Assembly: GCF_000266885.1 (NCBI RefSeq)
Contig: NC_018020.1
Location: forward strand, 2,666,001-2,730,000
Reading direction: 5' to 3'
DNA length: 64,000 bases
Source: Turneriella parva DSM 21527
GTDB lineage: Bacteria > Spirochaetota > Leptospiria > Turneriellales > Turneriellaceae
Shown: positions 1 through 64,000 of the stretch, piece by piece
How positions within the stretch are numbered: the first letter of the stretch is position 1
Layout: every line of letters starts with the position of its first letter
Made by a program: the position numbers and the translations under genes
Notes under the pieces: model-generated
What the model was told of the DNA's origin: nothing
Databases searched by the model: none
Seen by the model: the letters and a program-made list of their open reading frames with translations, nothing else

Positions 1-371
1 TCCTCATTCGGAATACTTGGGTTATTTCTATACTCAAAACGTCCCCTGAGATTAAATGTATGTTGCTCTTCAAACGTATATCTCAAATAGGGTCGGTAGT
101 TGCCGATGAATAGACCGTTGCGCTGATCCTTTATAAAATTTGTTTTGTTTTGGTCGACCCAGTCCTCTTTCTTGTTAATGTAGGCATTCGAGGCACTTAT
201 GCCATACTGGAATGTATGCCGATTCTTAAATCCCTCTAACTTTTCGAGCGGCTTCAGTTCCGCGAGGGGCACAAATTTTTCTTCTTCTGGCTCATCATTG
301 GCAAACACCAAATTTTGAGTCGTAAATGCGAAAAGTGCAGCGGTCACGGCCGCCTTCAGAATTTGTTTCAT
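1..371 (-). CDS. Exported protein, 3' part cut off by window edge
   Basis: A reading frame opens with ATG at 371 and runs leftward out of the window (about 123 codons visible). The first 24 or so residues form a clear signal peptide (MKQILKAAVTAALFAF..., then ...VFA before NDEPEEE). The mature part has alternating polar and aromatic residues (QYGISASNAYI, GNYRPYLRYTF, FNLRGRFEYR), which suggests the first strands of an outer-membrane beta-barrel. No family was recognised. It lies downstream of the FecR-domain gene on the same strand, 28 bp away, so the two may be co-transcribed. The barrel reading is inference from amphipathic pattern only. Confidence 0.6.
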   Translation of the reverse strand, partial: MKQILKAAVTAALFAFTTQNLVFANDEPEEEKFVPLAELKPLEKLEGFKNRHTFQYGISASNAYINKKEDWVDQNKTNFIKDQRNGLFIGNYRPYLRYTFEEQHTFNLRGRFEYRNNPSIPNE

Positions 372-399
372 AGATATTTTCAGTAAAATCGCAGGAAAG

Positions 400-1158
400 T
401 CAAAGCTTTTCAAATGTTACAGAATCGATTGCGTTAAGGAAATCCAGAAATTCTAGGAAATCCATGAAATCTGTAAAATCAGACGGATTACTCGAGAACA
501 AATTATCGCCTGCGAAAAAAGCCATTTCAGCCTCTGCGCCGCTTGACGACTCTTGTGACGTCATGGTCACCGTATTTTCCCGCGATTCAAGTTGATCCGC
601 TCGAAGCATTTTGTTACCAGTAATCTGTGATCCGCCACCTTCAGGGACTCGAATCTGTTGCCCAGCAACGTTCCTAACATCCATGCTGTGCTCATTCATG
701 CGAATATTCGTTGAAGTGCCATTCGAGACATCTGCATTCGAGCCGCGCACACCCGCAACGACTGTCGGCGTTCGCACACGAAAGTGATTGCGCACATTCG
801 CGTCGTTGACCTTGGCGATGTCGGCGTTCATTCTGCCGACCCGAAGGCTCATGTTTGTCTGCGTGCCGTAAGAGCCCGTAGTATACTGGTCGAGGCTCGC
901 CAGCGTACCCGGTTTCAGCACCACTTTCGTACCGTTAGGGAAAATCAGCGAAGCCTTGCCGGTGGGGCCGGTTTGCAGCTCTGTGTTGTCGTTCAGCGGT
1001 GATCCAATTTTTGCGTTCTGCCATTTGCCGCCTTTCTCACGGTACTGTACCGCGCCGGTGATCGACTCGAATTTTGCGACGACTTTCGCTGCGAGCGAAT
1101 CGGTCGCGATGAGGCCTGCGAAGGCAAATAAACCTGCGAGTGCTCGTGTATTCTTCAT
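400..1158 (-). CDS. FecR-domain exported protein
   Basis: 252 residues from ATG at 1158, chosen because AGGAG lies just upstream and a signal peptide follows (MKNTRALAGLFAFAGLIATDSLA). The body matches the FecR domain fold: a VQYREKGGKW strand, LNDNTELQTGPTGKASLIFPNGTKVVLKPGTLASL, then RVRTPTVVAGVRGS. In spirochaetes such proteins are often exported and not tied to an iron sigma factor; none is adjacent here. The C-terminus is odd: a run of Phe/Asp/Leu units (DFTDFMDFLEFLDFL) encoded by an 18-bp tandem repeat. It overlaps the upstream gene by four bases (ATGA), so translation is probably coupled. Function is unknown; a cell-surface or periplasmic sensor role is possible. Confidence 0.75.
   Translation of the reverse strand: MKNTRALAGLFAFAGLIATDSLAAKVVAKFESITGAVQYREKGGKWQNAKIGSPLNDNTELQTGPTGKASLIFPNGTKVVLKPGTLASLDQYTTGSYGTQTNMSLRVGRMNADIAKVNDANVRNHFRVRTPTVVAGVRGSNADVSNGTSTNIRMNEHSMDVRNVAGQQIRVPEGGGSQITGNKMLRADQLESRENTVTMTSQESSSGAEAEMAFFAGDNLFSSNPSDFTDFMDFLEFLDFLNAIDSVTFEKL
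437..480. repeat. 18-bp tandem repeat in FecR-protein 3' end
   Basis: Two adjacent 18-bp units at 437-454 and 455-472 agree at about 15 of 18 positions, followed by a partial unit. On the minus strand they encode the Asp/Glu-Phe-Leu/Met tail of the FecR-domain protein, so the unit number changes the protein length in steps of six residues without shifting the frame. Confidence 0.7.
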
Positions 1159-1805
1159 TTTTGATCTCCTTTTTCCCATTCGCTGCGTTTGGTCGCGTAA
1201 TCTTCTGCGTCTGTCATGATTGCGAATAATTGCTCGCCTGAAAGCCTGTGGCTGGGCGCCGATCGTTGCGGAATGATTCCCGCTTCTTGCGCATCGCGCA
1301 GGGCGTAGCGTTCCCACCCGGTGAGCCAGTTGAGCCAGCCCCTTTCTGCGTTATATTTTTTCACCAGGGCGTGCGCGAGCAACCCAAGCGTCAGCTCGTC
1401 AGTTGCTTCGTAACCAGAGGTGATATAATCGAGTTCACGCGCCCGCTGCAGGCGCTTGTCGGGACTTTTGAATTTGCCAAACTCACCTTCGTACATCAGC
1501 AGCAGGTCTGCCAGATCTTGTACAATGACTACCTTGCGGTTTTGTACCTGACGGTAGGCTTCCATTTCGTCGCCCGTGTTTATAGGTTCTGCTTTTTTTG
1601 CAGTGACCTCAGGCTCGTCTTTTTCGCCCTTTTCGTCGGCTTCTTCGTCATCGGCTTCTGCCTTTGCGGGTTGCGGTTTCGTTTCGGTTTTTTCAACTTT
1701 GGCCGCGGTGGCTGCAGGCTTCTTGGCGCGTTTTCTCGGCTTCGCAGCGACCAGCGCCGAACCAAAAGCCACAGCCAGCAGAATTGCCAGAAATCTCAGG
1801 AACAT
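1155..1805 (-). CDS. Secreted Lys/Ala/Glu-rich protein, unknown function
   Basis: 216 residues. The first 21 are a signal peptide (MFLRFLAILLAVAFGSALVAA). Residues about 22-75 are low complexity, first basic (KPRKRAKKPA) then acidic (DDEEADEKGEKDE), like a flexible linker. Residues about 78-216 form a folded helical part with conserved-looking Trp and Tyr (WLNWLTGWERYALRDAQEAGIIP, HRLSGEQLFAIMTDAEDYA). The latter could be S-layer-homology-like (the 'AGII' and 'LSGEQLFAIM' pattern), but this is weak. It is the first gene of a minus-strand unit with the FecR-domain gene, overlapping it by four bases. No enzymatic motif is visible. Confidence 0.65.
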   Translation of the reverse strand: MFLRFLAILLAVAFGSALVAAKPRKRAKKPAATAAKVEKTETKPQPAKAEADDEEADEKGEKDEPEVTAKKAEPINTGDEMEAYRQVQNRKVVIVQDLADLLLMYEGEFGKFKSPDKRLQRARELDYITSGYEATDELTLGLLAHALVKKYNAERGWLNWLTGWERYALRDAQEAGIIPQRSAPSHRLSGEQLFAIMTDAEDYATKRSEWEKGDQK

Positions 1806-1876
1806 GTCTCATTACAGACACACTTTTGCGCCTGTCAAGGACTTTGAGCTGATTGACGGCATGTCTTAAAAGTATA

Positions 1877-1907
1877 AACCGTTGCGGGGCTTGGCCCCGC
1901 AACGGTT
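1877..1907. terminator. Perfect 14-bp hairpin, no U-tract
   Basis: Arms at 1877-1890 and 1894-1907 pair perfectly around a TTG loop. It lies between the start of the leftward secreted-protein gene and the tRNA, so it is not downstream of any gene on either strand within the window. It could isolate the two transcription units. No T-run follows on either strand. Confidence 0.55.
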
Positions 1908-1919
1908 CATACATATTTC

Positions 1920-1992
1920 GGGGGTTTAGCTCAGTTGGGAGAGCGTCACAATGGCATTGTGAAGGTCAGGGGTTCAACTCCCCTAACCTCCA
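1920..1992 (+). tRNA. tRNA-Ala (anticodon GGC)
   Basis: Complete cloverleaf read by hand: acceptor 1920-1926 with 1985-1991, D-arm 1929-1944, anticodon stem 1946-1950/1958-1962 with loop ATGGCAT and anticodon GGC at 1953-1955, T-arm 1968-1984 with loop TTCAACT. The acceptor carries a G3:U70 wobble, the main identity element for alanyl-tRNA synthetase. The discriminator is A. The 3' CCA is not encoded, so it must be added after transcription. The gene sits 30 bp before ribH and could share its transcript. Confidence 0.95.
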
Positions 1993-2022
1993 AAAACAGA
2001 GAAGTTAAAGAAGAAACAGAAA

Positions 2023-2499
2023 ATGCAGGCTTCTGACCGTTATTACTCCACCCCCCTCAAAAACCCCGACCTTCGCGTCGCCGTTATCATTGCACTCTTT
2101 AATGAAGATATCACCCGTTCTCTGGGCCGGGCGGCTGCCCAGCAATTGGCCGAACTCGGGGTGCCTAAAGCCGGCATTTTGCAGATTTTTGTGCCCGGGG
2201 CTTGGGAGCTGCCATATGCCGCGGCGCGCATACTATCGGCAGGGCAGGCCGATGCGGTCGTTGCGTGCGGCTGTGTGGTGCGCGGCGAAACAGGTCATTA
2301 CGATATTGTCGCCAATGAGAGCGCTTCGGGGCTCATGCGTGTCGGGCTCGATTTCAAAAAACCCGTCATGAACGCAGTGCTGACCGTCGAGAACTTCACG
2401 CAGGCCCGCGCGCGCGCCGAGAACGACGCGACGAACAAGGGCGCCGAAGCGGCAAGGTCGCTGGTCGAGCTCTTGAACGCCTTCGCGGAGCCTCTGTAA
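2023..2499 (+). CDS. ribH: 6,7-dimethyl-8-ribityllumazine synthase
   Basis: 158 residues, the normal size for the family. It condenses 5-amino-6-ribitylaminouracil with 3,4-dihydroxy-2-butanone 4-phosphate in the penultimate step of riboflavin synthesis. Recognisable are the N-terminal strand RVAVIIALFNEDITRSL, the substrate loop VPGAWELPYAA (residues about 56-66), the VVACGCVVRGETGHYDIVANES segment containing the phosphate-contacting GETGHYD loop, and PVMNAVLTVENFTQA. The start ATG follows an AAGAAG-type ribosome site. It is followed by nusB after two bases, a pairing common in many bacteria. No FMN riboswitch was seen in the short leader. Confidence 0.95.
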   Translation: MQASDRYYSTPLKNPDLRVAVIIALFNEDITRSLGRAAAQQLAELGVPKAGILQIFVPGAWELPYAAARILSAGQADAVVACGCVVRGETGHYDIVANESASGLMRVGLDFKKPVMNAVLTVENFTQARARAENDATNKGAEAARSLVELLNAFAEPL

Positions 2500-2501
2500 C
2501 C

Positions 2502-3032
2502 ATGGCGAAGACGCAGCGGCAAAAGCGCCACAAGGCCCGCATTCTCGCAATGCAGGCGCTTTTCCAGTTAGACACGCGTAAAACAGAGTCGCTGACTGCC
2601 TCTGATCTGAACTCGTTCTCATGGATAGACTACGAGGTGCCTGAAGAAGAACGCGAATACGCGCGCGCCATCATCGGCGCGGCTCTCGATCACCTCGCCG
2701 AAATCGATACGATGATCTCTGACCGCCTCGTCAACTGGGACTTCTCACGCATTTCAGGCGTCAGTCGTGCAATATTGCGCACCGGCGTCGCGCAGCTGTT
2801 GTATATGGCGAATGAAGCCGACGCGGCCGTCGTCATCGATGAATGCATCTTACTGGCCAAACAATACGACGAAGGCCAGGCAGTTGCCTTCGTCAACGGT
2901 GTTCTCGACGACGTCTATCGTGAAAAATTTCCTGAGGCGCAGGCGGTACGCAAGAAAATCGCGCCGTTACAACCGGCAAAAAAGATTCGCATTCGCGTGC
3001 CGGCTGTGGCTAAAAAGTCAGATCGAGCGTGA
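2502..3032 (+). CDS. nusB: Transcription antitermination factor NusB
   Basis: 176 residues. NusB binds boxA RNA with ribosomal protein S10 and supports rRNA antitermination. The all-helical fold is evident: an N-terminal basic helix (RQKRHKARILAMQALFQLDTRK), the middle DRLVNWDFSRISGVSRAILRTGVAQLLYM block and the closing EADAAVVIDECILLAKQYDEGQAVAFVNGVLDDVYR signature. A lysine- and arginine-rich tail of about 25 residues (KKIRIRVPAVAKKSDRA) is longer than typical. The gene starts two bases after ribH and is almost certainly co-transcribed. Its 3' end overlaps the convergent GHKL gene by 23 bp. Confidence 0.95.
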   Translation: MAKTQRQKRHKARILAMQALFQLDTRKTESLTASDLNSFSWIDYEVPEEEREYARAIIGAALDHLAEIDTMISDRLVNWDFSRISGVSRAILRTGVAQLLYMANEADAAVVIDECILLAKQYDEGQAVAFVNGVLDDVYREKFPEAQAVRKKIAPLQPAKKIRIRVPAVAKKSDRA

Positions 3033-4197
3033 CGGTTGTTTTTTCGAGCCGTGGCTCGGGAAAAATCGTGCAGAAATAGCGAATGCCTTTTTCCCGACAG
3101 GTGTCTTCAAGATACGAATTGTAAAGTAGCCCAAGACCCGCGCCGAGTTTGTCGCCGCTGCCTGAATCTTCGTAAAAATCTGCGAGCGCGATTCCCGAGG
3201 TGTCGGTCTTCATCTTTCGCGCCAGACCCTCGCGCGTCGAATCAGTGATGAGACCGTAGTTCGAAAGAATAATCTTCACGTTGTGCGCCTTGCCGGCGTT
3301 AATGCGGTCGGTCTGAAACTGCCAGGTGACTTCGAGCAGCTGTTTATTCTGCGCCGCTATCTTCACTACCTGTTCCCGGTTGAGCTTGTTGCGCAGGTAT
3401 GCATCGATCTTGTCACGCGGGGCGAGGTGATTCTTGACAATGATTCTTTCGAAATGAGCCTTCTCGGCGTTTTGTATAAATTCCATAACGAGATTACCGG
3501 TGTGCGTGGCGATCTGCGTGTTGTCGAGATATTGAAAGAAGAGATCGACATAGGCTTTTTCGATCTCGGCCCTGAGCGGTGTCTGATAGATAATCAGATA
3601 TAGATACCAGATGCGCTTATCGACCCAGCGCACAAATTTTTCGAGACTGCGCATGCGCACGATCTTATCCTCTTCGGGAAGTTTGGTATCTGCTGAAATG
3701 CGGCTGAGAACCGCATCGATCATCTCGTGCTCGATGCGCGCGAGTACGGCCTGGTTCTTTGCCATAAAATCGTCCATCAGCTTCTGCGGAATCGACTTGA
3801 AATCGAGAATCGCCGCCTTCGGGTTGCGCCGGTTGTGTTCTCTGAGAACCGGTGATTCGATCACCCGCTTGGCCAGCGTCGGCGACAGCATCTTGTAAAG
3901 CATCGCGTAGATGATGAGATTCGTTGTGCTGATAATCTGCGGCCGTTTGGTCAAAAACTCCGTCGATGAATAATAGAGCTCATCGATATACGAATTCATG
4001 ATGAGTTTCTGTACCGTGGCGGCGTTAAACGCCTGCGATAATAATCCCTCTTTATTTGCCCCGCCGCGGGCCGGCACGCGCTGAATCGCCGTTTTTGATC
4101 CAGACAAGACGCGAATACCCTCGGCCGAGAGTACAATGCTTGCGGGAATATCGATAAAACCCTTGCGCAAGGGCTGAACAGTCGACGTATCTTGCAT
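3010..4197 (-). CDS. GHKL-type ATPase-domain protein without kinase core
   Basis: 395 residues. The C-terminal part (about 230-395) has the Bergerat ATP-binding motifs: an N-box EFIQNAEKA, then after an insertion a G-box GDKLGAGLGL, followed by the strand YFCTIFPEPRLEKTTVTLDL. No dimerisation/phosphoacceptor helix with an H-box and no transmembrane segment is visible, so this is probably not a classical sensor kinase. The N-terminal half (about 1-220) is helical and has no family I recognise. It is coupled to the upstream hydrolase gene by a one-base stop/start overlap (TGATG). A role as an anti-sigma-type kinase or other signalling ATPase is inference. Confidence 0.7.
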   Translation of the reverse strand: MQDTSTVQPLRKGFIDIPASIVLSAEGIRVLSGSKTAIQRVPARGGANKEGLLSQAFNAATVQKLIMNSYIDELYYSSTEFLTKRPQIISTTNLIIYAMLYKMLSPTLAKRVIESPVLREHNRRNPKAAILDFKSIPQKLMDDFMAKNQAVLARIEHEMIDAVLSRISADTKLPEEDKIVRMRSLEKFVRWVDKRIWYLYLIIYQTPLRAEIEKAYVDLFFQYLDNTQIATHTGNLVMEFIQNAEKAHFERIIVKNHLAPRDKIDAYLRNKLNREQVVKIAAQNKQLLEVTWQFQTDRINAGKAHNVKIILSNYGLITDSTREGLARKMKTDTSGIALADFYEDSGSGDKLGAGLGLLYNSYLEDTCREKGIRYFCTIFPEPRLEKTTVTLDLTF

Positions 4198-5321
4198 CAG
4201 TGCTTGAGGTAGAATTCTTCGTAGCCGTCGGGGTACAACTGCGAGCCGACACGGCCTTCGCGCATCAGTTTTCTGAGCAGCGCCTCGAGCAGCTCTAGCG
4301 CCGTGATGAAGTGGTTGCCGCCCTCGATATGCGCGCCGAACGCCGATTCCATGAGATCGACCAGGTCTTTACGCCCTTCGACAAGTTTTTTGAGCAGGCC
4401 GTTTTCGAGAATGCCTATCGTCTTCAGCACAATCTTGATCGCGCGCTCGGGTTGCAGAATTTCGTCGCCATGCGCGGGCAAAAAACGCATCGCCGGCATC
4501 TGTTTGCGTTCTTCGAGAAGTTTCAGAAGACTCTGCTGAAAAAGTTCAAGGTTGCCATCGAGCTTGTCGTAGATCGCGGGAATATTGCCAATCAGCAGGT
4601 CGCCGGTGAACGCAAAGCCCTGGCTCACCTCGAGTGGGGTAATATGCCAGGTGTTGTGGCCCGGTGTTTCGAGAATGCGAAACCGGAGTTTTCCGGTAGA
4701 GAATTCATCGCCTTCTTTCAAGAGGCGATCGAGCTTTACAGCTCGATCGCCCTGTTTAGTCACCTTCTGGGTCGCGCTGCTGACATCCGTGTCGCGCCCG
4801 ACCCCCGGCACATCCTGTGCCTCGGCAAATCTTCTGACAAACCTCGCCCAGCGGTCGTTGGCCTTGCGAATGCGCGTTTGCCGCGCCTGCTTGTCGCGAA
4901 AGGCAAGCGTTAATATGCGCGAGGTGTCTGCCTGCCAAACATCGATAAAGTCGGGGTAATCGGGTATATCGCGCGCCATCGTGTGGTGACCCCATTTCTG
5001 CGTGCGCCGCGCATAGGTGCCCCATAAAAGTCCCGCGGTGATATGGTCGATATGCGGATGCGTGTAGAGTATGACATCTACCTCGCGCATGCTGAGCCCC
5101 AGCTGCTTCAGCGCCAGAGCGAGCGACCCAATCGACTCGACATAACCCGAGTCGATCAGCATTGTCGTCTCGTCGCGAATAAGGTAAACCTGATTCGGCG
5201 CATAAAACGGTTGGCTCAGAGTTATGCGGTATATCTGGTCGGTGACCTGCAGAATTTCTGCGGGCTTGGCGGTTAGGCTGCGCACGTCAGGTCGAGGGAT
5301 GAATCGCAGCAGTGCCTGCAA
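4197..5321 (-). CDS. Metallo-beta-lactamase-fold hydrolase
   Basis: About 374 residues. The metal-binding motif is THPHIDH (residues about 88-94). Further ligand candidates are the His in ETPGHNTWH, Asp in FTGDLLIGNIP and His in FLPAHGDEI. A helical insertion of about 80 residues follows the HxHxDH motif and contains a basic segment, and a helical C-terminal extension of about 80 residues follows the core, as in glyoxalase II-like/YSH-type subfamilies. The substrate cannot be named. The longest frame begins at TTG 5321; a GTG at 5285 is an alternative and neither has a strong ribosome site. The gene reads into the GHKL ATPase gene by a TGATG junction. Confidence 0.8.
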   Translation of the reverse strand: MQALLRFIPRPDVRSLTAKPAEILQVTDQIYRITLSQPFYAPNQVYLIRDETTMLIDSGYVESIGSLALALKQLGLSMREVDVILYTHPHIDHITAGLLWGTYARRTQKWGHHTMARDIPDYPDFIDVWQADTSRILTLAFRDKQARQTRIRKANDRWARFVRRFAEAQDVPGVGRDTDVSSATQKVTKQGDRAVKLDRLLKEGDEFSTGKLRFRILETPGHNTWHITPLEVSQGFAFTGDLLIGNIPAIYDKLDGNLELFQQSLLKLLEERKQMPAMRFLPAHGDEILQPERAIKIVLKTIGILENGLLKKLVEGRKDLVDLMESAFGAHIEGGNHFITALELLEALLRKLMREGRVGSQLYPDGYEEFYLKH

Positions 5322-5392
5322 ACAAAAAAGCTAAGAGCGAACGAACGTTCATTTATGGTTTACGGGCGGCAAAGACTTGAGTGGCGTACGCA

Positions 5393-6346
5393 ATGAGGAT
5401 TTTTCCCGTTCTGGTTCTGGCGCTCTGTGCGCTTTTTGCCGCCCGCTGCCAGTCGGTCAGCTCGACTAACTATGCAGAGCGGGAAAACCAGCGAGATTTC
5501 ACCGTCGATGCAGCCGGTGGCACCTACACTGTGTCGATGTTCCCGCGCACGTACAGTGCCCTCGCAGGGCCGGCATTCTCGCTCGTGCTGGTTTCGCCTG
5601 TGCTCGTCGCAGACGAGGCGCTTTACAACTCGGGCACTGCCTCGATAATTCCGTGGTTCAACGCGCGTGGGGTCACTGTGTGGCTCGTGCGCATACCGGC
5701 GCAGACGCAGCTTGAGAAATTTGGCCGCGACATCTTGCCCCAGGTGACGACCGCGATTCGCAAAAATTCTACCGATGAATCATGGGTAATGGCGGGTGTT
5801 TCGCTCGGTGGTCAGGCGATCGCGCACTACCTGCACGACGCGCCGCGCAATGCGACGATTTCGGGCATGCTCGTTAAATCTGCCTTCTTTCTCGGCACTG
5901 GCTTTGACTATAATTATCCTGGGTCTTTTACCAAACGCCTCGGCTCGCTGCAAGACGGCGCAGAGGGCAACCTCTGTGCCGCAGAGTTCTGCAAGCGATT
6001 CTTCGCTTCTCTGCCGGCAAAGCTCGTCGCCTCGCGCAAAAACCTGTTCGATGCGTCGGGTAAACCTGTGTGGCGCGATACGCTCGAAACGGTGCAGCTT
6101 CAGGGTAAGGGCGTGCGCATCTTCTTTCTGGCTGGCAAGATCGACAATGTCGCGCCTTCTGAAACAGTCTACAAGTTCTACGCGAAAACCATCGGCGACG
6201 AGCGCAAGACATCGCCCGATTTCAGGTTCATGCTGCCCGGCAAAATGAACCGGCACGGCAAAGATTTTGACCACGGCATGATGGTCGCGTCAGATGCGCT
6301 CGCCTCAGAAATTCTACCCGAAATTCTGAAGTGGATAGATCTCTGA
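5393..6346 (+). CDS. Alpha/beta-hydrolase lipoprotein
   Basis: 317 residues from ATG 5393 (a GTG at 5381 is in frame). The start gives a lipoprotein signal MRIFPVLVLALCALFAARC with Cys19 as the lipidation site in a relaxed spirochaetal lipobox (FAARC). The mature protein has a nucleophile elbow GVSLGGQAI near residue 141, preceded by the strand ESWVMA, and late candidate acid and base residues in FLAGKIDNVAP and KDFDHGMMV. This fits a Ser-Asp-His alpha/beta hydrolase anchored in a membrane, facing the periplasm or outside. The substrate is unknown. It stands alone, convergent with the phosphatase gene three bases away. Confidence 0.7.
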   Translation: MRIFPVLVLALCALFAARCQSVSSTNYAERENQRDFTVDAAGGTYTVSMFPRTYSALAGPAFSLVLVSPVLVADEALYNSGTASIIPWFNARGVTVWLVRIPAQTQLEKFGRDILPQVTTAIRKNSTDESWVMAGVSLGGQAIAHYLHDAPRNATISGMLVKSAFFLGTGFDYNYPGSFTKRLGSLQDGAEGNLCAAEFCKRFFASLPAKLVASRKNLFDASGKPVWRDTLETVQLQGKGVRIFFLAGKIDNVAPSETVYKFYAKTIGDERKTSPDFRFMLPGKMNRHGKDFDHGMMVASDALASEILPEILKWIDL

Positions 6347-6349
6347 TCT

Positions 6350-8521
6350 TTACTTATAGATCTTCGCTAGCAGCGCCGCGATTTTTTCGTCGCGCGGATT
6401 GCGAATCTTGAGCCGCGTCAGTACGTCGGCCGCTTTGTCGGTTTCACCGAGTTTTATGAGAATCGAACCCAATAGCTCTATTGCCTGAGTATCACCGGGG
6501 TTCTCTTCGCTATAACTCTCAAAGTAGCCTGCCGCATCTTTCAGGTCACCGGTTTTGTAACAGATGTGCGCCAAAGCCCTCGCCACGTGCAGATTGTCAC
6601 GCGTCGCCTCGTAAACTTCTTTGAGATGTTGCTTAGCCGCTTCGTATTGTTTTTCTGCAACAAGCTGCCGTGCCCTGCTGATGGTCTGCCTGGTGCCTAC
6701 CCGGGCTTCGGCGGTCTCTTTTTCGGGCTGGTAGGTGAGTGAAATCAGTGAGAAATCATCTGTGATCTCACCTTTGTTCTTGCATGCCTGGTAGACAGCT
6801 TCGAGGTCGCCGCGGCCTTCTTCGAGCAGGCGCAGAAACAGACTCTCGTCTTCGTTGATAATGCGGTTACCGTCTTCACCTGTGCCGAGTACCAGATCGT
6901 CACGACCGTCTGAACCGATGACAAAAGCATCGCCGGGTTTCATCTCATAGGTTTGCACCTTGATACCCATATTGACGCCAAGCGTGCCGAGTTTGCGCAG
7001 CGTCAGGTCATTCTCGATAAAGAACGCCTTGCCGCTGCGCAAGATTGCCGACCACGGGTGTTCGGCGTTGATAAAATAGACAAAGCCACTTTTCTCATCG
7101 ACGAGCCCCATAATGACGGATATCAGCATCGAACCGTCGAAACTCTCAAACGTCTTCTGCAATTCGAGAAAAACTGCCTTGAGCCAGCGTTCGGGATAAA
7201 GTACCTGCTCTTTCGGTGAAAGTTTCGTGCGCTCGATGATCGACTGCATCACGGCGCCGAGCACAAGCGACCCGCCGGCGCCTTGCATTGATTTACCCAT
7301 CGCGTCGCCGTTCAGAAACAGCGTATAGTCGCGCCCGCGCAGGCGAATGCTGTGTGCGAGGCAAATGTCACCACCGATTTCATTTGTTTTTGTCTTGAAC
7401 TCAAAACTTTTTTTCTGGCGAATAAAGATACTGACCTTTATCTGGCGGTTATTTGCGTAGTTGCCGGTCAGAGGTTTAAGCAAGAGGGATGTCAAAAAGT
7501 AATCACCGTCTTGCTGCCCCTTGAGTGCGCGCACGTTGCCCAGGCTCTCTTGCAGTTCGGCGGTACGCTCTTCAATTTTTTGTTCGAGATTTGCCTGATA
7601 GTCTTTTATCGTGCGGGCCGCATCAGAGATGCCGGTCGCCACCTTAACGAATTCGCTGTCGATCGACTTGGTGAAAATGAGGCCTGAGCCGCCGCTCTTG
7701 AGATCGTCCATTGCGCCTTCGATATCTTTGAGCGCGCTGTAGATCAGGTAAAAGATCATATAGGCCATCAGAATGGCTGCGACTGTCGCCATAAAAACGA
7801 ACACAAGTATCGCCTGCAGGTTGTCGCGGTTGTAATAGACGAGGGTTGCAGCGACGTAGATAGTGATCAGAAAGAGCGTGATAAAGAAGGCAAGTTTCAG
7901 ACGTACAGTCGTGACGGCGCGGTCAGTAAAGGGTATCTTCTTCTCAGACATGATGCGCTTACATTCTGCGCGCATCGAGCCGGTCGCAATTTCACCGATT
8001 ACGAGGCAAAAACCGCCGTGTATAAAGGAAAACATGATGTCCATAATGACACCCTGAACGTAGTGGTAGGTTTCGAATTTAACCGAAAGTTCGGCCGCTA
8101 CGAGAATGGCGACGAAAATCACCTGAACCGAAAGCACGGCGGTGAAGGCATTGGTCAGCGGAATTATAGTGAGCGCGCGCAAAAGCTCGTGGTATTCGCC
8201 TTCTTTCAGATCGGGCCTGATCTGCAGATTCGGTTCGGCAGTGATAAAGCGATTTACTGCCAGCACCGGTCGCGTGAAACCTGGAAATCCAACTTTATTG
8301 AGAATACCAAATTGCACTGAGTGACCCACCCAGGCGACGGCAGCGCCGCCCGCTATGGTCCAGAGCATGAGTTCGCTCATGGGAAAATTCGTCGCGCGCG
8401 CATAATAGAGCCCGAATGAGATGGCCAGTATCGAGCTGATGGCGGCAGATGTGGCGACGGCGATTCCGTACGATGAGAAGTAGGCGATCCAGCGGAACAA
8501 AGTCCGGACCAGGTTAGACAT
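6350..8521 (-). CDS. Membrane SpoIIE/PP2C-type serine phosphatase with TPR tail
   Basis: 723 residues. Residues 1 to about 270 hold around six membrane helices (two at the N-terminus, the rest between about 110 and 260). A HAMP-like linker and coiled coil (about 265-330, ANLEQKIEERTAELQESLGNV) lead to a PP2C/SpoIIE domain (about 350-590) with metal-binding Asp candidates in NEIGGDICLAHS, FLNGDAMGKSM, IGSDGRDDLV and EITDDFSLISL. The last 110 residues are TPR-like helical repeats (ARQLVAEKQYEAAKQHL...). Such proteins dephosphorylate anti-sigma-factor antagonists in partner-switching systems and are common in leptospires. A STAS protein is encoded at 35994 but a partnership is only a guess. Confidence 0.9.
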   Translation of the reverse strand: MSNLVRTLFRWIAYFSSYGIAVATSAAISSILAISFGLYYARATNFPMSELMLWTIAGGAAVAWVGHSVQFGILNKVGFPGFTRPVLAVNRFITAEPNLQIRPDLKEGEYHELLRALTIIPLTNAFTAVLSVQVIFVAILVAAELSVKFETYHYVQGVIMDIMFSFIHGGFCLVIGEIATGSMRAECKRIMSEKKIPFTDRAVTTVRLKLAFFITLFLITIYVAATLVYYNRDNLQAILVFVFMATVAAILMAYMIFYLIYSALKDIEGAMDDLKSGGSGLIFTKSIDSEFVKVATGISDAARTIKDYQANLEQKIEERTAELQESLGNVRALKGQQDGDYFLTSLLLKPLTGNYANNRQIKVSIFIRQKKSFEFKTKTNEIGGDICLAHSIRLRGRDYTLFLNGDAMGKSMQGAGGSLVLGAVMQSIIERTKLSPKEQVLYPERWLKAVFLELQKTFESFDGSMLISVIMGLVDEKSGFVYFINAEHPWSAILRSGKAFFIENDLTLRKLGTLGVNMGIKVQTYEMKPGDAFVIGSDGRDDLVLGTGEDGNRIINEDESLFLRLLEEGRGDLEAVYQACKNKGEITDDFSLISLTYQPEKETAEARVGTRQTISRARQLVAEKQYEAAKQHLKEVYEATRDNLHVARALAHICYKTGDLKDAAGYFESYSEENPGDTQAIELLGSILIKLGETDKAADVLTRLKIRNPRDEKIAALLAKIYK

Positions 8522-8643
8522 GGCACACGATTTGCAGCCGCGACTACGTGGTAAAGGGGAAAACCAGTCGAATTCAGGCAGCAGCGAGTGAAATTAGTTT
8601 GCCAGCCGGGCGTCGAGTTGGTATCTTGCAACCAGTGTACCGG

Positions 8644-8982
8644 GTGCGCAAAATAATTTCGCTTTCTGCCGCCGCGGTTGCTGCATTGGTTTTTCTGGGC
8701 GACCTTGAAATCGCCACCTCGACATTTGTCCGTGAAAATACCCTATCGCTCCATGCTGATCAGTCGGCGACTGCGCTGAGTTGTCTCGACGAAGCGCTGA
8801 CCGAGTCAGCCGAATCGAGCCGCGCAGAAGTTTTCGGGGCGTCGGTCACGCCTGGTTTTGCAGGCAGGCCGCCGCAGTTTATTGCAGCGCGTTCGTGCAG
8901 CCTGCGCGAAACGCACCATCGTCATCAAAATCTTGTCACAAATACTGCGAATCCCCGGGCGCCCCCAGCCCTTCATCTGTAA
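8644..8982 (+). CDS. Possible small secreted protein upstream of dabA
   Basis: The 575 bp between the phosphatase and dabA hold one candidate gene. From GTG 8644 it would give 112 residues with a plausible signal peptide (VRKIISLSAAAVAALVFLGDLEIATS), then a Ser/Ala/Glu-rich part and a His/Arg-rich tail (RETHHRHQN). No ribosome site stands out, and in-frame GTG 8635 or TTG 8626 are alternatives. The tail looks compositionally random, so the frame may be non-coding leader DNA of the dab operon. No homologue is recognised. Confidence 0.3.
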   Translation: MRKIISLSAAAVAALVFLGDLEIATSTFVRENTLSLHADQSATALSCLDEALTESAESSRAEVFGASVTPGFAGRPPQFIAARSCSLRETHHRHQNLVTNTANPRAPPALHL

Positions 8983-9096
8983 CCGATTTTCAGGCACCAA
9001 AGGTGCGGCCGGCCAGAACCTCAAACTGATTCAACGCGCGCAACCAGCTTGCACGATTTTCTGACCGGCCCTGCGCTCACGCGCAAAGGGGGATAC

Positions 9097-11655
9097 ATGA
9101 ACCATACTCAGCCAGACACGCAAGCGAATCAAAGCGTATCGGAAATATTGCAAGAACTAAGGCGGTATCTGCCGCAGCAGGGGCCGATTAAAGATTTTAT
9201 AGCCGATAATATTATTGGCGTATTTCGCAGCGAAGGCCTCACTTTTCACGAAGCACTGCGGCGCGCTTCATCACTTTACGGCGCGCGCGAGTACCGATCG
9301 ATTTCTGAATATCGCAGATCGTATCATCAGGGTGAAATCTCAGAGGCCGCGATCGACTTTGTGGTCGCAGGCGAAGATGAGGCAGAGTCTGGTCTTAAGG
9401 CGGCGATGCTGAATGAAATGGTCCACGATGATGTGCGCCGGGGTGGATTTCGCAGCGCCGGCTACCTGCACGGCATGGCGCAGAGCACCCACACAGTTCT
9501 TGAAGAAGACGTTCATCCCGTATTGTTTCGCCTGATCGGTAATTTTCTCGACCAGGGTATCGCAGCAGTCAATCTTTCATTGCACCACGACGATTTCTGG
9601 CAGGCGATGCGGCAGCAATTCTCGGTGCTGCGCCCATCAGGGGTTAGCCGTTATGTTGCCGAACGCATACAGAATGAATCACCGCAAATGCTCGTCGAGT
9701 CGGCCGTGAAGGCTCTGCTGCCGCGCGGGGCCGATACGAAGACCTTTGTACTTGAGATTCTGATGGCAGCGCGGGGTTGGTCGGGTGTCATTGCGCAGAT
9801 CGAAGCGCGGCCCGCTTATCTCAACTACCCGCGTCGCATCACGCTCGAACAGTATGTGGCACTCTATCTCGCGCTACTCAGCGATGCATTGATTCGCAAA
9901 GGTTACGTTGCTGCGAGTTTTGCACCGGCCAATAGCCATGCAGAATTTTTCTCAGGCAGTGCGCCCGACGAGAGCCGGGCTGAAAAACTCTGTCGGCTAT
10001 GGCATGACGCAGCTGAAATGACGCACTATTTCGCTGTGCTCGCTGCGATCGATACGAATGCGGCACACCCGCGTGCAAGGTCTGCGCGCGCAGGCACCGC
10101 CGATTTTCAGGCCATCTTTTGTATCGACGACCGCGAAGAATCGATTCGCCGTCACCTTGAAGAAGTAAATCAGAAGATCGAAACCTTCGGAGCTCCGGGG
10201 TTCTTTGGTATCGACATGGTTTATCAGGGGCCGTTTGACGCTATTGCGATCAAACAGTGTCCGGTTCCGGTGACACCGAAATATCGTGTGCGCGGAATCT
10301 ACCGCGGCAAACGCAAAGTTTACCTGAGCCGACTCGAGATGAACTTCTGGCACCGCCACGGCAACAACGTGCTCTTGGGGTCGGTCATTTCGCTGTTTTT
10401 TGGCTTGCTTTCGCTGTTCAGGCTTGGGTTATCGGTGCATTTTCCCTCAAGGTCTTTTGCGACGGTTGATTCATTCGCAGCGCATGCAGAGGCAACTGAG
10501 CTGCACTACGAACGCCCCGAAAATGCTGAGGCTGAGGACGGCTATTTTGAAGGTTATACGGTAACTGAGATGGCCGAGAGGGTCGGGCGCGTTCTAACGC
10601 AGATTGGCCTCAGGCAGAATTTTGCGCCACTCGTCGCAATCGTCGGCCATGGCTCGAGCAGCGCCAACAATCCGTTTTTTGCGGCCTATGACTGCGGTGC
10701 CTGTTCGGGGCGCCCAGGTCTTGCCAATGCACGTGTCTTTGCTCTCATGGCAAACCGCACCGACGTGAGGCAGATTCTCGCCGCAGAGGGGCTAGCGATA
10801 CCTGAGGGTACACACTTTGTCGGAGCTCTGCACGACACGACCCGGGACGAGATTCTGTTTCTCGACGAGAATCAGATACCCGCAACGCACACTGCAGCAC
10901 TCTCAGATCTGAAAAAGAATTTTGCGACGGCGCTGAAGAATACAGCACTCGAGCGCAGCCGCAGGTTTGAAGATGTGCCGTTTCAGAAGAGCGCTGAATC
11001 CGCCCAAAAAGAATGTATCGCGAGATCAGAGATGTTGTTTGAACCGCGGCCTGAATACACGCACGCGACCAATTCTGTGGGTATTGTCGCGCCGCGTTCG
11101 CTGACAGAGAATCTTTTTCTCGACCGGCGTACGTTCTTCAATTCGTACAACCCGCACAGCGACCCGGGCGGTGAAATTCTCAGCCAGATTCTGACGCCGT
11201 TTGTTCCGGTTTGCGCAGGTATCAACCTCGCGTATTATTTTTCGCTGCTTGACAACTCTGTTTATGGGGCGGGTTCAAAGCTACCGCACAACATTTTCGG
11301 GCTCATTGGCGTCGGCAACGGAGTCGATGGTGACCTGCGTTCGGGTTTGCCTGAGCAGATGATCGAAATTCACGACCCGTTCAGGCTTCTGATCATTATC
11401 GAACAATCACGCGAAATCGTCGAACGGGTTCTCGCCTCGAATCTCTCCGTTGCCGGCTGGATACAAAAAGACTGGGTAAAACTTTGCGTGTACGACAGCG
11501 CAGCGCGTGAGTACTATTGGTATACCCGGGGTGCGCTGCGGGCGATTGTGTTGCCCGCTGCTGCCGTGCCCGAGTATGCCGATTCGTTCGCCGCTTTCAA
11601 GGGCCAGAGACGAAACCTCGTGCCGGGAGCAATCGCAAAGGGCAGGGCGACATGA
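9097..11655 (+). CDS. dabA: DabA-like inorganic-carbon transporter subunit (DUF2309)
   Basis: 852 residues from ATG 9097, which follows a strong AAAGGGGG site. DabA is the cytoplasmic zinc subunit of the DAB energy-coupled CO2/bicarbonate uptake complex, related to beta-carbonic anhydrase. The expected zinc and catalytic residues are all present: Cys342 and Asp344 in FCIDDREES, His518 in VGHGSSSANNPF and Cys533 in YDCGACSGRPG. The His-to-Cys spacing of 15 equals that of the characterised Halothiobacillus protein. A conserved HNIFGLIGVGNGVDGDLRSGLPEQM segment lies near the C-terminus. A short hydrophobic stretch (about 428-450) is seen. The stop overlaps the dabB start by four bases (ATGA). 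High confidence in family, moderate in transport role. Confidence 0.92.
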   Translation: MNHTQPDTQANQSVSEILQELRRYLPQQGPIKDFIADNIIGVFRSEGLTFHEALRRASSLYGAREYRSISEYRRSYHQGEISEAAIDFVVAGEDEAESGLKAAMLNEMVHDDVRRGGFRSAGYLHGMAQSTHTVLEEDVHPVLFRLIGNFLDQGIAAVNLSLHHDDFWQAMRQQFSVLRPSGVSRYVAERIQNESPQMLVESAVKALLPRGADTKTFVLEILMAARGWSGVIAQIEARPAYLNYPRRITLEQYVALYLALLSDALIRKGYVAASFAPANSHAEFFSGSAPDESRAEKLCRLWHDAAEMTHYFAVLAAIDTNAAHPRARSARAGTADFQAIFCIDDREESIRRHLEEVNQKIETFGAPGFFGIDMVYQGPFDAIAIKQCPVPVTPKYRVRGIYRGKRKVYLSRLEMNFWHRHGNNVLLGSVISLFFGLLSLFRLGLSVHFPSRSFATVDSFAAHAEATELHYERPENAEAEDGYFEGYTVTEMAERVGRVLTQIGLRQNFAPLVAIVGHGSSSANNPFFAAYDCGACSGRPGLANARVFALMANRTDVRQILAAEGLAIPEGTHFVGALHDTTRDEILFLDENQIPATHTAALSDLKKNFATALKNTALERSRRFEDVPFQKSAESAQKECIARSEMLFEPRPEYTHATNSVGIVAPRSLTENLFLDRRTFFNSYNPHSDPGGEILSQILTPFVPVCAGINLAYYFSLLDNSVYGAGSKLPHNIFGLIGVGNGVDGDLRSGLPEQMIEIHDPFRLLIIIEQSREIVERVLASNLSVAGWIQKDWVKLCVYDSAAREYYWYTRGALRAIVLPAAAVPEYADSFAAFKGQRRNLVPGAIAKGRAT

Positions 11656-12842
11656 CGCTGCAGTTTGTTTCATCGGCATTGGTTGCATATCCGCTGGTCG
11701 CGATGGTGTTGCTCGTGGCTTCGCCCTGGCGCAGTGAACGCTTTGTTTCGCGCATCGTACTGGCAGCGAACGTCATCAATGGCGGGTTGACTGTGTCGCT
11801 CCTGGGGCTTTACCTGCAGAGCGGCCTCAAGGCGGTAGAGCTCGACTGCGGCCACCTGCTGAAAATCGGCGACTATCGTTTCAATTTTATGCTCCTGATC
11901 GACAACTATTCGGTGGCCTTTCAGGTGTTAATTGGTGTGCTCACAGGGCTCGTGCTCATGTTCTCGCGCCGTTACATGCACCGCGAGGCGGGTTATCTGA
12001 GGTTCTTTGCGACCCTCTTTCTTTTCATCAGCGGCATTTCGGCGGTTGCGATGGCCGCGACGATCGACATGCTCTTTGCCGGCTGGGAAATCGTGGGCAT
12101 TTCATCGTTTTTACTCATTGGCTTCTACAGAGTGCGATTGCAGCCGGGCCGAAATAGCCTGCGCACTTATGCAATCTACCGCGTCTGCGACGTCGGTCTT
12201 TTTATGGGGGCCTGGCTGTTTCACAAACTCGGCAGCGAATATTTCTTTTTGCAGTACCATGACCAGCCCATCGATGCAGTCTTCGTGAGTCTCAACCCGC
12301 AGTTCTTCACTGCGATTGGTCTCTTGACCGTGCTCGCGGCAATGGGTAAATCTGCGCAGTATCCGTTTTCTTTCTGGGTGCCGCGCGCGATGGAAGGCCC
12401 GACGCCTTCGAGCGCGATTTTTTATGGGGCTCTGTCGATTCACGCCGGTGTCTATCTGTTGATTCGGCTTTTTCCGCTGTGGCGTGCGATCGACTTTATA
12501 CCCTGGCTTGTCGGGGCTATTGGGCTTTTAACTGCCGTGGTGGCAAGTGTGTCATTCAAGACGCAGTCAAACGTCAAGGCACAGATTGGTTATGCTTCAG
12601 TTGCTCAGGTCGGTCTCATGTTTGTTGAACTCGCGCTGGGGTTTAAACAAGTCGCGATGCTGCATTTTCTCGGCAACGCGGTACTGCGCTGCTATCAATT
12701 ACTCGCCTCGCCTTCAGTGATGGTGATGTACCTGAGGCAGCAATCAGAAGGCGAGATGACGAGCCAGGGTTTTTTCAACGCTCTGGTTTCGGCTACTGGG
12801 ACCAAAGTTCAAATACTGGTACTTTGCTGTTTCATTTTCTGA
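11652..12842 (+). CDS. dabB: DabB-like proton channel subunit, N-terminal part (frameshifted)
   Basis: 396 residues from ATG 11652 before an early stop. The sequence is a NuoL/MrpA-type membrane protein: about ten hydrophobic helices, with the proton-channel core GWEIVGISSFLLIGFY, MGKSAQYPFSFWVPRAMEGPTPSSAIFYGALSIHAGVYLL and KAQIGYASVAQVGLMF. The conserved Lys and His of antiporter-like subunits are visible. After a T6 run at 12770-12775 the frame ends in an unnatural tail (ALVSATGTKVQILVLCCFIF). The other frame from the same point continues smoothly into the next frame, so the gene appears broken by one base. It pairs with dabA by an ATGA overlap. Confidence 0.85.
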   Translation: MTLQFVSSALVAYPLVAMVLLVASPWRSERFVSRIVLAANVINGGLTVSLLGLYLQSGLKAVELDCGHLLKIGDYRFNFMLLIDNYSVAFQVLIGVLTGLVLMFSRRYMHREAGYLRFFATLFLFISGISAVAMAATIDMLFAGWEIVGISSFLLIGFYRVRLQPGRNSLRTYAIYRVCDVGLFMGAWLFHKLGSEYFFLQYHDQPIDAVFVSLNPQFFTAIGLLTVLAAMGKSAQYPFSFWVPRAMEGPTPSSAIFYGALSIHAGVYLLIRLFPLWRAIDFIPWLVGAIGLLTAVVASVSFKTQSNVKAQIGYASVAQVGLMFVELALGFKQVAMLHFLGNAVLRCYQLLASPSVMVMYLRQQSEGEMTSQGFFNALVSATGTKVQILVLCCFIF

Positions 12843-12861
12843 AGGTTATGCCGAACAGCTG

Positions 12862-13476
12862 ATGGCAGCTTTCTGGCGTCTCACGAAGCAGGCCGCCCGC
12901 CGAGCTGCTGCAGTTTTTTCGCCAATGGTATTGCTTCTGCTCTCAGCCGCGATGGTCGCCGTGCTCATTGTCTCAGGCAGCGTGCTGGGGCACGAGGTTT
13001 ACGTCTACAATGCGATCGTCATGGGGCTGCTTGCCCTTTTCGTCGCCTTTGCGGCGCTCGGGCAGAAAACAGATGCAGCCAGGGTCTTGTGGCTGACGGC
13101 ACTCTCGGCTGTGCTGAAGGGCGTCTCGGCGATGCTGCTGAGTCCCGAAAACGCCCGGTACAGCTCTGTCTATTTCGGCGGGGTGGCGATCGGGTACTTA
13201 CTGGCGCGCGGTGCGCTCATGTACGTACCGCGTGAATTGCAGACGACTGAATATGCGGGCACAGCTGACCTTCACCCGTACGCTATCACGGTGCATTTTA
13301 CGGGCATTCTCTGGATGACGGGTTTCACGCTGAGCCCGACGTTTTTCGGCGACGACCTGCTTTTGCATTTCGGCGCAGAAAAGTTTGCCTATGAAACCTT
13401 TTTTATCGGCAGCGCGTTTGTACTCAATGCCCTCGCGCTCATGCGCAGCTACGTCAAGCTTGCGTTCGCAAAATAA
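12862..13476 (+). CDS. dabB: DabB-like subunit, C-terminal part (frameshifted)
   Basis: 204 residues from an internal ATG that has no near ribosome site. The same frame is open from 12762, and reading back gives LWFRLLGPKFKYWYFAVS and SEGYAEQLMAAFWRL before this ATG. It holds about five hydrophobic helices and ends with HFTGILWMTGFTLSPTFFGDD and a last helix FVLNALALMRSYVKL, which look like the C-terminal helices of NuoL-like subunits (the FPISPTF[IW]GED-type block). Joined to the preceding part by removing one T it would make a protein of about 607 residues, the expected full length for a long DabB. Likely one gene, split by a frameshift or read by slippage. Confidence 0.75.
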   Translation: MAAFWRLTKQAARRAAAVFSPMVLLLLSAAMVAVLIVSGSVLGHEVYVYNAIVMGLLALFVAFAALGQKTDAARVLWLTALSAVLKGVSAMLLSPENARYSSVYFGGVAIGYLLARGALMYVPRELQTTEYAGTADLHPYAITVHFTGILWMTGFTLSPTFFGDDLLLHFGAEKFAYETFFIGSAFVLNALALMRSYVKLAFAK

Positions 13477-13496
13477 TCATCAACAGGAGCTATCTT

Positions 13497-15095
13497 ATGA
13501 AACCATTCATCGATCTCAAAAAATTCTGGAAATCTGACCTCACGTCAGGTTTTGTGCTTTCGTTGATTGCGCTACCGCTCTGCATAGGCATCGCGGGGGC
13601 ATCGATCGGCAACGGCTCGCTTTCGCCTGCCGTTTCGGGTCTGATCTCTGCCATCGTCGGTGGGCTCGTCGTCTCGCGGCTTTCAGGCGCGAATGTTGCG
13701 ATTCATGGCCCGGCCGCGGGGCTCATTGTTATTGTGCAGCACGGCATCGACTCATTGGGCGATGGCGATGCCAAAGCAGGATTTCAACGTTTTCTCGCGG
13801 CAATGACCATCGCTGGCGCGCTGCAGATCATTACCGGCCTTTTGAAATTTGCGCGCTACGCAGCGCTCTTTCCCGTGAACGTGATACACGGTATGCTCGC
13901 GGCAATTGGTGTGATTATTATCTCGAAGCAGGTGCACATCGCGCTCGGCGTCACGCCCGCCGCAAAATCGCCTTTGGGCCTTTTCGCCGAAGTGCCGCAA
14001 AGCGTATCGCTGATGAACCCTGAAATCGCTATGATTGGCTTCGCCGCGCTTGTCGTCATGATCGTCTTTATGGTCAGCAAATCAAAAATTCTGAAAAAGG
14101 TTCCGGCGCCCCTCGTTGCGGTCGTTCTCGCCGCCCTCATCGGAGTCTGGTTTGACTTGCGGCACACGCACCATTACTTTTTCATGGGCAAAGACTTTGT
14201 GCTTGGTGAAAACTATCTGGTGACCTTGCCTGCTTCGATTATTGATGCCTTGCCGCGTCCCGACTTCTCAGTAATTTTTTCCGGTAAGTCGCTGCTCGTG
14301 ATATTTGCCATCTATTTTGTCGCCAGCCTCGAGTCTTTGCTCAGCGCCAACGCCGTTGACAAACTCGATCTCGATAAGCGGGCGACCAACCTCAACAAAG
14401 AGATTGTCGCTAACGGTGTGGGCAACATGCTGCTCGGGTTCATCGGTGGCCTGCCGATAATTGCCGAAATTGTGCGTTCGTCGGCCAATGTGGCGAATGG
14501 CGCCAAAACACAATGGTCAAATTTCTTTCATGGGCTTTTTCTGGCTGTCTTTCTGTTTATGATTCCCGGAATCATTCACCTTATACCGAACGCTGCGCTC
14601 GCAGGCATTCTGATTATCGTCGGTTTTCGTCTCGCGCGACCTTCTGAATTCAGGCATGCGTTCGACGCTGGCATCGAGCAATTGGTCATCTTTCTCACGA
14701 CTCTGCTTGTGACTCTGCTCGTCGACCTGCTCGCAGGCATCGGCGCCGGCCTTGCGATGAAGCTTTTTGTACTGATCATTCGTGGAGTAAAGTTCAAAGA
14801 ACTTTTTCGCCTGCAATTTGAAGTCAAAGAAACGGAAAATCAGGTCCTTTTGGTGCCGCGTGGTTCGCTCATTTTTACCAACCTGCTTTCGTTGACAGAT
14901 TCGGTGCGCGCCTACACAAAAACCAAATCGGTCGCGATCGATTTTGCCGGGGTCGAATACATAGACCACACTTCGATGGCAGCACTCGTCGATCTGGTGC
15001 ATGGTAAACAGGCTGCCGGTAAACAGCTCGAGATGCGCAACATCGATCTCTTAAAGCCGTATTCGAGCCACCCCGCTGCGGCGAGAAGGGCGTAG
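13497..15095 (+). CDS. SulP-family anion transporter (putative bicarbonate)
   Basis: 532 residues with an AGGAG site before the ATG. The transmembrane domain spans about 1-420 with SulP features: an early DLTSGFVLSLIALPLCIGIAGAS segment, SRLSGANVAIHGPAAGLIVIV, then PVNVIHGMLAAIGVIIISKQ and NKEIVANGVGNMLLGFIGGLP. The last 100 residues resemble a STAS domain (TKSVAIDFAGVEYIDHTSMAALVDLVHGKQ). SulP proteins carry sulfate, bicarbonate or other anions. The substrate is inferred from its place, 20 bp after dabB and just before an outer-membrane porin. No fused carbonic anhydrase is present. Confidence 0.85.
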   Translation: MKPFIDLKKFWKSDLTSGFVLSLIALPLCIGIAGASIGNGSLSPAVSGLISAIVGGLVVSRLSGANVAIHGPAAGLIVIVQHGIDSLGDGDAKAGFQRFLAAMTIAGALQIITGLLKFARYAALFPVNVIHGMLAAIGVIIISKQVHIALGVTPAAKSPLGLFAEVPQSVSLMNPEIAMIGFAALVVMIVFMVSKSKILKKVPAPLVAVVLAALIGVWFDLRHTHHYFFMGKDFVLGENYLVTLPASIIDALPRPDFSVIFSGKSLLVIFAIYFVASLESLLSANAVDKLDLDKRATNLNKEIVANGVGNMLLGFIGGLPIIAEIVRSSANVANGAKTQWSNFFHGLFLAVFLFMIPGIIHLIPNAALAGILIIVGFRLARPSEFRHAFDAGIEQLVIFLTTLLVTLLVDLLAGIGAGLAMKLFVLIIRGVKFKELFRLQFEVKETENQVLLVPRGSLIFTNLLSLTDSVRAYTKTKSVAIDFAGVEYIDHTSMAALVDLVHGKQAAGKQLEMRNIDLLKPYSSHPAAARRA

Positions 15096-15097
15096 CC

Positions 15098-16738
15098 GTG
15101 CGTGTCAAAGGCTTAAGCACCGGCTGCGCAGCAATCTGCTGCTCAGCAACCGCACTTTTTTCTCAAACTGCCACAGAAGCGCCAAAGCAAAAGGCTGAAA
15201 CAGGCTTTGTCAGTCCGTACGTTGAGCGCGGTTTGCCTGCCGACACGATGCGCACAATGCTGCTTGAACCGGGCCTGGCAGTTGCGGTGAGCAAAAACCA
15301 GCAGTTGTGGATAAACCGTGTGCTGCGTATGGGGTTCTATATGCGCCCGCGTTCTGAAATTCGTGACAACCTGAACTTCAGCGCGCCAAACCCAGAAAAG
15401 ATTAACCGCATTACGCAGAATTCGCAGATATGGTTCTTTCTGAACCCGGCAACCGACGTCGAAATGAAAATAACCCTGCAGGACAGCCGGGTGTGGGGCG
15501 GCGAAGCCGGCGTAAAATCGGGCAATGCGAGTTCGTACGACGACCGCGGTGTCTATTTTGCCAATGGTGACAACGCCAATTCACGCGCCGAGACGAGTGT
15601 GCGCGAAGCCTGGCTACGCTACACAAACATCGGCGTCACCGGGCTCGGTGTACAGGTCGGCCGCCAGGTGCTGGCTTATGGCGACCAGCGTATGCTCGGC
15701 GGAGCGAACTGGAATGTCACGGGGCTCTCTTTTGATGGTCTCGTCGTCAAACTCGACACCCGCTATTTTGCCAGCGATGCGATTCTCGTGCGGGGTACCT
15801 CAAAAGATAGCGGAACAAATGGTATCACAAGCGAGACATCGGTTTACGACGATTCTTACCTCGCCGGGTTTTACAATACCCTGAAGCCGGGCATGGTAGT
15901 CGTCGACGTCTATGGCCTCGGGCTGTTCAGGCATCTGTCACCCGAAAGTATCGTGGGTACAACGGCTCTCTCTTCGTCGCAGCAACAATCGAACCTCTAT
16001 ACATTTGGCGCACGCGTCACCAACCGAACCGCCGCGAACAAGTTGCCTGTTGGCAGCAAGTGGGATATCACACTCGAGGCGGCCTTTCAGGCAGGCAATG
16101 CACCTGACGTCTATTTCACGAATACTGCCGGCAACGTCGTTTCGAATTCACGAACGTACAAAGGCAAATTTTTCTTCGCACAGACCGGCTATAAGGTGCT
16201 CGATGAGATGCGCGTTGGTGCTCACGTCTACTATTCGCCGGGCACCACCGACCGCACATCGGGGTCACTCGACACGTTCCAGACGTTGCCTGGCCCGCGC
16301 TTTGGCGGCTTTCCCTATTTGAATGTGTTCAACGGCATATCAGAGAATATGGGCATGAAGAATATATTCGCGCCCGCGGTTTCAGTCTCTTATGAGAACA
16401 AACTCTTGGGAGAATTTATTCTCACCTATCTCTACGAAAATAAGGCGACCACGCAAGATGCATGGTACGCGATCAGCGGCGCCGCGAATTCGTCGGCGAC
16501 GACAAACTCAGCGGCGCGGGTCTCGACTGAAGACGCTGCGAATACGGGTGCCGTAGCGCTCGGGCGCAATGTCTTTCAAGAGCTCGATCTGGTCTACCTG
16601 AAGCAGTTCAGCGCCTACGTTTCGCTCTGGGTAGGTATCGGCTACCTGCACGCGGGCGATGCCGTGCGCCTCGCACGCGGCGCAGATTTCAAAGCCGACG
16701 CGTTCATGAGTTTCATTCAGATAACCGGCTTGATATAG
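15098..16738 (+). CDS. Outer-membrane porin of alginate-export type
   Basis: 546 residues from GTG 15098, two bases after the SulP stop, with GAGAAGG upstream. A short signal peptide is followed by many amphipathic beta-strands ending in a C-terminal aromatic/hydrophobic strand (FMSFIQITGLI). The block RMGFYMRPRSEIRDNLNF, EMKITLQDSRVWGGE, EAWLRYTNIGVTGLGVQVGRQVLAYGDQRMLGGANWNVTG is typical of the alginate_exp family of outer-membrane barrels. These form channels for anions or small organic acids. Its tight linkage to SulP and dabAB suggests that it gives bicarbonate or another anion passage over the outer membrane; this is inference. Confidence 0.8.
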   Translation: MRVKGLSTGCAAICCSATALFSQTATEAPKQKAETGFVSPYVERGLPADTMRTMLLEPGLAVAVSKNQQLWINRVLRMGFYMRPRSEIRDNLNFSAPNPEKINRITQNSQIWFFLNPATDVEMKITLQDSRVWGGEAGVKSGNASSYDDRGVYFANGDNANSRAETSVREAWLRYTNIGVTGLGVQVGRQVLAYGDQRMLGGANWNVTGLSFDGLVVKLDTRYFASDAILVRGTSKDSGTNGITSETSVYDDSYLAGFYNTLKPGMVVVDVYGLGLFRHLSPESIVGTTALSSSQQQSNLYTFGARVTNRTAANKLPVGSKWDITLEAAFQAGNAPDVYFTNTAGNVVSNSRTYKGKFFFAQTGYKVLDEMRVGAHVYYSPGTTDRTSGSLDTFQTLPGPRFGGFPYLNVFNGISENMGMKNIFAPAVSVSYENKLLGEFILTYLYENKATTQDAWYAISGAANSSATTNSAARVSTEDAANTGAVALGRNVFQELDLVYLKQFSAYVSLWVGIGYLHAGDAVRLARGADFKADAFMSFIQITGLI

Positions 16739-16746
16739 TTGCTTAG

Positions 16747-16767
16747 CCGCCGGTTCATCGCCGGCGG
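16747..16767 (+). terminator. Hairpin after porin gene
   Basis: A perfect 7-bp GC-rich stem (16747-16753 with 16761-16767) with loop TTCATCG, nine bases after the porin stop. It probably ends the dab-sulP-porin transcript. A mixed pyrimidine stretch (TTCTCCTTTT) follows about five bases later. Confidence 0.55.
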
Positions 16768-16811
16768 GTAATTCTCCTTTTCACGGTATCGGGCGCGCGC
16801 GTTGAATCTGT

Positions 16812-18032
16812 ATGCGAAATCGTGCCACGCTTTCATTACTTTCTGCAATCCTCATGTCTCTGGGGGCCTGCAAGAGCGAGACCAAAGGCAAGACGGTGGC
16901 GCAGGCGAATCGTGAGTTCTGGGTGCTTTCTGAAAGCCGGCCTTATCAATACTTTCACCTCGATGTCGAGGCGAATAAATTCGACGGTGGGCAAGAACTG
17001 GCGACTGAATGGGGTGGTAATGCGGATTTCTTGCGTGAAACAGGCGGCTGGCGACTTGAAGCGGCGCCGCAGGGTTTTACGCTGCATTCGGGCAAGGGCG
17101 ATGCTCTTTCTTTTTTAGAGACCGGCCGTGGTGACTACAAGGGCAGGTACACGCACGACGACGCAGCCTCTTATCTCAAAGTGATTCTTTCGCTGAGCGG
17201 AGCCCCGGGTAATGAGCGCGTGTGGCTTTATTTCAGTAAAGAAGAATCTCTCTATGCCTATCTGAAAAAGGCAGGCCGGCTGAAGCTCGACGTCATCTGG
17301 GGGCCAACGCAACCCGAGGTGATGGAGCAGATGTTTGACTATACGAAGCCTAAACCGGGTGACGTTGTCTACGATCTGGGCTGCGGTGACGGCCGCATTC
17401 TGATTACAGCCGCCGAAAAATTTGGCGTGCGCGGTATCGGCGCCGACATCGACCCGATGCGCATCGCCGCCGGTGAGCGTGTGGTGAAGCAGAAAAAACT
17501 CGAGGGCAAGGTTACGCTCGTCAACAAGAACCTCTTCGACATGGATATTTCTGAGGCGTCAATCGTCACGCTCTACCTCAATATCAAGGTAAACCGCCGC
17601 CTGAGACCAAAACTTTTTCGCGAGCTAAAGCCCGGCACGCGCATTGTCTCGCACAACTGGCACATGGGCGACTGGCTGCCCGAAACTTTCAAATATGTTT
17701 CAGAGGGTAAACGCGTTGTCTATTTCTGGGTGATGCCTGAAAACTTTTCGGGCACGTACCAGAGCGGCAGCAGCGACAAAGCCATCGTGCTGAAACTGAA
17801 GCAGCGTTTTCAGAATGTTTATGGGGATATCACACTCAATGGAAAACAATACCCTGTTTCAGGAAAAATTCGCGGCGCTTCGGTCACCCTGTGGACGACG
17901 GCACCCGAGCTCTCGGGCGCCGCGCTGACACTTAGCGCTGAGACGCTGAATATCAGGCCGACGCGCGCGCCGGCCATGGCGCTAAACAGAGCAGCGGGAA
18001 GTCGCCTCAGCGCAGAGGCGATTGCTGATTAG
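16812..18032 (+). CDS. Exported class I SAM methyltransferase (FAM173-like)
   Basis: 406 residues. The N-terminus is a lipoprotein-type signal (MRNRATLSLLSAILMSLGAC, Cys20). Residues about 165-310 form a SAM-dependent methyltransferase: the FDYTKPKPGDVVYDLGCGDGR motif I, GIGADIDPMRI motif II, TLYLNIKVNRRLRPKLFRELKPGTRIVSHNWHMGDW. The pattern matches the prokaryotic family related to eukaryotic FAM173/ATPSCKMT lysine methyltransferases, whose bacterial members also often carry signal peptides. An N-terminal domain (about 30-150) and a C-terminal beta-rich domain (about 320-395) flank it. How it would get SAM outside the cytoplasm is unclear, so the signal may instead be a membrane anchor. Confidence 0.75.
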   Translation: MRNRATLSLLSAILMSLGACKSETKGKTVAQANREFWVLSESRPYQYFHLDVEANKFDGGQELATEWGGNADFLRETGGWRLEAAPQGFTLHSGKGDALSFLETGRGDYKGRYTHDDAASYLKVILSLSGAPGNERVWLYFSKEESLYAYLKKAGRLKLDVIWGPTQPEVMEQMFDYTKPKPGDVVYDLGCGDGRILITAAEKFGVRGIGADIDPMRIAAGERVVKQKKLEGKVTLVNKNLFDMDISEASIVTLYLNIKVNRRLRPKLFRELKPGTRIVSHNWHMGDWLPETFKYVSEGKRVVYFWVMPENFSGTYQSGSSDKAIVLKLKQRFQNVYGDITLNGKQYPVSGKIRGASVTLWTTAPELSGAALTLSAETLNIRPTRAPAMALNRAAGSRLSAEAIAD

Positions 18033-18321
18033 CGTATTCCCATTGAAGCGCGTTTGCCAACCGGCGTTCGGCAACGAATGCATGGTCTTCGCGCACGCGT
18101 TTAGCAAGGTCTTTTAGAAAGACTTCGCCTTCATTTTGAAAGCGCAAGCTCTCGTCGTCCGTGAGTAAAATGCAGATATCGTAAAGTGCCACGCTGCCGC
18201 AGAGCGTCGAAAGCACGAGCCCAAAGCCGGTCTGGTACAGAATATAATCCCATTCGCTGCGCAAAAGTTCATGGGCCTCGCGTCTAGCGCCGCCCAGCCG
18301 AATTCCGGTGACGCGCGCCAT
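18007..18321 (-). CDS. Conserved hypothetical protein
   Basis: 104 residues from ATG 18321. It has a mildly hydrophobic middle (YILYQTGFGLVLSTLCGSVALYDICILL), an acidic helical part and a polar tail. No family was recognised. It overlaps the 3' end of the convergent methyltransferase gene by 26 bp. On its own strand it lies 9 bp after the metZ-like gene, so it is probably the third gene of the osmC-metZ unit. Confidence 0.55.
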   Translation of the reverse strand: MARVTGIRLGGARREAHELLRSEWDYILYQTGFGLVLSTLCGSVALYDICILLTDDESLRFQNEGEVFLKDLAKRVREDHAFVAERRLANALQWEYANQQSPLR

Positions 18322-18330
18322 CGGGGCGAA

Positions 18331-19518
18331 TTATGCAGAGGCTTTGAGTGCCTGTTCAATATCAGCCATGACGTCATCGGCGTTTTCAATGCCGACCGAG
18401 ATACGCACCATGCCGGGCAGAATGCCCACTGCGGCACGTTCTGCGTCGCTGAGTTTTGAATGCGTCGTCGAGGCCGGGTGTGTTGCAATAGTACGCGTGT
18501 CGCCGAGATTCGCAGTGTGCGAAAGCATCTGCAGACTGTCTAAGAATTTTCTGCCGCGGTCGATACCGCCTTTGACAATCAGCGTCACGATGCCGCCGCC
18601 GTGCGTCATCTGTTTCTTGGCAAGCGCATAACCCGGGTGGTCGGGCAAAAACGGGTAAATCACTTTCTCGAGCTCGGCGTGACCCTGCAGCTTCTCGGCG
18701 ATGCGGAGTGCATTCTCTGAATGCCTCAGCATTCTGATTTCAAGAGTTTCGAGGCTCTTACTGAAGAGCCATGCATTGAAAGGCGAGAGAGCTGGCCCTG
18801 TGTGCCGCGCGAAAAATCGAATTTCTTTCATCAGATCTTTACGCGCGAGTATAACACCACCGAGCGCGCGGCCCTGGCCGTCGATGTATTTGGTCGCTGA
18901 GTGTATCACGATGTCGGCGCCGAAGTCTGCGGGCTTCTGTAACACGGGCGTACAGAAACAGTTGTCAACATTCAGCAAGACGTTCGCCTGTTTACAGATT
19001 TTGCCGACATGTTCAAGATCGATGATGTCGAGCGCCGGGTTCGATGGCGTCTCGAGAAACAGCATTTTGGTGTTGGGTTTGAACGCCTTGGCCCAGTTGT
19101 ACTGGTCGGCGATGTCGACGTAGGTAAATTCAATGCCCCAGCGCGGAAAAATCTGCGTGAGAATCTGGTGGGTCGAACCAAACACCGACCGCGCACACAC
19201 CACATGGTCGCCACTTTTCAAAAGCGCAGCCATGCTCGTGAAGATTGCCGACATACCCGAAGCTGTTGCGAAGCCGTCTTCAAGGTGCTCGAGCGCTGCC
19301 ATCTTGCGCACGAACTCATCGGTGTTGGGGTTTGAAAAGCGCGTATAGATATTGCCGGGTATTTCTTCGGCAAACATCGCGCGCGCCTGTTCGGCCGATT
19401 CGAACACAAAACTCGATGTCATGAAGATCGGCGCCGAATGCTCGCGCTCTGCGCTTCGCGGCGTTTGCTCGCGAATCGAGTTTGTTTCTTCGCGATAAGG
19501 GTTACCAGAGTTTTGCAT
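18331..19518 (-). CDS. metZ: Cys/Met-metabolism PLP enzyme, MetZ-like sulfhydrylase
   Basis: 395 residues. It belongs to the cystathionine-gamma-synthase/O-succinylhomoserine sulfhydrylase family. Seen are YTRFSNPNTDEFVRKMAALE, ATASGMSAIF, LETPSNPALDIIDL, VDNCFCTPVLQKP with the cofactor Asp, and the PLP lysine in IHSATKYIDGQGRALGG. The C-terminal LGDTRTIATHPASTTHSKLS and MVRISVGIENADDVMADIEQAL are canonical. The GNIYTRFSNPN and DGQGRALGGV wording is most like MetZ, which makes homocysteine from O-acyl-homoserine and sulfide; gamma-synthase or gamma-lyase activity cannot be excluded from sequence alone. It lies 11 bp after osmC. Confidence 0.85.
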   Translation of the reverse strand: MQNSGNPYREETNSIREQTPRSAEREHSAPIFMTSSFVFESAEQARAMFAEEIPGNIYTRFSNPNTDEFVRKMAALEHLEDGFATASGMSAIFTSMAALLKSGDHVVCARSVFGSTHQILTQIFPRWGIEFTYVDIADQYNWAKAFKPNTKMLFLETPSNPALDIIDLEHVGKICKQANVLLNVDNCFCTPVLQKPADFGADIVIHSATKYIDGQGRALGGVILARKDLMKEIRFFARHTGPALSPFNAWLFSKSLETLEIRMLRHSENALRIAEKLQGHAELEKVIYPFLPDHPGYALAKKQMTHGGGIVTLIVKGGIDRGRKFLDSLQMLSHTANLGDTRTIATHPASTTHSKLSDAERAAVGILPGMVRISVGIENADDVMADIEQALKASA

Positions 19519-19529
19519 GAGTTTCGGCC

Positions 19530-19958
19530 TTATTGTGCGTTTAACGCATATTCATACGAAATCGTCGCCGTTTTTTCAAGGGTTTTGGCGACAGAACAGT
19601 ATTTATCCATCGAAAGCTCAATCGCCCTTTTGAGAAAGTGATCTTCAATTTGCCCGGCGAGACTGAATCTGACGACGATATTCGTGAACGGGTTTGCCTC
19701 TTGCGATTCGCCGCGTTCGCCGACGACTTCGACGCTCATGGCCTCTACCGTTTGCCGCTGTTTTTGCAGAATCGTGACGACGTCGATGCCCGAGCAGCCG
19801 GCGAGGCCCATGAGCAGAAGTTCCATCGGTCGTGCGCCTTTGCCCGTGCCGCCGATTGCCGGCCCTGCGTCGATCTGCACGGTGTTGCCGGCCGCGTTTT
19901 TGGCCTCAAAGTGAAACGGCTCGCCTATTCGCGTGAGGGTAATTTTCGTCGCGGACAT
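19530..19958 (-). CDS. OsmC/Ohr-family protein
   Basis: 142 residues, the usual size. Proteins of this family reduce organic hydroperoxides or act as uncharacterised thiol proteins. Motifs: GGTGKGARPMELLLMGLAGCSGIDVVTIL, with the resolving-type Cys in AGCSG (about residue 55), and KYCSVAKTLEKTATISYEY with a second Cys near the C-terminus, as expected for a Cys pair. It is more YhfA/OsmC-like than Ohr-like. It is the first gene of the minus-strand unit with the metZ-like gene, so a role in sulfur or thiol stress is possible. Confidence 0.85.
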   Translation of the reverse strand: MSATKITLTRIGEPFHFEAKNAAGNTVQIDAGPAIGGTGKGARPMELLLMGLAGCSGIDVVTILQKQRQTVEAMSVEVVGERGESQEANPFTNIVVRFSLAGQIEDHFLKRAIELSMDKYCSVAKTLEKTATISYEYALNAQ

Positions 19959-20095
19959 GCGCCTTAAAGCGATGCGGAGATAGGTAGAAAAGAAGAGTTA
20001 TGTGACGAGGTGGGAAATCGCATCGGCACAATCGTACCCCGCCCATTCAGTTTGTTTCTACTCGACGCCATGTCTCAGCGACTTATTTTGATCGT

Positions 20096-20488
20096 ATGGT
20101 AGATATACTTTCGACGATTTTGACCGTTTTGCTGATCGTCGTGTCAATTCTGATGATTATCATCATTCTGCTGCAGTCAAACCGTGCCGCGGGCGGCATG
20201 TTCGCCTCTGGTGCTCAGACGGCTTTCGGTGCGGGTTCGGCCGATGCGCTCACCAAGATAACCGGTGGTTTTGCCGCAGTTTTTCTGCTGATTTGCCTCG
20301 GCCTCGCCGCCCTCAAATCATCAAGCCGCACCACCCAGGCGGCGGCTGAGCAGCTCAATAAAGAAATTGCACCTGTGGTTACGCCGGCCCCGGCGGCAGA
20401 CCCCAAAGCTGCGCCTGCAAATGGCGCTACCCCGGCACCTGCAGCCAAGGCACCTCAACCCGCGGCAGCGGCACCCGCACCCAAGTGA
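20096..20488 (+). CDS. secG: Protein translocase subunit SecG
   Basis: 130 residues. SecG is the small accessory membrane subunit of SecYEG. Two membrane helices are seen (about 3-26 and 54-74), separated by the typical cytoplasmic loop LLQSNRAAGGMFASGAQTAFGAGSADALTKITGG. A long Ala/Pro-rich tail (about 80-130) is not part of the conserved fold but is common in spirochaetes. Its stop overlaps a GTG of the following glpX frame. No strong ribosome site precedes the ATG. Confidence 0.9.
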   Translation: MVDILSTILTVLLIVVSILMIIIILLQSNRAAGGMFASGAQTAFGAGSADALTKITGGFAAVFLLICLGLAALKSSSRTTQAAAEQLNKEIAPVVTPAPAADPKAAPANGATPAPAAKAPQPAAAAPAPK

Positions 20489-20493
20489 CTAAA

Positions 20494-21450
20494 ATGGACC
20501 GTAACTTAGCCCTCGAATTCGTACGCGTAACCGAAGCAGCGGCGCTTGCAGCGGCCCGGCAGATGGGTAAGGGCGACGAGAAGATCGCCGACCAGGCAGC
20601 CGTCGACGCGATGCGCAAAGCCTTTGATTCAGTTCTCGTAGCCGGCAAAATCGTTATCGGCGAAGGCGAACGTGACGAAGCGCCCATGCTCTACATTGGC
20701 GAAGAGGTCGGTGCCGGTGGTACATCTGTCGACATCGCTCTGGACCCGCTCGAAGGCACCACGATCACGGCAAAGGGTGGGTATAATGCCACGACCGTGA
20801 TTGCCGTGGCCGAAAAAGGCTGCTTTCTGCACGCACCCGATACCTACATGAATAAGCTCGCGGTAGGCCCGGCGGCGAAAGGTGCGCTCGATATTACCGA
20901 CCCGATTCCGCTGACGCTAAAGCGCCTGGCGAAAGCGCTCGACAAATACCTCGAAGACGTCACGGTGTGTATTCTCGACCGCCCGCGCCATAACGAACTC
21001 ATTCAGCAGGTGCGTGAAGTGGGCTGCCGCATTAAACTCATCGGCGACGGCGACGTGTCAGGCGCGATCGCAACCTGTATGGATGACTCGCCGGTAGATA
21101 TTCTGCTCGGTACCGGTGGTGCACCCGAAGGCGTACTCTCTGCCGCTGCGTTAAAATGCATGGGCGGCGACTTCTTGGGGCAACTCAAGTTTCGCAATGA
21201 CGAAGAGCGTCAACGCGCCATCAAAATGGGTATTTCTGACCCCGACAAAGTTTTCACTATGGAAGAACTCGCAGCGGGCGACAGCGTACTTTTCTGCGCG
21301 ACCGGTGTCACCGACGGCGAAATGCTGCGCGGAGTGCGCTTTAATCCCAAAGGTGCTGTGACCGAATCGATCGTGATGCGCGCAAAATCACGCACGATCC
21401 GCTGGATCAAGTCACACCATCATTTTGATTACAAGCCGAAATATCTTTAA
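20494..21450 (+). CDS. glpX: Class II fructose-1,6-bisphosphatase
   Basis: 318 residues from ATG 20494 (GTG 20485, overlapping the secG stop, is the alternative). It hydrolyses fructose 1,6-bisphosphate in gluconeogenesis. Typical blocks: MDRNLALEFVRVTEAAALAAARQMGKGDE, VIGEGERDEAPMLYIGEEVG with metal-binding acids, ALDPLEGTTITAKGG, DRPRHNELIQQVREVGCRIKLIGDGDVSGAI and DILLGTGGAPEGVL. Gluconeogenic FBPase fits leptospires, which grow on fatty acids rather than sugars. Two hairpins follow directly after the stop. Confidence 0.95.
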   Translation: MDRNLALEFVRVTEAAALAAARQMGKGDEKIADQAAVDAMRKAFDSVLVAGKIVIGEGERDEAPMLYIGEEVGAGGTSVDIALDPLEGTTITAKGGYNATTVIAVAEKGCFLHAPDTYMNKLAVGPAAKGALDITDPIPLTLKRLAKALDKYLEDVTVCILDRPRHNELIQQVREVGCRIKLIGDGDVSGAIATCMDDSPVDILLGTGGAPEGVLSAAALKCMGGDFLGQLKFRNDEERQRAIKMGISDPDKVFTMEELAAGDSVLFCATGVTDGEMLRGVRFNPKGAVTESIVMRAKSRTIRWIKSHHHFDYKPKYL

Positions 21451-21470
21451 CCGACGCTTGCGCGTCGGTT
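21449..21470 (+). terminator. Hairpin at glpX stop
   Basis: A perfect 9-bp stem (21449-21457 with 21462-21470) around a TTGC loop. Its first two bases belong to the TAA stop codon of glpX. No U-tract follows; the next bases are GAATTGCG. Confidence 0.6.
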
Positions 21471-21475
21471 GAATT

Positions 21476-21519
21476 GCGAAAACAAGTATGCGCGCTGAGG
21501 CGCGCATACTTGTTTTCGC
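21476..21519 (+). terminator. Perfect 20-bp hairpin after glpX
   Basis: Arms at 21476-21495 and 21500-21519 are fully complementary around a TGAG loop. It is the second hairpin in tandem behind glpX and ends three bases before the ATG of the next gene. If it forms in RNA it would also affect translation of that gene. Confidence 0.6.
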
Positions 21520-21521
21520 TT

Positions 21522-21983
21522 ATGCAATCAGGGCACGAAACCGCGCGCGAAGAATTCACGAATATTCGCGTGGCCCGCGATGGACGCTGGTTCACCGGCG
21601 CGAAAGAAATCATCAACTTCAAGGTAATTTCGCATTTTAAGCAGAACCTGTTTCGTGATGCGAAGGGTGTCTACATCTACCAGACTTTCAGGCAGTTTGC
21701 TGAGAAGGGTTACATCACCGTCGAGGGGCCGCTGCTGTCTGTGTTTCGCATCGACGGCGATACGCTGATTTTCGACAGTCTCGACGCCGTGCCGCTCGAT
21801 GAGCTGCGTGTCGTGCTAAACAGCGACGACGAATCGCCATACATCTATTATGATCGTCTGGGTTGTTATGCCAACGTACCCGCAGGTGTTGCGCCGTATT
21901 TTTCTGAGCGGCTCGAACAGCAGGGGGATCTATTCACCTTCTGTGGTAAACCGGTCGAGTTGCGGTCAATCGCCGTGTGGTAG
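21522..21983 (+). CDS. Conserved hypothetical protein, DUF1285-like
   Basis: 153 residues from ATG 21522; an upstream ATG at 21474 is in frame but would put coding sequence through a 20-bp hairpin. The sequence NIRVARDGRWFTGAKEIINFKVISHFKQNLFRDAKGVYIYQ, then VEGPLLSVFRIDGDTLIFDSLDAVPLD and a late YYDRLGCYANVPAGVAPYFSERL, resembles the DUF1285 pattern (a DGRWF-like opening and a L..D..G.Y/W.I segment). The assignment is tentative and no function is known. The stop codon TAG touches the terminal repeat of the structured element at 21983. Confidence 0.6.
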   Translation: MQSGHETAREEFTNIRVARDGRWFTGAKEIINFKVISHFKQNLFRDAKGVYIYQTFRQFAEKGYITVEGPLLSVFRIDGDTLIFDSLDAVPLDELRVVLNSDDESPYIYYDRLGCYANVPAGVAPYFSERLEQQGDLFTFCGKPVELRSIAVW

Positions 21984-22116
21984 GGTGTCTAAAAGTCGCG
22001 CACCGCGCTGAACAGGCGCGGCGCTCAGACGGAAACCGGCCCGAATGGGCCGATTCGCGTGTATTTGCCGCAGGCAAATGCAGCGTTTTCGTCTGAGCGG
22101 CGACTTTTAGACACCC
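21983..22116. repeat. Cloverleaf-like element with perfect 17-bp terminal inverted repeat
   Basis: Outer arms 21983-21999 and 22100-22116 are perfectly complementary. Inside are a 6-bp hairpin (22003-22008 with 22016-22021), an 8-bp closing stem (22023-22030 with 22091-22098), and within that two more hairpins, 22037-22042/22047-22052 (6 bp, GAAT loop) and 22063-22069/22073-22079 (7 bp). All stems are exact. Together this is a nested multi-arm fold of 134 bp between two same-strand genes. It could be a miniature mobile element or an RNA. No reading frame of note crosses it. Confidence 0.75.
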
Positions 22117-22162
22117 CGGAATTTTCCGTTTTACGCAGCATCTTTTGATCGGTTGATCAACC

Positions 22163-22750
22163 ATGGCATCGACCCAAAATCACGAATACCCGAAGGGCCT
22201 CAGAATCTGGCACTGGCTCAACTTCGTTGCGATTTCAGCAATTCTGCTGACGGTGCTCTTGCGTAAGACGTTTTTAGCGTATCGCACGAACTCCTCTCTG
22301 ATACAAGAAAAGACGGCAGCGGCGGGCACCCCCGTGACCAAAGCCGTCGCCGACGAAATTGCCAAAGCGATGCGCGACCGCATGTGGGATTGGCACGTCT
22401 ATTTCGGTTTTGCGCTCGCGGCCTTGCTGGTGTGGCGTCTGGTACTGCGCTTGCGCGGTTCGGCGAGCCGCAGCAACGAACGTTTCGCTGCAAACGAGCG
22501 GCGCATGCAGCGTGTTGGTTACGGCGTATTTTATGCCTTTGCCGCGTTTTTGAGCCTCACGGGCCTCACGATGGTGTTCAGCGCTTCGCTGCAGTTGCCG
22601 AAAAGCGTGGTATCGCTCGTCGAAGAATCTCACGAGCTCGCGCTTTGGGGCATGCTGCTTTTCGTGCCGCTGCACTTGCTGGGGGTCATCGCTGCCGAGT
22701 ATAAAAGCCGCTCGGCTGGCCTCATTTCCCGTATGATTCGCGGCAGCTGA
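22163..22750 (+). CDS. Cytochrome b561-type membrane protein
   Basis: 195 residues with four membrane helices (about 14-33, 73-93, 114-137 and 155-176). Haem-ligand His candidates lie in the first helix (LRIWHWLNF), the second (WDWHVYFGF), and in the last helices (ESHELALWGML and VPLHLLGV), fitting a di-haem b561 domain that passes electrons from quinol or another donor. A loop of about 40 residues between helices 1 and 2 (TNSSLIQEKTAAAGTPVTKAVADE) is outside the core. No partner gene is adjacent, so the donor and acceptor are unknown. Confidence 0.8.
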   Translation: MASTQNHEYPKGLRIWHWLNFVAISAILLTVLLRKTFLAYRTNSSLIQEKTAAAGTPVTKAVADEIAKAMRDRMWDWHVYFGFALAALLVWRLVLRLRGSASRSNERFAANERRMQRVGYGVFYAFAAFLSLTGLTMVFSASLQLPKSVVSLVEESHELALWGMLLFVPLHLLGVIAAEYKSRSAGLISRMIRGS

Positions 22751-22772
22751 GGGGCGGCGCGGAAGGTCCCAA

Positions 22773-22863
22773 AACGACGAATTTCAGGAAAGGTTCCGCG
22801 ATTTTCGAAGCGCAAATCGCTCTATGAACGGGATGAGGCCCGCTTTTCCCGAATTTCGTCGTT
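22773..22863. repeat. Imperfect inverted repeat with inner hairpins
   Basis: Arms 22773-22791 and 22845-22863 match at 17 of 19 positions. Inside lie a perfect 7-bp hairpin (22798-22804 with 22814-22820) and a weaker hairpin at 22829-22842. The right part, 22826-22860, is closely similar to the minus strand of 48319-48352. In both places it stands 3' of a gene in the same orientation. The gap 22751-23000 otherwise holds only the promoter and Fur site of the receptor gene. Confidence 0.6.
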
Positions 22864-22934
22864 CTGCGATGGCTCTAAAATTTCGAATATGGCGACATGC
22901 CGCGCAGCCCTAATGTTCTCTACAAGAAAAAGAC

Positions 22935-22961
22935 TTTTCAGCCTGTTCAGTAATTTATAAT
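22935..22961 (+). promoter_or_regulatory. Candidate sigma-70 promoter of TonB receptor gene
   Basis: A TTTTCA at 22935-22940 and an exact TATAAT at 22956-22961 are separated by 15 bp. The -10 abuts a Fur-like palindrome that would cover the transcription start. Confidence 0.5.
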
Positions 22962-22976
22962 TGATAATTGTTATCA
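22962..22976. promoter_or_regulatory. Fur-type operator
   Basis: The 15-mer TGATAATTGTTATCA differs at only one position from the 7-1-7 Fur consensus TGATAATnATTATCA. It lies directly after the -10 box and 24 bp before the receptor start codon, a classical place for iron-dependent repression. Confidence 0.8.
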
Positions 22977-23000
22977 ATATCAATTTCAGTGGAGATGAGA

Positions 23001-25247
23001 ATGAGAAAGATTCTAATTATTGTCCTCGTGGGCATGTTGCCGGGTGCGCTGATTGCGCAGGCGAAACCGGCCAGGGCGGCCGCAAAAACTGCTGCTGAGC
23101 CAGCGGCGAATCTGCCTGCAGCGCCTGCGACTTTACCAGCGCCAGAGGCAACCAAGGCCAGCGCGACCACAGTCAAGACTCTGCCCGCCGTCAAGGTCAT
23201 CGGCGAAGAAGAGAATCTGGCGAATATTCCGGGGTCAGGTCAGGTGATCGAAAAGAAGGATCTCGAATCCGCACGCGTATTCACGACGACTGAGGCTCTT
23301 CGCAAAGTGAGCGGTCTGAATGTGCGCGATGAGGAGGGCTTTTCGCTGCGCCCCAACATTGGCATTCGCGGGTTAAATCCGACGCGATCGACAAAAGTTC
23401 TGCTGCTCGAAGATGGCATACCTCTGAGCTATGCTCCCTATGGCGATAATGCATCGTATTACCACCCGCCACTCGAACGCTTTGAGCGCATTGAGGTGCT
23501 GAAAGGGGCGGGGCAGCTGCGATTCGGGCCGCAAACAGTCGGCGGTGTCGTGAATTACATAACTCCCAACCCACCCAAAGACCCAGGCGGAAAGATTACA
23601 CTCACGGGGGGCAATCGATCTTATTTCAATGGCCACCTGAGTTACGGTGGTTTTTGGGGTAACGCTGGCTTTCAGGTCGACTACACACGAAAACAAGGGC
23701 AGGGTGCCCGCGACAACACGTTCAGCACCATCAATGATCTCAACCTAAAGAATGTATTGCTCGCCGGTGATAAACATACACTCACCACCAAGGCGAATGT
23801 CTACACTGAAGATTCACGGGTTACTTATTCTGGTCTGACGCAGTCAGAGTTTGAACAAGACGCTAGGCAGAATCCATTCAAGAATGATCAGATGACAGCA
23901 AAAAGACTCGGGGGCTCAGTGCAACATGCCTGGCAGATTACCCCCGCAACCGAGCTTGTCACCTCGCTTTACGGTGCCTATTTCACTCGCGACTGGTGGC
24001 GGCAATCGAGCAACTCTGGCCAAAGGCCAAATGATTCGGCTGACGCAGTGAATTGCGGTGGTATGGCAAACCTAAACACCACTTGCGGAAACGAAGGTCG
24101 TCTACGCAACTATTACACCTATGGCGTAGAACCGCGCCTGAAAAGCAGCTATAATCTGCTGGGCGAAAAGCAAGAGTTCAACGTTGGTCTGCGCGCTCAC
24201 TACGAAATTCAGGACCGCAAACAAATGAACGGTGACTTTCCGCTTTCGCGAACCGCGGGCACTTCAACGAACGGCGGTTTGGTCGAGAATAACCTGCGCC
24301 TCACCGATGCCTATTCGGGTTTCGTCGATCACATATTCAAGTATAAAGACGTCAGTGTAACACCTGGTGTACGCGTAGAGCATATACGCCTCGCGCGCAC
24401 TAACCGGCAGATACAGACGGTCGAAAACGGTGGCCAGGGTGTGCAGGGGAACACCAATCTGACCGAAGTTATTCCCGGCGTCGGCCTCAACTTTAACCCC
24501 ATTGACCGAACGACATTTTTCGCCGGAGTCCATAAGGGTTTTTCGCCGCCGAGAGTTGAAGATATTATCAACAACACAACGGGTCTTTCGGTTGAGCTGT
24601 CTCCAGAGCGCAGCGTCAACTACGAGGCAGGGGTGAGAACAAAAATTATCCAGGGCATCTCAGCAGAAGCGACGTACTTTCGCATGGATTTTTCAAACCA
24701 GATTGTCGCTGCGAGCGTGGCCGGTGGTGCCGGCGCAACTCTCACCAATGGCGGCAAGACGCTGCAGCAGGGTGGTGAATTTGACCTTAAGCTTGCCACC
24801 GGCGAATTGCTTAAAATGAAGCATAATTTTTACCTGATCACAGCGTACACGTGGCTGCCCACCGCCCGCTTTGAGGGAACCCGCTTCAGCGGCACGACTT
24901 CGGTTTCGGGCAATCGCCTGCCTTATACCCCTGAGCACAGCATCACGACGAGCGTTGGCTATTCGCACCCGATCGGGCTCGATATGCGCATTGAGCAGGT
25001 CTTCGTTGGCGCAATGCTTGCCGATGAGCTCAATACAGAAACACCCACGGCGAACGGGCAAGCAGGGCGAATTCCTGAATATGCTATCTACAATGCCGCG
25101 ATAAACTATACGTATGAGCCGTGGGGGGCAACGCTGTTCTTTACGGCGAAGAACCTGACCGACAAGATGTATATTGCCGACCGTACCCGCGGCATTCTGC
25201 CCGGCACGCCTCGCCTGTTTCAGGCTGGCGTAACGGTAAAATTTTGA
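23001..25247 (+). CDS. TonB-dependent outer-membrane receptor, FecA-like
   Basis: 748 residues from ATG 23001, preferred over ATG 22995 because GGAG at 22991 is then correctly spaced. Signal peptide (MRKILIIVLVGMLPGALIAQ), then an Ala/Pro-rich spacer (about 20-55). The TonB-box region is probably near LPAVKVIGEEE. The plug domain (about 60-175) contains VFTTTEALRKVSGLNVRDEEG, RGLNPTRSTKVLLLEDGIPLSYAPYGDNASYYHPPLERFERIEVLKG and GGVVNYITP, typical of FecA/iron-siderophore receptors. The barrel ends with Phe (AGVTVKF). The Fur site upstream and tonB 90 bp downstream mark an iron-uptake unit. The ligand is not known. Confidence 0.9.
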   Translation: MRKILIIVLVGMLPGALIAQAKPARAAAKTAAEPAANLPAAPATLPAPEATKASATTVKTLPAVKVIGEEENLANIPGSGQVIEKKDLESARVFTTTEALRKVSGLNVRDEEGFSLRPNIGIRGLNPTRSTKVLLLEDGIPLSYAPYGDNASYYHPPLERFERIEVLKGAGQLRFGPQTVGGVVNYITPNPPKDPGGKITLTGGNRSYFNGHLSYGGFWGNAGFQVDYTRKQGQGARDNTFSTINDLNLKNVLLAGDKHTLTTKANVYTEDSRVTYSGLTQSEFEQDARQNPFKNDQMTAKRLGGSVQHAWQITPATELVTSLYGAYFTRDWWRQSSNSGQRPNDSADAVNCGGMANLNTTCGNEGRLRNYYTYGVEPRLKSSYNLLGEKQEFNVGLRAHYEIQDRKQMNGDFPLSRTAGTSTNGGLVENNLRLTDAYSGFVDHIFKYKDVSVTPGVRVEHIRLARTNRQIQTVENGGQGVQGNTNLTEVIPGVGLNFNPIDRTTFFAGVHKGFSPPRVEDIINNTTGLSVELSPERSVNYEAGVRTKIIQGISAEATYFRMDFSNQIVAASVAGGAGATLTNGGKTLQQGGEFDLKLATGELLKMKHNFYLITAYTWLPTARFEGTRFSGTTSVSGNRLPYTPEHSITTSVGYSHPIGLDMRIEQVFVGAMLADELNTETPTANGQAGRIPEYAIYNAAINYTYEPWGATLFFTAKNLTDKMYIADRTRGILPGTPRLFQAGVTVKF

Positions 25248-25253
25248 CAAAGT

Positions 25254-25288
25254 CACCGGCGTGCGGGCCTTTTGCCCGCCTGCCGGTG
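25254..25288 (+). terminator. Two-tier hairpin between receptor and tonB
   Basis: Outer 7-bp stem 25254-25260/25282-25288 and inner 6-bp stem 25263-25268/25274-25279 with a T-rich loop, separated by a 2x2 internal loop. It starts seven bases after the receptor stop. There is no U-tract. The presence of a separate promoter for tonB supports a real terminator. Confidence 0.65.
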
Positions 25289-25299
25289 TGGTGAAAGGC

Positions 25300-25328
25300 T
25301 TGACAGACTGAGAATGATTTTCAGTCTA
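25300..25328 (+). promoter_or_regulatory. Candidate tonB promoter
   Basis: A perfect -35 TTGACA at 25300-25305. A -10 is poor at the expected distance (25323-25328, AGTCTA). A Fur-like box fills the spacer, so binding would block polymerase. Confidence 0.4.
25309..25323. promoter_or_regulatory. Fur-type operator before tonB
   Basis: TGAGAATGATTTTCA matches the 7-1-7 Fur consensus at 13 of 15 positions and is the core of a longer near-palindrome, 25306-25326. It lies 14 bp before the tonB ATG. Confidence 0.75.
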
Positions 25329-25336
25329 AGCCAACG

Positions 25337-26002
25337 ATGTCACGGGCTGCCGCTGCACTATTCCGTTACTTCCCTTTCCCTGCAGCCGCAGGCGACGAAA
25401 AAAGTGCGCCGGTGGCCCCGGTACTTGCCGCTAAGCCCCGCTTCAGCGGAGCATTTGTCATATCGCTCGCAATCCACACTATGCCTGTATTGGCGCTGGC
25501 CATAGCGCCGGCACTTGTTGAAGAAAACCCGGCCGATAAGCCCGTAGTGCTCTACAGCGTTCAGCTCGAGAAAAAACACACGGTTATTACCCCAAACGCC
25601 ACAGTGCGCAAAAATGCAGCGCAGAGTTCGGCAAAGCGGTCTGGTAACGCTGAAATCGACCTTACCGGCGAGCAGCGGGCGCTCAAAGTCAGTTATGAAA
25701 TGCAGCTCGCGGCAAAAATTGAGAGGCAGCGCTATTACCCTCAGCGCGCCCGGCAATTAGGCCAAGAGGGGCAGCCGGTAGTGCGCATGGTTCTCGACGC
25801 GGCGGGTAATGTGATGCAGCTCGCGCTCGAAAACAGCAGCGGCGTCTCATTGCTTGATGAAACCGCTCTTGATATCGTCAGGCGCGCCCAGCCTTTTCCC
25901 GCGCCGCCGGCTGAGTACGCGCAGATTCTGCGCCACCGGGGTGACAACCGCATGGTATTTCGCGCCCCTATCAGTTTTGGTATTTCGCGCCAGGGTCGAT
26001 AG
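25337..26002 (+). CDS. tonB: TonB-family energy transducer
   Basis: 221 residues. One N-terminal membrane anchor (about 35-58, RFSGAFVISLAIHTMPVLALAIAPAL) carries a His within the helix, as in TonB proteins where it contacts ExbD. A periplasmic linker follows that is not Pro-rich as in E. coli. The C-terminal domain (about 125-221) has YYPQRARQLGQEGQPVVRMVLDAAGNVMQLALENSSGVSLLDETALDIVRRAQPFPAPP, the canonical TonB fold. The gene is 90 bp after the receptor with its own Fur site. No exbB or exbD is adjacent, so the motor must be encoded elsewhere. Confidence 0.9.
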   Translation: MSRAAAALFRYFPFPAAAGDEKSAPVAPVLAAKPRFSGAFVISLAIHTMPVLALAIAPALVEENPADKPVVLYSVQLEKKHTVITPNATVRKNAAQSSAKRSGNAEIDLTGEQRALKVSYEMQLAAKIERQRYYPQRARQLGQEGQPVVRMVLDAAGNVMQLALENSSGVSLLDETALDIVRRAQPFPAPPAEYAQILRHRGDNRMVFRAPISFGISRQGR

Positions 26003-26005
26003 GCC

Positions 26006-27040
26006 TCAGGCGTCGAGCCACTCGAGCACTTCGCTGAGCGGCATCGACGTGACGATGGTGTGGTAGACCCCGCCCTCTAGAAACCAAACCGAACGAAACG
26101 CACCGGAGAAATTGACGCGGTATTTACGTGCGCCTGTTCGCTCGCGTTTTTTGCCTTCGATCACCAGGCCCCGTTCGGGCACGAGCTTCAGGCCATAATC
26201 CCTGACCTGCGTGTAATACGTCTGGTAAGGCAGCTGCTCGTAATACGCGGTAAAGGCGGGGATTATCCCTTTTGCGCGAACAATTTTGCTGAGCCTGAAA
26301 ATCTCGCTTTCTTGCGGCAGGCGAAAGTTGAAATTCGCTGCCGCTTTCGCCGCTGATGGTGATACAGGTTTGTCGGCAAAATCGTATTCGGCGATCGTCG
26401 TGCCTGCGGGATACCGAAAGACAAAGTCGCTGTCGCTGAGCGGTTTTTGAAACTCCACGCGGTCAAAACGGATGCGGTACTTTTCTGAGCCTTCTTTGTT
26501 GTACATCGCAGTTTCTAACGCAAACGCATAATCGGCCTGTACTGCCGCGCGCCATTCGAAGCTAAAAGGCGATTTGGCAAAGTCTGAATTCGGAAAATAC
26601 CTGACGCCGGTTGTCTTTTGCCCGGCGACTAAACTATCATCGATCTGGTTGATGTCATAGAGTGCCACATGCCAGTCATATTCGCGTTCGAGCCATTGCA
26701 TCTGTTCAGCCGCCGTGAGCTCTCGCAGGTTGCGGTAGCGTATACCGAATGCAGTCTTTGGAAAATACGTCGAAAGTGTGCCCTTCGCATACTGCAACGT
26801 GTCACCCGTCTGCGTCGCTTTGGTCATAACCGCAGCCGGTTCAGCACGCCAGCTAATCTGTGTGGTCTGCGGTTTTGCAGCGACACCTGTCTCAGTGTAC
26901 GTGCCCGCAAAACTTGCGAGCGACCACATGCGCCGCAGAATGGTCTTGCGTTCGAGCTGTCGCACCGGGTTCGTGCAGCCTGCGCCCGTGAACAAAATGC
27001 ACAGGGCGATACCTGTGCGAAGCTTCAAACAACAATTCAT
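26006..27040 (-). CDS. Lipoprotein, possibly LolA/RseB-like fold
   Basis: 344 residues from ATG 27040, chosen since it overlaps the stop of the upstream gene as ATGA and gives a lipoprotein signal (MNCCLKLRTGIALCILFTGAGC, lipobox FTGAGC). The body alternates beta-strands and the phrase RVEFQKPLSDSDFVFRYPAGTTIAEYDF resembles the closing strands of LolA-type lipid-binding half-barrels. The C-terminal 120 residues (from about KIVRAKGIIPAFTAYYEQLP) form a second part. A link to lipid handling is attractive because the coupled gene encodes a membrane lipid hydroxylase, but this is inference. Confidence 0.6.
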   Translation of the reverse strand: MNCCLKLRTGIALCILFTGAGCTNPVRQLERKTILRRMWSLASFAGTYTETGVAAKPQTTQISWRAEPAAVMTKATQTGDTLQYAKGTLSTYFPKTAFGIRYRNLRELTAAEQMQWLEREYDWHVALYDINQIDDSLVAGQKTTGVRYFPNSDFAKSPFSFEWRAAVQADYAFALETAMYNKEGSEKYRIRFDRVEFQKPLSDSDFVFRYPAGTTIAEYDFADKPVSPSAAKAAANFNFRLPQESEIFRLSKIVRAKGIIPAFTAYYEQLPYQTYYTQVRDYGLKLVPERGLVIEGKKRERTGARKYRVNFSGAFRSVWFLEGGVYHTIVTSMPLSEVLEWLDA

Positions 27041-27915
27041 AGAAACCACCTTGGCTTTAGAATCGCCAACACAAACAGCGCCAGCGCCGCAAACAGAAGA
27101 ATGACCGCAATCAATGCGGATGTTCTCTGTGCTGAATACGGTCTTGGAGAAGCCGGCCGGCGCGCGAGGCCACGCAGAAATTGCCATGGCCCCCAAAGCT
27201 GAACAGCTACGATCTCACCGCGCGGCGCGGGGTCATGAATGCCGAAATCAACAGCGGTCTTTTCGGCTGCAAAAGTACCAAACAGCTTGTCCCAGATAAT
27301 CAGCACGCCGGCGAAGTTCTTATCGAGATATTCGGGGTTCATGCCGTGGTGTACCCGGTGGTGTGAAGGCGTGTTGAATATGAGTCCGAAGGCACGCGGC
27401 AGATTCAACAACTGGGTGTGCATCAGAAACTGGTAGGTCAGCGACGCAGCCTGAACCGCCAAAATATGCGCGGGAGCAAAGCCGGCAAAGGCGAGCGGCA
27501 ACCAGAAGACCATACCCAAAAAGGGCAGCCAGGTTTGCCTGAGGCCCACGGATAAATTAAACTCATTCGACGAATGGTGCACGACGTGAGACATCCACAA
27601 AATGCCGAGCTTATGGCTGAGGAGATGAAACCAGTAGAAGCAGAAGTCGTCGGCCAGAAACAGCAGCAGCCAGTACCACCCTGTGGGCCTGAGCCTGACC
27701 ACCGCAAACTCGAGCTGTAGCCAGACGATCAGCAGGTATTCTGTATACCCGTAGATCGCGGCTATGATGAGGTAGATTGTATAGTCGGCGACGTTCGTGA
27801 GCGTGCCTGTCAGGCTGTAGACGCGCTGGCGCAATGCGAGCGAAAGCAGCCACTCGCCGAGCACGAGAGCATTGACCGTTAAGAGAGTTAAGACTGCTGT
27901 CTGTTGCCAGGGCAT
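27037..27915 (-). CDS. Sterol desaturase/fatty-acid hydroxylase family protein
   Basis: 292 residues, four or more membrane helices. The di-iron His motifs are present: HLLSHKLG, then MSHVVHHSSNEFN, then TPSHHRVHHGMN near residue 185. FAGVLIIWDKLFGTFAAEK is the usual continuation. Enzymes of this family use O2 and a di-iron centre to hydroxylate or desaturate a lipid or carotenoid. The substrate is unknown. The C-terminus ends in two hydrophobic residues stretches (about 265-285). It overlaps the downstream lipoprotein gene by four bases, so the two are co-translated. Confidence 0.85.
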   Translation of the reverse strand: MPWQQTAVLTLLTVNALVLGEWLLSLALRQRVYSLTGTLTNVADYTIYLIIAAIYGYTEYLLIVWLQLEFAVVRLRPTGWYWLLLFLADDFCFYWFHLLSHKLGILWMSHVVHHSSNEFNLSVGLRQTWLPFLGMVFWLPLAFAGFAPAHILAVQAASLTYQFLMHTQLLNLPRAFGLIFNTPSHHRVHHGMNPEYLDKNFAGVLIIWDKLFGTFAAEKTAVDFGIHDPAPRGEIVAVQLWGPWQFLRGLARRPASPRPYSAQRTSALIAVILLFAALALFVLAILKPRWFL

Positions 27916-27998
27916 AGCAGCGCATCTTCGTCGGGGCGCTGCAAGACCCGCCGCCAGGTTTATTGATGGCGTAAAGAGAGAAAAAAGTCTGGCACCCT

Positions 27999-28457
27999 AT
28001 GGATTCTGAAATTGAACGATTGACCGGCATCGGCCGCGACCGCGCGCTCAGAATCGACGCAGTGAACCTCTACGAGCGGCTTGGGCCAGAAACATTCAAG
28101 AAACTCAGCCACGAATTCTACAATCGTGTGTTCAATGATACAGAGCAGTGGTTTCGCAACATCTTCAAAAACAGCACAATCGAAGAGGCGATTCAGAACC
28201 AGATGGAATTTTTCATGCAGCGACTCGGCGGGCCACCGCTCTATTCTGAGCGCAAGGGCCACCCGGCGCTCATCATGCGCCATCTCAAATTCAATATGTC
28301 ACTCAAAGCGACTGAACGTTGGGTTTACCACATGCAGAACGCATTGGACGCAGTAACCGAAATCGATGCCGATTCAAAGTCTCGTATGATAGACTTTTTC
28401 ACCCACACCGCATACTTTCTGCACCTCGGGGTTACTTCGCGAAGCCCCCGGCCTTAA
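27999..28457 (+). CDS. Truncated haemoglobin (group II-like globin)
   Basis: 152 residues. An N-terminal extension of about 20 residues precedes the 2-on-2 globin: VNLYERLGPETFKKLSHEFYNRVFNDTEQWFRNIF, then NQMEFFMQRLGGPPLYSERKGHPALIMRHLKFNMS where the His in KGHP (or MRHLKF) is the proximal haem ligand region, and ATERWVYHMQNALDAV with the Trp in the G helix typical of group II. Roles in O2 or NO handling are known for the family. The gene is monocistronic and convergent with srkA. It may relate to the O2-dependent hydroxylase whose start is 84 bp away in divergent orientation. Confidence 0.85.
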   Translation: MDSEIERLTGIGRDRALRIDAVNLYERLGPETFKKLSHEFYNRVFNDTEQWFRNIFKNSTIEEAIQNQMEFFMQRLGGPPLYSERKGHPALIMRHLKFNMSLKATERWVYHMQNALDAVTEIDADSKSRMIDFFTHTAYFLHLGVTSRSPRP

Positions 28458-28462
28458 CGGTC

Positions 28463-28482
28463 ATTCCCGCGCATGCGGGAAT
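28463..28482. terminator. REP-like 20-bp palindromic hairpin
   Basis: ATTCCCGC and GCGGGAAT (28463-28470 with 28475-28482) pair perfectly around GCAT; the full 20 bp is palindromic. It fills the gap between the convergent globin and srkA stops and ends at the srkA stop codon. The motif TCATTCCCGCGCATGCGGGA resembles widely dispersed REP-type sequences of proteobacteria. Confidence 0.65.
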
Positions 28483-29517
28483 CTAATCTTCGTAATCAAA
28501 AAAGAAATCTTTATTGCTGAGGGCTTCGCCCGTGTCGGCAATCGGGTAGCTGTCACCCATCGACGCACAGATATCGCGCAGAATGCCGATCTCTTCTTGC
28601 CAGTAGCTGTCGCTGGCAAAATCGGGAAAAGCCGAGGTGAACGAAGGGTCGTCGTAGCGGCGGGCTATCCAACCTGAATAGTGAATAATTCGCATCGCGC
28701 GCAGGGTCTCAGCGAGCGCGAGCCACCGCTCTTCGAAGTGGCGAAACTCGCGATAAGCCGCGAGAAATACCGATCGCGCATGCGCATTCAGGTTTTCATC
28801 GCCGGGAAAAAGCATCCAGACATCTTGCACCGCCGGGCCAACGAGTGAGTCGTCGAAGTCGAGCAGAAACCAGCCTTCGCTGCCGTTCAGTATATTGCCC
28901 TTGTGCAGGTCGCCGTGAATGCGCAGCAGCGGCAGCTCTTCGTGGTGCACGTCGTAGTGGTGCGCGATACGCTCGGCGAGTTCTGCGTATTCGAGCGCAT
29001 GGTTGTCTTTCAGAAAATGTTTCTCGCGCAAAACTTCGAGAGGCTCGCGCACGAAGCGGTCAGAATTGAAAGCAGGTCTGCAGCTTTCAGATTTCGCCGA
29101 CGCGCCGACATTGTGTACCCGCGCGAGCAGTCGGCCTAAAATCTGCAGATCTATTTCTGACAGCTCTTCAGGTTCACGGCCACCGGTTCTCGGCCAGATT
29201 GCAAAGTAAATTCCCTGCTCTTCGAAGAGGCTTTGCCCATCGAACTTCAGCGGCGCCAGCGCCGGTATCTCGTCTTCAGCGAGTTCAAACAAGAACGCAT
29301 GCTCCTCGAGAATCTGCTCGCGGCTCCAGCGGCCAGGGCGGTAGAATTTCGTGACGATGTGCTTGCCCGATTCAAGGCGCAGGTCGAACACGCGGTTCTC
29401 CATACTGTTCAGCTGTGAGATATGGCCCGAAGGTTCAAGCCCGAGTTTGATGACTGCGTCGATTATTTCGTCAGGGGTCAGCTGGTAAAAATAATCCGTT
29501 TCGCGCTTCTGTTGCAT
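28483..29517 (-). CDS. srkA: Stress-response kinase A (YihE/RdoA family)
   Basis: 344 residues, near the family length. An aminoglycoside-phosphotransferase-like Ser/Thr kinase that in E. coli protects against death pathways under envelope and oxidative stress. Motifs: NRVFDLRLESGKHIVTKFYRPGRWS (ATP-binding lysine in KFYRPGRW), LLRIHGDLHKGNIL as the catalytic Brenner loop (HGDxHxxN), FLLDFDDSLVGPAVQDVWML with the metal-binding Asp. The stop lies against a REP-like hairpin shared with the convergent globin gene. A monocistronic gene 30 bp after the FecR-like lipoprotein gene on the same strand. Confidence 0.92.
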   Translation of the reverse strand: MQQKRETDYFYQLTPDEIIDAVIKLGLEPSGHISQLNSMENRVFDLRLESGKHIVTKFYRPGRWSREQILEEHAFLFELAEDEIPALAPLKFDGQSLFEEQGIYFAIWPRTGGREPEELSEIDLQILGRLLARVHNVGASAKSESCRPAFNSDRFVREPLEVLREKHFLKDNHALEYAELAERIAHHYDVHHEELPLLRIHGDLHKGNILNGSEGWFLLDFDDSLVGPAVQDVWMLFPGDENLNAHARSVFLAAYREFRHFEERWLALAETLRAMRIIHYSGWIARRYDDPSFTSAFPDFASDSYWQEEIGILRDICASMGDSYPIADTGEALSNKDFFFDYED

Positions 29518-29547
29518 GGGCCCCGGCGGCGAGTGCAGGTGCTGTCA

Positions 29548-30156
29548 TCAGCGCGCGGCGACAAGCCGGCGAAAATTGACAAATTCGGGAAAGTATTTCA
29601 CCGCATCACGCGCGGCGGCCTTTGAATACTTAGCGCCAGTCGGGCTAAACTCAGAATAATTCTCGCCCTGAGCGGCGAGCTCTGTCTTGTTGCCGGCAGT
29701 CTCAAGATCGAGCGCACCATCGAGCACAAATAATTTCGTGCCGGCGGCTTTCTTCTGCAGCAAAAACCGCGCAGAGCGAAGTCTTAAGATTCGGGCGTCA
29801 ACTTGAGCCGTTACAACCGTTGCGGCGTCGTTCTGCTGCAGCATTGCGGTGCCATAGAGTAAATGTATATGAAACATGCCCGGCTTCGGCTCGGTGACGC
29901 GCACAACGGTATCTGCCGCCGCTTCAACCGTAAACCTTTCTGGCAGATAAAGCGAGCTGCCCGCCGAAAGAACTATGTTTTGCGCCGACGTAACCGGTTG
30001 GCCATTGACCAGCCAGCCCTGCGGTGTTGGTTCGGGTTTCTTACCGCATGCAGCAAACAATAAAAAAAGTGAGGAGATCATAAGCCAACGAAGCGGCAAC
30101 GCGATTGGCGCCGGCGCCGCTGGCAAGACCTGCTGCTTTCGGGCTCGTATTCGCAT
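29548..30156 (-). CDS. FecR-like lipoprotein
   Basis: 202 residues from ATG 30156 (GTG 30168 is in frame). A long basic leader (MRIRARKQQ...) precedes the hydrophobic segment WLMISSLFLLFAAC, so lipidation at the Cys is likely. The mature part reads as a FecR-type beta-helix: GWLVNGQPVTSAQNIVLSAGSSLYLPERFTVEAAADTVVRVTEP, GTAMLQQNDAATVVTAQVDARILRLRSARFLLQKKAAGTKLFVLDGALDLETAGNKTEL. It is the second such exported protein in this window and again has no sigma factor next to it. Lies 30 bp upstream of srkA. The role is unknown. Confidence 0.6.
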   Translation of the reverse strand: MRIRARKQQVLPAAPAPIALPLRWLMISSLFLLFAACGKKPEPTPQGWLVNGQPVTSAQNIVLSAGSSLYLPERFTVEAAADTVVRVTEPKPGMFHIHLLYGTAMLQQNDAATVVTAQVDARILRLRSARFLLQKKAAGTKLFVLDGALDLETAGNKTELAAQGENYSEFSPTGAKYSKAAARDAVKYFPEFVNFRRLVAAR

Positions 30157-30305
30157 TCTAAAGACCACTTACTCTGCCTTTAATGCGGTGCACAGTTTTT
30201 TATTATATTTCTGTCGCATTGCGTTGTGAATTTGGGGCAGCCGCAATCAGCCCAGTACCCTGACCAATCTGCTTGACCGCCGGGTCGCAAGCAACACCTC
30301 ACGGT

Positions 30306-30998
30306 ATGCACCCGCAAAATCCACAGGCTGTTCGCCATCCTTGGCGCACGGCCATAATCACCGGCGCGTCGAGTGGCATCGGTGAAGCCCTCGCGCGCCG
30401 CCTTGCAGTGCAAGGCATTCACGTGGTACTGGCGGCAAGGCGCATTGGGGAGCTTAGGCGTATAGCTATGGAAATCCGCAGCACCGGGGCTAGTGCAACC
30501 GCCGTGAAACTCGATGTCAGTCAGACAAAAGGCCTGGATCTGAAGCTCGCCCGGCTGGACAAAAGATTTGGCGGCATCGATCTAGTGATTGCGAATGCCG
30601 GGGTGGGCATTGGCAGAGAGCCCTCCTGGTCATGGCGGGCCGTTGAACCAGCGTTGCAGACGAATTTTATGGGAGCGATTGCTACCATCACGGCGCTTCT
30701 CCCGGCGATGATCGCGCGGGGCAGGGGGCATGTTGTCGCGATCAGTTCTCTCGCGGGTTTTGGCGCGCTGCCCGATGCCGCTGGCTATGTTTCTCCCAAG
30801 GCCGGCCTGTCGCGCTTTATGGAGTGCCTGACACTCGATTTGCAGGGTACTGGAGTTGTGACGTCCACTGTGCATGTAGGCTTCGTTGCGACGCCGATGG
30901 TCGTGATGGTGCGTCTGCTTTCGTCGTTGCCCTTCGTGTTCAAGGCAATTGCGGCGCGGCGCTACTATAAGAAACCCGGGGTGACTGGCTCAGATTAG
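30306..30998 (+). CDS. Short-chain dehydrogenase/reductase
   Basis: 230 residues from ATG 30306. Classical SDR: the cofactor loop TGASSGIGEALARRL, AARR after strand 2 (favouring NADP), LDVSQ, NAGVGIG, the catalytic Ser in AISSLAG, and YVSPK as the YxxxK pair. The C-terminal part (VMVRLLSSLPFVFKAIAARRYYKKPG) is hydrophobic and may contact a membrane. The substrate is unknown. It overlaps the convergent rbfA 3' end by nine bases. The region 30157-30305 between it and the FecR-like gene holds AT-richer promoter-like DNA but no clear boxes. Confidence 0.88.
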   Translation: MHPQNPQAVRHPWRTAIITGASSGIGEALARRLAVQGIHVVLAARRIGELRRIAMEIRSTGASATAVKLDVSQTKGLDLKLARLDKRFGGIDLVIANAGVGIGREPSWSWRAVEPALQTNFMGAIATITALLPAMIARGRGHVVAISSLAGFGALPDAAGYVSPKAGLSRFMECLTLDLQGTGVVTSTVHVGFVATPMVVMVRLLSSLPFVFKAIAARRYYKKPGVTGSD

Positions 30999-31541
30999 GC
31001 GCGCAACCTGATCGCCCTTTTCGAACGAATGGTCTTGCACAAAAGCCAGCTGTGGTATCACGCGCATGCGTATGTTCTTGGCAATGCTTGAACGCATGCC
31101 CGGCACCAGTCGCTTAATCGCTTTCATCGTCTGCTGCTGGTCTTTTTCATCGCCCCAGATGCTCACGAAGATTTTCGCAAACGACCCGTCGGGTGATAGC
31201 TCGCAGCGCGTGAAGGTGCAGTAGTCTTTGACCTGCCGTGTGAACGAAGTTGTGTCGGCGTGTTGAAACGGATTGGTTGGGGTGCTGGTCTCTTTTCGGT
31301 CTGCCGCCTCGACAGACATCGGTTCGACTGTGCTCCGTAGCGGTGACTCGGCTTCGCCTTGTCGCACCGCAGGCGTGTCCAGCGTCAGACTCTGGCCATC
31401 GTGGCCTGTGGTTGCCGCGTCGATCGACCTCGTGTCGAGCGCCAACCCTTGGTCATCCTGACCACGGCTCATTTTCTGATAGTAAGTTGCGACCAGGCGA
31501 AAAATCTGGTTTTGCAGGCGTAGGCGCTTAATGTCGTTCAT
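30990..31541 (-). CDS. rbfA: Ribosome-binding factor A with internal insertion
   Basis: 183 residues; typical RbfA has about 110-130. It helps mature the 5' end of 16S rRNA in the 30S subunit. The KH-like fold is split. Residues 1-24 are the first helix (MNDIKRLRLQNQIFRLVATYYQKM) and the fold resumes at about 100 (VKDYCTFTRCELSPDGSFAKIFVSIWGDEK...RVIPQLAFVQDHSFEKGDQV). Between them is an insertion of about 75 hydrophilic residues with two related units (GQDDQGLALDT and GHDGQSLTLDT). It is the last gene of the rimP-nusA-infB-rbfA operon. Confidence 0.85.
   Translation of the reverse strand: MNDIKRLRLQNQIFRLVATYYQKMSRGQDDQGLALDTRSIDAATTGHDGQSLTLDTPAVRQGEAESPLRSTVEPMSVEAADRKETSTPTNPFQHADTTSFTRQVKDYCTFTRCELSPDGSFAKIFVSIWGDEKDQQQTMKAIKRLVPGMRSSIAKNIRMRVIPQLAFVQDHSFEKGDQVARLI
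31362..31475. repeat. Two diverged hairpin repeats inserted in rbfA
   Basis: Two copies of a roughly 36-bp unit, around 31376-31415 and 31436-31475, share the pattern GGYCAnGATGRCC followed by TTGRCGCTSGACACG on the minus strand. Each holds a small palindrome (GGCCA/TGGCC in one, TGGTCA/TGACCA in the other). They stay in frame and code for part of the RbfA insertion. Confidence 0.55.
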
Positions 31542-31556
31542 GGCTTATTTGTGTGC

Positions 31557-31595
31557 TTGCCAATTCGGCAGCGCAATGCGCTGCCGAGCTGGCAA
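31557..31595. terminator. Hairpin between infB and rbfA
   Basis: Stem of 9 bp (31566-31574 with 31578-31586) plus an outer 6 bp (31557-31562 with 31590-31595), separated by a 3x3 internal loop. It begins directly after the infB stop codon and ends 15 bp before the rbfA start. In an operon it may be an attenuator, processing site or mRNA-stability element. Confidence 0.55.
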
Positions 31596-33809
31596 TTACT
31601 TGTTGCCGATTTCTTCAAACGTTCTCTGCGTTTCGACTTTCTCAAAACCTTCGATGATGTCGCCGACTTTCAGATCGTTGAAATTATCGATCAGTATACC
31701 GCATTCGAAGCCTTCTTTGACTTCGCTGACGTCATCTTGAAAGCGTTTGAGCGATTTCAGCGACCCTGTCAGCACGACCGAGCCGTCGCGTATCACACGA
31801 ATTGCATTTGCGCGCTTTAGAAATCCTGATCTGACCGAACAGCCCGCCACGGTGCCCATGCCAGAAATCTTGAATACCTGGCGAACCTCGGCTTCACCGG
31901 TGACACGCTCTGAAATATCGGGCGAAAGCAGGCCGGCGATGGCGAGTTTCATGTCGTCGATCGCCTGGTAGATGATGCTGTAGTTCTTGATCTCGACGCC
32001 TTCTTTCGAAGCAACATCGCGAACCTTCGCGTTCGCTCGGGCATTGAAAGTGATGATTGTCGCTTTCGCTGCCGAAGCGAGCATCACATCGCTCTCGCTG
32101 ATTTCGCCGGTTGAACCCATGATCACGCGCACGCGTACTTCGTCGCTCGAGAGTTTTTCGAGTGAAGAGGTAAGTGCTTCGACAGAGCCACGAACGTCGC
32201 CTTTAATGATGACCTTGTATTCTTTGACTTTGCCTTCTTCGATCGTCTCGTTGAAGTTTTCAAGTTTAACTTTCTTAACCTGCTGCGCCTGCTGGTGGCG
32301 TGCGAGTTCTTGGCGCTTGTCGGCAATCTCACGCGCTTCGCGTTCGGTTGCCATCACGTTCAGAATGTCACCCGAATTCGGCACACCTGAAAGACCCAGA
32401 ATTTCAACAGGCGTTGCAGGGCCTGCTTCTTTGACAGACTGGCCGCGGTCATTATACATCGCCCGAATTTTGCCGCCTTCAAGGCCTACCACAAATGCGT
32501 CGCCGATTTTGAGCGTGCCGTTACGCACGAGTATCGTCGCCACGGGGCCGCGACCCTGATCGAGTTTGGCTTCGACGACCGTGCCGGTTGCCCGTTTCTT
32601 CGGGTTGGCCGTGACTTCCATGACTTCGGCCTGCGCGAGAATCGCATCTTCGAGTTTGTCGAGGTTCAACTTCTGCAATGCTGAAATAGGCACGAAGGGA
32701 GTTGTGCCACCCCAGTCTTCAGAGAGAATTTCAAATTTCGCCAGGTCTTGCTTTATGCGATCAATGTTTGCTGAAGGTTTATCGATCTTGTTTACAGCGA
32801 CGATAATCGGCACTTTGGCGTCTTTCGCGTGTGAAATTGCTTCTTCGGTCTGTGGCATGACGCCGTCGTCGGCTGCGACAACCAGTACGACAATGTCGGT
32901 AACCTGTGCACCGCGTGCGCGCATCGCTGAGAAGGCTGCGTGACCCGGTGTATCCAAAAAGGTGATTTTCCCTTTCGGACGCGTGACCTGGTACGCACCG
33001 ATGTGCTGCGTGATACCGCCGGCTTCAGTCGCGACGACATCGGTTTCTCGCAGCGCGTCGAGAAGTTTGGTCTTACCGTGGTCAACGTGGCCCATGATCG
33101 TGACCACCGGTGGGCGCTGCACGAGATCTGCAGCCTCATCGCTTTCTTCTTGTATCAGTGTTTCTTCGTAGAGTGAAATTACTTCGACCGTGCAGCCATA
33201 TTCGGCAGAAAGCAGGGTCGCCGTCTCGGCATCGATCGACTGCGTGATGGTCGCCATAACGCCCATTTGCATCAGTTTTGCGATAATTTCAGGCGCGCGC
33301 ACGTTGAGCTTTTTCGCCAGCTCGCCAACCTGAACAAATTCGGTAATTTTGATGCGCGATGGTACAGACGAAGTCGCCTGCGTGGCTTCGGGGCGACCAC
33401 GTTCGCGCGATTTCTGGCCAATAAAGAATTTTTTATGCTCTTCTTTTTTCAGAATGTCTTCGCGCAGGTTCGATTTCTTCTTGTCTGCGCCGGGTTTAAC
33501 ATTCGGGCCTTTCTTGACTTCGCGTTCTTCTGCCTCGGTCTTGGGCTGCCGCTCGTCTTGTACGAACACGGTTCGGGGTTTTGGTGGCACGCGCTCGGCC
33601 GGGCGTTTCGGTGCGGCGGTGGCCGGGGCTGAGGTCGCTGCAGGCTTTTGCGCGGCAACCTGCGGCTGCTCGGGCTGAACCTTGCGTTCTTCTTCGCGCT
33701 TCTGGTCTTGTTGTACCTTTTGCGCGCTGATTTTGCCCGCGATTGAGTCTTTTGAAGAATTGCCTTTGAGAACAATCTTCTTGGGCGTTAGTTTAATTTT
33801 TTCTGCCAT
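31596..33809 (-). CDS. infB: Translation initiation factor IF-2
   Basis: 737 residues. The N-terminal 150 residues are Lys/Glu/Pro/Ala-rich and variable. The IF2_N part follows (about 155-230: [42 protein letters not shown]). The GTPase domain has G1 GHVDHGKT (about 240), the G2 region [11 protein letters not shown]3 DTPGHAAF, G4 NKIDKP and G5 SAL. Then the beta-barrel domain II, domain III (about 510-620) and the fMet-tRNA-binding C-terminal barrel ([20 protein letters not shown]...[23 protein letters not shown]). Located 33 bp after nusA in the conserved operon. Confidence 0.97.
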
Positions 33810-33842
33810 GCGCGCTTTCCACTATAGGTCAATAGACGTGAA

Positions 33843-35246
33843 TCAAGCCTTTGGCTCAGCGTCAAGTTCTTGCCCTTCTGTGGTTTCTACCTCTTCTTCA
33901 CCTTCTTCGAACTCGACGTTCTCAGAAATAATTTCCATGATGCGCTTTGCTGTTGCGCGTCCCATACCTTCGATCTGTATCAGGTCTTCTTCGCCCATCG
34001 AAACCAGGTCTTCGATGTAGCGAATGTTGTTATCCTGAAGTATGCGGATAATTCGCGGTGCGAGACCCGGCAGCGCTGTGAGCGGAGTGCCGGTTTCTTC
34101 TTCGACTTCTTCAACCGGTGCGGCGACTTCGAAGATTTCATCGAGACGCTTGCGCGCTTCGGGCGAAGCCATTTCTGCAGAGAACTGCGATTCAGATTTG
34201 ACATCGATCTTGTAGCCAGTCACGTACGATGCGATCTTCACGTTCGTGCCTTCGCGGCCAATCGCGATTGCGAGATCTTTGTCGGGTACCACAGCGAGCG
34301 CTTCGTGCGATGTCGGGTCGACCTTCACTAGGCTGGGCTGAGCCGGGGTGAGCGCGTTGGTGATAAATTCACGCGGGTCATTGGCATATTCGACGATGTC
34401 AATGCGCTCGGTGCCGAGCTCGCGCACAATTGCCTGAATGCGCACGCCGCGCACACCGACGCAGGCGCCGACAGGGTCGACGTTTGAACGTTCTGAAGTC
34501 ACGACGACTTTTGAACGTTCGCCGGGAATTCGGCCAATCGTCTTGATGATGACGATTTTCTCAAAAATTTCGGGGACTTCTTTCTCAAATAATTTCTGCA
34601 CGAACATGCGGTCGGCGCGCGAAACGATGACGCGCAGCGGGCCGCCACCTTTGTCTTGTTCTATAGAATGCAGCAGAACTTTGATCTTGTCTTCAACCCG
34701 GTAACGCTCTTTGGGAATCTGGTGCTTTACCGGCATAATCGCTTCAACTTTGCCCAGGTCGACATAAACCGTATCGCCGCGTTTGCGCAAAATATAACCG
34801 TTCATGATTTCGCCGATCTTGTCTTCATACGCTTCGCGAACCTTGTTCTGTTCGAGCTGGCGCAGGCGCTGCGAAACGATCTGCATCGCCGTCTGCGCAG
34901 CTATGCGACCGAATTCAAGCGGATATTCGACGATGTCGAGTTCTTCGCCGATCTGTACGTCGGGCTTCACCTTGCGCGCATCGTCGATATGAATCTGCAT
35001 ACCAGGCAAAACAACGTTATCGACAACGACACGGCGCGCGACGACGTACACGTCGTCTTTTTCTTTGTCCATGACGATGCTGACGTTTTCAGTCGTGCGG
35101 TATTTACGTTTATACGCTGCGATGAGGCCCGCCTCAACAACTTCGAGTATTTCTTGTCTGTCAAAGCCCTTGTCGGCGGTAACCTGCTGAATATCTTCAA
35201 AGAATGAACGTCTTTTTTCCGCGACGACTTTTTTTGCTCTTGCCAT
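33843..35246 (-). CDS. nusA: Transcription elongation factor NusA
   Basis: 467 residues. NusA binds RNA polymerase and modulates pausing, termination and antitermination. Order: N-terminal polymerase-binding domain (about 1-130), S1 domain (about 132-200, GEIMNGYILRKRGDTVYVDLGKVEAIMPVKHQIPKERYRVEDKIKVLL), KH1 and KH2 (about 200-345, with GACVGVRGVRIQAIVRELGTERIDIVEYANDP and AIGREGTNVKIASYVTGYKIDV), and one C-terminal helix-hairpin-helix unit (LPGLAPRIIRILQDNNIRYIEDLVSMGEEDLIQIEGMGRATAKRIMEII). An acidic tail closes it. Lies 21 bp after rimP. Confidence 0.97.
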   Translation of the reverse strand: MARAKKVVAEKRRSFFEDIQQVTADKGFDRQEILEVVEAGLIAAYKRKYRTTENVSIVMDKEKDDVYVVARRVVVDNVVLPGMQIHIDDARKVKPDVQIGEELDIVEYPLEFGRIAAQTAMQIVSQRLRQLEQNKVREAYEDKIGEIMNGYILRKRGDTVYVDLGKVEAIMPVKHQIPKERYRVEDKIKVLLHSIEQDKGGGPLRVIVSRADRMFVQKLFEKEVPEIFEKIVIIKTIGRIPGERSKVVVTSERSNVDPVGACVGVRGVRIQAIVRELGTERIDIVEYANDPREFITNALTPAQPSLVKVDPTSHEALAVVPDKDLAIAIGREGTNVKIASYVTGYKIDVKSESQFSAEMASPEARKRLDEIFEVAAPVEEVEEETGTPLTALPGLAPRIIRILQDNNIRYIEDLVSMGEEDLIQIEGMGRATAKRIMEIISENVEFEEGEEEVETTEGQELDAEPKA

Positions 35247-35267
35247 TTTCTCTCCTGGGTTCTTCTG

Positions 35268-35798
35268 CTACACGTCGAGGTGCAGTCTGATTTTTTTGAT
35301 ATCGTGCCATGCTACCCGGTGGGTCGGCAGGCTCTTGAGTTTTTTGGGTGTGTATTTCTTGCGGTTTGCCTTGCAGTCGGCGACGTTGAAGGTCACGTAT
35401 TCGCCTTCGATCTGTTCGGTCTTGAGAATTTCTGAGAGCGTTTTGCCCGTTTCGGCAACGAAGGTGACGTTGACCGGCAAGGCGCTGAAGCGTTTCACTT
35501 CGGCGAGTGACTTCAGCTCGCGTTCTGCGCCGGCTGAAGCGACCTCGAGCGAATAGTTCAGATTAATGCCGCTCGCTTTCTCCATTTCGTCGAGCGCGTC
35601 GCGCAGCGCGCGGGCATACGTCTCGCAATCGCGGATATTAACTGAACCATGCGGGTCAGATTCTTTATCGAGGTCGATTACAATGCGCGTATTGCCTTTT
35701 GTATGAAAAAAAGCGATCTTGTGCAGTGCGAGTTCTGGCGGCAACGCAGCCTTCGCGCATTCTGTGACCTTTTGTTCTGTAATTTCAGCGATATTCAT
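35268..35798 (-). CDS. rimP: Ribosome maturation factor RimP
   Basis: 176 residues from ATG 35798; an in-frame TTG at 35831 would add 11 residues through a run of nine T. RimP assists 30S assembly. The N-terminal domain shows NTRIVIDLDKESDPHGSVNIRDCETYARALRDALDEMEKASGINLNYSLEVASAGAERELKS, i.e. the D.DxxxGVxxxDC...YxLEVSSPG pattern, here with Ala-Ser-Ala-Gly in place of the usual SSPG. The C-terminal SH3-like part is divergent (KKYTPKKLKSLPTHRVAWHDIKKIRLHLDV). First gene of the rimP-nusA-infB-rbfA operon. Confidence 0.88.
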   Translation of the reverse strand: MNIAEITEQKVTECAKAALPPELALHKIAFFHTKGNTRIVIDLDKESDPHGSVNIRDCETYARALRDALDEMEKASGINLNYSLEVASAGAERELKSLAEVKRFSALPVNVTFVAETGKTLSEILKTEQIEGEYVTFNVADCKANRKKYTPKKLKSLPTHRVAWHDIKKIRLHLDV

Positions 35799-35947
35799 GT
35801 CAAAAAAAAAGCGGCATTCGCCACTTTTCAACTATCCAAAAGTAAGCGCAGAGACATGCTGTCAAACCTATCGTTAGTTGGCGGGTTTGCTGCGCAGGCC
35901 CAGAAGCGCACTACTGCACAGAACTGCGCTAAATCCTCATTATATGC

Positions 35948-35975
35948 TTGACCCGTACCCGTGATGTGACATAAT
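35948..35975 (+). promoter_or_regulatory. Sigma-70-like promoter before STAS gene
   Basis: TTGACC (35948-35953) and CATAAT (35970-35975) are separated by 16 bp. The ATG of the STAS gene lies 18 bp downstream of the -10, so the leader would be very short. Confidence 0.6.
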
Positions 35976-35993
35976 GTCGTTCAGCGACGCACC

Positions 35994-36320
35994 ATGGAAC
36001 CCACGACCGATCGCCCCGTAGCTATTCTCGCCTTTTCAGGCGCCATTCGGCCGCATGACGTCTATGAATTAGAAGATAATCTGGCAAGCCTGGGAAACAA
36101 AGGCACTTACAAGGTTATCGCCGATCTGAGCCGCGTTGAGCACCTGAGCAGCTCGGCGCTTGGCGTGCTCGCACGTTTTTCTGAATTGTGCCGTGCCCAC
36201 CACGGCGAACTACGGCTTGTGGTGACCGAGCCGGGAGTACTCAACCTTCTGCAGGTGACCATGCTCGACAAAGTCTTCGAGATTTATGCGTCGCTCGAAG
36301 AAGCCGAAGAAGATTTCTGA
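35994..36320 (+). CDS. STAS-domain anti-sigma-factor antagonist-like protein
   Basis: 108 residues, a single STAS domain: PVAILAFSGAIRPHDVYELEDNLASLGNKGTYKVIADLSRVEHLSSSALGVLARFSELCRAHHGELRLVVTEPGVLNLLQVTMLDKVFEIYASLEEA. The phosphorylatable Ser is expected in the HLSSSALG loop (about residues 52-54). Such proteins bind anti-sigma kinases and are reset by PP2C phosphatases of the type encoded at 6350-8521. It precedes trpB by 14 bp. Functional link to trpB is not apparent; they may simply share a transcript. Confidence 0.88.
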   Translation: MEPTTDRPVAILAFSGAIRPHDVYELEDNLASLGNKGTYKVIADLSRVEHLSSSALGVLARFSELCRAHHGELRLVVTEPGVLNLLQVTMLDKVFEIYASLEEAEEDF

Positions 36321-36334
36321 CAAACCGAGGATCT

Positions 36335-37672
36335 ATGGCAGCAAAGAAAAAGCCGGCAAAGGCGAAAGCCAAGCCCAAAGCTGAAGCAAGTAAGAAAATT
36401 GAAATCCCCGAAGGGTATTTTGGCGAATTTGGCGGCAGGTTTGTCTCTGACCTGCTGATTCCCGCGCTCGATGAGCTGAGCGCAGCCTGGAAAAAATTCA
36501 GCAACGATAAAAAATTTCAGAAAGAATTGCTCGGGCTATACAATGACTATGCCGGGCGCCCTTCGCTTCTGACCTACGCGGCGAATTTGTCGCAGCGCTA
36601 CCAGGCGCAGATTTATCTGAAGCGCGAAGACCTGTTGCACACCGGGTCGCACAAGATCAATAACACACTCGGGCAGGCGCTTCTCGCGCAAAAGATGAAA
36701 AAGAAGCGCATTATCGCCGAAACCGGGGCAGGGCAGCACGGTGTTGCGACAGCGACCGCGGCGGCGCTGATGAAGATTCCCGCGCATGTCTATATGGGTT
36801 CAGAAGACCTTAGGCGCCAGGCGCTGAATGGCTTTCGCATGCGGCTTCTCGGTGCGACAGTTTCTGGAGTCGGCGGCGAACACGGCACGCTGCGCGACGC
36901 GGTCAATGAAGCGCTGCGCGATTGGGCGAAAAACGTCGATGACACGTATTACCTCATCGGTTCTGCGATTGGTCCGCACCCTTACCCGACAATGGTGCGC
37001 ACGCTGCAATCGGTGATCGGCCGTGAAGCGCGCCAGCAGATTTTGAAAGCCGAAGGCAGGTTACCGCAGGCGGTATTTTCATGCGTCGGCGGTGGTTCAA
37101 ATGCGCTCGGCATGTTTTACGGATTTCTGAAAGACACGAAGGTGCAGCTGATCGGCGCCGAAGCCGGCGGCCGCGCGCTGACCCCCGGTAACCATTCGGC
37201 TTCGCTTACCGCCGGCAAACCCGGCGTGCTGCAGGGGGCAATGACCTACATCATTCAGACTCCCGATGGCCAGGTGCAAGACGTGCATTCGATATCAGCG
37301 GGTCTTGATTATCCCGGTGTGGGGCCTGAGCATGCATATCTCTTGAAACAAGGTAGAACCGAATACGTTGCTGTGCGCGACAAGGCCGCGCTCGAAGCGT
37401 TTCAAGAGCTGGCGCAAGAAGAGGGCATCATTCCCGCGCTCGAGTCGGCGCATGCCGTCGCCGCTGCGAAGAACTACATCGCCGATCTGCGCAAGCAGGG
37501 AAAAAAGAATCCTTTGATTCTGATCTGTCTTTCGGGTCGCGGCGACAAAGACGTGCAAGAGGTCGAACGCCTGCTCGCGCTGCCGCAAGAGCCTGAACTG
37601 CCCGAAGACGCGCCTGCCGCACCGCAGTTCAATACGGTTCCGACAGTGAAAGTGGTAGCGGCCGGCGAATAA
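36335..37672 (+). CDS. trpB: Tryptophan synthase beta chain with basic N-terminal extension
   Basis: 445 residues from ATG 36335. TrpB condenses indole with serine. The N-terminal 22 or so residues are Lys/Ala/Pro repeats (MAAKKKPAKAKAKPKAEASK), absent from usual TrpB. The enzyme starts at IPEGYFGEFGGRFVSDLLIPALDEL. The PLP lysine lies in REDLLHTGSHKINN, and the catalytic Glu in AETGAGQHGVATAT. The Ser-phosphate loop is CVGGGSNALGMF. DVHSISAGLDYPGVGPEH fits the TrpB1 type. A C-terminal tail of about 25 residues is extra. No trpA follows; ispF comes after a 19-bp hairpin. Confidence 0.95.
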   Translation: MAAKKKPAKAKAKPKAEASKKIEIPEGYFGEFGGRFVSDLLIPALDELSAAWKKFSNDKKFQKELLGLYNDYAGRPSLLTYAANLSQRYQAQIYLKREDLLHTGSHKINNTLGQALLAQKMKKKRIIAETGAGQHGVATATAAALMKIPAHVYMGSEDLRRQALNGFRMRLLGATVSGVGGEHGTLRDAVNEALRDWAKNVDDTYYLIGSAIGPHPYPTMVRTLQSVIGREARQQILKAEGRLPQAVFSCVGGGSNALGMFYGFLKDTKVQLIGAEAGGRALTPGNHSASLTAGKPGVLQGAMTYIIQTPDGQVQDVHSISAGLDYPGVGPEHAYLLKQGRTEYVAVRDKAALEAFQELAQEEGIIPALESAHAVAAAKNYIADLRKQGKKNPLILICLSGRGDKDVQEVERLLALPQEPELPEDAPAAPQFNTVPTVKVVAAGE

Positions 37673-37699
37673 TCGCTGGCGCGATTATTCGCCGGCCGC
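37658..37699. terminator. Perfect 19-bp hairpin at trpB stop
   Basis: Arms 37658-37676 and 37681-37699 pair exactly around a TGGC loop. The last four sense codons and the TAA stop of trpB (37670-37672) lie inside the left arm. No U-tract follows. The next gene starts 28 bp downstream. Confidence 0.7.
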
Positions 37700-37726
37700 A
37701 TATATGAAAATCGGTTCGCCGCACAG

Positions 37727-38239
37727 ATGTCATCAGTGACAGCGTCAAACCCAGCGACGTCCTGTCGCATTGGACTCGGCTACGATATACACAAAACCGG
37801 GCCGGGCGATCATGTTTGGTTGGGGGGAGTCAAAATCGATGCGGCGTTTTCGCTGGTCGGGCATTCTGACGCCGATGTGCTGCTGCATGCCGTGACCGAT
37901 GCGATTCTCGGCGCACTTGGTGATGCAGATATTGGCCACTACTTTCCCCCGTCAGATGAACAGAACCGTCACAGAAAAAGCTCTGACTTTGTGCGCTTTG
38001 CGGCAGAACGTATGCAATCCGCCGGTTACAAAATCGGCAACGTCGACTGCAATGTAATTTGTGAACTGCCGCGCATCGCGCCGGTGCGTGAGGTGGTCAG
38101 AGAATCGCTCGCCGACTTGCTGGGCGCGTCGAAGTCGCAGGTGAGCGTCAAAGGGCGCACCAACGAAAAACAAGATGCCGTGGGCGAAGGGCGCGCCGTC
38201 GTCTGCCAGGCAATCGTCTTACTCGTACCCGCAACATGA
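37727..38239 (+). CDS. ispF: 2-C-methyl-D-erythritol 2,4-cyclodiphosphate synthase
   Basis: 170 residues. A zinc enzyme of the MEP isoprenoid pathway. Motifs: RIGLGYDIHKTGPGDHVWLGGVKI (metal-binding Asp and His in GYDIH), LVGHSDADVLLHAVTDAILGALGDADIGHYFPPSD, then NVDCNVICELPRIAP and VSVKGRTNEKQDAVGEGRAVVCQAIVLL. A 13-residue N-terminal extension precedes the usual start. The gene overlaps the MFS gene by four bases (ATGA). The family usually sits next to ispD; here ispD is not adjacent. Confidence 0.95.
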   Translation: MSSVTASNPATSCRIGLGYDIHKTGPGDHVWLGGVKIDAAFSLVGHSDADVLLHAVTDAILGALGDADIGHYFPPSDEQNRHRKSSDFVRFAAERMQSAGYKIGNVDCNVICELPRIAPVREVVRESLADLLGASKSQVSVKGRTNEKQDAVGEGRAVVCQAIVLLVPAT

Positions 38240-39405
38240 GCCCGTATATTGTTCTGCTCGCGCTTGCGCAGGCGATTCTGCAATCTTCAAATATTCACCT
38301 GACCACGACAGGCTCGCTTGTGGCGCTGGCGCTCACGCAGAATGAATCGCTTTCAACGTGGCCAGCGTCGGTTTCGATCAGCGTGATGCTGCTTATCACG
38401 ATACCCGCGTCACTCATTATGGCACGTTACGGTCGTAAGGCGGGTTTTGTCGGGGCAATCGTCGTGGGCACATTCGGAGCATTCGCCACGGTCATCGGCA
38501 TCACAGAGCAGAGTTTTGCGTGGTTCATCGGTGGGGCCGCGCTGATGGGTGCAACTCTCGCATTTGCCAATTTTCTGCGCTTTGCCGCCGTCGAACTCGT
38601 TGGCAGCGAGTGGCGTGCGCGCGCGATCTCTTATGTTCTCACCGGTGGCGTGGTCGCTGCCATCGTCGGCCCCTACCTTTCAAAATGGGGATATACCCTG
38701 GTGCCGCAGCATGGCTTCGCAGGGGGATATCTCTTGCTGCTGCCTCTTTTTGCCCTGGCGCTCATTCTGCTGCTCTTCGTCAGGTTTCGGCCGCCGACGA
38801 CAAAGCCGGCGGCAGTCAGAAATTCTCTCGGGCACCTGTTGCAGAGCCGCCGTTTTCTGACGCTGGTTTTTCTGGGCGCGGGAGCTTACGTGGTGATGGC
38901 GATGATCATGACGGCGACACCGCTGGCGATGCACCACCACCATCTCGGCTTTGAAGCGACGACCGAGGTGATTCGTTCGCACATTCTGGGCATGTTCGTG
39001 CCTTCTTTTTTTACCGGCCATCTGATTCACCGCTTCGGCGTTCGCCGCATTGTGATCTCTGGCGCGATTCTTTACGGCGTCTGTATTCTCATCAATTTTC
39101 AGCCACCTTCTTACTGGACATTCATGTCTGCGCTGATTCTGCTCGGCATCGGCTGGAACTTTCTGTTCGTTTCGGCGAGCCAGCTACTCACGACTCTCGT
39201 CGAACCTGAGCACCAGAGCGCCGCGCAGGCACTCAATGATTTTGTCATCGCGGGTGGCACTGCCGCTGCAATTGCGATGACCGGTGCATTACACCATTTT
39301 GCCGGCTGGCAGGTGCTAAACCTCTGGTCGGCTCCGCTGGTTGCCTTGCTGGCGGTCGCGGGTTATTCTCTCGGCAAGCAACGGCCAACCAACAAGGCAG
39401 CGTAG
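38236..39405 (+). CDS. MFS transporter
   Basis: 389 residues with about 12 membrane helices. The cytoplasmic loop motif between helices 2 and 3 is seen as MARYGRKAGFVGA (about 56-68). A central polar loop (RFRPPTTKPAAVRNSLGHLLQSRRFL) separates the halves, and the second half begins LVFLGAGAYVVMAMIMTATPLAMHHHHLGF, with a cluster of four His, and GHLIHRFGVRRIVISG. The substrate cannot be told. It is translationally coupled to ispF, a coupling with no known metabolic logic. Convergent with the next gene, 18 bp apart. Confidence 0.85.
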   Translation: MSPYIVLLALAQAILQSSNIHLTTTGSLVALALTQNESLSTWPASVSISVMLLITIPASLIMARYGRKAGFVGAIVVGTFGAFATVIGITEQSFAWFIGGAALMGATLAFANFLRFAAVELVGSEWRARAISYVLTGGVVAAIVGPYLSKWGYTLVPQHGFAGGYLLLLPLFALALILLLFVRFRPPTTKPAAVRNSLGHLLQSRRFLTLVFLGAGAYVVMAMIMTATPLAMHHHHLGFEATTEVIRSHILGMFVPSFFTGHLIHRFGVRRIVISGAILYGVCILINFQPPSYWTFMSALILLGIGWNFLFVSASQLLTTLVEPEHQSAAQALNDFVIAGGTAAAIAMTGALHHFAGWQVLNLWSAPLVALLAVAGYSLGKQRPTNKAA

Positions 39406-39423
39406 CCACCCCGGCGGTCGGCT

Positions 39424-40500
39424 TTAGTGGAATCCGCTGACAATGCGGTGCAGCAGAAATTCGCGCCCGGCGAGGTCGGGGCCGTCGATGATGAAGAGCC
39501 ACGTCTGGTCACGGCCTGTGGGGCGTGTCGCGTTGGGGGTGTGCAGAAGAATCAGCGCGTGCGATTCTTGCTTTTCGCCGAGATATTCGGGTCGCTTTGC
39601 CGAGGTGTAATGTAGTGCATAGAGTTCTGCGTCACGGCTGCGCATGACCTGCTGCAGTGTCAATGGTTCACCTTTCAGGCCGCGGCTGCGCAAGAAACCC
39701 TTTTGGGTATAAAAGTAATTCGCGAGCGCCTGGTTAAGCTCGGCAGGCATGGCCTTGAAGGCAACAAAGGCCATTCGGGTTTCACTCGCGCTGTCGACAA
39801 AGACACGCAGATCGGCAATATTTGCGAGATCGGCGATGAGGTTGCTTTCGCTGCCCCTCTGCCAGAATTCGGGCACGTGAAAAGCCACGTCACCCGTGCT
39901 GCAGACCGTGCGACCACCATGATAGCTGCAGTCTATGCCTGCAGAATTTTCGATCTGCAGCAGTGCATTGCGCCGGTTCTCGATGATGGCGCTGAACGCA
40001 TCGTATGACATAAAACAGAACAGAATGACCGCCGCCGCGCTGATGCTTTCGCCTGTCGTGCGCCATCGGCCTAAAAGTACCAGAACGAGTGCAATGCAGA
40101 TGATGGCAAACGCCGCGAGCGGCATGAGTCTCGCGCTGGCGCTCGGCAGCGCGAATGCAAGCACCAGACACAGCAGGGCGCTGCGCACGTGAGATTCAAA
40201 GCCACGCGACTTGAATATCAGCCAGGCGCCGCCGCTAAAAACTGCAGCAAAAATCGCGCTGTATAGAAAGAAACCCCAGCCGTGAATTACCGTGCCGAGA
40301 ACAAGAATGCCCACCGCGAGCATGCCGAACGTGAAAACGTCAACTTCGGTTGTTGACCCTCGAAAATGCGATATGCGCTGACCCGCCGAGCCGGCCCGCG
40401 GTGCAGCACCCTCACCGCTCAGCCGGTCGAAGAAATCGGCGATGCGGTGAAAAAAACGGCCGAGCCTCGAAGAACGTTCTGGTTCTTGTGTGCCGGCCAC
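39424..40500 (-). CDS. Integral membrane protein of unknown function
   Basis: 358 residues from GTG 40500. The first 50 residues are cytoplasmic and basic (SSRLGRFFHRIADFFDRLSG). Three or four hydrophobic stretches lie at about 55-95, 107-140 and 153-170, followed by a soluble C-terminal domain of about 185 residues. The start of this part carries two Cys (GIDCSYHGGRTVCSTGDVAFHVPEFW), which might form a disulfide if outside. No family was recognised. It sits 8 bp upstream... on the same strand serA ends at 40509, so this gene follows serA and is probably co-transcribed with it. Confidence 0.6.
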   Translation of the reverse strand: MAGTQEPERSSRLGRFFHRIADFFDRLSGEGAAPRAGSAGQRISHFRGSTTEVDVFTFGMLAVGILVLGTVIHGWGFFLYSAIFAAVFSGGAWLIFKSRGFESHVRSALLCLVLAFALPSASARLMPLAAFAIICIALVLVLLGRWRTTGESISAAAVILFCFMSYDAFSAIIENRRNALLQIENSAGIDCSYHGGRTVCSTGDVAFHVPEFWQRGSESNLIADLANIADLRVFVDSASETRMAFVAFKAMPAELNQALANYFYTQKGFLRSRGLKGEPLTLQQVMRSRDAELYALHYTSAKRPEYLGEKQESHALILLHTPNATRPTGRDQTWLFIIDGPDLAGREFLLHRIVSGFH

Positions 40501-40508
40501 AGCTGCGG

Positions 40509-42098
40509 TTAAATTTTGATGAACCGCGCTTCAACAATAAATTCTTTCTGCCGAATTGTCTCGAGCAGAGACTTCGATATTTCGTCGTCGAGGCCCAGAA
40601 AAGTGCGCGCTTCGCCGCCCTTCTTGCCGCGCGAGAGTTCCATGCTCGAGATGTTGATGTTGTGTTCGCCGAGCAGCGTGCCGAGTTTGCCGACGACGCC
40701 CGGCGTGTCGGTATTCAGAACATAGAGCAAATAACCTTCGGGTTTCAGTTTTATCGCGTTGCCGTTGAGCTCGGTGATCACCCCACCGGTCGCACCGACA
40801 GCGGCCTTAAGGCTGAGGCGCTCTTTTTCATCGTAAACCGTCATTTCGAGAATCGAAACTTCTTTTTCGGTTTTTTCAACCTTGCGTGCGGTAACGCGCA
40901 TCGACCGTTCTTTCGCGAGCAGCGGCGCATTCACGAGATTGACCTCGTCACCCATCGCGACCGAGAGCAAACCTTTTGTCAGGGCAATCTCGAGCGGATT
41001 CAGATTTAGTTCTGTGAAGCCGCCGCGATACGAAATCTCGATATCTTTTATGGGGCTTTTCATCACCTGGCCGACAAATGAGCCAACTTGCTCGCACAGC
41101 TCGAACCAAGGCGCGAGTGCGTCCATCGAAGTGGGGTCGATCGTGGGAAAGTTGAGCGAGTTGCGTGCGACACCGTTCTTGAAATACGCGACCATGGATT
41201 CGGCCGTCTCTTTTGCAACTTCGATCTGCGCTTCGTCAGTCGATGCCCCGAGGTGAGGAGTCAGAACGATATCTTCGTGGTCATACAGCGGCGAAGTGGC
41301 GGGCAGTGGTTCTTCGACGAAGACGTCGAGACCTGCGCCACCGATGATGCCTTCTTTGACACCTTTGGCGATCGCCGCTTCGTCGTAGATGCCGCCGCGC
41401 GCGCAGTTGATGAGGCGCACACCTGGCTTGAGCAGCGAAAGATTTTTTTCGTTAACCAGCCCCCGGGTCGCATCAGTGAGCGGGGTGTGTACGGTTATGA
41501 AATCCGCCTGTTTGAGAATCGTGTCGATAGGCACCAGGTCAATTTCGAGCGAGGTCAGGTGCTCACTCGGAATATAGGGGTCGAAACCGAGAACCTGCAT
41601 CTGCAGACCTTTACCGCGTTTCACCACTTCTTTGCCGATGCGGCCGAGGCCAATGACGCCGAGCGTTTTGCCTGTGAGCTGCGAACCCTGAAACTTTGAT
41701 TTTTCCCATTTCTTATCTTTCATCGACGCATGCGCCTGAGGCACCTTGCGAGCTAGTGCGAACATGAGCGCGATTGCCTGTTCGGCGGTCGAAATTGAAT
41801 TTCCCGCCGGGGCGTTCATGACGACGATGCCCTTCTGTGAGCACGCCGGAATATCGATGTTGTCGACACCGACACCCGCGCGAATGACAACCTTTAGCTT
41901 AGATGCCTTTTCGATTAGGGCCTTGTCGACTTTGCTCGCCGAGCGAATGATGAGACCTTCGACTTCGGGTATCACGGCTTCGAGCTCTTCGCGGCTGGTC
42001 TTCTTGCGGTAATCGATCTCGAAGAGGCCTGAGGCCTTGAGTATGTCGACGCCGTCCTGGTCGAGGTTGTCAGAGATGAGAATTTTAGGCTTTGCCAT
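40509..42098 (-). CDS. serA: D-3-phosphoglycerate dehydrogenase (long form)
   Basis: 529 residues from ATG 42098. First enzyme of serine synthesis. N-terminal substrate domain (KPKILISDNLDQDGVDILK), NAD domain with GVIGLGRIGKEVVKRGKGL, the catalytic Arg in INCARGGIYDE and His in LTPHLGAST. After about residue 315 comes the allosteric substrate-binding domain (DIEISYRGGFTELNLNPLEIALTKGLL) and a C-terminal ACT domain (LLYVLNTDTPGVVGKLGTLLGEHNINISSMELSRGKKGGEARTFLGLDD), the usual serine-feedback site. Divergent from a methyltransferase gene over a 99-bp gap containing a 40-bp palindrome. Confidence 0.95.
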   Translation of the reverse strand: MAKPKILISDNLDQDGVDILKASGLFEIDYRKKTSREELEAVIPEVEGLIIRSASKVDKALIEKASKLKVVIRAGVGVDNIDIPACSQKGIVVMNAPAGNSISTAEQAIALMFALARKVPQAHASMKDKKWEKSKFQGSQLTGKTLGVIGLGRIGKEVVKRGKGLQMQVLGFDPYIPSEHLTSLEIDLVPIDTILKQADFITVHTPLTDATRGLVNEKNLSLLKPGVRLINCARGGIYDEAAIAKGVKEGIIGGAGLDVFVEEPLPATSPLYDHEDIVLTPHLGASTDEAQIEVAKETAESMVAYFKNGVARNSLNFPTIDPTSMDALAPWFELCEQVGSFVGQVMKSPIKDIEISYRGGFTELNLNPLEIALTKGLLSVAMGDEVNLVNAPLLAKERSMRVTARKVEKTEKEVSILEMTVYDEKERLSLKAAVGATGGVITELNGNAIKLKPEGYLLYVLNTDTPGVVGKLGTLLGEHNINISSMELSRGKKGGEARTFLGLDDEISKSLLETIRQKEFIVEARFIKI

Positions 42099-42146
42099 AA
42101 GGTAACCCACCCTAAATGTGCTTTGCGACGTGGCGTAAATAAAATA

Positions 42147-42186
42147 GGCCACCCAAGCTCCGGGCATGCCCGGAGCTTGGGTGGCC
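42147..42186. promoter_or_regulatory. Perfect 40-bp palindrome in a divergent promoter region
   Basis: Bases 42147-42166 are exactly complementary to 42167-42186 with no loop. Unlike the other hairpins in this window it lies between two divergent genes (serA start 42098, methyltransferase start 42198), so it cannot be a terminator for either. It could be an operator, a cruciform site or an RNA leader structure; the methyltransferase ATG is only 11 bp beyond it. Confidence 0.6.
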
Positions 42187-42197
42187 GCAAAATTCCG

Positions 42198-42950
42198 ATG
42201 CAACTAAATGACTTTAAATTTCCCCGGTTTGAATATTGGTTCTACTTCAAGGGCCTCTGGCGAGAGCGGGGTGCAAAGGCCATTTACAAGCAATTTCAGA
42301 AACACCTACGCCGGCCATTCAGTCGATCGCTGGTGACCCGATATTCATCCCCTCCTTATGGTAAGGGACTCGAAATCGGCGTCGGTGCGCGCACGATTGC
42401 GCCCGTTTCGCGAACCCTGCTCGCCGACGGCTATGAATCGCATGGCAATCACCGGTCGATTGCGCAGACCTATTTCCCCGCGGCGGCGATCCCTTTTGCC
42501 GATGAAACATTTGACTTCGTGCTCAGCGAGCATACACTCGAGCATATTGGCAATGCACTGCGTGCGCTCACCGAATGGAATCGCGTTCTGCGGCCCGGCG
42601 GACACCTGATTCTCTTTCTGCCGCACAAAGAGCGCACGAACGACCGCTTGCGAGAGCGAACGCCGCTTGCGCATCTAATCGAAGATTTCCAGAAGAATAT
42701 CCCCGACGATGATACCACGCACGTAGAAGAGTGGATTCAGAACGTCACGAAGGCCGGGGGCATACCTGAGCATTACCGGCATGTACCCACAGCCGACCTT
42801 GCGCGCACAGGTTCGATTCACCACCACGTTTGGATTGCCGCCGACATTAAAGAAGCACTCGAATACCTTGGCCTAGAAATTGTTTATTGCGATGAACGCG
42901 TGATCGATCGTACCGATTCATTTGTCGTCGTTGGCCGTAAGCGGTTGTGA
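42198..42950 (+). CDS. SAM-dependent methyltransferase
   Basis: 250 residues from ATG 42198. Class I methyltransferase of the Methyltransf_11 type: GLEIGVGARTIAPVS (motif I), PFADETFDFVLSEHTLEHIGNALRALTEWNRVLRPGGHLILFLPHKE. After the core are LRERTPLAHLIEDFQKNIPDDDTTHVEEW and ITHHHVW-like strands. An N-terminal part of about 45 residues (FPRFEYWFYFKGLWRERGAKAIYKQFQKH) is aromatic and basic, possibly for membrane or glycan contact. It heads a plus-strand unit with GT2 and GT9 genes, so it may methylate a surface sugar. Confidence 0.85.
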   Translation: MQLNDFKFPRFEYWFYFKGLWRERGAKAIYKQFQKHLRRPFSRSLVTRYSSPPYGKGLEIGVGARTIAPVSRTLLADGYESHGNHRSIAQTYFPAAAIPFADETFDFVLSEHTLEHIGNALRALTEWNRVLRPGGHLILFLPHKERTNDRLRERTPLAHLIEDFQKNIPDDDTTHVEEWIQNVTKAGGIPEHYRHVPTADLARTGSIHHHVWIAADIKEALEYLGLEIVYCDERVIDRTDSFVVVGRKRL

Positions 42951-42952
42951 CC

Positions 42953-43819
42953 ATGAAACGGGCAGCGGTCGTCATAGTTACCTATAATAATCCGGCGTTT
43001 TTGGGTATTTGCCTGGCTTCTTACAAGAATCAATCCTACAAAAACTTCGCAATTTTTATCGCCGATGACGGATCGAAGCCAGACACGAAGGCAAAGATAG
43101 ATCAGTATCGAAAGATTCTACCGCAGCCTATTACGCACTTCTGGCACCCCGATGTCGGCTACCGTAAGGCGCAGATTGTGAACCATGTGTGGCGCACGCT
43201 TGACCCGGCCGAGTTTCCCGTTGTTGTTAACGTCGACCATGACACGGTGGCGCACCGCCGCTTCGTCGAAGACCATGTCAGGCAGCACGACGCGTCTGAC
43301 AATTTGCTGTTCATGGGGCGCCGGGTTAACCTCGGCCCTGCAGTGACACTGACCTATACAGAAGAAAATGCCACTCAGTTGAACCATGGTTTACCATGGC
43401 GGCTGGTCAAGGCTGCGCTGAAAAAAGATGTCGAAGACCCCAATCGCGCAGTGCGCATCTCGACGCCGTGGCTGCGTCGCTTGCTCGGGCGCGACAAAGT
43501 GCCCGATCTTCTGGGTTCGAATTTTTCGATCAGCAATACTCTGCTGAGGAAAATCAACGGTTACAATGAAGAGTATAAGCACTACTGGGGTGAAGACGGC
43601 GACCTATTCGTGCGCGCGCGCAACAGTGGTGCTGAAATTTCTGGGTCACGCTCGATTGCGTTACAGTACCACCTGTACCACAAGATGCTGAGCCCCGACC
43701 CGGTTGCCGTCGAGAATTATTACAAGGTTTTGATCCCCGGAAACGATTACCAATACTGCAACCAGGGGATTGCAGGCAGCAAGGAGAACACGAGCGATGT
43801 CATTATTCACAAAGCCTGA
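42953..43819 (+). CDS. Glycosyltransferase family 2
   Basis: 288 residues from ATG 42953 (GTG 42947, overlapping the previous stop, is the alternative). GT-A fold: AAVVIVTYNNPAFLGICLASYKNQSYKNFAIFIADDGSKPDT, then VVVNVDHDTVAHRRFVEDHV with the metal-binding DxD-like DHD, LLGSNFSISNTLLRKINGYNEEYKHYWGEDGDLFVRARNSGAEI with the ED catalytic base motif. It resembles enzymes of the chondroitin/lipooligosaccharide type transferases (galactosyltransferase C-terminal-like GEDGDL). The 3' end overlaps the GT9 gene by 23 bp. Probably acts on LPS or a surface glycan. Confidence 0.9.
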   Translation: MKRAAVVIVTYNNPAFLGICLASYKNQSYKNFAIFIADDGSKPDTKAKIDQYRKILPQPITHFWHPDVGYRKAQIVNHVWRTLDPAEFPVVVNVDHDTVAHRRFVEDHVRQHDASDNLLFMGRRVNLGPAVTLTYTEENATQLNHGLPWRLVKAALKKDVEDPNRAVRISTPWLRRLLGRDKVPDLLGSNFSISNTLLRKINGYNEEYKHYWGEDGDLFVRARNSGAEISGSRSIALQYHLYHKMLSPDPVAVENYYKVLIPGNDYQYCNQGIAGSKENTSDVIIHKA

Positions 43820-44672
43820 GGTCGAGCGCGACAAGATCGACATTCATATTCTCATTCGCTGCGGCATCGGTGACACGCTGGCCTACCTCGCGCGCCTCGA
43901 CAGCCTGTTGAAGCTGCACCCAAATGCGCGCGTCTATTTTCACGTCGGCGGATTTCGTAAGATACCGGAAATGATCGCCGAGCTGCTGCTACCCGACCGC
44001 CGCGTTTATGGCGTGAGGCTGCTCTACGGCTACGACCGGCAGTCGCCGCGGCTCGAAAAAAAGGTTTTGAAAAAGATCCGCAGCATCGCGGTGCCCGGTG
44101 ACATCGTTGAAAGCTGGACTCCCGACGAGTACCCGTTGCGCTACCCGCTACAGCAACCCTTTATGCCCGAACTATTTCCCGAAGACCATGCAGCAGCCGA
44201 TGAGTTTTTGCGCAGAAACAACCTGAAAGCAGGCGAAGCGCTCGGCATTCACCCGATCACCACGCGCGGCAATGCTGGCGCGTTTGACGAAAAACGTTAC
44301 TGGCCGCAGGAAAAATGGCATGCGCTGGTCGATTACCTGCAGCGCAAAGGTGAGCGCCTGCTGCTGTTCGGCGCCGAGGGCGAGGAGTACGGCTTGAAGG
44401 TAGACGGTCAAAATATCATTTCGGCGCAGGGCCTGCCATTGCGCACGACGATTGCATTGCTGACCCGAGTCAAAGGTTTGATCGGTACAAACTCCTGGTG
44501 CTGGGAAGTCACCGCGTATTCGGGCAAGCCGATCATTTCACTCTGGTTCACCTTTCCGCAGAATATACGCCTGTACCGGCCTGAGAAGGCAGACCACACG
44601 CAATTCTTCACAGAAAAATCGACCAGCGTTGAAGAGGTTACAGCAGCTTACGAGCGCCTGTTTCTGCGTTAG
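43797..44672 (+). CDS. Glycosyltransferase family 9, heptosyltransferase-like
   Basis: 291 residues from ATG 43797, with AAGGAG ten bases upstream. GT9 enzymes add heptose to the LPS core. Visible are ILIRCGIGDTLAYLARLDSLLKLHPNARV at the N-terminus, LGIHPITTRGNAGAFDEKRYWPQEKWHALVDYLQRKGERLLLFGAEGEE and LPLRTTIALLTRVKGLIGTNSWCWEVTAYSGKPIISLW, which fit the second Rossmann domain with the nucleotide-sugar site. The usual TGxxDAxxxT of heptosyltransferases is not obvious, so the sugar may differ. The 3' end overlaps the convergent ABM gene by 35 bp. Confidence 0.85.
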   Translation: MSLFTKPEVERDKIDIHILIRCGIGDTLAYLARLDSLLKLHPNARVYFHVGGFRKIPEMIAELLLPDRRVYGVRLLYGYDRQSPRLEKKVLKKIRSIAVPGDIVESWTPDEYPLRYPLQQPFMPELFPEDHAAADEFLRRNNLKAGEALGIHPITTRGNAGAFDEKRYWPQEKWHALVDYLQRKGERLLLFGAEGEEYGLKVDGQNIISAQGLPLRTTIALLTRVKGLIGTNSWCWEVTAYSGKPIISLWFTFPQNIRLYRPEKADHTQFFTEKSTSVEEVTAAYERLFLR

Positions 44673-44994
44673 CCAGCGAATACGCGCGTTCTACTTTCGC
44701 CACGCGCAGGTGAAAGTTTTTGTACCACTCGGTGCGACCCCGCAGCCGCGCCACCGCATGTTCAGCATGCGACTTCCAGGCCGCGATGGCTTCTTCGTCG
44801 CGCCAGTAAGAAACCGTAATGCCAAATCCCGACGCATCGCGGGTGGATTCAACGCCCAGAAAGCCATCCATCGTTGTTGCCAGTTCAAGCATGCGGCGGG
44901 CAACCTGTTCGTATTCTGCGAGCTGATCGCTGTGCTGGTTTGAGAAAATAACCGCGAAATACGGAGGTTCTGGCGTCTGCGCGAAACGATCCAT
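44638..44994 (-). CDS. ABM-domain (antibiotic biosynthesis monooxygenase-like) protein
   Basis: 118 residues. A dimeric alpha/beta ferredoxin-like fold: YFAVIFSNQHSDQLAEYEQVARRMLELATTMDGFLGVESTRDASGFGITVSYWRDEEAIAAWKSHAEHAVARLRGRTEWYKNFHLRVAKVERAY, very like the stand-alone YPxFGFGxVESxRxxxGxTVSYWxxxxAIxxWxxHxEH family. Members bind haem or act as oxygenases, but for this subfamily no function is settled. It is last in the minus-strand unit, five bp after GT17. Confidence 0.88.
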   Translation of the reverse strand: MDRFAQTPEPPYFAVIFSNQHSDQLAEYEQVARRMLELATTMDGFLGVESTRDASGFGITVSYWRDEEAIAAWKSHAEHAVARLRGRTEWYKNFHLRVAKVERAYSLANAETGARKLL

Positions 44995-44999
44995 GATTC

Positions 45000-45932
45000 T
45001 TAAGGCGTCGCCAGTACGTGCGCGAACCTTTCCCGATTCTCGACCAGGTATTGAGGAAATGTCTGGTCGAGGGGCACAAGCTTGTGCATACTCTTGTTAT
45101 CCAAAAAGATGCTCTTGCCCGCTTTGATTCGCTGGCGCATCGAGGCCGGGTTCTTATTCTCGTCTGTGTTGGCCTCAGAATGTTCGTACGATTCGAGCTT
45201 GAGCGCGATGCGTTCTACGTCACCGATCGAGGTGAAATGCCAGCCGGCATCGCGCGCAACTGTCACACTCAAGCCGCCTGCGTGCGGCCGCGTGACCACG
45301 GGACCTGCTGTCCCCTGTACCCTGGATTCTGGCAGGTCGTGCAGCAGGCGCATCTTCTTGATCGATTTACCAATCTCGCAGAAACTGTTAAAATCCAGCA
45401 TCACCGAACCGCGCCACCAGCCGAGGCCATGGGCATTGTACTGCGCGACGCACTCGATGCCGTGCGTGTCGTAGTCGGTGCAGATGTTGTTCAGATAATA
45501 CGCATAGAGGCGCTGCTCAAACACAGTGACACCGGGTTTGCCTGCGGCTTCACGCACCGCCGCCGCTTTGGGTATTTCATCGACATCTGAAAAGATCACC
45601 GTGTCACCCGGGCCAGCATCGTAGAGGCCACGCACAACCTGGCCCTTCTGGTAGTCGCTCACTACCCAGGCATCGGGTCGACGCCACTTGTAGAAGAAAC
45701 CTGGCAGTTCGTCGACAACCACATGCCTGATCTTGGGCAAAAACTTTGTAAAGCGCTCTTTATTCTGTTCGAAAATAAGATCCTTCGGTTTTTTCTGGAA
45801 GGTATGCCGCGCTTCGGCGAGAATAAAAATATCCACAACCGGATCGAGCTCGTTCAGGCGTATCTCGAGCAGTTCGAGTTCGTTAAAAAACGGGAACATA
45901 TCGTACACGCGCGGTGTTCTTTTATTGCTCAT
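45000..45932 (-). CDS. Glycosyltransferase family 17
   Basis: 310 residues. The family is named after eukaryotic beta-1,4-mannosyl-glycoprotein N-acetylglucosaminyltransferase III. Signature blocks: VYDMFPFFNELELLEIRLNELDPVVDIFILAEARHTFQKKPKDLIFEQNKERF, GPGDTVIFSDVDEIPKAAAV, then RLYAYYLNNIC and GWHFTSIGDVERIALKLESYEHSEANT. In bacteria these are LPS or capsule genes. Located between GT4 (21 bp upstream) and ABM (5 bp downstream) in one transcription unit. Confidence 0.9.
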   Translation of the reverse strand: MSNKRTPRVYDMFPFFNELELLEIRLNELDPVVDIFILAEARHTFQKKPKDLIFEQNKERFTKFLPKIRHVVVDELPGFFYKWRRPDAWVVSDYQKGQVVRGLYDAGPGDTVIFSDVDEIPKAAAVREAAGKPGVTVFEQRLYAYYLNNICTDYDTHGIECVAQYNAHGLGWWRGSVMLDFNSFCEIGKSIKKMRLLHDLPESRVQGTAGPVVTRPHAGGLSVTVARDAGWHFTSIGDVERIALKLESYEHSEANTDENKNPASMRQRIKAGKSIFLDNKSMHKLVPLDQTFPQYLVENRERFAHVLATP

Positions 45933-45953
45933 GCATTTGCCTCAGTACGGTCA

Positions 45954-47072
45954 TCAGGCTGCAAGTTCCAGGTAAACATCTCGCGTGGCCGCTGCTGCTT
46001 TTTGCCAGGTGAATTGCGCTGCGCGGAGTTTCCCTTTTTCCGAGAGCGAGCGGCATAGTTCAGAGTTTGTCGCGAGAGTGTCGATCGCACTGCGCATCGC
46101 GGCAACCGAATACGGGTCAACGGTCAGCGCGGCCGCCCCCGCAACTTCGGCCATCGCACCAATATTGCTGGTGATCAGGGGACTGCCTAGCGCGAAGGCT
46201 TCGACGATCGGCAGGCCAAAACCTTCAAACACCGAAGGGTAAATTGTGAAGAGTGCGTTCTTATAGAGCGCAACAAGCTGAGCCGAGCTTAAGCCGCGTA
46301 GAAAAAAAATGCGGTCGCGTGCCAGTGATACCTTCGCACGTGCATAAACGGCTTCATGGTTAAAGCCCTGGCCCCCCGCGAATACCAGCAATTGTGAACT
46401 TGCACCGCGCGCATTTTCAAAGGCTTCAATCAGTCTCACCCCATTTTTTCTTTCTTCGACCGAACCGGGGCAGAGGATAAAATTTCCCGGCTCAAGATTG
46501 CCGGGAAGCTTTTGTGCCGGGGTGTCTGCAAGCTGCAGCACCTGGTCAGCTCCGTGTGGTATAACCCTGATGCGGTCATGCGCTTCGGGAAAAAATTGAA
46601 GCATATGCTCGCGCCCGAATTCTGTCGGCACGATTATCCGTTCAGGCCTCAGTTTGTTGATCAGGTAGCGGTTATTGTCCATGCCGCGCTGCTGAAAGCG
46701 CGGGTCGCTGAGGCCGGTTTCGAAAACACTCAGGTCATGCACGGTCACGACGCGTGGCAGGCGGCGTGTGTTGGGAACTTTAAAATCGATGCCGTGGTAG
46801 ACCGCCTTGCGGCTGAGGCACCAGTCGCTGAACGGAGGAATGTAAGTCTTGATTTTAAGATCCGCATGGCGTTTGATGAAATGGCGCCGCTTGAGCCGGC
46901 TGAGCTTAATGAGTCCCGTGAATTCGAGGTCGTCGTATTGCTGCAGCGCGCGCAAGAGGTTCGCGCCGTAGACAACAATGCCGGTAGCGTGTTCCGATGC
47001 GAGCGCGTTGGCGTCCCAGTAGACGAGCACAGGGTGTTTTTTCTGATACCGATGGAGTGCAAAGCACTCCAT
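45954..47072 (-). CDS. Glycosyltransferase family 4
   Basis: About 358-372 residues. GT-B fold with VPHGADQVLQ, then FILCPGSVEERKNGVRLIEAFENAR and DRIFFLRGLSSAQLVALYKNALFTIYPSVFEGFGLPIVEAFALGSPLITSNIGAMAEVAGAAALTVDPYS, the canonical donor-binding EGFGLPxxEA site. The longest frame starts at ATG 47072, but this codon lies in the arm of a perfect hairpin; GTG 47030 starts the natural sequence VLVYWDANALASEHATGIVVYGANLLRAL and may be the true start. If ATG 47072 is used, the hairpin would hide it. Confidence 0.88.
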   Translation of the reverse strand: MECFALHRYQKKHPVLVYWDANALASEHATGIVVYGANLLRALQQYDDLEFTGLIKLSRLKRRHFIKRHADLKIKTYIPPFSDWCLSRKAVYHGIDFKVPNTRRLPRVVTVHDLSVFETGLSDPRFQQRGMDNNRYLINKLRPERIIVPTEFGREHMLQFFPEAHDRIRVIPHGADQVLQLADTPAQKLPGNLEPGNFILCPGSVEERKNGVRLIEAFENARGASSQLLVFAGGQGFNHEAVYARAKVSLARDRIFFLRGLSSAQLVALYKNALFTIYPSVFEGFGLPIVEAFALGSPLITSNIGAMAEVAGAAALTVDPYSVAAMRSAIDTLATNSELCRSLSEKGKLRAAQFTWQKAAAATRDVYLELAA

Positions 47073-47081
47073 CGGTATCAG
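47043..47081. terminator. Perfect 18-bp hairpin between hydrolase and GT4 genes
   Basis: Arms 47043-47060 and 47064-47081 pair exactly around AAA. The hydrolase TGA stop (47078-47080) lies in one arm and the first candidate ATG of the GT4 gene (47070-47072) in the same arm. A short A/T-run (TTTTTT on the plus strand at 47037-47042) lies on the GT4 side. Confidence 0.65.
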
Positions 47082-48076
47082 CTATTCAGAAAGGACAACG
47101 TCAACTTAGCCAGTTTCTCAGACTGCTCCATCGGTGCCATGTGGGCGGCCCCGTCGATGAGCGCATAGCGCGAGTCGCGAATCGTGCGGTGCATCCAGCT
47201 GCCGATCGATTCGGGAAAAAAACCGTCGTAGTTGCCCCAGACAACCAGCGTCGGCGTGCGAATTGCCTCAAACTTCTTGATCTGTTCTTGCTTTCGCATT
47301 TCGATGTATTCTTCGCTCGAAATATCACCCATCATATCGAGAAATATCTTATGGTACCATTTGCGGTTCGCCGCGAACTTCATGTAGAGATAGTTCTTCA
47401 CCGGAAGCGGGGCCTTGTGCGGGTCAGAGAAAATCAGATTGAAGAAGTCACGAAAGTCTTCATACGAAGAAACTTCGAACGGGTTGTGGCCGTTGAGAAT
47501 GCGCTCATAAATATTATCGCCGTCATTCGTGGGCACGAGGCCCGCAGCAGAAATGAGAATCAGCCGCTGCACCCGCCCCGGAATCTTGCCCGAAAGTTCA
47601 GCGGCAATGGCGCCCCCGAGCGAATGCCCTGCGAGCACAAACCGGTCAAAGTGCATTTTGTCGGCAAAACGCGTCACCCAGGTTTCAAACTGGTCGAGGC
47701 TGTAGGTGACACGCGCTGGCTTTTCGCTGTCGCCGAAGCCCGGTAGGTCGGGTGCGATGACGTGAAACCTTTTCGAAAGGGCATGGGCGTATGGCAGAAC
47801 GCCGTCTTTGCTGTCGGCAAACCCGTGCAGCAACAGAAGCTTCGGCAGTTGCGGTCGCCCCCATTCGAGATATTTGACGGTGATATCTCCCAAAAAAGCG
47901 CTGCCCAGCCGTGCCCCCGTCGCTTTGCGGCGCACGCCGATATAGGTGTTGTAGAGATTTTCGCCTAGGTTCCAGCGCAGGCTCTCTGGCAAAAGTTTCG
48001 TATAGAGCGTCTGCAGCAGAAAATCGAAATCAACCAGTGCCGAATCGGGTGAGGGTAAAGTCTGCGCCAATGCCAT
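47078..48076 (-). CDS. Alpha/beta-hydrolase
   Basis: 332 residues. Classical hydrolase: LPKLLLLHGFADSKDGVLPYAHALSKRFHVIAPDLPGFGDSEKP with the oxyanion HGF, the nucleophile Ser in VLAGHSLGGAIAAEL (about residue 150), Asp in TLVVWGNYDGFFP and His in GAAHMAPMEQSEKLA. An N-terminal extension of about 70 residues precedes the core. It is typical of lipases and meta-cleavage-type hydrolases; substrate unknown. It is first in a minus-strand unit with two glycosyltransferases and an ABM gene. Confidence 0.88.
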   Translation of the reverse strand: MALAQTLPSPDSALVDFDFLLQTLYTKLLPESLRWNLGENLYNTYIGVRRKATGARLGSAFLGDITVKYLEWGRPQLPKLLLLHGFADSKDGVLPYAHALSKRFHVIAPDLPGFGDSEKPARVTYSLDQFETWVTRFADKMHFDRFVLAGHSLGGAIAAELSGKIPGRVQRLILISAAGLVPTNDGDNIYERILNGHNPFEVSSYEDFRDFFNLIFSDPHKAPLPVKNYLYMKFAANRKWYHKIFLDMMGDISSEEYIEMRKQEQIKKFEAIRTPTLVVWGNYDGFFPESIGSWMHRTIRDSRYALIDGAAHMAPMEQSEKLAKLTLSFLNS

Positions 48077-48159
48077 TACCCACCGTCTTTTTGGTGTTCA
48101 GTCTGCAAAGTTAAAATTTGAACATTTGTTCACCAATGGCGCGTGATTTTTGTGGGCTC

Positions 48160-48234
48160 GGGAAATTCGCAAGCAGGCGTTTCGCCGCTTTAGCAGCAAT
48201 TTTCGCAGAAAATTGCGAGGCTTGCGAATTTTCC
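48160..48234. repeat. Intergenic inverted repeat with inner hairpins
   Basis: Outer arms 48161-48174 and 48220-48234 match with one bulged T. Inside, 48196-48203 and 48209-48216 form a perfect 8-bp hairpin. The gap 48077-48350 holds this element and a terminator hairpin but no gene. The arms share a GGAAATTCG-like sequence with the element at 22773-22863. Confidence 0.55.
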
Positions 48235-48318
48235 GTCGTGCCCGATATGCAAATCAGATTTTGGGCCCACGAAATTCCACGCGCCTGGGTAAAGGTCTCA
48301 TCACTGGCAGGGCTAAAT

Positions 48319-48352
48319 GGCAAAATTCGGGAAAGCGGGCGAAAGCCCGTTC
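48319..48352 (-). terminator. Terminator-like hairpin, similar to 22826-22860
   Basis: On the minus strand a GCGGGC/GCCCG(T) stem-loop begins at the stop codon of the small secreted-protein gene and is followed by TTTCCCGAATTTT. Apart from the loop it agrees almost base for base with 22826-22860 on the plus strand, which has the same position relative to its upstream gene. Confidence 0.65.
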
Positions 48353-48839
48353 AATCCGCAAACTGCTTCAGCGACTTCTTGAACGCGAGATATGAGGATT
48401 GATATTTTTCATAAGCCTTTTTATCTGCATACTCTATCCCGATCACCCAACGGATTGTACCGTCTTCATTGGTTGTCTCGACATACGACCGGGTGAAGCC
48501 TTGCTTTCGTGGCGAAATCGTGTACCAGCGCTTTTTGAAGCCACCGGTAGTTTCGGTCTTTTCAGTTTTTTCTGTTTCGAGTTCGGGTTTGACGGCGATA
48601 TCGGGCGTCTCGCCTGCCCATTGCGGTGAGAAGATGTAGAATTTCACCAGGCCATCGGGCGAGACGAAAAAGGCGCTGTCAAATTCATGCGGCATGCCAC
48701 TCGATTGTATTGAATTCTGTATCTTGAAACCGGCGGGGTAGTGCACTTCGAACCAGGCACCCCGGTATTTCTTCGTGCCGGCAGCTATGAGCGTTGCCGT
48801 AAGGCAGAGAGCAGCGAGCAGCGCCAAGATGCGTTTCAT
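48351..48839 (-). CDS. Small secreted protein, unknown function
   Basis: 162 residues from ATG 48839, chosen because it starts a signal peptide (MKRILALLAALCLTATLIAAG); the frame is open further upstream to 49064 but that part overlaps the divergent lptC-like gene. The mature protein (KKYRGAWFEVHYPAGFKIQ, FFVSPDGLVKFYIFSPQWAG, WYTISPRKQGFTRSYVETTNEDGTIRWVIGIEYADKKAYEKYQSSYLAFKKSLKQFAD) is a beta-sandwich-like fold often seen as a PsbP-like periplasmic domain. No function is known. Its TGA is followed at once by a terminator-like hairpin. Confidence 0.65.
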   Translation of the reverse strand: MKRILALLAALCLTATLIAAGTKKYRGAWFEVHYPAGFKIQNSIQSSGMPHEFDSAFFVSPDGLVKFYIFSPQWAGETPDIAVKPELETEKTEKTETTGGFKKRWYTISPRKQGFTRSYVETTNEDGTIRWVIGIEYADKKAYEKYQSSYLAFKKSLKQFAD

Positions 48840-48988
48840 GAGGGCAAGGGGCGTCTGCGACGAAGCCTGCCAACTATTTTCAGCCACGCAGGCTTCGCCT
48901 CTGCTTGCGGAACCGAAGGTCACTGTAATTTTGCGATTGCATTTCTGTTTACCCGGCGCGCGAGATATGTTTATCGGTGCCAGCCGCT

Positions 48989-49555
48989 GTGAGACTTCGT
49001 CATATACACCTCTTTCTTTTATCGTGCGTCGTCGGTGCTGCCCTGGCTTGCCGGGGCGAATCAAAGTTTGTACCAGAACTGGCGCACAGCGATCTTGTGC
49101 GCGGCGCCGATGCCACGCTCAGAAATTTCACTGCTGAGGCTTTTCGCAAAGGGTCGATGCTCTACCGCGTGGCAGCTCAGCAGGGTTATATTGTGCAGGT
49201 GAAAGATGAAACACACCTCTACGATCTGCGAATTGAATATTTCGAAACCAACCGCAAGTCGAAAGACTTCGGCAAGGCGACGATCATTACTGCCAAAGAG
49301 TGCAAGATGGAGCAGGGCAACCGCTTCATGACGATTCGCGGCGACGTTCTGGTCGAAGCGCCGCATGGCCGAAAGCTCAAAACGCAAGAGCTTTTCTGGG
49401 ACGAAGCCAAAAACTCGCTTTATTCAAACGTACCTGTCACGGTGCAAGATGGTTCTGGCAACGTGCTCACCGGCACGCGCGGTATTGTGACCGATCGCTC
49501 GCTCAGCCGAACTGTTTTTAAGGGCGGTGTCGGTGCGGGCAGTGGTGGCTTTTAG
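48989..49555 (+). CDS. lptC: LptC-like LPS-export protein
   Basis: About 188 residues from GTG 48989; GTG 48977 is also in frame. The N-terminus has a membrane anchor (RHIHLFLLSCVVGAALAC). Then the beta-jellyroll of LptC: LRNFTAEAFRKGSMLYRVAAQQGYIVQ, TIITAKECKMEQGNRFMTIRGDVLVEAPHGRKLKTQELFWDEAKNSLYSNVPVTVQDGSGNVLTGTRGIVTDRSLSRTVFKGGVGA. LptC takes LPS from LptBFG to LptA. It overlaps murJ by one base (TAGTG), so an LPS-transport gene is co-translated with the lipid II flippase gene. Confidence 0.8.
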   Translation: MRLRHIHLFLLSCVVGAALACRGESKFVPELAHSDLVRGADATLRNFTAEAFRKGSMLYRVAAQQGYIVQVKDETHLYDLRIEYFETNRKSKDFGKATIITAKECKMEQGNRFMTIRGDVLVEAPHGRKLKTQELFWDEAKNSLYSNVPVTVQDGSGNVLTGTRGIVTDRSLSRTVFKGGVGAGSGGF

Positions 49556-51159
49556 TGTCGCTCGAACAGAAGTCGCATAACCGCGAGACGCTGAAGAACT
49601 CTTCGATCTTTTCGCTCTTCACCTCGATGTCGCGGGTGCTTGGGCTGTTGCGCGATATGCTGAAGGCATATGCGTTCGGTACCGGGCCGCTGTCTGTTGC
49701 CTTTGATATTGCCTTTCGCCTCAACAACATGCTGCGCAACCTGGTTGCCGAAGGTGCGCTGTCGCAGGCATTCGTGCCGCTCTACAACCGCTACGCGGCC
49801 GAGGGTGAGAATAAGGCGCGCGAGGCTGCAGGCGTCGTGATTGTGTTTGTTGCGATTACCATGACGCTGGTTACCTGCGTGGTGATCTTTGCGCTGCCCT
49901 ATCTTATGCCGCTCTTGCTTGCGAGCGAACACATGCCGGCCGACCAGCTGCAACTCACGATAAACCTCAGCCAGTTGCTTTTCCCTTATCTCGTGATGAT
50001 GAGCGTCGCATCGCTCTACATGGGCATACAATATTCTCACAAGATATTCTGGGCAGCGAGCTTTGGCCCGGCGCTGTTGAATATTGTTATTTTGGTGTTT
50101 TTCGGCGCTTATGCCGCTTGGGTGCGCCTGACGCATGGCGCCTTCGACGTGACTTCTGTCTACGTATTTTCAATCGCGACCCTCGCGGCGGCAGTCGCTC
50201 AGGTGGCCTTTCAGATCTATACCGTTCACCGCCGCGGCCTGGCACCGCGTTACAGTTTTTCGCTGAAGCACGGAGCGTTAAAGGCTCTGGGCTCGATGAT
50301 GCTACCGGCAGTTTTTGCAGCGTCGATGCAAGAAGTTGGCCAGCTCATCGACGTGTATCTCGCGACGTCGCTCAGCGACCGCGTGCCTGAAGCGATCTCT
50401 GCGCTCACCTATTCGCATCGCCTGATTCAGCTGCCGATCGGTGTTTTCGGCGTCGCGGTTGCGACAGCCAGCCTGCCACAGCTTTCGAAAATTTACCAAA
50501 CTGATGCAACAGGCGAGACGTTCTCAGGCAGCCTTGCCTACTCGGTGAGGCTTAACTTCTTCTTTCTATTGCCCGCGGTCGCCGGTCTGATGGTTTTCAG
50601 CGAGCCGATTGTGCGTGTCATCTTTCAGCGTGGCGCTTTCACCGGTCGATCGACCGAAGTCACGGCGCTCGCGCTGATGTGTTATGCCCCTGGCATTCTC
50701 GCGTATTCGCTGCAGAAACTTTTCACTATTTCGCTCTATGCGCGCATGAACACACATACCCCCGCGATCATCACGGCCGTTGCGCTTGTCATGAATTTCG
50801 CTTTAAGTCTCTTTCTCATGCAGTCGATGCTGCACGGCGGTCTTGCTGCAGGCTCGGCCATTGCAGCATGGTGTGGAGTTCTCATTTACATCGTCGTTTT
50901 GCTGCGGGGCAAGGTTCTGCGCTCCCCCATTACGCTATTGCAAGACCTGGCGCGTATTTTTGCCGTGAACCTGGTATTCGCAGGTTTGCTCGTGGCGCTG
51001 CGCCAGTATGTCTTTCCCGAGCGGGCTTTGTTGCAACTCGCAGTGGCGATACCTGTGGCTATGGCGGCATACGTAGCTCTTGCGCGCGTGGCGCACATAG
51101 CCGAGGCGCATGTGCTGACGGAATTTTTGACCAGACTGCGGCGACGTCTGCCATTCTAA
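49555..51159 (+). CDS. murJ: Lipid II flippase MurJ
   Basis: 534 residues, start GTG 49555 overlapping the upstream stop. MurJ moves lipid II over the inner membrane for peptidoglycan synthesis. About 14 membrane helices; SSIFSLFTSMSRVLGLLRDMLKAYAFGTGPLSVAFDIAFRLNNMLRNLVAEGALSQAFVPLYN is the hallmark N-terminus with the conserved Arg residues (SRVLGLLRD) and the LRNLVAEGALSQAFVP motif. ALTYSHRLIQLPIGVFGVAVATASLPQLSKI and IVRVIFQRGAFTGRSTEVTALALMCYAPGILAYSLQKLF are typical of the second half. A perfect 18-bp hairpin covers its stop. Confidence 0.95.
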   Translation: MSLEQKSHNRETLKNSSIFSLFTSMSRVLGLLRDMLKAYAFGTGPLSVAFDIAFRLNNMLRNLVAEGALSQAFVPLYNRYAAEGENKAREAAGVVIVFVAITMTLVTCVVIFALPYLMPLLLASEHMPADQLQLTINLSQLLFPYLVMMSVASLYMGIQYSHKIFWAASFGPALLNIVILVFFGAYAAWVRLTHGAFDVTSVYVFSIATLAAAVAQVAFQIYTVHRRGLAPRYSFSLKHGALKALGSMMLPAVFAASMQEVGQLIDVYLATSLSDRVPEAISALTYSHRLIQLPIGVFGVAVATASLPQLSKIYQTDATGETFSGSLAYSVRLNFFFLLPAVAGLMVFSEPIVRVIFQRGAFTGRSTEVTALALMCYAPGILAYSLQKLFTISLYARMNTHTPAIITAVALVMNFALSLFLMQSMLHGGLAAGSAIAAWCGVLIYIVVLLRGKVLRSPITLLQDLARIFAVNLVFAGLLVALRQYVFPERALLQLAVAIPVAMAAYVALARVAHIAEAHVLTEFLTRLRRRLPF

Positions 51160-51198
51160 TTCTTACTTGGCACGCCAACGGGCGTGCCAAGTAAGAAT
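51159..51198 (+). terminator. Perfect 18-bp hairpin after murJ
   Basis: Arms 51159-51176 and 51181-51198 pair exactly with an AACG loop. The stem begins on the last base of the murJ TAA. No U-tract. The ATG of the next gene is four bases further, so it may be sequestered or the hairpin may only work as a processing site. Confidence 0.65.
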
Positions 51199-51202
51199 CC
51201 TC

Positions 51203-51883
51203 ATGCGTTTTATCGTGCTTCGCCATCAAGAAGAAGAAGGTCTCGGCACTATTGCCGAATGGCTGAAACTAAACGGACACTCGCATTTCTATGTGAACCT
51301 ATTCGCAAAGCAGCGCCCACCGTCGAATGCGCTCATGGCATACGACGCGCTCGTGTCAATGGGTGGGCCCATGTCGGTCAATGACGACAGTGAGCTCATG
51401 CAGACGTCACTTGCGCTGACCGCTGATTTCGTGCAGGCGAAGAGGCCGGTCTTAGGTGTTTGCCTCGGCGCACAGGCAATTGCAAAGGTGGCCGGTGGCA
51501 CAGTTGCGCAATCTGCCTTTGAACTCGGGTTTGACCGCGTCTCGCCGGTATCGGCGCACCCATTCTTTGCCTCTGGAAAGCTGGCGGTCGAAGATTGGGA
51601 TGTCTTTCAATGGCATGGCGAAAACTTTACGCTCCCGGCAGGTGCCGCTCACCTGTTCAGCGGCAAGCTTGTCGCAAACCAGGGTTTCACCTACAAGCAG
51701 GCTCTCGGCCTGCAGTTTCACAACGAACTTTCACTGGAATGGTATACAATGTGGTACGAGGGCCTGCGCCACAAATTCGAGAATATGGATAAACTCGTAC
51801 CACCCTCGGCTGATATGCCGTTTGTGTCTCTCAAGACGAATTTGTTCGCTCTGTTGAATACTTGGCAACGCGAATGGTCTTAG
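51203..51883 (+). CDS. Class I glutamine amidotransferase-domain protein
   Basis: 226 residues from ATG 51203. The nucleophile Cys is in VLGVCLGAQAIAKVAGG (about residue 88), and the His and Glu in LGLQFHNELSLEWY (about 175-180, with Asn between so the pair is His-x-Glu). MGGPMSVNDD is the usual loop. No synthase domain is fused and no such partner lies beside it. The family includes gamma-glutamyl-peptide hydrolase-like and GuaA-like proteins of unknown role. It has no ribosome site of its own apart from the hairpin region. Confidence 0.85.
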   Translation: MRFIVLRHQEEEGLGTIAEWLKLNGHSHFYVNLFAKQRPPSNALMAYDALVSMGGPMSVNDDSELMQTSLALTADFVQAKRPVLGVCLGAQAIAKVAGGTVAQSAFELGFDRVSPVSAHPFFASGKLAVEDWDVFQWHGENFTLPAGAAHLFSGKLVANQGFTYKQALGLQFHNELSLEWYTMWYEGLRHKFENMDKLVPPSADMPFVSLKTNLFALLNTWQREWS

Positions 51884-52530
51884 CCTTTTTGCCCATGAAT
51901 TAATTCATGGGCAAAAAGGCGCACGAACTTCTCAATGCCCTCTTTCCTAGCCCCGAACCGAAACGCATCACCAATTACAGCAAAGTAAACACGTTCGTGT
52001 TTGGGCAGCTCGTGAACATTATCGAGCGTAATGCCGCCGATCAGAACCAGCGGTAACGACGTGCGCGTCAGATATTCGCCGACCACGTGCCGGTTGGTCG
52101 CGACATCAGGCTTGGTCGGGCTGGGGAACATGGTGCCGAGCGCAATGTACGCAGGCGCTGGTTTGGCTTTGAGCGCGAGGGCGAGTTCGGCAAAACCGTG
52201 CGTCGATCTGCCGTAAGGCACGGTCAGCCCAGAAGGCAGCGCATCTTCTTGCCCCAGATGCAGCGGCAGTGCATACTTTTCTGCGAGCCCAGCATGGTCA
52301 TTGACCACAAGGCTCGTGCCAGCGCTGCGGCATATGTCTATCAGCGGCAAAAGATTCGTTTCGTACTCGCGCGCCGAAATACCCTTATGCCGGTATTGTA
52401 TCGTTCTGCATCCCCCTTTGGTTGCGCCGGTGACAAAATCAGCGGTAGTCAGACCGTGCTTTGCGCAGGTTTCACCGTCGCAGATAAGGTAGAGGTGATA
52501 TTGATCGGATAAAATACCGCTTGCGTGCAT
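51880..52530 (-). CDS. thiE: Thiamine-phosphate synthase-like protein
   Basis: 216 residues from ATG 52530; GTG 52575 would add 15. ThiE joins HMP-PP and THZ-P to thiamine phosphate. The TIM-barrel landmarks: YHLYLICDGETCAKHGLTTADFVTGATKGGCRTIQYRHKGISAREYETNLLPLIDICRSAGTSLVVNDHAGLAEKYALPLHLGQEDALPSG, then STHGFAELALALKAKPAPAYIALGTMFPSPTKPD, PLVLIGGITLDNVHEL and VYFAVIGDAFRFG. The usual (Q)R.K..... pyrophosphate site appears as IQYRHKG. No other thi genes and no TPP riboswitch are nearby. Its last ten codons run through the palindrome shared with the convergent gene. Confidence 0.85.
   Translation of the reverse strand: MHASGILSDQYHLYLICDGETCAKHGLTTADFVTGATKGGCRTIQYRHKGISAREYETNLLPLIDICRSAGTSLVVNDHAGLAEKYALPLHLGQEDALPSGLTVPYGRSTHGFAELALALKAKPAPAYIALGTMFPSPTKPDVATNRHVVGEYLTRTSLPLVLIGGITLDNVHELPKHERVYFAVIGDAFRFGARKEGIEKFVRLFAHELIHGQKG
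51883..51920. terminator. Perfect 38-bp palindrome in convergent 3' ends
   Basis: 51883-51901 is exactly complementary to 51902-51920. It starts at the last base of the amidotransferase stop and lies wholly inside the 3' coding end of thiE, so thiE codons are fixed by the palindrome. A run of five T (or A) is inside the arm on both strands, which could act as a bidirectional terminator. Confidence 0.7.
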
Positions 52531-52708
52531 ATGGATGTCTGGTGAAATACCAGAGAGAGGCAGGTTGCAAAGCACTTAGGTGGCTGGTCGCAAGGGCGTT
52601 CGCTTCGAGCGCCTCAGCGACCGCTTAGCGCACAAAATAAGCCGTTCGTTGCGGCGTGGTCTCGTTTTTACGATGCGCTCGAAGCAAATGGTTCGTTGCA
52701 ACAGGCTC

Positions 52709-52739
52709 GCCGATGGCTGAGGTGCTCGAAGCCATCGGC
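52709..52739 (+). promoter_or_regulatory. Leader hairpin before secreted-protein gene
   Basis: A perfect 9-bp stem (52709-52717 with 52731-52739) with a 13-base loop, 45 bp upstream of the start codon at 52785. The divergent gap 52576-52784 holds nothing else obvious; no good -35/-10 pair was seen. Confidence 0.45.
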
Positions 52740-52784
52740 ATGTGTACCCAGACCGAGGTAAGCTGCAATCTGCCCAAAGGATGT

Positions 52785-53564
52785 ATGATGCGAAAAATAT
52801 TTTTGATTCTTCTTCTGGCGCTACCCCTGTACGCCAATATGCGCGCCCCAGTCATGATCAAACGCGGCGCGAGCGCGCTCAAATCGGTCTCTGCCGCGAA
52901 AATGGAAGTGCTCTCTGAGAGCCTCGAATTCGATTGCCCGGCCGCATACACGGGCGGCGTCAACCTGACATTCTTTGCCGACGCAGCATGCTCAGCGCGC
53001 GTCACATACCGCATTCGTTCGCAGGCGTTGAGCGTGCAGCTTGCCTTCGTCTATTCGGGAACATCTGAAATCTCGTGGCAGCTCGCAGGCAAAACCTACA
53101 CGAGTAAACCCGCGCCGCTCTCTTCGCAACAAAAGTCGTGCCCGCATTGTCCGCAGTCTCTGGCGCGGCTGCAGACCGCGTTGCAGACTTTAGATCTTGC
53201 CGAGGGCGAGAACACCCTCGTTATCAGCTACCGGCAGCCACTCGAATTTCGCGAATCGGGGCACAACTATTTCAGCGCAGGCAAATGGAAGCAGGGGTTT
53301 AGTTATGAGCTGTGGCCGATCGCCGAATGGCAGTGGGCAACGGGCTTTCACGCCGATCTGCGGCTCTCTATCGCCGCGCGCGACGGCTTTCTCGGCATCG
53401 GTTACAAAGATGACACGATACGCTGCTACATCGACGAAGACGGTAAGTTCAGTGAGGTGGATTTATCCCTTTCGAAGCCGTCTGCCGGCGCGCGCTCAGC
53501 CTCTGCCCGTGTCGAGCCCAAAAGAGCCCCGCAGCGGCTCAGATGTGAGTATGCTGCGGGGTAA
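52785..53564 (+). CDS. Secreted protein, unknown function
   Basis: 259 residues from ATG 52785 (ATG 52788 is equal), with AAAGG just upstream. Signal peptide MMRKIFLILLLALPLYA. The mature part is beta-rich with no known family: MRAPVMIKRGASALKSVSAAKMEVLSESLEFDC, CSARVTYRIRSQALSVQLAFVYSGTSEISWQLAGKTYTSK, a Cys pair SCPHCPQ (CxxC), and NTLVISYRQPLEFRESGHNYFSAGKWKQGFSYELWPIAEWQW. The CPHC resembles a thiol-disulfide motif but the context is not thioredoxin-like. Convergent with the LamG lipoprotein gene, 23 bp apart. Confidence 0.65.
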   Translation: MMRKIFLILLLALPLYANMRAPVMIKRGASALKSVSAAKMEVLSESLEFDCPAAYTGGVNLTFFADAACSARVTYRIRSQALSVQLAFVYSGTSEISWQLAGKTYTSKPAPLSSQQKSCPHCPQSLARLQTALQTLDLAEGENTLVISYRQPLEFRESGHNYFSAGKWKQGFSYELWPIAEWQWATGFHADLRLSIAARDGFLGIGYKDDTIRCYIDEDGKFSEVDLSLSKPSAGARSASARVEPKRAPQRLRCEYAAG

Positions 53565-53587
53565 GTCGAATATTGAGTGAAGGAGCT

Positions 53588-55171
53588 TTATTCGTAGTAG
53601 ATTAGCTGAGCCAAGGTAGCATCAACCGGAAAATTATATATCTTGATTTCATCCATCAATCCTGTAATCGGATTCGCACCACCGTCGGGTGCACCGAACG
53701 TGAGCGTTGCGTTTGTATTGAAATCTGTTCGAATTGCGTTTGTAGTGCCTTCTTCAAAGCCATTGACATAAAGCGTCGCCAAACCGCTGAGGCGATCGAC
53801 GCTGATCATCACGTGGTTCCAGGTGACATCTGATATCAGGCCTCCAGGGGTAGAAATCGCCAAGCTGAGCGTCCCATTTCCGGTTTCGAAATTCACTGCG
53901 CCGGTCGCATCGACATAAAGTCGAAAGCCATCTGTGCTGGCACCAAGCCCCGAGTTGGCGACGATAACGCAACTGGTACTACAGGCGGTAACACTGGTGA
54001 TATTCACCCAGGCGGCAATCGTGAAAAAATTACCCGGATCTTGGCCCAAGATAGTCATGTTCGATGTTGAGCCGTCGAATTCACCAGCCTCGGTGCCGTC
54101 GTAAGAGCCCGTGCTTGAATCACCAATAGCTGTGCAGATTGCACTCCAAGGTGTCATAGAAAAACCGAGATTTGGGCAAGACGTCGCCGGTGCAAACATG
54201 TCGAACCAGTGGTCTGGTGGTGGGGCCAACGCAGCAGAAAAGTCTAAGCCAAGAAACCCGGCTGAATCCCACAAATCTTTCGAAGTGTGGCTGGTGATGA
54301 CATAAAGATCTTCGGTGAACCCATCGAAAAAATCGAACGCAGAAAATAGCACTAGATCATTTGCGGCGCTGTCGGCGTTGAACGTTGACATGCTAGTAAT
54401 GGAAAGGCCACTGAATGCAAGCGATGTGTCGAGGTCAAAAATCGGGCCGAAGTATTGCTGACCAGCGGCAGCAAATGTCGAACCGTAAAAGACCCCAATA
54501 ATTGCGTCTTCGTAACCCGAATTTTCTTGCCTGACCTGCGTTGCTGACGTTGCATTATCCATACCGTAGCCGAACGGCGTGACATTTGCACCACCAGGGT
54601 CAAATGAATGCCCGATGCCCGATCCGTCCGTTGAAAATAGTTTATTTCCATCGCCTGAGATGCCAATGATTGTGTGGCCAACGGTGGCAGTGTTATTTGT
54701 AATTGGTGATAAAGATGACGAACCGGGGTTTGTGGGGTCGACTGTCGCGGAGCTTATACCCGTATAATTCACGTAGACGACCACATTTGTCCCTGAGGCC
54801 TTCGCTGCGAATGAGATTTTTGAACCCGCGCCTATTCCGCTGGTGATTTTTTGCGGCGTGTTAAAGAAAGGTAAGAACTCGCCGTCAAAGGCAGTTGTCG
54901 ATTTCGCAACGTATAAGTCATGCAATCCACCCTGGTTCGAACCAAAAACCAGTGCCAGATATCCGTCACTCAGTTTAACCAGATATGGGCTATATTCGTC
55001 AGTACCCGGCTGTGAAATTGTCGACCCGTCGGCGAGGCGTAGGCTTGCCTTGCCCTTGATTTTGCCCAGCATCTCTTTCTCGCCTGGCACGGGCTTTGAG
55101 CAGTTGGCGGCGAGCAGCCCTAAGAGGGCGGCAAGTACCCACATGCTGGTGTTGCGCAGTTTCTTCGACAT
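53588..55171 (-). CDS. LamG-domain lipoprotein
   Basis: 527 residues from ATG 55171. Lipoprotein signal (MSKKLRNTSMWVLAALLGLLAANC, Cys24). The middle region (about 40-330) looks beta-propeller-like with Ser/Thr/Gly-rich strands (SDGYLALVFGSNQGGLHDLYVAKS). The C-terminal 200 residues form a LamG/concanavalin-like lectin domain: GEFDGSTSNMTILGQDPGNFFTIAAWVNITS, WNHVMISVDRLSGLATLYVNGFEEGTT, GLMDEIKIYNFPVDATLAQL. Such lipoproteins occur in families in leptospires, likely surface-exposed. The composition is lower in GC than the neighbours. It lies 163 bp after the haem-barrel gene on the same strand. Confidence 0.75.
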   Translation of the reverse strand: MSKKLRNTSMWVLAALLGLLAANCSKPVPGEKEMLGKIKGKASLRLADGSTISQPGTDEYSPYLVKLSDGYLALVFGSNQGGLHDLYVAKSTTAFDGEFLPFFNTPQKITSGIGAGSKISFAAKASGTNVVVYVNYTGISSATVDPTNPGSSSLSPITNNTATVGHTIIGISGDGNKLFSTDGSGIGHSFDPGGANVTPFGYGMDNATSATQVRQENSGYEDAIIGVFYGSTFAAAGQQYFGPIFDLDTSLAFSGLSITSMSTFNADSAANDLVLFSAFDFFDGFTEDLYVITSHTSKDLWDSAGFLGLDFSAALAPPPDHWFDMFAPATSCPNLGFSMTPWSAICTAIGDSSTGSYDGTEAGEFDGSTSNMTILGQDPGNFFTIAAWVNITSVTACSTSCVIVANSGLGASTDGFRLYVDATGAVNFETGNGTLSLAISTPGGLISDVTWNHVMISVDRLSGLATLYVNGFEEGTTNAIRTDFNTNATLTFGAPDGGANPITGLMDEIKIYNFPVDATLAQLIYYE

Positions 55172-55334
55172 AGGGCCAGCTTGGGTGTCTATATACAGAT
55201 TGCCAAGCATTTTGGGGGCAGACCGCGAATCTTTAGTCGGTGATTTATTCGTTCGACGCATACGCTGTTGTGACGGTGCGAGACACATTTGCGCGACAAC
55301 GGAATTGGCATACTTATGCCCTAATCTGCGCCTC

Positions 55335-56873
55335 TTAGAAATAGGCGTGGCTAATGATTATCCATTGCTTGTCGCTGAGGTTATCGAGCGGGTTGGCAAA
55401 TGAAGCGTCGGTAGCGCCGCCGGCCGGGCCTATCCACACGAGGCGGTACTCTACCAGCAGCTTGAACCAGCTGAGGGGTGTAAATTCGATACCGAAACCA
55501 TAACGACCCGTGGCCGTACCGCGCCGCGCGGTGTCTGCAACGTAATAATGATGGTTCACTTTCAGGTTGATGCCGCTAAAAAGCAGGTAATCCACGCCAA
55601 TAAATGAGGCATAAAACTGCCGGTTCGCAAAAGCACCGCTGTATTCGCCGACCGCCAATTCGCCCATAATGGTGAGCGGGTGCCTAAACCAGAAACGCCC
55701 GGGGTTGATGTAGCCGTCAACTGAGACTGCGCGCAAATTGCCGCCATATTCGCGCGCGCGCTCTTTCATCATTGCCGACGCACCCAAGCCATACGCGAGG
55801 TCGCGCCAGCCTGCGGCCACCGACGCACCGAACCCCTGCGGATTAATCACGAAATTCTGCGCTGCATCGCCGATGCGCTGGCCCCCGTTATTGGCGAAGA
55901 CGGCAACATTGAGGTAGGGGTAGTTCGCGGCAAGGCCCGCTTCGAGGCCCATGACTGCACTGTATTTGCGGCTGAGATCCATCTCGAAATTTCGCCGCAC
56001 GAACGCCGTGTGGTCTTCTTGACGAAGGCCAAACGTCGGTTGAAAAATACCGCCGCGCAGATAAAGCTGGTAAGGCAGTTCGTGCAGCATGAGGTAGGCG
56101 TTACGAATCGTATACATTTCGTCGGCGCGGCGGGGGCGCCCTGTGGTGAATTCATCGGTACGCCCGACAAGTCCCAGCGTAGCGGCAGCCGAAAAGTTAC
56201 GCACCGGTTGAACGCGCGCACCGAGATCGAATTGCATCGGGAAAAATGCTTCGCGTGTATCTGTTTTCAGGTACGCAAGGCGCATATCGCCGCCCACTTG
56301 CAGCAGTGGCCGTGCGTTCAGCTTGCCATAGATTCCGTATTCGGGGGCATATTTGTTTGCCCCCGGGGCCGCGCCGTACGGTGTGCCATAGACGAACGGG
56401 TCGTAGAGAAAATAGTCTGCGGGCAGGCCGTGCGTGCGGTATTTGTCTGCCTTCGTCGCCTGCGCCGGCTCGACTTTTTGAGGGACAGTGGCGTTAGCCG
56501 GTGGTAAAGCGGCCGGTTCTGCGGGCTTCTTTATGCGGGCAATCAGGGCACCGAGATTGCGGTCTCGGTCATGCCATGGGCGGGTTTCTGATTCCCAGAT
56601 CGGCAGCGTCGAACTCCCGAGATATCTACCCGCTGCAGTGCGCATGCCGCCGCCACCGGGGTCGGTGTGGCAGCCCTGGCAAGACATGTTGCATTTGCGT
56701 TCTGCAAGCGGGGGATCTTGCCATGCACGCTGTTTGTCCGTTTCAAAAGGGTAAGCATGGCAGCTGTCGCATTGCCTGCCTTCTCTCGCCGTATAGAGCG
56801 GTAAGCTATGAACCTGCAGCGAAAAGAGAAGCGCGGCGCAGACAAGAAATTTCGCCGCCGGCTTCAGGTGCAT
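55335..56873 (-). CDS. Outer-membrane barrel with N-terminal di-haem (CxxCH) domain
   Basis: 512 residues. Signal peptide (about 1-23), then CDSCH at 35-39 and CQGCH at 65-69, two canonical c-haem attachment motifs, with another Cys at 61. Residues about 90-150 are a Pro/Ala-rich linker (KPAEPAALPPANATVPQKVEPAQ). The remaining 350 residues are amphipathic beta-strands: MRLAYLKTDTREAFFPMQFDLGARVQPVRNFSAAATLGLVGRTDEF, LYLRGGIFQPTFGLRQEDHTAFVRRNFEMDLSRKYSAVMGLE and a final aromatic strand ISHAYF. This is a cytochrome-barrel fusion. It starts five bases after the Rieske gene stop, so the two form one operon. Confidence 0.8.
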   Translation of the reverse strand: MHLKPAAKFLVCAALLFSLQVHSLPLYTAREGRQCDSCHAYPFETDKQRAWQDPPLAERKCNMSCQGCHTDPGGGGMRTAAGRYLGSSTLPIWESETRPWHDRDRNLGALIARIKKPAEPAALPPANATVPQKVEPAQATKADKYRTHGLPADYFLYDPFVYGTPYGAAPGANKYAPEYGIYGKLNARPLLQVGGDMRLAYLKTDTREAFFPMQFDLGARVQPVRNFSAAATLGLVGRTDEFTTGRPRRADEMYTIRNAYLMLHELPYQLYLRGGIFQPTFGLRQEDHTAFVRRNFEMDLSRKYSAVMGLEAGLAANYPYLNVAVFANNGGQRIGDAAQNFVINPQGFGASVAAGWRDLAYGLGASAMMKERAREYGGNLRAVSVDGYINPGRFWFRHPLTIMGELAVGEYSGAFANRQFYASFIGVDYLLFSGINLKVNHHYYVADTARRGTATGRYGFGIEFTPLSWFKLLVEYRLVWIGPAGGATDASFANPLDNLSDKQWIIISHAYF

Positions 56874-56878
56874 CGCGC

Positions 56879-57343
56879 TCAGCCAGTGATCGTTAAAACA
56901 CCGGCATTATTCGTAACGGTATAAGAAACAAGACTTGCGCTCGTGCGGGCGCCGTTGCCAACGCCAGTGGCGCCGTAGAGCTGTTCGGTGTGGCGCTGGC
57001 ACTGCATCGAGGTTCCCGATTGCGCGACGATTTCGCCAGATTCATGAGGGCAGCGCCTGCCAAACGCGCGGTAAGTTGTGCCATCGAGCGTGACGATCAG
57101 GCCGTCGAGGTTCAGAAATTTCTGCGAATCGAGTGTGTTTTTCTGATCCGTTGTCAGGGTCAGCGACCCCGAGAAATTCTTGCCTTCAGCACCGTTCGCC
57201 TCGTCGCTCTTGGCACACGCCAGAAGGCAGTATACCAGGCTGACCGAGGTCACTCCGATAGTTGCTTTTCGCAAGAACTCCGCACGTGTCTGGTGATCGC
57301 CGGCGAGCCCTTCGTTGTTGGGTATTCTGTTTTCAGCGCGCAT
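56879..57343 (-). CDS. Rieske [2Fe-2S] lipoprotein
   Basis: 154 residues from ATG 57343 with GAGG correctly spaced. The leader TRAEFLRKATIGVTSVSLVYCLLAC looks like a Tat signal that has lost one Arg, ending in a lipobox with Cys43. The C-terminal domain has the Rieske ligands Cys98-Pro-His100 (GRRCPHESG) and Cys115-x-x-His118 (MQCQRHTEQ), with FGRRCPHESGEIV and LYGATGVGNGARTS around them. The usual extra disulfide Cys pair of bc1-type Rieske proteins is absent, so it is more arsenite-oxidase/ferredoxin-like. It likely passes electrons at the outside of a membrane to the di-haem barrel. Confidence 0.8.
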   Translation of the reverse strand: MRAENRIPNNEGLAGDHQTRAEFLRKATIGVTSVSLVYCLLACAKSDEANGAEGKNFSGSLTLTTDQKNTLDSQKFLNLDGLIVTLDGTTYRAFGRRCPHESGEIVAQSGTSMQCQRHTEQLYGATGVGNGARTSASLVSYTVTNNAGVLTITG

Positions 57344-57417
57344 GGGTTCAACCTCAGCCAAGTCGGCAATTTGGCGAGCTTTTTTGCGCTGCAGGTTAGA
57401 CTTGCCCGCTGCACCGG

Positions 57418-57780
57418 TCAGACCGGCAGAATCTTCTGAATCACATTACCCTCGCCCAGAAGAACGATCTTCGGCTGAAAACCTTTGGCTTCTTCGGGGG
57501 TCATCTGTGCGTATGCGATGATGATAATTTTGTCGCCGCGGTGGCCGAGGCGGGCGGCGGCGCCGTTGAGGCAGACCTCGTGGCCGCCGCGTTTGCCTTT
57601 GATGAGGTAGGTCTCGAGGCGGGCGCCGTTGTTGACGTTCACCACGTGAATCTTTTCATATTCCATGAGCCCGGCGGCGTCCATGAGGTCTTCGTCGAGT
57701 GTGAGGCTACCCTCATAAAAGAGATTCGCGTCGGTGATTTCGGCGCGGTGAACTTTTGCTCTCAGCAGTGATATTTGCAT
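57418..57780 (-). CDS. panD: Aspartate 1-decarboxylase
   Basis: 120 residues. PanD makes beta-alanine for pantothenate. The pyruvoyl cleavage site is the Gly-Ser pair in [18 protein letters not shown] (Ser25). The rest is canonical: [68 protein letters not shown]. It is followed by the Rieske gene after 74 bp and preceded by plsX after two bases, so plsX-panD are one unit. Confidence 0.96.
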
Positions 57781-57782
57781 AA

Positions 57783-58808
57783 TTAGGCGAACCTCTTAAT
57801 GTTGTCTGCGATGCGCTGCGTTACGCTCTTTTGCCCGAATTCGAGGCCGACGCGTATTGCGTTGCGCACGGCTTTCGCGCTCGAAGAGCCGTGTCCGATA
57901 ATGCAGACACCGGCGACGCCCAAAAGCGGGGCCCCACCGTATGTAGCATAATCCATTCGTTTCTTGACGGCCAAAAAAGCAGGCTTCATCAGCAGCGCGC
58001 CGCCCTGCGCAATCGCCGAAGCATTAATATTCTTTTTGAGGCTTGAGAAGATCGTCTTCGCGAGGCCCTCGATCGACTTCAGCATGATATTACCGACAAA
58101 CCCATCGCAGACGACCACGTGCACGGGCTTGCCCGTGCCATAGAGGTCGCGGCCTTCGACATTACCAACAAAGTCATACGGCAGCTTGCGCAGTTTATTG
58201 AGCGCCGCTAGCGTCATCTCATTGCCCTTGGTATCTTCTTCGCCGTTAGAGATTAAGCCAATTTTAGGATTTATCACTCCCATGATTTCGCGCGAGTAAA
58301 CTTCACCCATGATCGCAAATTGCACGAGGTATTCGGGCTTGCAGTCGACATTGGCGCCCGAATCGAGCAGCACTGTCGCGCCGCCATCTTCGCGCGGTAT
58401 CGGGGTGGCAATGGCGGGCCGCTTGACTCCCGGCAGCCGGCCCATGTGGGCGAGCGCCGCCGCCATTGAGGCGCCGGTATTGCCGGGAGAGAAAAATCCC
58501 AATGCTTCGCCAGATGCAACCAGCCGGGCTGCAACGTTTACCGACGCGTCTTTTTTTTGCCGCACGGCCATTGCAGGCGAGTCTTCCATCGTGATCACTT
58601 CAGAGGCGTGCACCACGCGAATATTCGGGCCGCTGTAGCCGTGGCGCCTGAGCTCAGCGTTCAGAATTTTTTCGTCGCCGACGAGCAGCACGTGAGCATC
58701 GAGTTCGCGCGCTGCGTTAACGGTGCCAGACACGAGCGGGGTGGGGCCATGGTCGCCGCTCATCGCGTCGACGGCCATCCAGAGGTCGGGTGATGTGCCC
58801 GCAGACAT
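57783..58808 (-). CDS. plsX: Phosphate acyltransferase PlsX
   Basis: 341 residues from ATG 58808 (TTG 58841 would add 11). PlsX turns acyl-ACP into acyl-phosphate for PlsY in phospholipid synthesis. Motifs: [26 protein letters not shown] at the N-terminus, [87 protein letters not shown] and the C-terminal [32 protein letters not shown]. Usually beside rpmF/fabH; here it stands beside panD. Confidence 0.95.
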
Positions 58809-58877
58809 ACGCTCGAGTTGCAGTTTCAGACACCTTGCCAAGCAGGTTTCAAGTTGGCATTCGGCTACCCGAATGGA

Positions 58878-59276
58878 TCAACGCAGCGGCCAGAAGGCGT
58901 ATTCAACCTCGGGGTGGGCGATAGCCGCCTCTTCGCGCGTATCTTCGGTGGGCATCGCGATCAGCGGCGAATCGCAAAGCTGCACGAGTGTATGGTAGGC
59001 TCGGTTTTTGGTGACGTCTGCCATCTGCACTGGAATTCCATAGCCGGCCGATGCGGTGAGGTCAAAATCTTCGGCGACGTAGAGCGCGAGGACTGCTTTA
59101 CCGCTGGTGCCTGCCCTTGCCATCATCGCCTGCCTGTTCGCAGACGACCATCGCATCACCAGCACGATACCGGCCTCGCCGGGAAACAGAATCGGCTGGT
59201 TGTCGTCGACAAGCTCTTGCGCTGCCCGCAAAGTCTGAAAGTCGGGTCGGTCGAGGTCAATATCGAGAAAGCGCAC
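58878..59276 (-). CDS. Small protein, possibly YrdC/Sua5-like
   Basis: 132 residues from GTG 59276. The opening IDLDRPDFQTLRAAQELVDDNQPILFPGEAGIVLVM recalls the L..G..v.fPTET.YGL start of YrdC domains, and the end HTLVQLCDSPLIAMPTEDTREEAAI recalls the ..PL.STSAN.SG segment. Length is only two thirds of a YrdC domain and the key Lys/Arg block is not seen. So this is at most a degenerate member. It lies 69 bp upstream of plsX on the same strand. Confidence 0.5.
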   Translation of the reverse strand: MRFLDIDLDRPDFQTLRAAQELVDDNQPILFPGEAGIVLVMRWSSANRQAMMARAGTSGKAVLALYVAEDFDLTASAGYGIPVQMADVTKNRAYHTLVQLCDSPLIAMPTEDTREEAAIAHPEVEYAFWPLR

Positions 59277-59345
59277 GCGTCTAAAATGCGCACCTGAACA
59301 GCACGTGAACCCAGAAAAAACCTTTTCGCGCCGTCGTCGTCACCG

Positions 59346-59389
59346 CCGGGGTCGTAGAGACGCAGCAGGCTGTGTCGCTACGACCCCGG
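59346..59389 (+). promoter_or_regulatory. Hairpin in the recN leader
   Basis: Outer 12-bp stem 59346-59357 with 59378-59389 (perfect) and a weaker inner stem. It ends four bases before the recN ATG at 59394 and covers the place where a ribosome site should be (CCCCGGGACT). It may control translation, or may be the last element of the short divergent gap. Confidence 0.5.
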
Positions 59390-59393
59390 GACT

Positions 59394-61169
59394 ATGCTCG
59401 AATCACTGACGGTAAAAGATTTCGCCCTCATTCGTGAGCTGAATATTCAATTCGGTTCGGGCCTCAACCTGATCACCGGCGAAACCGGCGCAGGTAAGTC
59501 AGTTATTCTCGGAGCATTGTCTCTGGTGCTCGGTTACAAGGCGACCACCGACATGATCCGTTCGGGCGCCAAGCGCGCGACGGTAGAAGCAGCGTTTGCG
59601 ATGCCCCCCGATACCCGCGCGGGAGCCAAAGCGCTGAGGCAAATTCTCGCCGACCAGGGGCTCGACGACGACGAAGGCAGCCTCATCGTACGCCGCGAAA
59701 TCAGCATCGAAGGCAAAGGCCGCAGCTTTGTCAATTCGCGTCAGGTGCCCTCGGCCATCTTGCGCGAGATTGGCAAATTTCTTGTCGATATTCACGGCCA
59801 GAACGAGCACCAGAATATTCTGACCGTCGATTCGCACCGCGCGATACTCGATCGCTACGCACATCTCGGCGAACTCGTTGCCGAAATGCGCAAGTTGCAC
59901 CGGGCGCGTGAAGAGGCGCGGCAGAAACTCTCGAGTGTCACGCTCAGCGAAGACGATAAAGCGCGTCGCCTCGATATTCTGCAGCATGAAATTCGCGAGC
60001 TTGAATCGGCGCGCATCGACGATGTGCGCGAAATTGAAGAACTCATTGCAAGAGAAAAGAGTCTCGCAAATGCCGAGACATTGGTGAGCGACCTGAACTC
60101 CGTCTACGAGGCTTTGAGCGGCGAGGGCGGGTTCGTCTCGCGTGGCGGTTCGATCGAACGCATGCTCGAGGCCGACTCGCAGTACGACGAGTCGCTCGGT
60201 GAAATTCTCAACCAGTTCAGAGAGAGTTATTATGTGCTCGAAGAAGTGTCACGTCAGGTGCGCAGCAAGGCCGAGTCTTATTCACTGAACCCTGAGGAGC
60301 TCGAAGAGATGCGCGAGCGTATCGGCCTTTTGCAGTCTCTCGCTCGTAAATATGGCAGCCGCGGTGCTGCAGCCACGGGGGCGAAAGAGACCGACTACGC
60401 AAAGGGTCTCGAAAACGCCAAAGCCTACCTTGAGAAGGCGCGCAACGAACTCACGGGCATCGAACTTTCTTCAGGCGAAGAGGCGCGCCTGAGAAAAGAA
60501 ATAGAAACCTTAAACTCACAGATGAAAGACAAGGCGCTTTATCTTTCAGAAAAACGCCGCCTCGCCTCGCTCGAACTCGAGCAGAAAGTTCAGCAAGAGC
60601 TCAAGGCGCTCGGCATGGAAGAGACGCATATCAAAGTCTCTATCCGGTGGGAATACGCAGATGACGGCACAGTGACGCAGGCTGCATCGCCCGATAAAAA
60701 GTACGTTATATCTCCCACTGGGCTCGACATCGTCGAGTTTCTGATGGCGTCGTCGTCGCGCGATACGCTGCGCCCCTTACGCAAGATTGCCTCGGGCGGC
60801 GAAATGAGCCGCATAATGCTCGCGCTCAAGAAGGTCATCATCGAAACCGACCCGGTTTATACCATGGTGTTCGACGAAGTAGACGCAGGGGTAGGCGGGC
60901 GCATTGCCGAAGCAGTTGGCAAAAAGCTCGCAGGCCTGTCTCTCGCTTCTCAGGTCATTGTCATCACGCACCTGCACCAGATTGCGGGGCTTTCACCTGA
61001 CGAAGTACGCCACTTCAAGGTCTCAAAACACAAAGAAGACGGCACGCGCATCACGCGGCTCTCGAAAGAGCAGCGCTTGCAAGAAATCGCGCGCATGATC
61101 GCCGGCGAAAACATCACCGAATCGGCGCTGACGCACGCGAAGGCGCTGCTGTCGCAGAAGATTGACTAA
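59394..61169 (+). CDS. recN: DNA repair protein RecN
   Basis: 591 residues. An SMC-like ATPase for double-strand-break repair. Walker A is GETGAGKSV (about 29-37) after the MLESLTVKDFALIRELNIQFGSGLNLI start. VDIHGQNEHQNIL, then a coiled-coil arm (about 150-400). The ABC signature is RPLRKIASGGEMSRIMLALK (about 460-480) and Walker B YTMVFDEVDAGVGG, with VITHLHQIAGL as the switch His region. It is about 35 residues longer than the usual 550, mainly in the arm. Overlaps the convergent propeller gene by four bases. Confidence 0.95.
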   Translation: MLESLTVKDFALIRELNIQFGSGLNLITGETGAGKSVILGALSLVLGYKATTDMIRSGAKRATVEAAFAMPPDTRAGAKALRQILADQGLDDDEGSLIVRREISIEGKGRSFVNSRQVPSAILREIGKFLVDIHGQNEHQNILTVDSHRAILDRYAHLGELVAEMRKLHRAREEARQKLSSVTLSEDDKARRLDILQHEIRELESARIDDVREIEELIAREKSLANAETLVSDLNSVYEALSGEGGFVSRGGSIERMLEADSQYDESLGEILNQFRESYYVLEEVSRQVRSKAESYSLNPEELEEMRERIGLLQSLARKYGSRGAAATGAKETDYAKGLENAKAYLEKARNELTGIELSSGEEARLRKEIETLNSQMKDKALYLSEKRRLASLELEQKVQQELKALGMEETHIKVSIRWEYADDGTVTQAASPDKKYVISPTGLDIVEFLMASSSRDTLRPLRKIASGGEMSRIMLALKKVIIETDPVYTMVFDEVDAGVGGRIAEAVGKKLAGLSLASQVIVITHLHQIAGLSPDEVRHFKVSKHKEDGTRITRLSKEQRLQEIARMIAGENITESALTHAKALLSQKID

Positions 61170-62548
61170 AAATCCACACGCTCGTAAACCCGCATCGCGT
61201 GGTCGAGAAAGTCGGTGAGAACAACGTACCTGCCGTCGGGTGAGACGTCGAGCCCGGTGGGTTGGTTGCCGGCTTCGATCTGTTCGATCATCTTGTGCGT
61301 CTGTGAATCGATGACGTTGAGTTTGCCGAATTCGTGTCCCTTAATAAGGTATGACTTCGGGTTGTTGTGGCCGCGGCTCGAAACATAGAGGTACTTACCG
61401 TCGGGTGATTCAGCGATCGTGTTCGGGTTTGCGAATACGCGCAACTCGTCAGTTTTCTTGTAGCCCTCAATAAAATAAATCAGCGAACGCGCCATGTCAG
61501 ACACGGCAAAGAGGTTCGAGCCTTTCTTGAGGCGAATCGCATGGCGGCTCGCCCCCCCTGTCGTGATCGTGCTGGTTACCTTTTGTGTTTCGAGATCGAT
61601 CGTCACAGTGCGCCCGGCGCGGTCGCTGTCGCTCTTGCCGCCGAAAATGGCTGCAACCATCGTCGAGCCGTCGTTTGAGAACGCCATGCCGCGCGGCACA
61701 CCCGACATCTTGATGCGCTTCAGTTCTTTGAGCTTCTCGACAGAAACGACCGAAATGTCAGAGCTGTTCCAGTTGCTGGCGTAGACGAGGTTGCGCACGG
61801 TGTCGTATGCAAGCACCTTGGTCCATGAACCGGTCAGGTCGATAGTGCCGCGGTATTCGAGGGTATCGATTGCGAAACGGTGAATCGCGGCGGCCTGCAT
61901 CTGGCTCACCCAGAATTCACCGCGCGTCGGCACGACCACGCTTTCGACAAAGCCGCCGCGTTTGGCATATTTCGCCGGCAGTTCTAACCGGGTGACCTGG
62001 CCCGTTAAGATGTCGATCACTTCGCTGTGGTTGTCGTCGAGCAGCGGCAAAACGACGCGCGTCGGCGAAATGAACATCGCGCTCTTCGGCTGTTTACCGG
62101 TTGCAATGCGGCGCACGAAACGGTGGCGAGCAGAAGGCACGTCGAGGGCCACGAGCGGCACCTCGGCAGGCTGCCCCTGCGCGAGCGTGACGGCAATTAC
62201 CCGGTTACTGCCGGTTGCGGGGTGCGTTGCCACAATCTCGGCAGTGCCGAGACCGGCAGGCAGTGCCTTCAGCACGACATTCGTCTCAGCAAGCGTCTTA
62301 TCGGCATTCGAAAACCGGGCAGGTACCTTCTGCCCGCCGAGCGCCAGCTGCACCCCCTTGAACGGCTGCAGCAAAAAGCGGACTTTGCAATCTTTGACAT
62401 CACCCTGCAGGTTACAGGTGGCGGTGACGGCGACCGGCCGCGAGGCATAGACCCTGGGCGGTTCAGCGTGAATATAATGAGGATTTACTCCCGCAAGAAG
62501 GGCTGCAGCGTAAAAAGGCTTCAGGCTGCGGGTAACGGGGCGGCGCAT
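61166..62548 (-). CDS. YVTN-type beta-propeller exported protein
   Basis: 460 residues from ATG 62548 (the frame opens at 62587). A basic N-terminus and hydrophobic stretch (RRPVTRSLKPFYAAALLAGVNPHYIHA) suggest export. An N-terminal beta domain of about 110 residues (residues 30-140) is followed by a seven-blade-like propeller with units such as GTIDLTGSWTKVLAYDTVRNLVYASNWNSSDISVVSVEKLKELKRIKM, SGVPRGMAFSNDGSTMVAAIFGG, IAESPDGKYLYVSSRGHNNP and PTGLDVSPDGRYVVLTDF. Such propellers bind proteins or ligands at the surface. Function unknown. Convergent overlap with recN. Confidence 0.75.
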   Translation of the reverse strand: MRRPVTRSLKPFYAAALLAGVNPHYIHAEPPRVYASRPVAVTATCNLQGDVKDCKVRFLLQPFKGVQLALGGQKVPARFSNADKTLAETNVVLKALPAGLGTAEIVATHPATGSNRVIAVTLAQGQPAEVPLVALDVPSARHRFVRRIATGKQPKSAMFISPTRVVLPLLDDNHSEVIDILTGQVTRLELPAKYAKRGGFVESVVVPTRGEFWVSQMQAAAIHRFAIDTLEYRGTIDLTGSWTKVLAYDTVRNLVYASNWNSSDISVVSVEKLKELKRIKMSGVPRGMAFSNDGSTMVAAIFGGKSDSDRAGRTVTIDLETQKVTSTITTGGASRHAIRLKKGSNLFAVSDMARSLIYFIEGYKKTDELRVFANPNTIAESPDGKYLYVSSRGHNNPKSYLIKGHEFGKLNVIDSQTHKMIEQIEAGNQPTGLDVSPDGRYVVLTDFLDHAMRVYERVDF

Positions 62549-62638
62549 GCGGTAAAAGCGAAACCGCAATTCGCGCGGACGAGGCAAAAATTAAACGCTC
62601 AACGCTTTTTCTGTTAAATCCGACATAATATAAGAGCC

Positions 62639-62839
62639 ATGATCGAGCTTTCACGCCTCAACGGAAAGGTCTTCTTTCTGAACCATAATCTCATTGAGAT
62701 TTTCGAGGCGACGCCCGATACGGTGATTAAGCTCACCGATGGCACGAAATACGTCGTGCGCGAAAGCACGGCAGAGATGCTCGAGAAGATCGTTGCCTTT
62801 AACCGGCAGATCTTCGCGGAAAAGACCCGGGTAGAATAG
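62639..62839 (+). CDS. flbD: Flagellar protein FlbD
   Basis: 66 residues, the normal size. IELSRLNGKVFFLNHNLIEIFEATPDTVIKLTDGTKYVVRESTAEMLEKIVAFNRQIF is the full FlbD domain. In spirochaetes flbD lies directly before motA-motB-fliL-fliM. Here fliL follows after a hairpin with no motor stator genes between. A -10-like CATAATATAA stretch lies about 10 bp before the ATG, so this may be the start of a flagellar operon. Confidence 0.92.
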   Translation: MIELSRLNGKVFFLNHNLIEIFEATPDTVIKLTDGTKYVVRESTAEMLEKIVAFNRQIFAEKTRVE

Positions 62840-62851
62840 CTCGCGGGGATG

Positions 62852-62891
62852 TTAAGGGGTGAGCGTTGCGTAGCAACGCGCAACCCCTTAA
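62852..62891 (+). terminator. Hairpin between flbD and fliL
   Basis: Outer 9-bp stem (62852-62860 with 62883-62891) and inner 7-bp stem (62863-62869 with 62873-62879) with a GTA loop. It is 12 bp after the flbD stop. It is followed by an A-run on the plus strand, so it is not a canonical plus-strand terminator. Confidence 0.5.
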
Positions 62892-62945
62892 AAAAACATT
62901 ATTTCACGTGCTGCCACAAGGCGGCGGCGCGTGATAGGAGACGAC

Positions 62946-63482
62946 ATGGCAGACGCAGAAGACTTAGACCAGGATGACGGCGGTGAAGATAGTGTCGCCG
63001 CCCCGATAAGTTCTGGTCGTTCACGCATCGTGACGATTCTTATCTGGGTAGTCGCAGGCCTCATCGCGCTCGCGCTGATGTTTGTAATTTCGGTCATGGT
63101 CGCGAAATATTACAAGAATGCTGACTTTCAAGAGACCGAAAGTATCACGATTGCCCCCCCCAGCGCGCCCCCGGCTATTTTTAAGATACAGCATGAATTT
63201 CGTGTAAACACTGCCGATACCGACGAGGCGCACTATGCGCAGGCGACAATCACGCTGGGTTACGAAGGCGAACTCAACAAGATGCTCGACGCCGAACTCG
63301 CCAAGCGATTGCCACAGATGATACACATCATTAACATCATTTTAGGCGGTAAGCGCAAAGACGAACTTTTTACACCGCTGCAAAAATTGAATCTGGGTGA
63401 AGAAATCAAGAACCAGATCAACATGATCTTGCGTGACGGCAAGATCTCAGAGGTAATGTTTGAACAGCTGGTTGTCAGCTAG
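62946..63482 (+). CDS. fliL: Flagellar basal-body protein FliL
   Basis: 178 residues from ATG 62946, with AGGAG five bases upstream. An acidic cytoplasmic start (about 1-28), one membrane helix (about 31-54, IVTILIWVVAGLIALALMFVISVMVA), then the periplasmic domain IFKIQHEFRVNTADTDEAHYAQATITLGYEGELNKMLDAELAKRLPQMIHIINIILGGKRKDEL and LNLGEEIKNQINMILRDGKISEVMFEQLVV. FliL supports the stator and flagellar motor. Followed by the FliN/FliY-type gene after a hairpin. Confidence 0.92.
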   Translation: MADAEDLDQDDGGEDSVAAPISSGRSRIVTILIWVVAGLIALALMFVISVMVAKYYKNADFQETESITIAPPSAPPAIFKIQHEFRVNTADTDEAHYAQATITLGYEGELNKMLDAELAKRLPQMIHIINIILGGKRKDELFTPLQKLNLGEEIKNQINMILRDGKISEVMFEQLVVS

Positions 63483-63487
63483 CAACG

Positions 63488-63514
63488 TTGTAGCGGGGCG
63501 AAGCCCTGCCACAA
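63488..63514 (+). terminator. Imperfect hairpin between fliL and fliN/fliY
   Basis: Arms 63488-63499 and 63503-63514 with a GAA loop pair at about 10 of 12 positions, six bases after the fliL stop. The next start codon is 19 bp downstream with its own GGAGG site outside the stem. Confidence 0.4.
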
Positions 63515-63532
63515 CCTCTCACGGAGGAACAA

Positions 63533-64000
63533 ATGGGTGACGGTTCATTATCACAAGAAGAAATAGATGCCCTCTTGATGGGCACCGATGACATGGCGGC
63601 CCCTGCCGGCAAAGGCGGTGGCGCGGCTGTGTCTGACGGTGGTGGGCTGTCGCCAACCGAACGCGAACTTCTGGCTGACGCGTTCAATGACGCAATGCAG
63701 GTTGCCGGGTCGCAGGCCGGTGCAATGGTCGGCAAGAATGTGCAGATCACAAACGCACAGGTCGACGAAATCACTCCGGCGCAGATTGCTGCCGAGCTGC
63801 CCAAAGGTGGCGTCATCGCCGAAATTTCGATGGGCTCGACACAAACCGCGCTCGTTTTCCCGAAAGATATCGCACGCCGCATAGCGCAGACGATGATGGG
63901 CGCATCCGACGAGGGTGGCGAAATTAACGATGCGCACCTTTCGACGCTGTCAGAGCTTTCGCAGAGTATAGTGTCGTCGATCGCAAACGGTCTCGGGGGC
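63533..64000 (+). CDS. fliY: Flagellar motor switch protein FliN/FliY type, 3' end missing
   Basis: 156 residues are visible from ATG 63533, with ACGGAGGAAC upstream; the frame runs off the window. The start MGDGSLSQEEIDALLMGTDD is the CheY-binding-like motif shared by FliM and FliY. The following part (LSPTERELLADAFNDAMQVAGSQAGAMVGKNVQITNAQVDEITPAQIAAELPKGGVIAEISMGSTQTALVFPKDIARRIAQTMMG...) is a CheC-like domain. There is no YDFxRP segment, which would mark FliM. So FliY, i.e. the CheC-FliN fusion, is most likely; the FliN domain would lie beyond the window. Confidence 0.8.
   Translation, partial: MGDGSLSQEEIDALLMGTDDMAAPAGKGGGAAVSDGGGLSPTERELLADAFNDAMQVAGSQAGAMVGKNVQITNAQVDEITPAQIAAELPKGGVIAEISMGSTQTALVFPKDIARRIAQTMMGASDEGGEINDAHLSTLSELSQSIVSSIANGLGG

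Follow-up and report, generated by a model that had tools for sequence, protein, structure and literature searches.

Structured palindromic repeats with a common apex in Turneriella parva and its relatives, probably a non-autonomous mobile family

The stretch of DNA analyzed here (the window) comprises 64,000 nucleotides of the Turneriella parva DSM 21527 genome (RefSeq assembly GCF_000266885.1, contig NC_018020.1, positions 2,666,001 to 2,730,000 of the forward strand), and coordinates are counted from its first letter. The genome has 4,409,302 bases in two contigs, and the same length is given for Turneriella parva H(T) in its description (PMC3746428). The gene order at the locus is glpX, an ORF at 21474–21983 for which no Pfam match was found, a 134-base palindromic element, a cytochrome b561 gene, and a TonB receptor gene. 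The element, its parts, and two further members of the same family in the window are located as follows, the strand being given after the coordinates and the evidence in brackets.

21981–21983, + strand: TAG stop codon of the upstream ORF (21474–21983), overlapping the element by one base (sequence, ORF calls)
21983–22116, + strand (the strand modelled by covariance models R1 and R2): full-length element of subfamily 1, with ends GGG(G)NTGTCTAAAAAGTCGC (R2, 138.7 bits at 21980–22118)
21983–21999, + strand: left arm of the terminal stem, 17 bp exact (arm complementarity)
22003–22021, + strand: side hairpin CCGCGC-TGAACAG-GCGCGG (sequence, A2 alignment)
22022–22036, + strand: left arm of the inner stem, CGCTCAGACGGAAAC (sequence, fold, alignment)
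22037–22052, + strand: apical hairpin 1, CGGCCC-GAAT-GGGCCG, belonging to the core conserved across subfamilies (fold, alignments)
22053–22084, + strand: junction linker and apical hairpin 2, ATTCGCGTGT ATTTGCC-GCA-GGCAAAT GCAGC (fold, alignments)
22085–22099, + strand: right arm of the inner stem, GTTTTCGTCTGAGCG (sequence, fold, alignment)
22100–22116, + strand: right arm of the terminal stem (arm complementarity)
22752–22911, − strand: third, distant and tentative family member, of subfamily 3, with ends GGGCTGCGCGGC (R2, 23.9 bits, E 0.001)
48114–48255, + strand: second, diverged family member (R2, 57.1 bits, E 5e-12; folded)

A preliminary description, made from the sequence alone, had reported perfect 17-bp terminal inverted repeats, and the two terminal arms are indeed exactly complementary. 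The five exact stems that it listed (17, 6, 8, 6, and 7 bp) are all real, with the side-hairpin stem CCGCGC/GCGCGG pairing 22003–22008 with 22016–22021, the stem of apical hairpin 1 (CGGCCC/GGGCCG) pairing 22037–22042 with 22047–22052, and that of apical hairpin 2 (ATTTGCC/GGCAAAT) pairing 22063–22069 with 22073–22079. The inner stem proved longer than the 8 bp it was given, however: CGCTCAGACG pairs with CGTCTGAGCG over 10 bp (22022–22031 with 22090–22099), and a G.U and four more pairs follow. The left end had been placed next to the upstream stop codon and, since the TAG lies at 21981–21983, the element does start on the last base of that codon, which is the first base of the left arm. RNA folding of the 134-base region gave −95.8 kcal/mol, whereas shuffled sequences averaged −54.2 (sd 4.4, z −9.39), and none of 200 shuffles folded as well as the element. 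The predicted shape is a three-way junction nested inside a three-way junction and not a tRNA cloverleaf. An Rfam covariance-model search with the window copy and ten other loci, at E up to 1, returned no match. The window copy is flanked by GGTA on the left and CGGA on the right, without a direct repeat, and the sequence immediately after it is CGGAATTTTCC.

A DNA search of the T. parva genome returned 10 copies covering most of the 134 bases, the window copy included, the nine others being 77–91% identical to it; short forms of about 45–60 bp were also present. With an E cut-off of 1, covariance model R1, built from 14 copies, had matches in 6 of the 14 genomes searched. Model R2, built from 55 rows, was applied to 48 genomes of the class with an E cut-off of 0.001 and gave 122 match rows in nine of them; a few rows represent an element already counted, read on its other strand. 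The nine comprise the whole genus (seven genomes), a single genome from another family, and one genome with a weak match. The rows were distributed as G000 36, G002 23, G005 12, G006 12, G003 11, G004 10, G001 9, G040 8, and G016 1. G040 is the genome from another family of the class, and the 39 genomes without an R2 match include all six others of its family, which act as a negative control. A scan of the window with R2, run without filters, gave the three members listed above. Its third member (22752–22911) sits between the cytochrome b561 and TonB receptor ORFs, and similar DNA is found in G003 and G001.

A first match in another family (L065 of G030) was set aside, as it overlaps ORFs and was confirmed by neither R1 nor R2. 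Spread to other phyla was likewise rejected: an exact core pattern occurred at 15 loci in genome contigs, of which R1 passed the Turneriella locus only, and the remaining 14 were ascribed to chance. The exact core pattern was absent from viral contigs, and DNA searches of plasmid and phage collections gave no match with the queries tried. Literature searches on palindromic, repeat, transposable, or non-coding RNA elements of Turneriella and on MITEs of spirochetes and Leptospira brought up nothing about a family of this kind in the matches listed.

Common to the subfamilies are a terminal stem and an inner stem topped by a conserved three-way junction, and most also have a side hairpin. At the apex, a linker such as GTTTTGC or GCTTTAGC separates a short GGCC hairpin from a second hairpin; in many other copies the counterpart of the window copy's linker is GTTTTGCG or similar, and the unpaired letters of the junction are conserved. 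At least six subfamilies can be told apart by their ends, for example GGGGNTGTCTAAAAAGTCGC, GAGCGTGCGTTAAAATGCGC, GGGGCTGCGCGGCAGGTCG, CAGGCTGTTGAAAAACAGCC, GGCACCTCTAAAAAAGCC, and GAGTCTGTTGAAAAACAGAC. These terminal sequences vary between subfamilies and the arms stay largely complementary. Clustering of alignment A4 (55 rows, below) at 75% identity gives 31 clusters. The branched shape is kept while the sequence changes, and it is unusual that the apex is common to the family while the ends drift in pairs. In subfamilies 4 and 6 and in G040, a small hairpin stands in tandem with the element.

Other palindromes were observed alongside the family. The window holds six perfect hairpins with stems of 17–20 bp and loops of 3–4 nt, without evident common sequence (21476–21519, 37658–37699, 42147–42186, 47043–47081, 51159–51198, and 51883–51920). 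Ten perfect hairpins of at least 10 bp were counted in the 64 kb, compared with 0.5 in block shuffles, and those of at least 14 bp numbered nine in 113 kb of T. parva stretches and one in 112 kb of unrelated loci. At L204 and L214 of G040, solo 22-bp hairpins (GAGGCTGTTGAAAAACAGCCTC and GAGTCTGTTGAAAAACAGACTC) occur without the rest of the element. At L188, L142, L095, and L064, the apical arms are enlarged by additional hairpins nested within hairpins, as though palindromes were inserted in, or had grown from, the loops of other palindromes.

Covariation was examined in two alignments, A2 (MAFFT, 14 rows, not fitted to the structure) and A4 (55 rows, fitted to the model and including one opposite-strand row, L073). 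In A2, 94.5% of cells pair and 30 of the 56 pairs have two-sided changes; none of 500 shuffles reached any of the five measures, and pairing fell to 40–43% when the partner was shifted by one to three columns. The six G/C pairs of the side hairpin are invariant across the 14 sequences. Two-sided changes are seen at 55 of 56 pairs in A4, an alignment fitted to the model. The preliminary description had named the lack of a second copy and of compensatory changes as what would refute it, and the result was the opposite on both counts, with nine further copies in T. parva and compensatory changes at 30 of 56 pairs in the 14 copies. Its suggestion of recent spread does not suit subfamily 1, given the 77–91% identity of the copies and a window copy without a target duplication; the exact stems are a better fit to continued co-change of both arms than to a recent origin.

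The identity of the paired molecule was approached through mismatches. If the constraint acted on double-stranded DNA only, G.U and A.C mismatches would be expected to be equally frequent. In 10 close copies, 37 cells were changed, 10 of them compensated (7 of transition and 3 of transversion type) and 27 single (12 G.U, 6 A.C, and 9 other). At cluster level the GU:AC ratio in A4, an alignment that leans to G.U, was 89:44, and 60:37 without the richest pairs. Strand-symmetric counts in exact helices with unique contexts gave 46:26 with three flanking pairs and 18:8 with four; note, however, that the asymmetry was gone (8:7) in the strictest count (k=5). From G.U being about twice as frequent as A.C on the modelled strand, we infer that one folded single strand is under selection. 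The G.U excess thus points to folding of the modelled strand as a single strand, without distinguishing between RNA and ssDNA.

The genomic setting of the copies was then considered. Among 36 T. parva copies, none lies inside a called ORF; 12 are in convergent, 15 in tandem, and 8 in divergent gaps, with one at a locus edge, and 24 are at most 30 nt from a stop codon by hand count on crude gene calls. Relative to the neighboring genes at the 15 tandem sites, 10 copies had the same and 5 the opposite orientation (hand count), without significant bias, and nothing was seen along assumed replichores either (25 versus 18 of 43, hand count, with the origin assumed at position 1).

Flanks were tested after leaving out truncated or partial matches (9 or 10 loci), together with matches too near a locus end. 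Direct repeats of at least 4 bp adjoin both ends of 27 of 82 elements, against a null mean of 10.9 and a maximum of 19 in 500 permutations, so that up to a third of the 27 would be chance; repeats of at least 5 bp were found at 10 of 82 against 2.8 under the null. They include CTATT, TGAAT, CAGAA, CCATCT, TTAG, CTAA, CTTA, and CTGAAA. Most of subfamily 1 resembles the window copy in having no flanking direct repeat. Flanks that continue the inverted repeat by at least 4 bp were also in excess (9 of 82 versus 3.1 under the null), and plain target duplication does not explain these.

Orthologous sites were compared in relatives. The clearest empty site is that of L110, where the G002 flanks are joined by about 10 bp and T. 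parva has ACTAGG and ACTGGG beside the element. For the window copy, the orthologous gene ends were read in G002, G003, and G006, and none has the element. The L001 site offers no clean empty site in G003, as the neighboring gene differs, and the L217 region has almost no counterpart there. The sites of L008, L200, and L004 in G003 are without the element, but unrelated palindromes, two of them long, are in place. At its loci L224 (site A, read by eye from the sequences as the MAFFT alignment was poor), L223 (site B), and L228 (site D), G003 has unrelated palindromes where T. parva has a family member, as if gene-end palindromes replaced one another. At the L031/L061 locus, a short form in T. 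parva and a full form in G003 share the same flanks, and the block missing from the short form is bounded by short direct repeats; this deletion matches slippage across a hairpin, the mechanism that we would propose for it.

One interpretation of these data, and in our judgment probably the right one, places the element in a new family of non-autonomous palindromic repeats that are mobile and MITE-like, MITE being used in its broad sense. The copies, dozens of them in T. parva and its relatives, are short, dispersed, and intergenic, they have terminal inverted repeats, and target duplications at family level and filled and empty sites accompany them. Forms with internal deletions likewise speak for mobility. 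The preliminary description had proposed either a MITE-like element or a structured RNA; its reading is supported, the mobile option being the better grounded of the two owing to the 4–6 bp direct repeats flanking family members and the element-free sites in relatives. Cutting at the element ends would be the work of a transposase acting in trans, whose gene lies, or once lay, elsewhere in these lineages, and insertion would follow by a staggered cut, mostly in intergenic DNA beside stop codons and perhaps at small palindromes. The selected form would be one folded single strand, either ssDNA during movement or RNA. The window copy itself is probably near neutral for the host, lying in a safe gap after a stop codon.

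A structured RNA family (a small RNA or 3′ UTR element), in which function selects the fold and dispersal is incidental, would account for the strong covariation, the roughly 2:1 GU over AC on one strand, the conserved unpaired letters of the junction, and the many copies directly after stop codons. We nevertheless regard it as unlikely. The Rfam search was empty, orientation to the neighboring genes (10 versus 5) shows no significant bias, and the element is missing at the readable orthologous sites in relatives, so those loci are not under long-term selection. Moreover, G.U makes up just 4.8% of paired-column cells, and double changes of transversion type outnumber those of transition type over the 14 A2 rows (30 versus 13), although the order is reversed in the close copies (3 versus 7).

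The mobile reading leads to the question of a partner enzyme, and the preliminary description had suggested looking for a transposase with the same ends. No autonomous element with matching ends was found among the PF13751 and PF01797 genes examined, and the partner may have been lost. A PF13751 partner (a family that we take to be IS1182-like) had been prompted by the ends and the palindromic flanks; it was not supported, since PF13751 is absent from T. parva and occurs in G006 only among the seven genus genomes, there with ends, GAGCCTCATGCGCC, that are unrelated to the element. In G006, a 0.5-kb stretch that includes part of a PF13751 transposase is also present three times (L151, L152, and L153); two of the three carry 21-bp ends that are GAGCCTCATGCGCCAACTCGC or close to it.

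Movement of a REP/BIME-like element by a Y1 (RAYT, TIRYT) transposase through single-stranded hairpins appears improbable. Y1 genes occur in five of the seven genus genomes, several copies begin after TAG or TTAG, and the tandem small hairpin of subfamilies 4, 6, and G040 would suit such a system. However, the Y1 genes are flanked by their own, different palindromes, many of them centered on TTTAAA, and next to these genes R2 found no full-length member; the palindromes that it found there are all short, among them one of 43 nt at L106 whose ends are GGGGTTGTCC. Target duplications of 4–6 bp are not expected of Y1 enzymes, which also counts against it. At L101, L102, L105, L107, and L109, the Y1 genes are flanked by inverted palindromes such as TGTAGGGGTAGGTTTAAACCTACCCCTACA and GCCACGGGTTTAAACCCGTGGC and appear to be REPtrons in their own right.

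Intrinsic terminators or gene-end hairpins that turn over can be given very little credence, for although most copies lie beside stop codons, T runs follow single copies such as L003, L007, L009, and L010, and G003 has other hairpins at three of the sites, T runs near the 3′ end are not enriched (5 of 85, with 6 and 4 at the two distances used as controls), A runs precede the 5′ end in 9 versus 4 and 6 at the controls, and a usual terminator hairpin would not enclose a further 100 nt of structure.

Among known systems, YPAL of Yersinia seems most alike in behavior, in structure, duplications, and possibly dyad targets (PMC2229807, available portion). The portions available of PMC2229807 and PMC2267715 describe YPAL/RU-2 as palindromic, intergenic sequences of about 130–170 bp with a conserved predicted structure, with targets that span or adjoin dyad symmetry, variable-length target duplications, and recent mobility seen from empty sites; for YPAL, duplications of 3–26 bp and internal inverted repeats are given in the former. 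In contrast, the Turneriella element has terminal stems, 4–6 bp duplications, an apical three-way junction, and a spirochete host. Possible signs of dyad targets, a YPAL trait, are the excess of inverted flanks and the palindromes in G003, the latter at three sites and without a genome-wide background.

Conserved ends are a feature of ERIC, Correia/NEMIS, and RUP, whereas the Turneriella ends vary between subfamilies and the apex is common. Those elements are otherwise described, in the parts of the sources at hand, as small repeats near genes with terminal inverted repeats and foldable transcripts (PMC2229807, PMC3733652) and with TA at the termini (PMC2229807). Dispersed extragenic hairpins and Y1 transposases in the same genomes recall REP/REPIN sequences with their RAYT; however, a REP is defined as a GTAG-tagged unit of 20–40 bp in the available text of PMC3733652, and the Turneriella element is neither such a unit nor linked to Y1 genes.

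Integron attC sites are also palindromes that keep their structure while the sequence varies, and they are located after a stop codon. Their consensus boxes are RYYYAAC and GTTRRRY, and the identity was rejected as the outer boxes of the Turneriella element, GTCTAAA and TTTAGAC, are unlike these; its copies are moreover scattered singly rather than arrayed.

The mobile reading in its plain MITE form meets the difficulty that a usual MITE conserves its ends and the ends of this family are not conserved across subfamilies. It is conceivable, and we put it forward tentatively, that an enzyme reads the folded single strand through the apical three-way junction and that the terminal stems serve by pairing alone and are free to drift to any sequence as long as their arms still pair. 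This would explain how 31 sequence clusters come to have one core and, if true, such a shape-addressed element would be the reverse of ordinary MITEs with their fixed ends. If the apex and not the ends is recognized, the family would represent a structure-reading transposition system outside IS200/IS605 and integrons. The more than one hundred model matches amount to a natural covariation experiment, with which one may ask if pairing is kept for RNA, for ssDNA, or by palindrome correction. Without the covariance model, the copies of this repeat would pass for numerous intergenic hairpins with no relation to one another. Free-living spirochetes of this lineage thus gain a family of structured, probably mobile repeats that is well delimited.

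Follow-up and report, generated by a model that had tools for sequence, protein, structure and literature searches.

The window analysed here, a stretch of 64,000 nucleotides from the genome of Turneriella parva DSM 21527 (4,409,302 bp in two contigs), contains two neighbouring genes on its minus strand (Table 1). The upstream gene encodes a Rieske-like lipoprotein, and the downstream gene encodes a protein in which an N-terminal domain with two haem c motifs is followed by a linker and a predicted porin barrel. The order and lengths of the two reading frames, the gap between them, the Rieske ligands, the lipobox and both CxxCH motifs had been reported in a preliminary description of this DNA, and all of them were confirmed by the sequence. 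The short spacing on one strand is in keeping with a single transcript. A gene for a 566-aa protein with a Laminin_G_3 domain (window positions 53588-55288, minus strand; E 8.8e-21) begins 46 bp past the stop codon of the barrel gene on the same strand, and it may share a transcript with the pair.

Table 1. Positions in the window of the Rieske lipoprotein gene, the fused cytochrome-porin gene and their features.
Feature	Position	Strand	Description and basis
Rieske [2Fe-2S] lipoprotein gene	56879..57343	-	154 aa; ORF; homologues in genomes G156 and G048
Lipobox L-L-A-C43	57215..57226	-	Closes a Tat-like N-terminus (TRAEFLRKA); sequence
Rieske ligands C98-P-H100 ... C115-Q-R-H118	56990..57052	-	Sequence
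Gap from Rieske stop codon to barrel ATG	56874..56878	-	5 bp
Di-haem fused cytochrome-porin gene	55335..56873	-	512 aa; ORF; family of about 42 loci
First haem c motif C35-D-S-C-H39	56757..56771	-	Kept in 40/40 homologues
C61 and second haem c motif C65-Q-G-C-H69	56667..56693	-	Pattern KCNxSCxxCHxxPGGGG
Linker, residues about 106-185	56319..56558	-	Pro/Ala-rich in T. parva; variable in relatives
Predicted 16-stranded porin barrel, residues 189-512	55338..56309	-	AlphaFold2 model

The two encoded proteins

The full Rieske ligand pattern arose in 4 of 50,000 shuffles of the T. parva Rieske protein. Both the C-x-H ... C-x-x-H ligands and the lipobox cysteine C43 are invariant in the three members of its family, which are the T. 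parva protein and its homologues in the genomes G156 and G048 (48-52% identity), and the Tat-like N-terminus has a counterpart in the G048 homologue (YRRDFLRQ). Against the profile PF00355, the T. parva protein scores 16.9 bits (E 0.006), under the curated cut-off of 20.3, and its two homologues score 22.5 and 29.1 bits, above it. No NCBIfam family scored above its cut-off for either the Rieske protein or the barrel protein. The best matches of the Rieske protein in a structure library reached E values of only 0.09-0.6, and the structure model of the protein alone has a pLDDT of 34. The ligands are those of the Rieske proteins of bc1 complexes, arsenite oxidase and oxygenases; unlike these, however, the T. 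parva protein is a free-standing lipoprotein, and its only cysteines, at positions 39, 43, 98 and 115, do not include the disulphide cysteines. The usual Ser/Tyr hydrogen-bond residues are absent as well, and the absence of both features suggests a lower Rieske potential. We rejected a role as a bc1 subunit because no cytochrome b gene adjoins the Rieske gene. Elsewhere in the genome, a cytochrome b-like match lies in a 737-aa frame (G000:C1:2149753-2152133) that adjoins a haem-copper-oxidase-family gene, and the other PF00355 match is a 213-aa protein with no obvious membrane segment.

In the barrel protein, two CxxCH motifs appeared in none of 50,000 shuffles, and both motifs are conserved in all 40 barrel homologues that have an N-terminus; on these grounds, an origin of the motifs by chance was rejected. 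The first motif stands between [AS]xPxY and xxP, and in the second region C61, C65, C68 and H69 are kept in 40 of 40 homologues. The complete set of invariant or nearly invariant residues in the haem domain comprises P25, C35, C38, H39, P42, W51, P54, R59, C61, C65, C68, H69, G74, R78 and G82, and across the family this domain is conserved more strongly than the barrel. C61 is a third cysteine without a conserved partner cysteine, and it could, as a speculation from the sequence, be a distal haem ligand. The protein matches Cytochrome_C7 with an E value of 7.6e-4, under the curated Pfam cut-off, and the haem domain is modelled by AlphaFold2 with low confidence (pLDDT 35-55). Cytochrome c maturation genes were found in the T. 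parva genome; they also occur in relatives without the barrel, and their presence is therefore permissive and not specific.

The Pro/Ala linker of the preliminary description is present in T. parva but is not conserved in the family, and most of the linker has a pLDDT below 60. The proposed beta-barrel is borne out by the AlphaFold2 model (mean pLDDT 66), which has 16 strands between residues 191 and 511; among solved structures, its fold comes closest to the 16-stranded porins OprO, OprP, OmpF and BpsOmp38 (Z 20-23). Two barrel motifs, FPM (211-213) and DHT (287-289), are invariant or nearly so in the family. The structure search with the barrel model listed porins only and no fused cytochrome-porin, a result that excludes nothing; a sequence search of solved structures returned no match with the barrel itself and one irrelevant match (E 0.2) with its profile.

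The barrel family and its usual partner

The barrel family has no name in Pfam or NCBIfam, and we found no description of a di-haem fused cytochrome-porin family in the open-access literature. It occurs in few spirochaete genomes (8 of the 296 Spirochaetota genomes and 7 of the 48 genomes of the class) and in many Myxococcota, where 73 of 379 genomes match the barrel at E <=1e-5 and several tens of these matches span most of its length; Myxococcales members were added by a scan of genome contigs. The T. parva protein carries the features that are conserved across the 40-42 members, namely two CxxCH motifs, C61, FPM and DHT.

A small haem lipoprotein was recognised beside the barrel in 36 of the 40 loci. 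It is directly adjacent on the same strand in 33 of them (31 upstream and 2 downstream), often with overlapping gene ends, and in the other 3 it is encoded on the opposite strand, no more than about 1 kb away. A 37th locus, L058, has a short haem lipoprotein upstream of the barrel that was missed by the profile; L070 has no haem lipoprotein beside its barrel, and in G048 the haem lipoprotein is located 18 kb from the barrel on the same contig. The claim that a redox lipoprotein stands beside the barrel was sound. Two lipoproteins in the partner slot have their own layouts: the one at L017 (5328-5594, plus strand) is short, with a different haem layout and two CxxCH motifs, and the one at L058 (1-423, plus strand) is short, with one CxxCH plus a CxxxxCH.

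In about a dozen neighbourhoods from Myxococcota, the small cytochrome was the only conserved neighbour gene, and no other conserved gene that might point to a substrate was found; around most Myxococcota loci, further respiratory genes and multihaem cytochromes are missing. The Myxococcales MAG HKST-UBA02 carries five paralogous haem-lipoprotein/barrel pairs (L028, L029, L030, L031 and L033). At two of these five copies, L029 and L030, the barrel is followed by an ExtM-like lipoprotein with ten CxxCH motifs; the scan covered the one at L030, which matches ExtM NF040943 with an E value of 3e-21 but with a score far below the cut-off. A 997-aa ORF with 35 CxxCH motifs (L028:14124-17117) is found 4.7 kb downstream of a di-haem barrel pair in this MAG. 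In the genome G220, an ArsR-like regulator gene, identified by eye (L020:896-1369, plus strand), lies directly upstream of the haem-lipoprotein/barrel pair, which is a hint of metal or metalloid control.

Comparison with known systems

According to the preliminary description, no system of this layout had been described. That statement overlooked Cyc2, the fused cytochrome-porin of iron oxidisers, in which a single-haem domain is joined to a 16-stranded OprO/OprP-like barrel and which oxidises Fe(II); Cyc2PV-1, for example, is described as carrying its haem N-terminal to a 16-stranded porin of the OprO/OprP type (PMC8406198). Like Cyc2 and Cyt572 (PMC8406198; PMC5566968), the T. parva protein has a c-type haem domain at its N-terminus that is joined directly to a porin-like barrel of 16 predicted strands, the sequence [AS]xPx[YF] occurs right after the signal peptide and ahead of the first CxxCH, and redox genes can cluster with the gene. 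Unlike Cyc2, which has one CxxCH, the T. parva family has two in 40 of 40 homologues, 24-30 residues apart, together with an extra invariant cysteine, C61, and a linked haem lipoprotein or, in T. parva, a linked Rieske lipoprotein. The strict Cyc2 motif AXPXFAR[QK][TY] (PMC8406198) is present in none of the 40 family members and in none of the 14 single-haem cousins described below. Because the strict motif is absent and the comparison drew on the published motif and description of Cyc2, we do not file the T. parva protein as Cyc2; by analogy it would be Cyc2-like in its working.

The single-haem cousins (L081-L094) are Myxococcota barrels with one CxxCH that are homologous to the barrel of the T. 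parva family, and they match the di-haem family profile with E values of about 1e-21 to 1e-34. Their haem domain starts with A.P.FA.REG..CsaCHVN.TGGGMRT and is without the stretch of 24-30 residues that holds the second haem motif and C61; most are followed by an adjoining or overlapping gene with CxxCH motifs. Since the two families align on both sides of this stretch, the di-haem form resembles a single-haem fused porin into which a second haem motif has been inserted.

The combination of an outer-membrane porin with an exchangeable redox lipoprotein is shared with extHIJKL of Geobacter (PMC6148476; PMC5877670), and the ExtM-like cytochrome beside two Myxococcota copies is a further likeness. 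A longer Geobacter ext cluster includes a Rieske gene, extO, and ExtO goes with a membrane cytochrome b. However, the Ext systems consist of a separate porin and multihaem cytochromes, with no haem-porin fusion. MtrAB, MtoAB and PioAB also use a porin and c-type haems to move electrons over the outer membrane, but in these systems a separate decahaem protein sits inside a 26-stranded barrel and there is no Rieske protein, whereas in T. parva the two haem motifs and the barrel are in one chain and the pair has no separate multihaem cytochrome.

The partner of the T. parva barrel and its proposed role

Among the 40 loci with an N-terminus, a Rieske gene is found beside the barrel in T. parva alone. 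Searched with the profile of the haem lipoprotein, the T. parva genome yielded a single match, one domain within a 428-aa membrane protein whose gene lies in a purine-catabolism neighbourhood; a stand-alone homologue was not found. The close relative G220 (57% identity) carries the haem lipoprotein in the partner slot. T. parva, G220 and G110 form a group in the tree (100/99) that is nested in a clade whose members have haem partners, and the Rieske arrangement is therefore derived. In G110, which belongs to the same genus, the contig stops within the barrel gene and the partner is not readable. On balance, and with modest confidence, we favour the reading that this locus encodes a Cyc2-like electron conduit of the outer membrane, in which a Rieske lipoprotein took the place of the one-electron lipoprotein partner in the T. 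parva lineage; this exchange rests on a single genome. A more extensive reading joins this replacement of a c-type cytochrome to a second claim, that the di-haem porins and their carrier form a second class of Cyc2-like conduits that is common among Myxococcota and also occurs in free-living spirochaetes. We put this joint reading forward tentatively, as one that falls somewhat short of probable. An exchange of redox lipoproteins has a precedent in the conduits of Geobacter (PMC6148476), and in Bradyrhizobium cyc2 has a HiPIP gene in its cluster (PMC5566968).

By analogy with Cyc2, the favoured conduit would be an outer-membrane fused cytochrome-porin with two c-type haems in its small N-terminal domain. 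An external donor would meet the two haems at the pore or inside it, and single electrons would travel inwards, first to a one-electron carrier with a lipid anchor and then to the respiratory chain. For most relatives, this carrier would be the small haem c lipoprotein encoded beside the barrel. In T. parva, the Rieske lipoprotein would fill its slot and form an iron-sulphur-to-haem relay at the outer membrane. We infer the insertion of the haems and the cluster, the location and physical contact of the two proteins, the transfer of electrons and its direction, and the performance by the Rieske protein of the job of the replaced carrier. T. parva is a free-living, obligately aerobic, oxidase-positive spirochaete (PMC3746428) with three haem-copper-oxidase-family genes, and a terminal acceptor therefore exists; inward flow, that is, the oxidation of an outside donor, is favoured. 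The Rieske-to-haem-to-barrel path of the preliminary description survives in altered form: the Rieske protein occupies the slot of a one-electron haem carrier, and the usual partner of the barrel is the small haem lipoprotein.

For the same description, a separation of the Rieske and barrel genes in relatives would count against the idea, and such a separation was observed. Among 292 Spirochaetota genomes, 3 (T. parva, G156 and G048) proved to carry the Rieske family, and the two genes are adjacent only in T. parva, so a conserved Rieske/barrel unit was rejected. In G156, the Rieske gene is unlinked and a complete cytochrome-barrel pair is also present, which means that the Rieske protein may have a job of its own; in G048, the barrel, the cytochrome and the Rieske gene are all apart. 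Myxococcota yielded 3 weak generic Rieske matches in 379 genomes. Adjacency in one genome, the unlinked genes of both relatives and the intact pair of G156 all speak for the view that the fused cytochrome-porin is real and the Rieske gene a chance neighbour, the haem lipoprotein having been lost, another carrier having taken over and the Rieske protein working elsewhere. Against this view, the Rieske protein has the slot, the strand and the lipoprotein form of the lost carrier, with a gap of only 5 bp, and within Spirochaetota its family occurs only in barrel-bearing genomes. This co-occurrence has a hypergeometric probability of 1.4e-5 over the phylum but 0.07, not significant, within the family, and it is therefore suggestive only. 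We regard a chance neighbour as unlikely, although it deserves serious consideration.

Two other explanations retain the lipoprotein as a partner. The fold is that of an ordinary 16-stranded porin, most loci are without multihaem cytochromes nearby and no extracellular substrate is known, as would suit a redox-controlled solute porin in which the haem pair senses or gates, the lipoprotein sets the haem redox state and no respiratory electrons pass. Such a porin appears improbable to us, given that the haem domain is better conserved than the barrel, that the cytochrome partner is nearly universal and that ExtM-like decahaem neighbours accompany two Myxococcota copies. That decahaem neighbour is similar to ExtM, which belongs to the selenite/tellurite reduction operon of Geobacter, and Geobacter ext clusters act in metal reduction (PMC6148476); both points favour outward flow, in which the Rieske protein would feed the haem-porin for the reduction of external Fe(III), Mn(IV) or a metalloid oxyanion. 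However, T. parva is obligately aerobic (PMC3746428) and has no multihaem surface cytochrome beside the pair, and we consider outward flow highly improbable.

If the favoured reading of a Cyc2-like conduit is true, fused cytochrome-porins extend beyond the iron oxidisers, the group from which they are known. The two-haem branch and its carrier gene would then represent a compact means of electron uptake from outside in Myxococcota and some free-living spirochaetes. A search that relies on the published Cyc2 motif would overlook this branch, and A/S-x-P-x-Y...CxxCHxxP...CxxxCxxCHxxPxGGGxR would be a marker for such systems. The exchange in T. parva, for which a complete genome and a type strain are available for testing, would be a natural test of whether the identity of the carrier matters, with a Rieske cluster instead of a haem.
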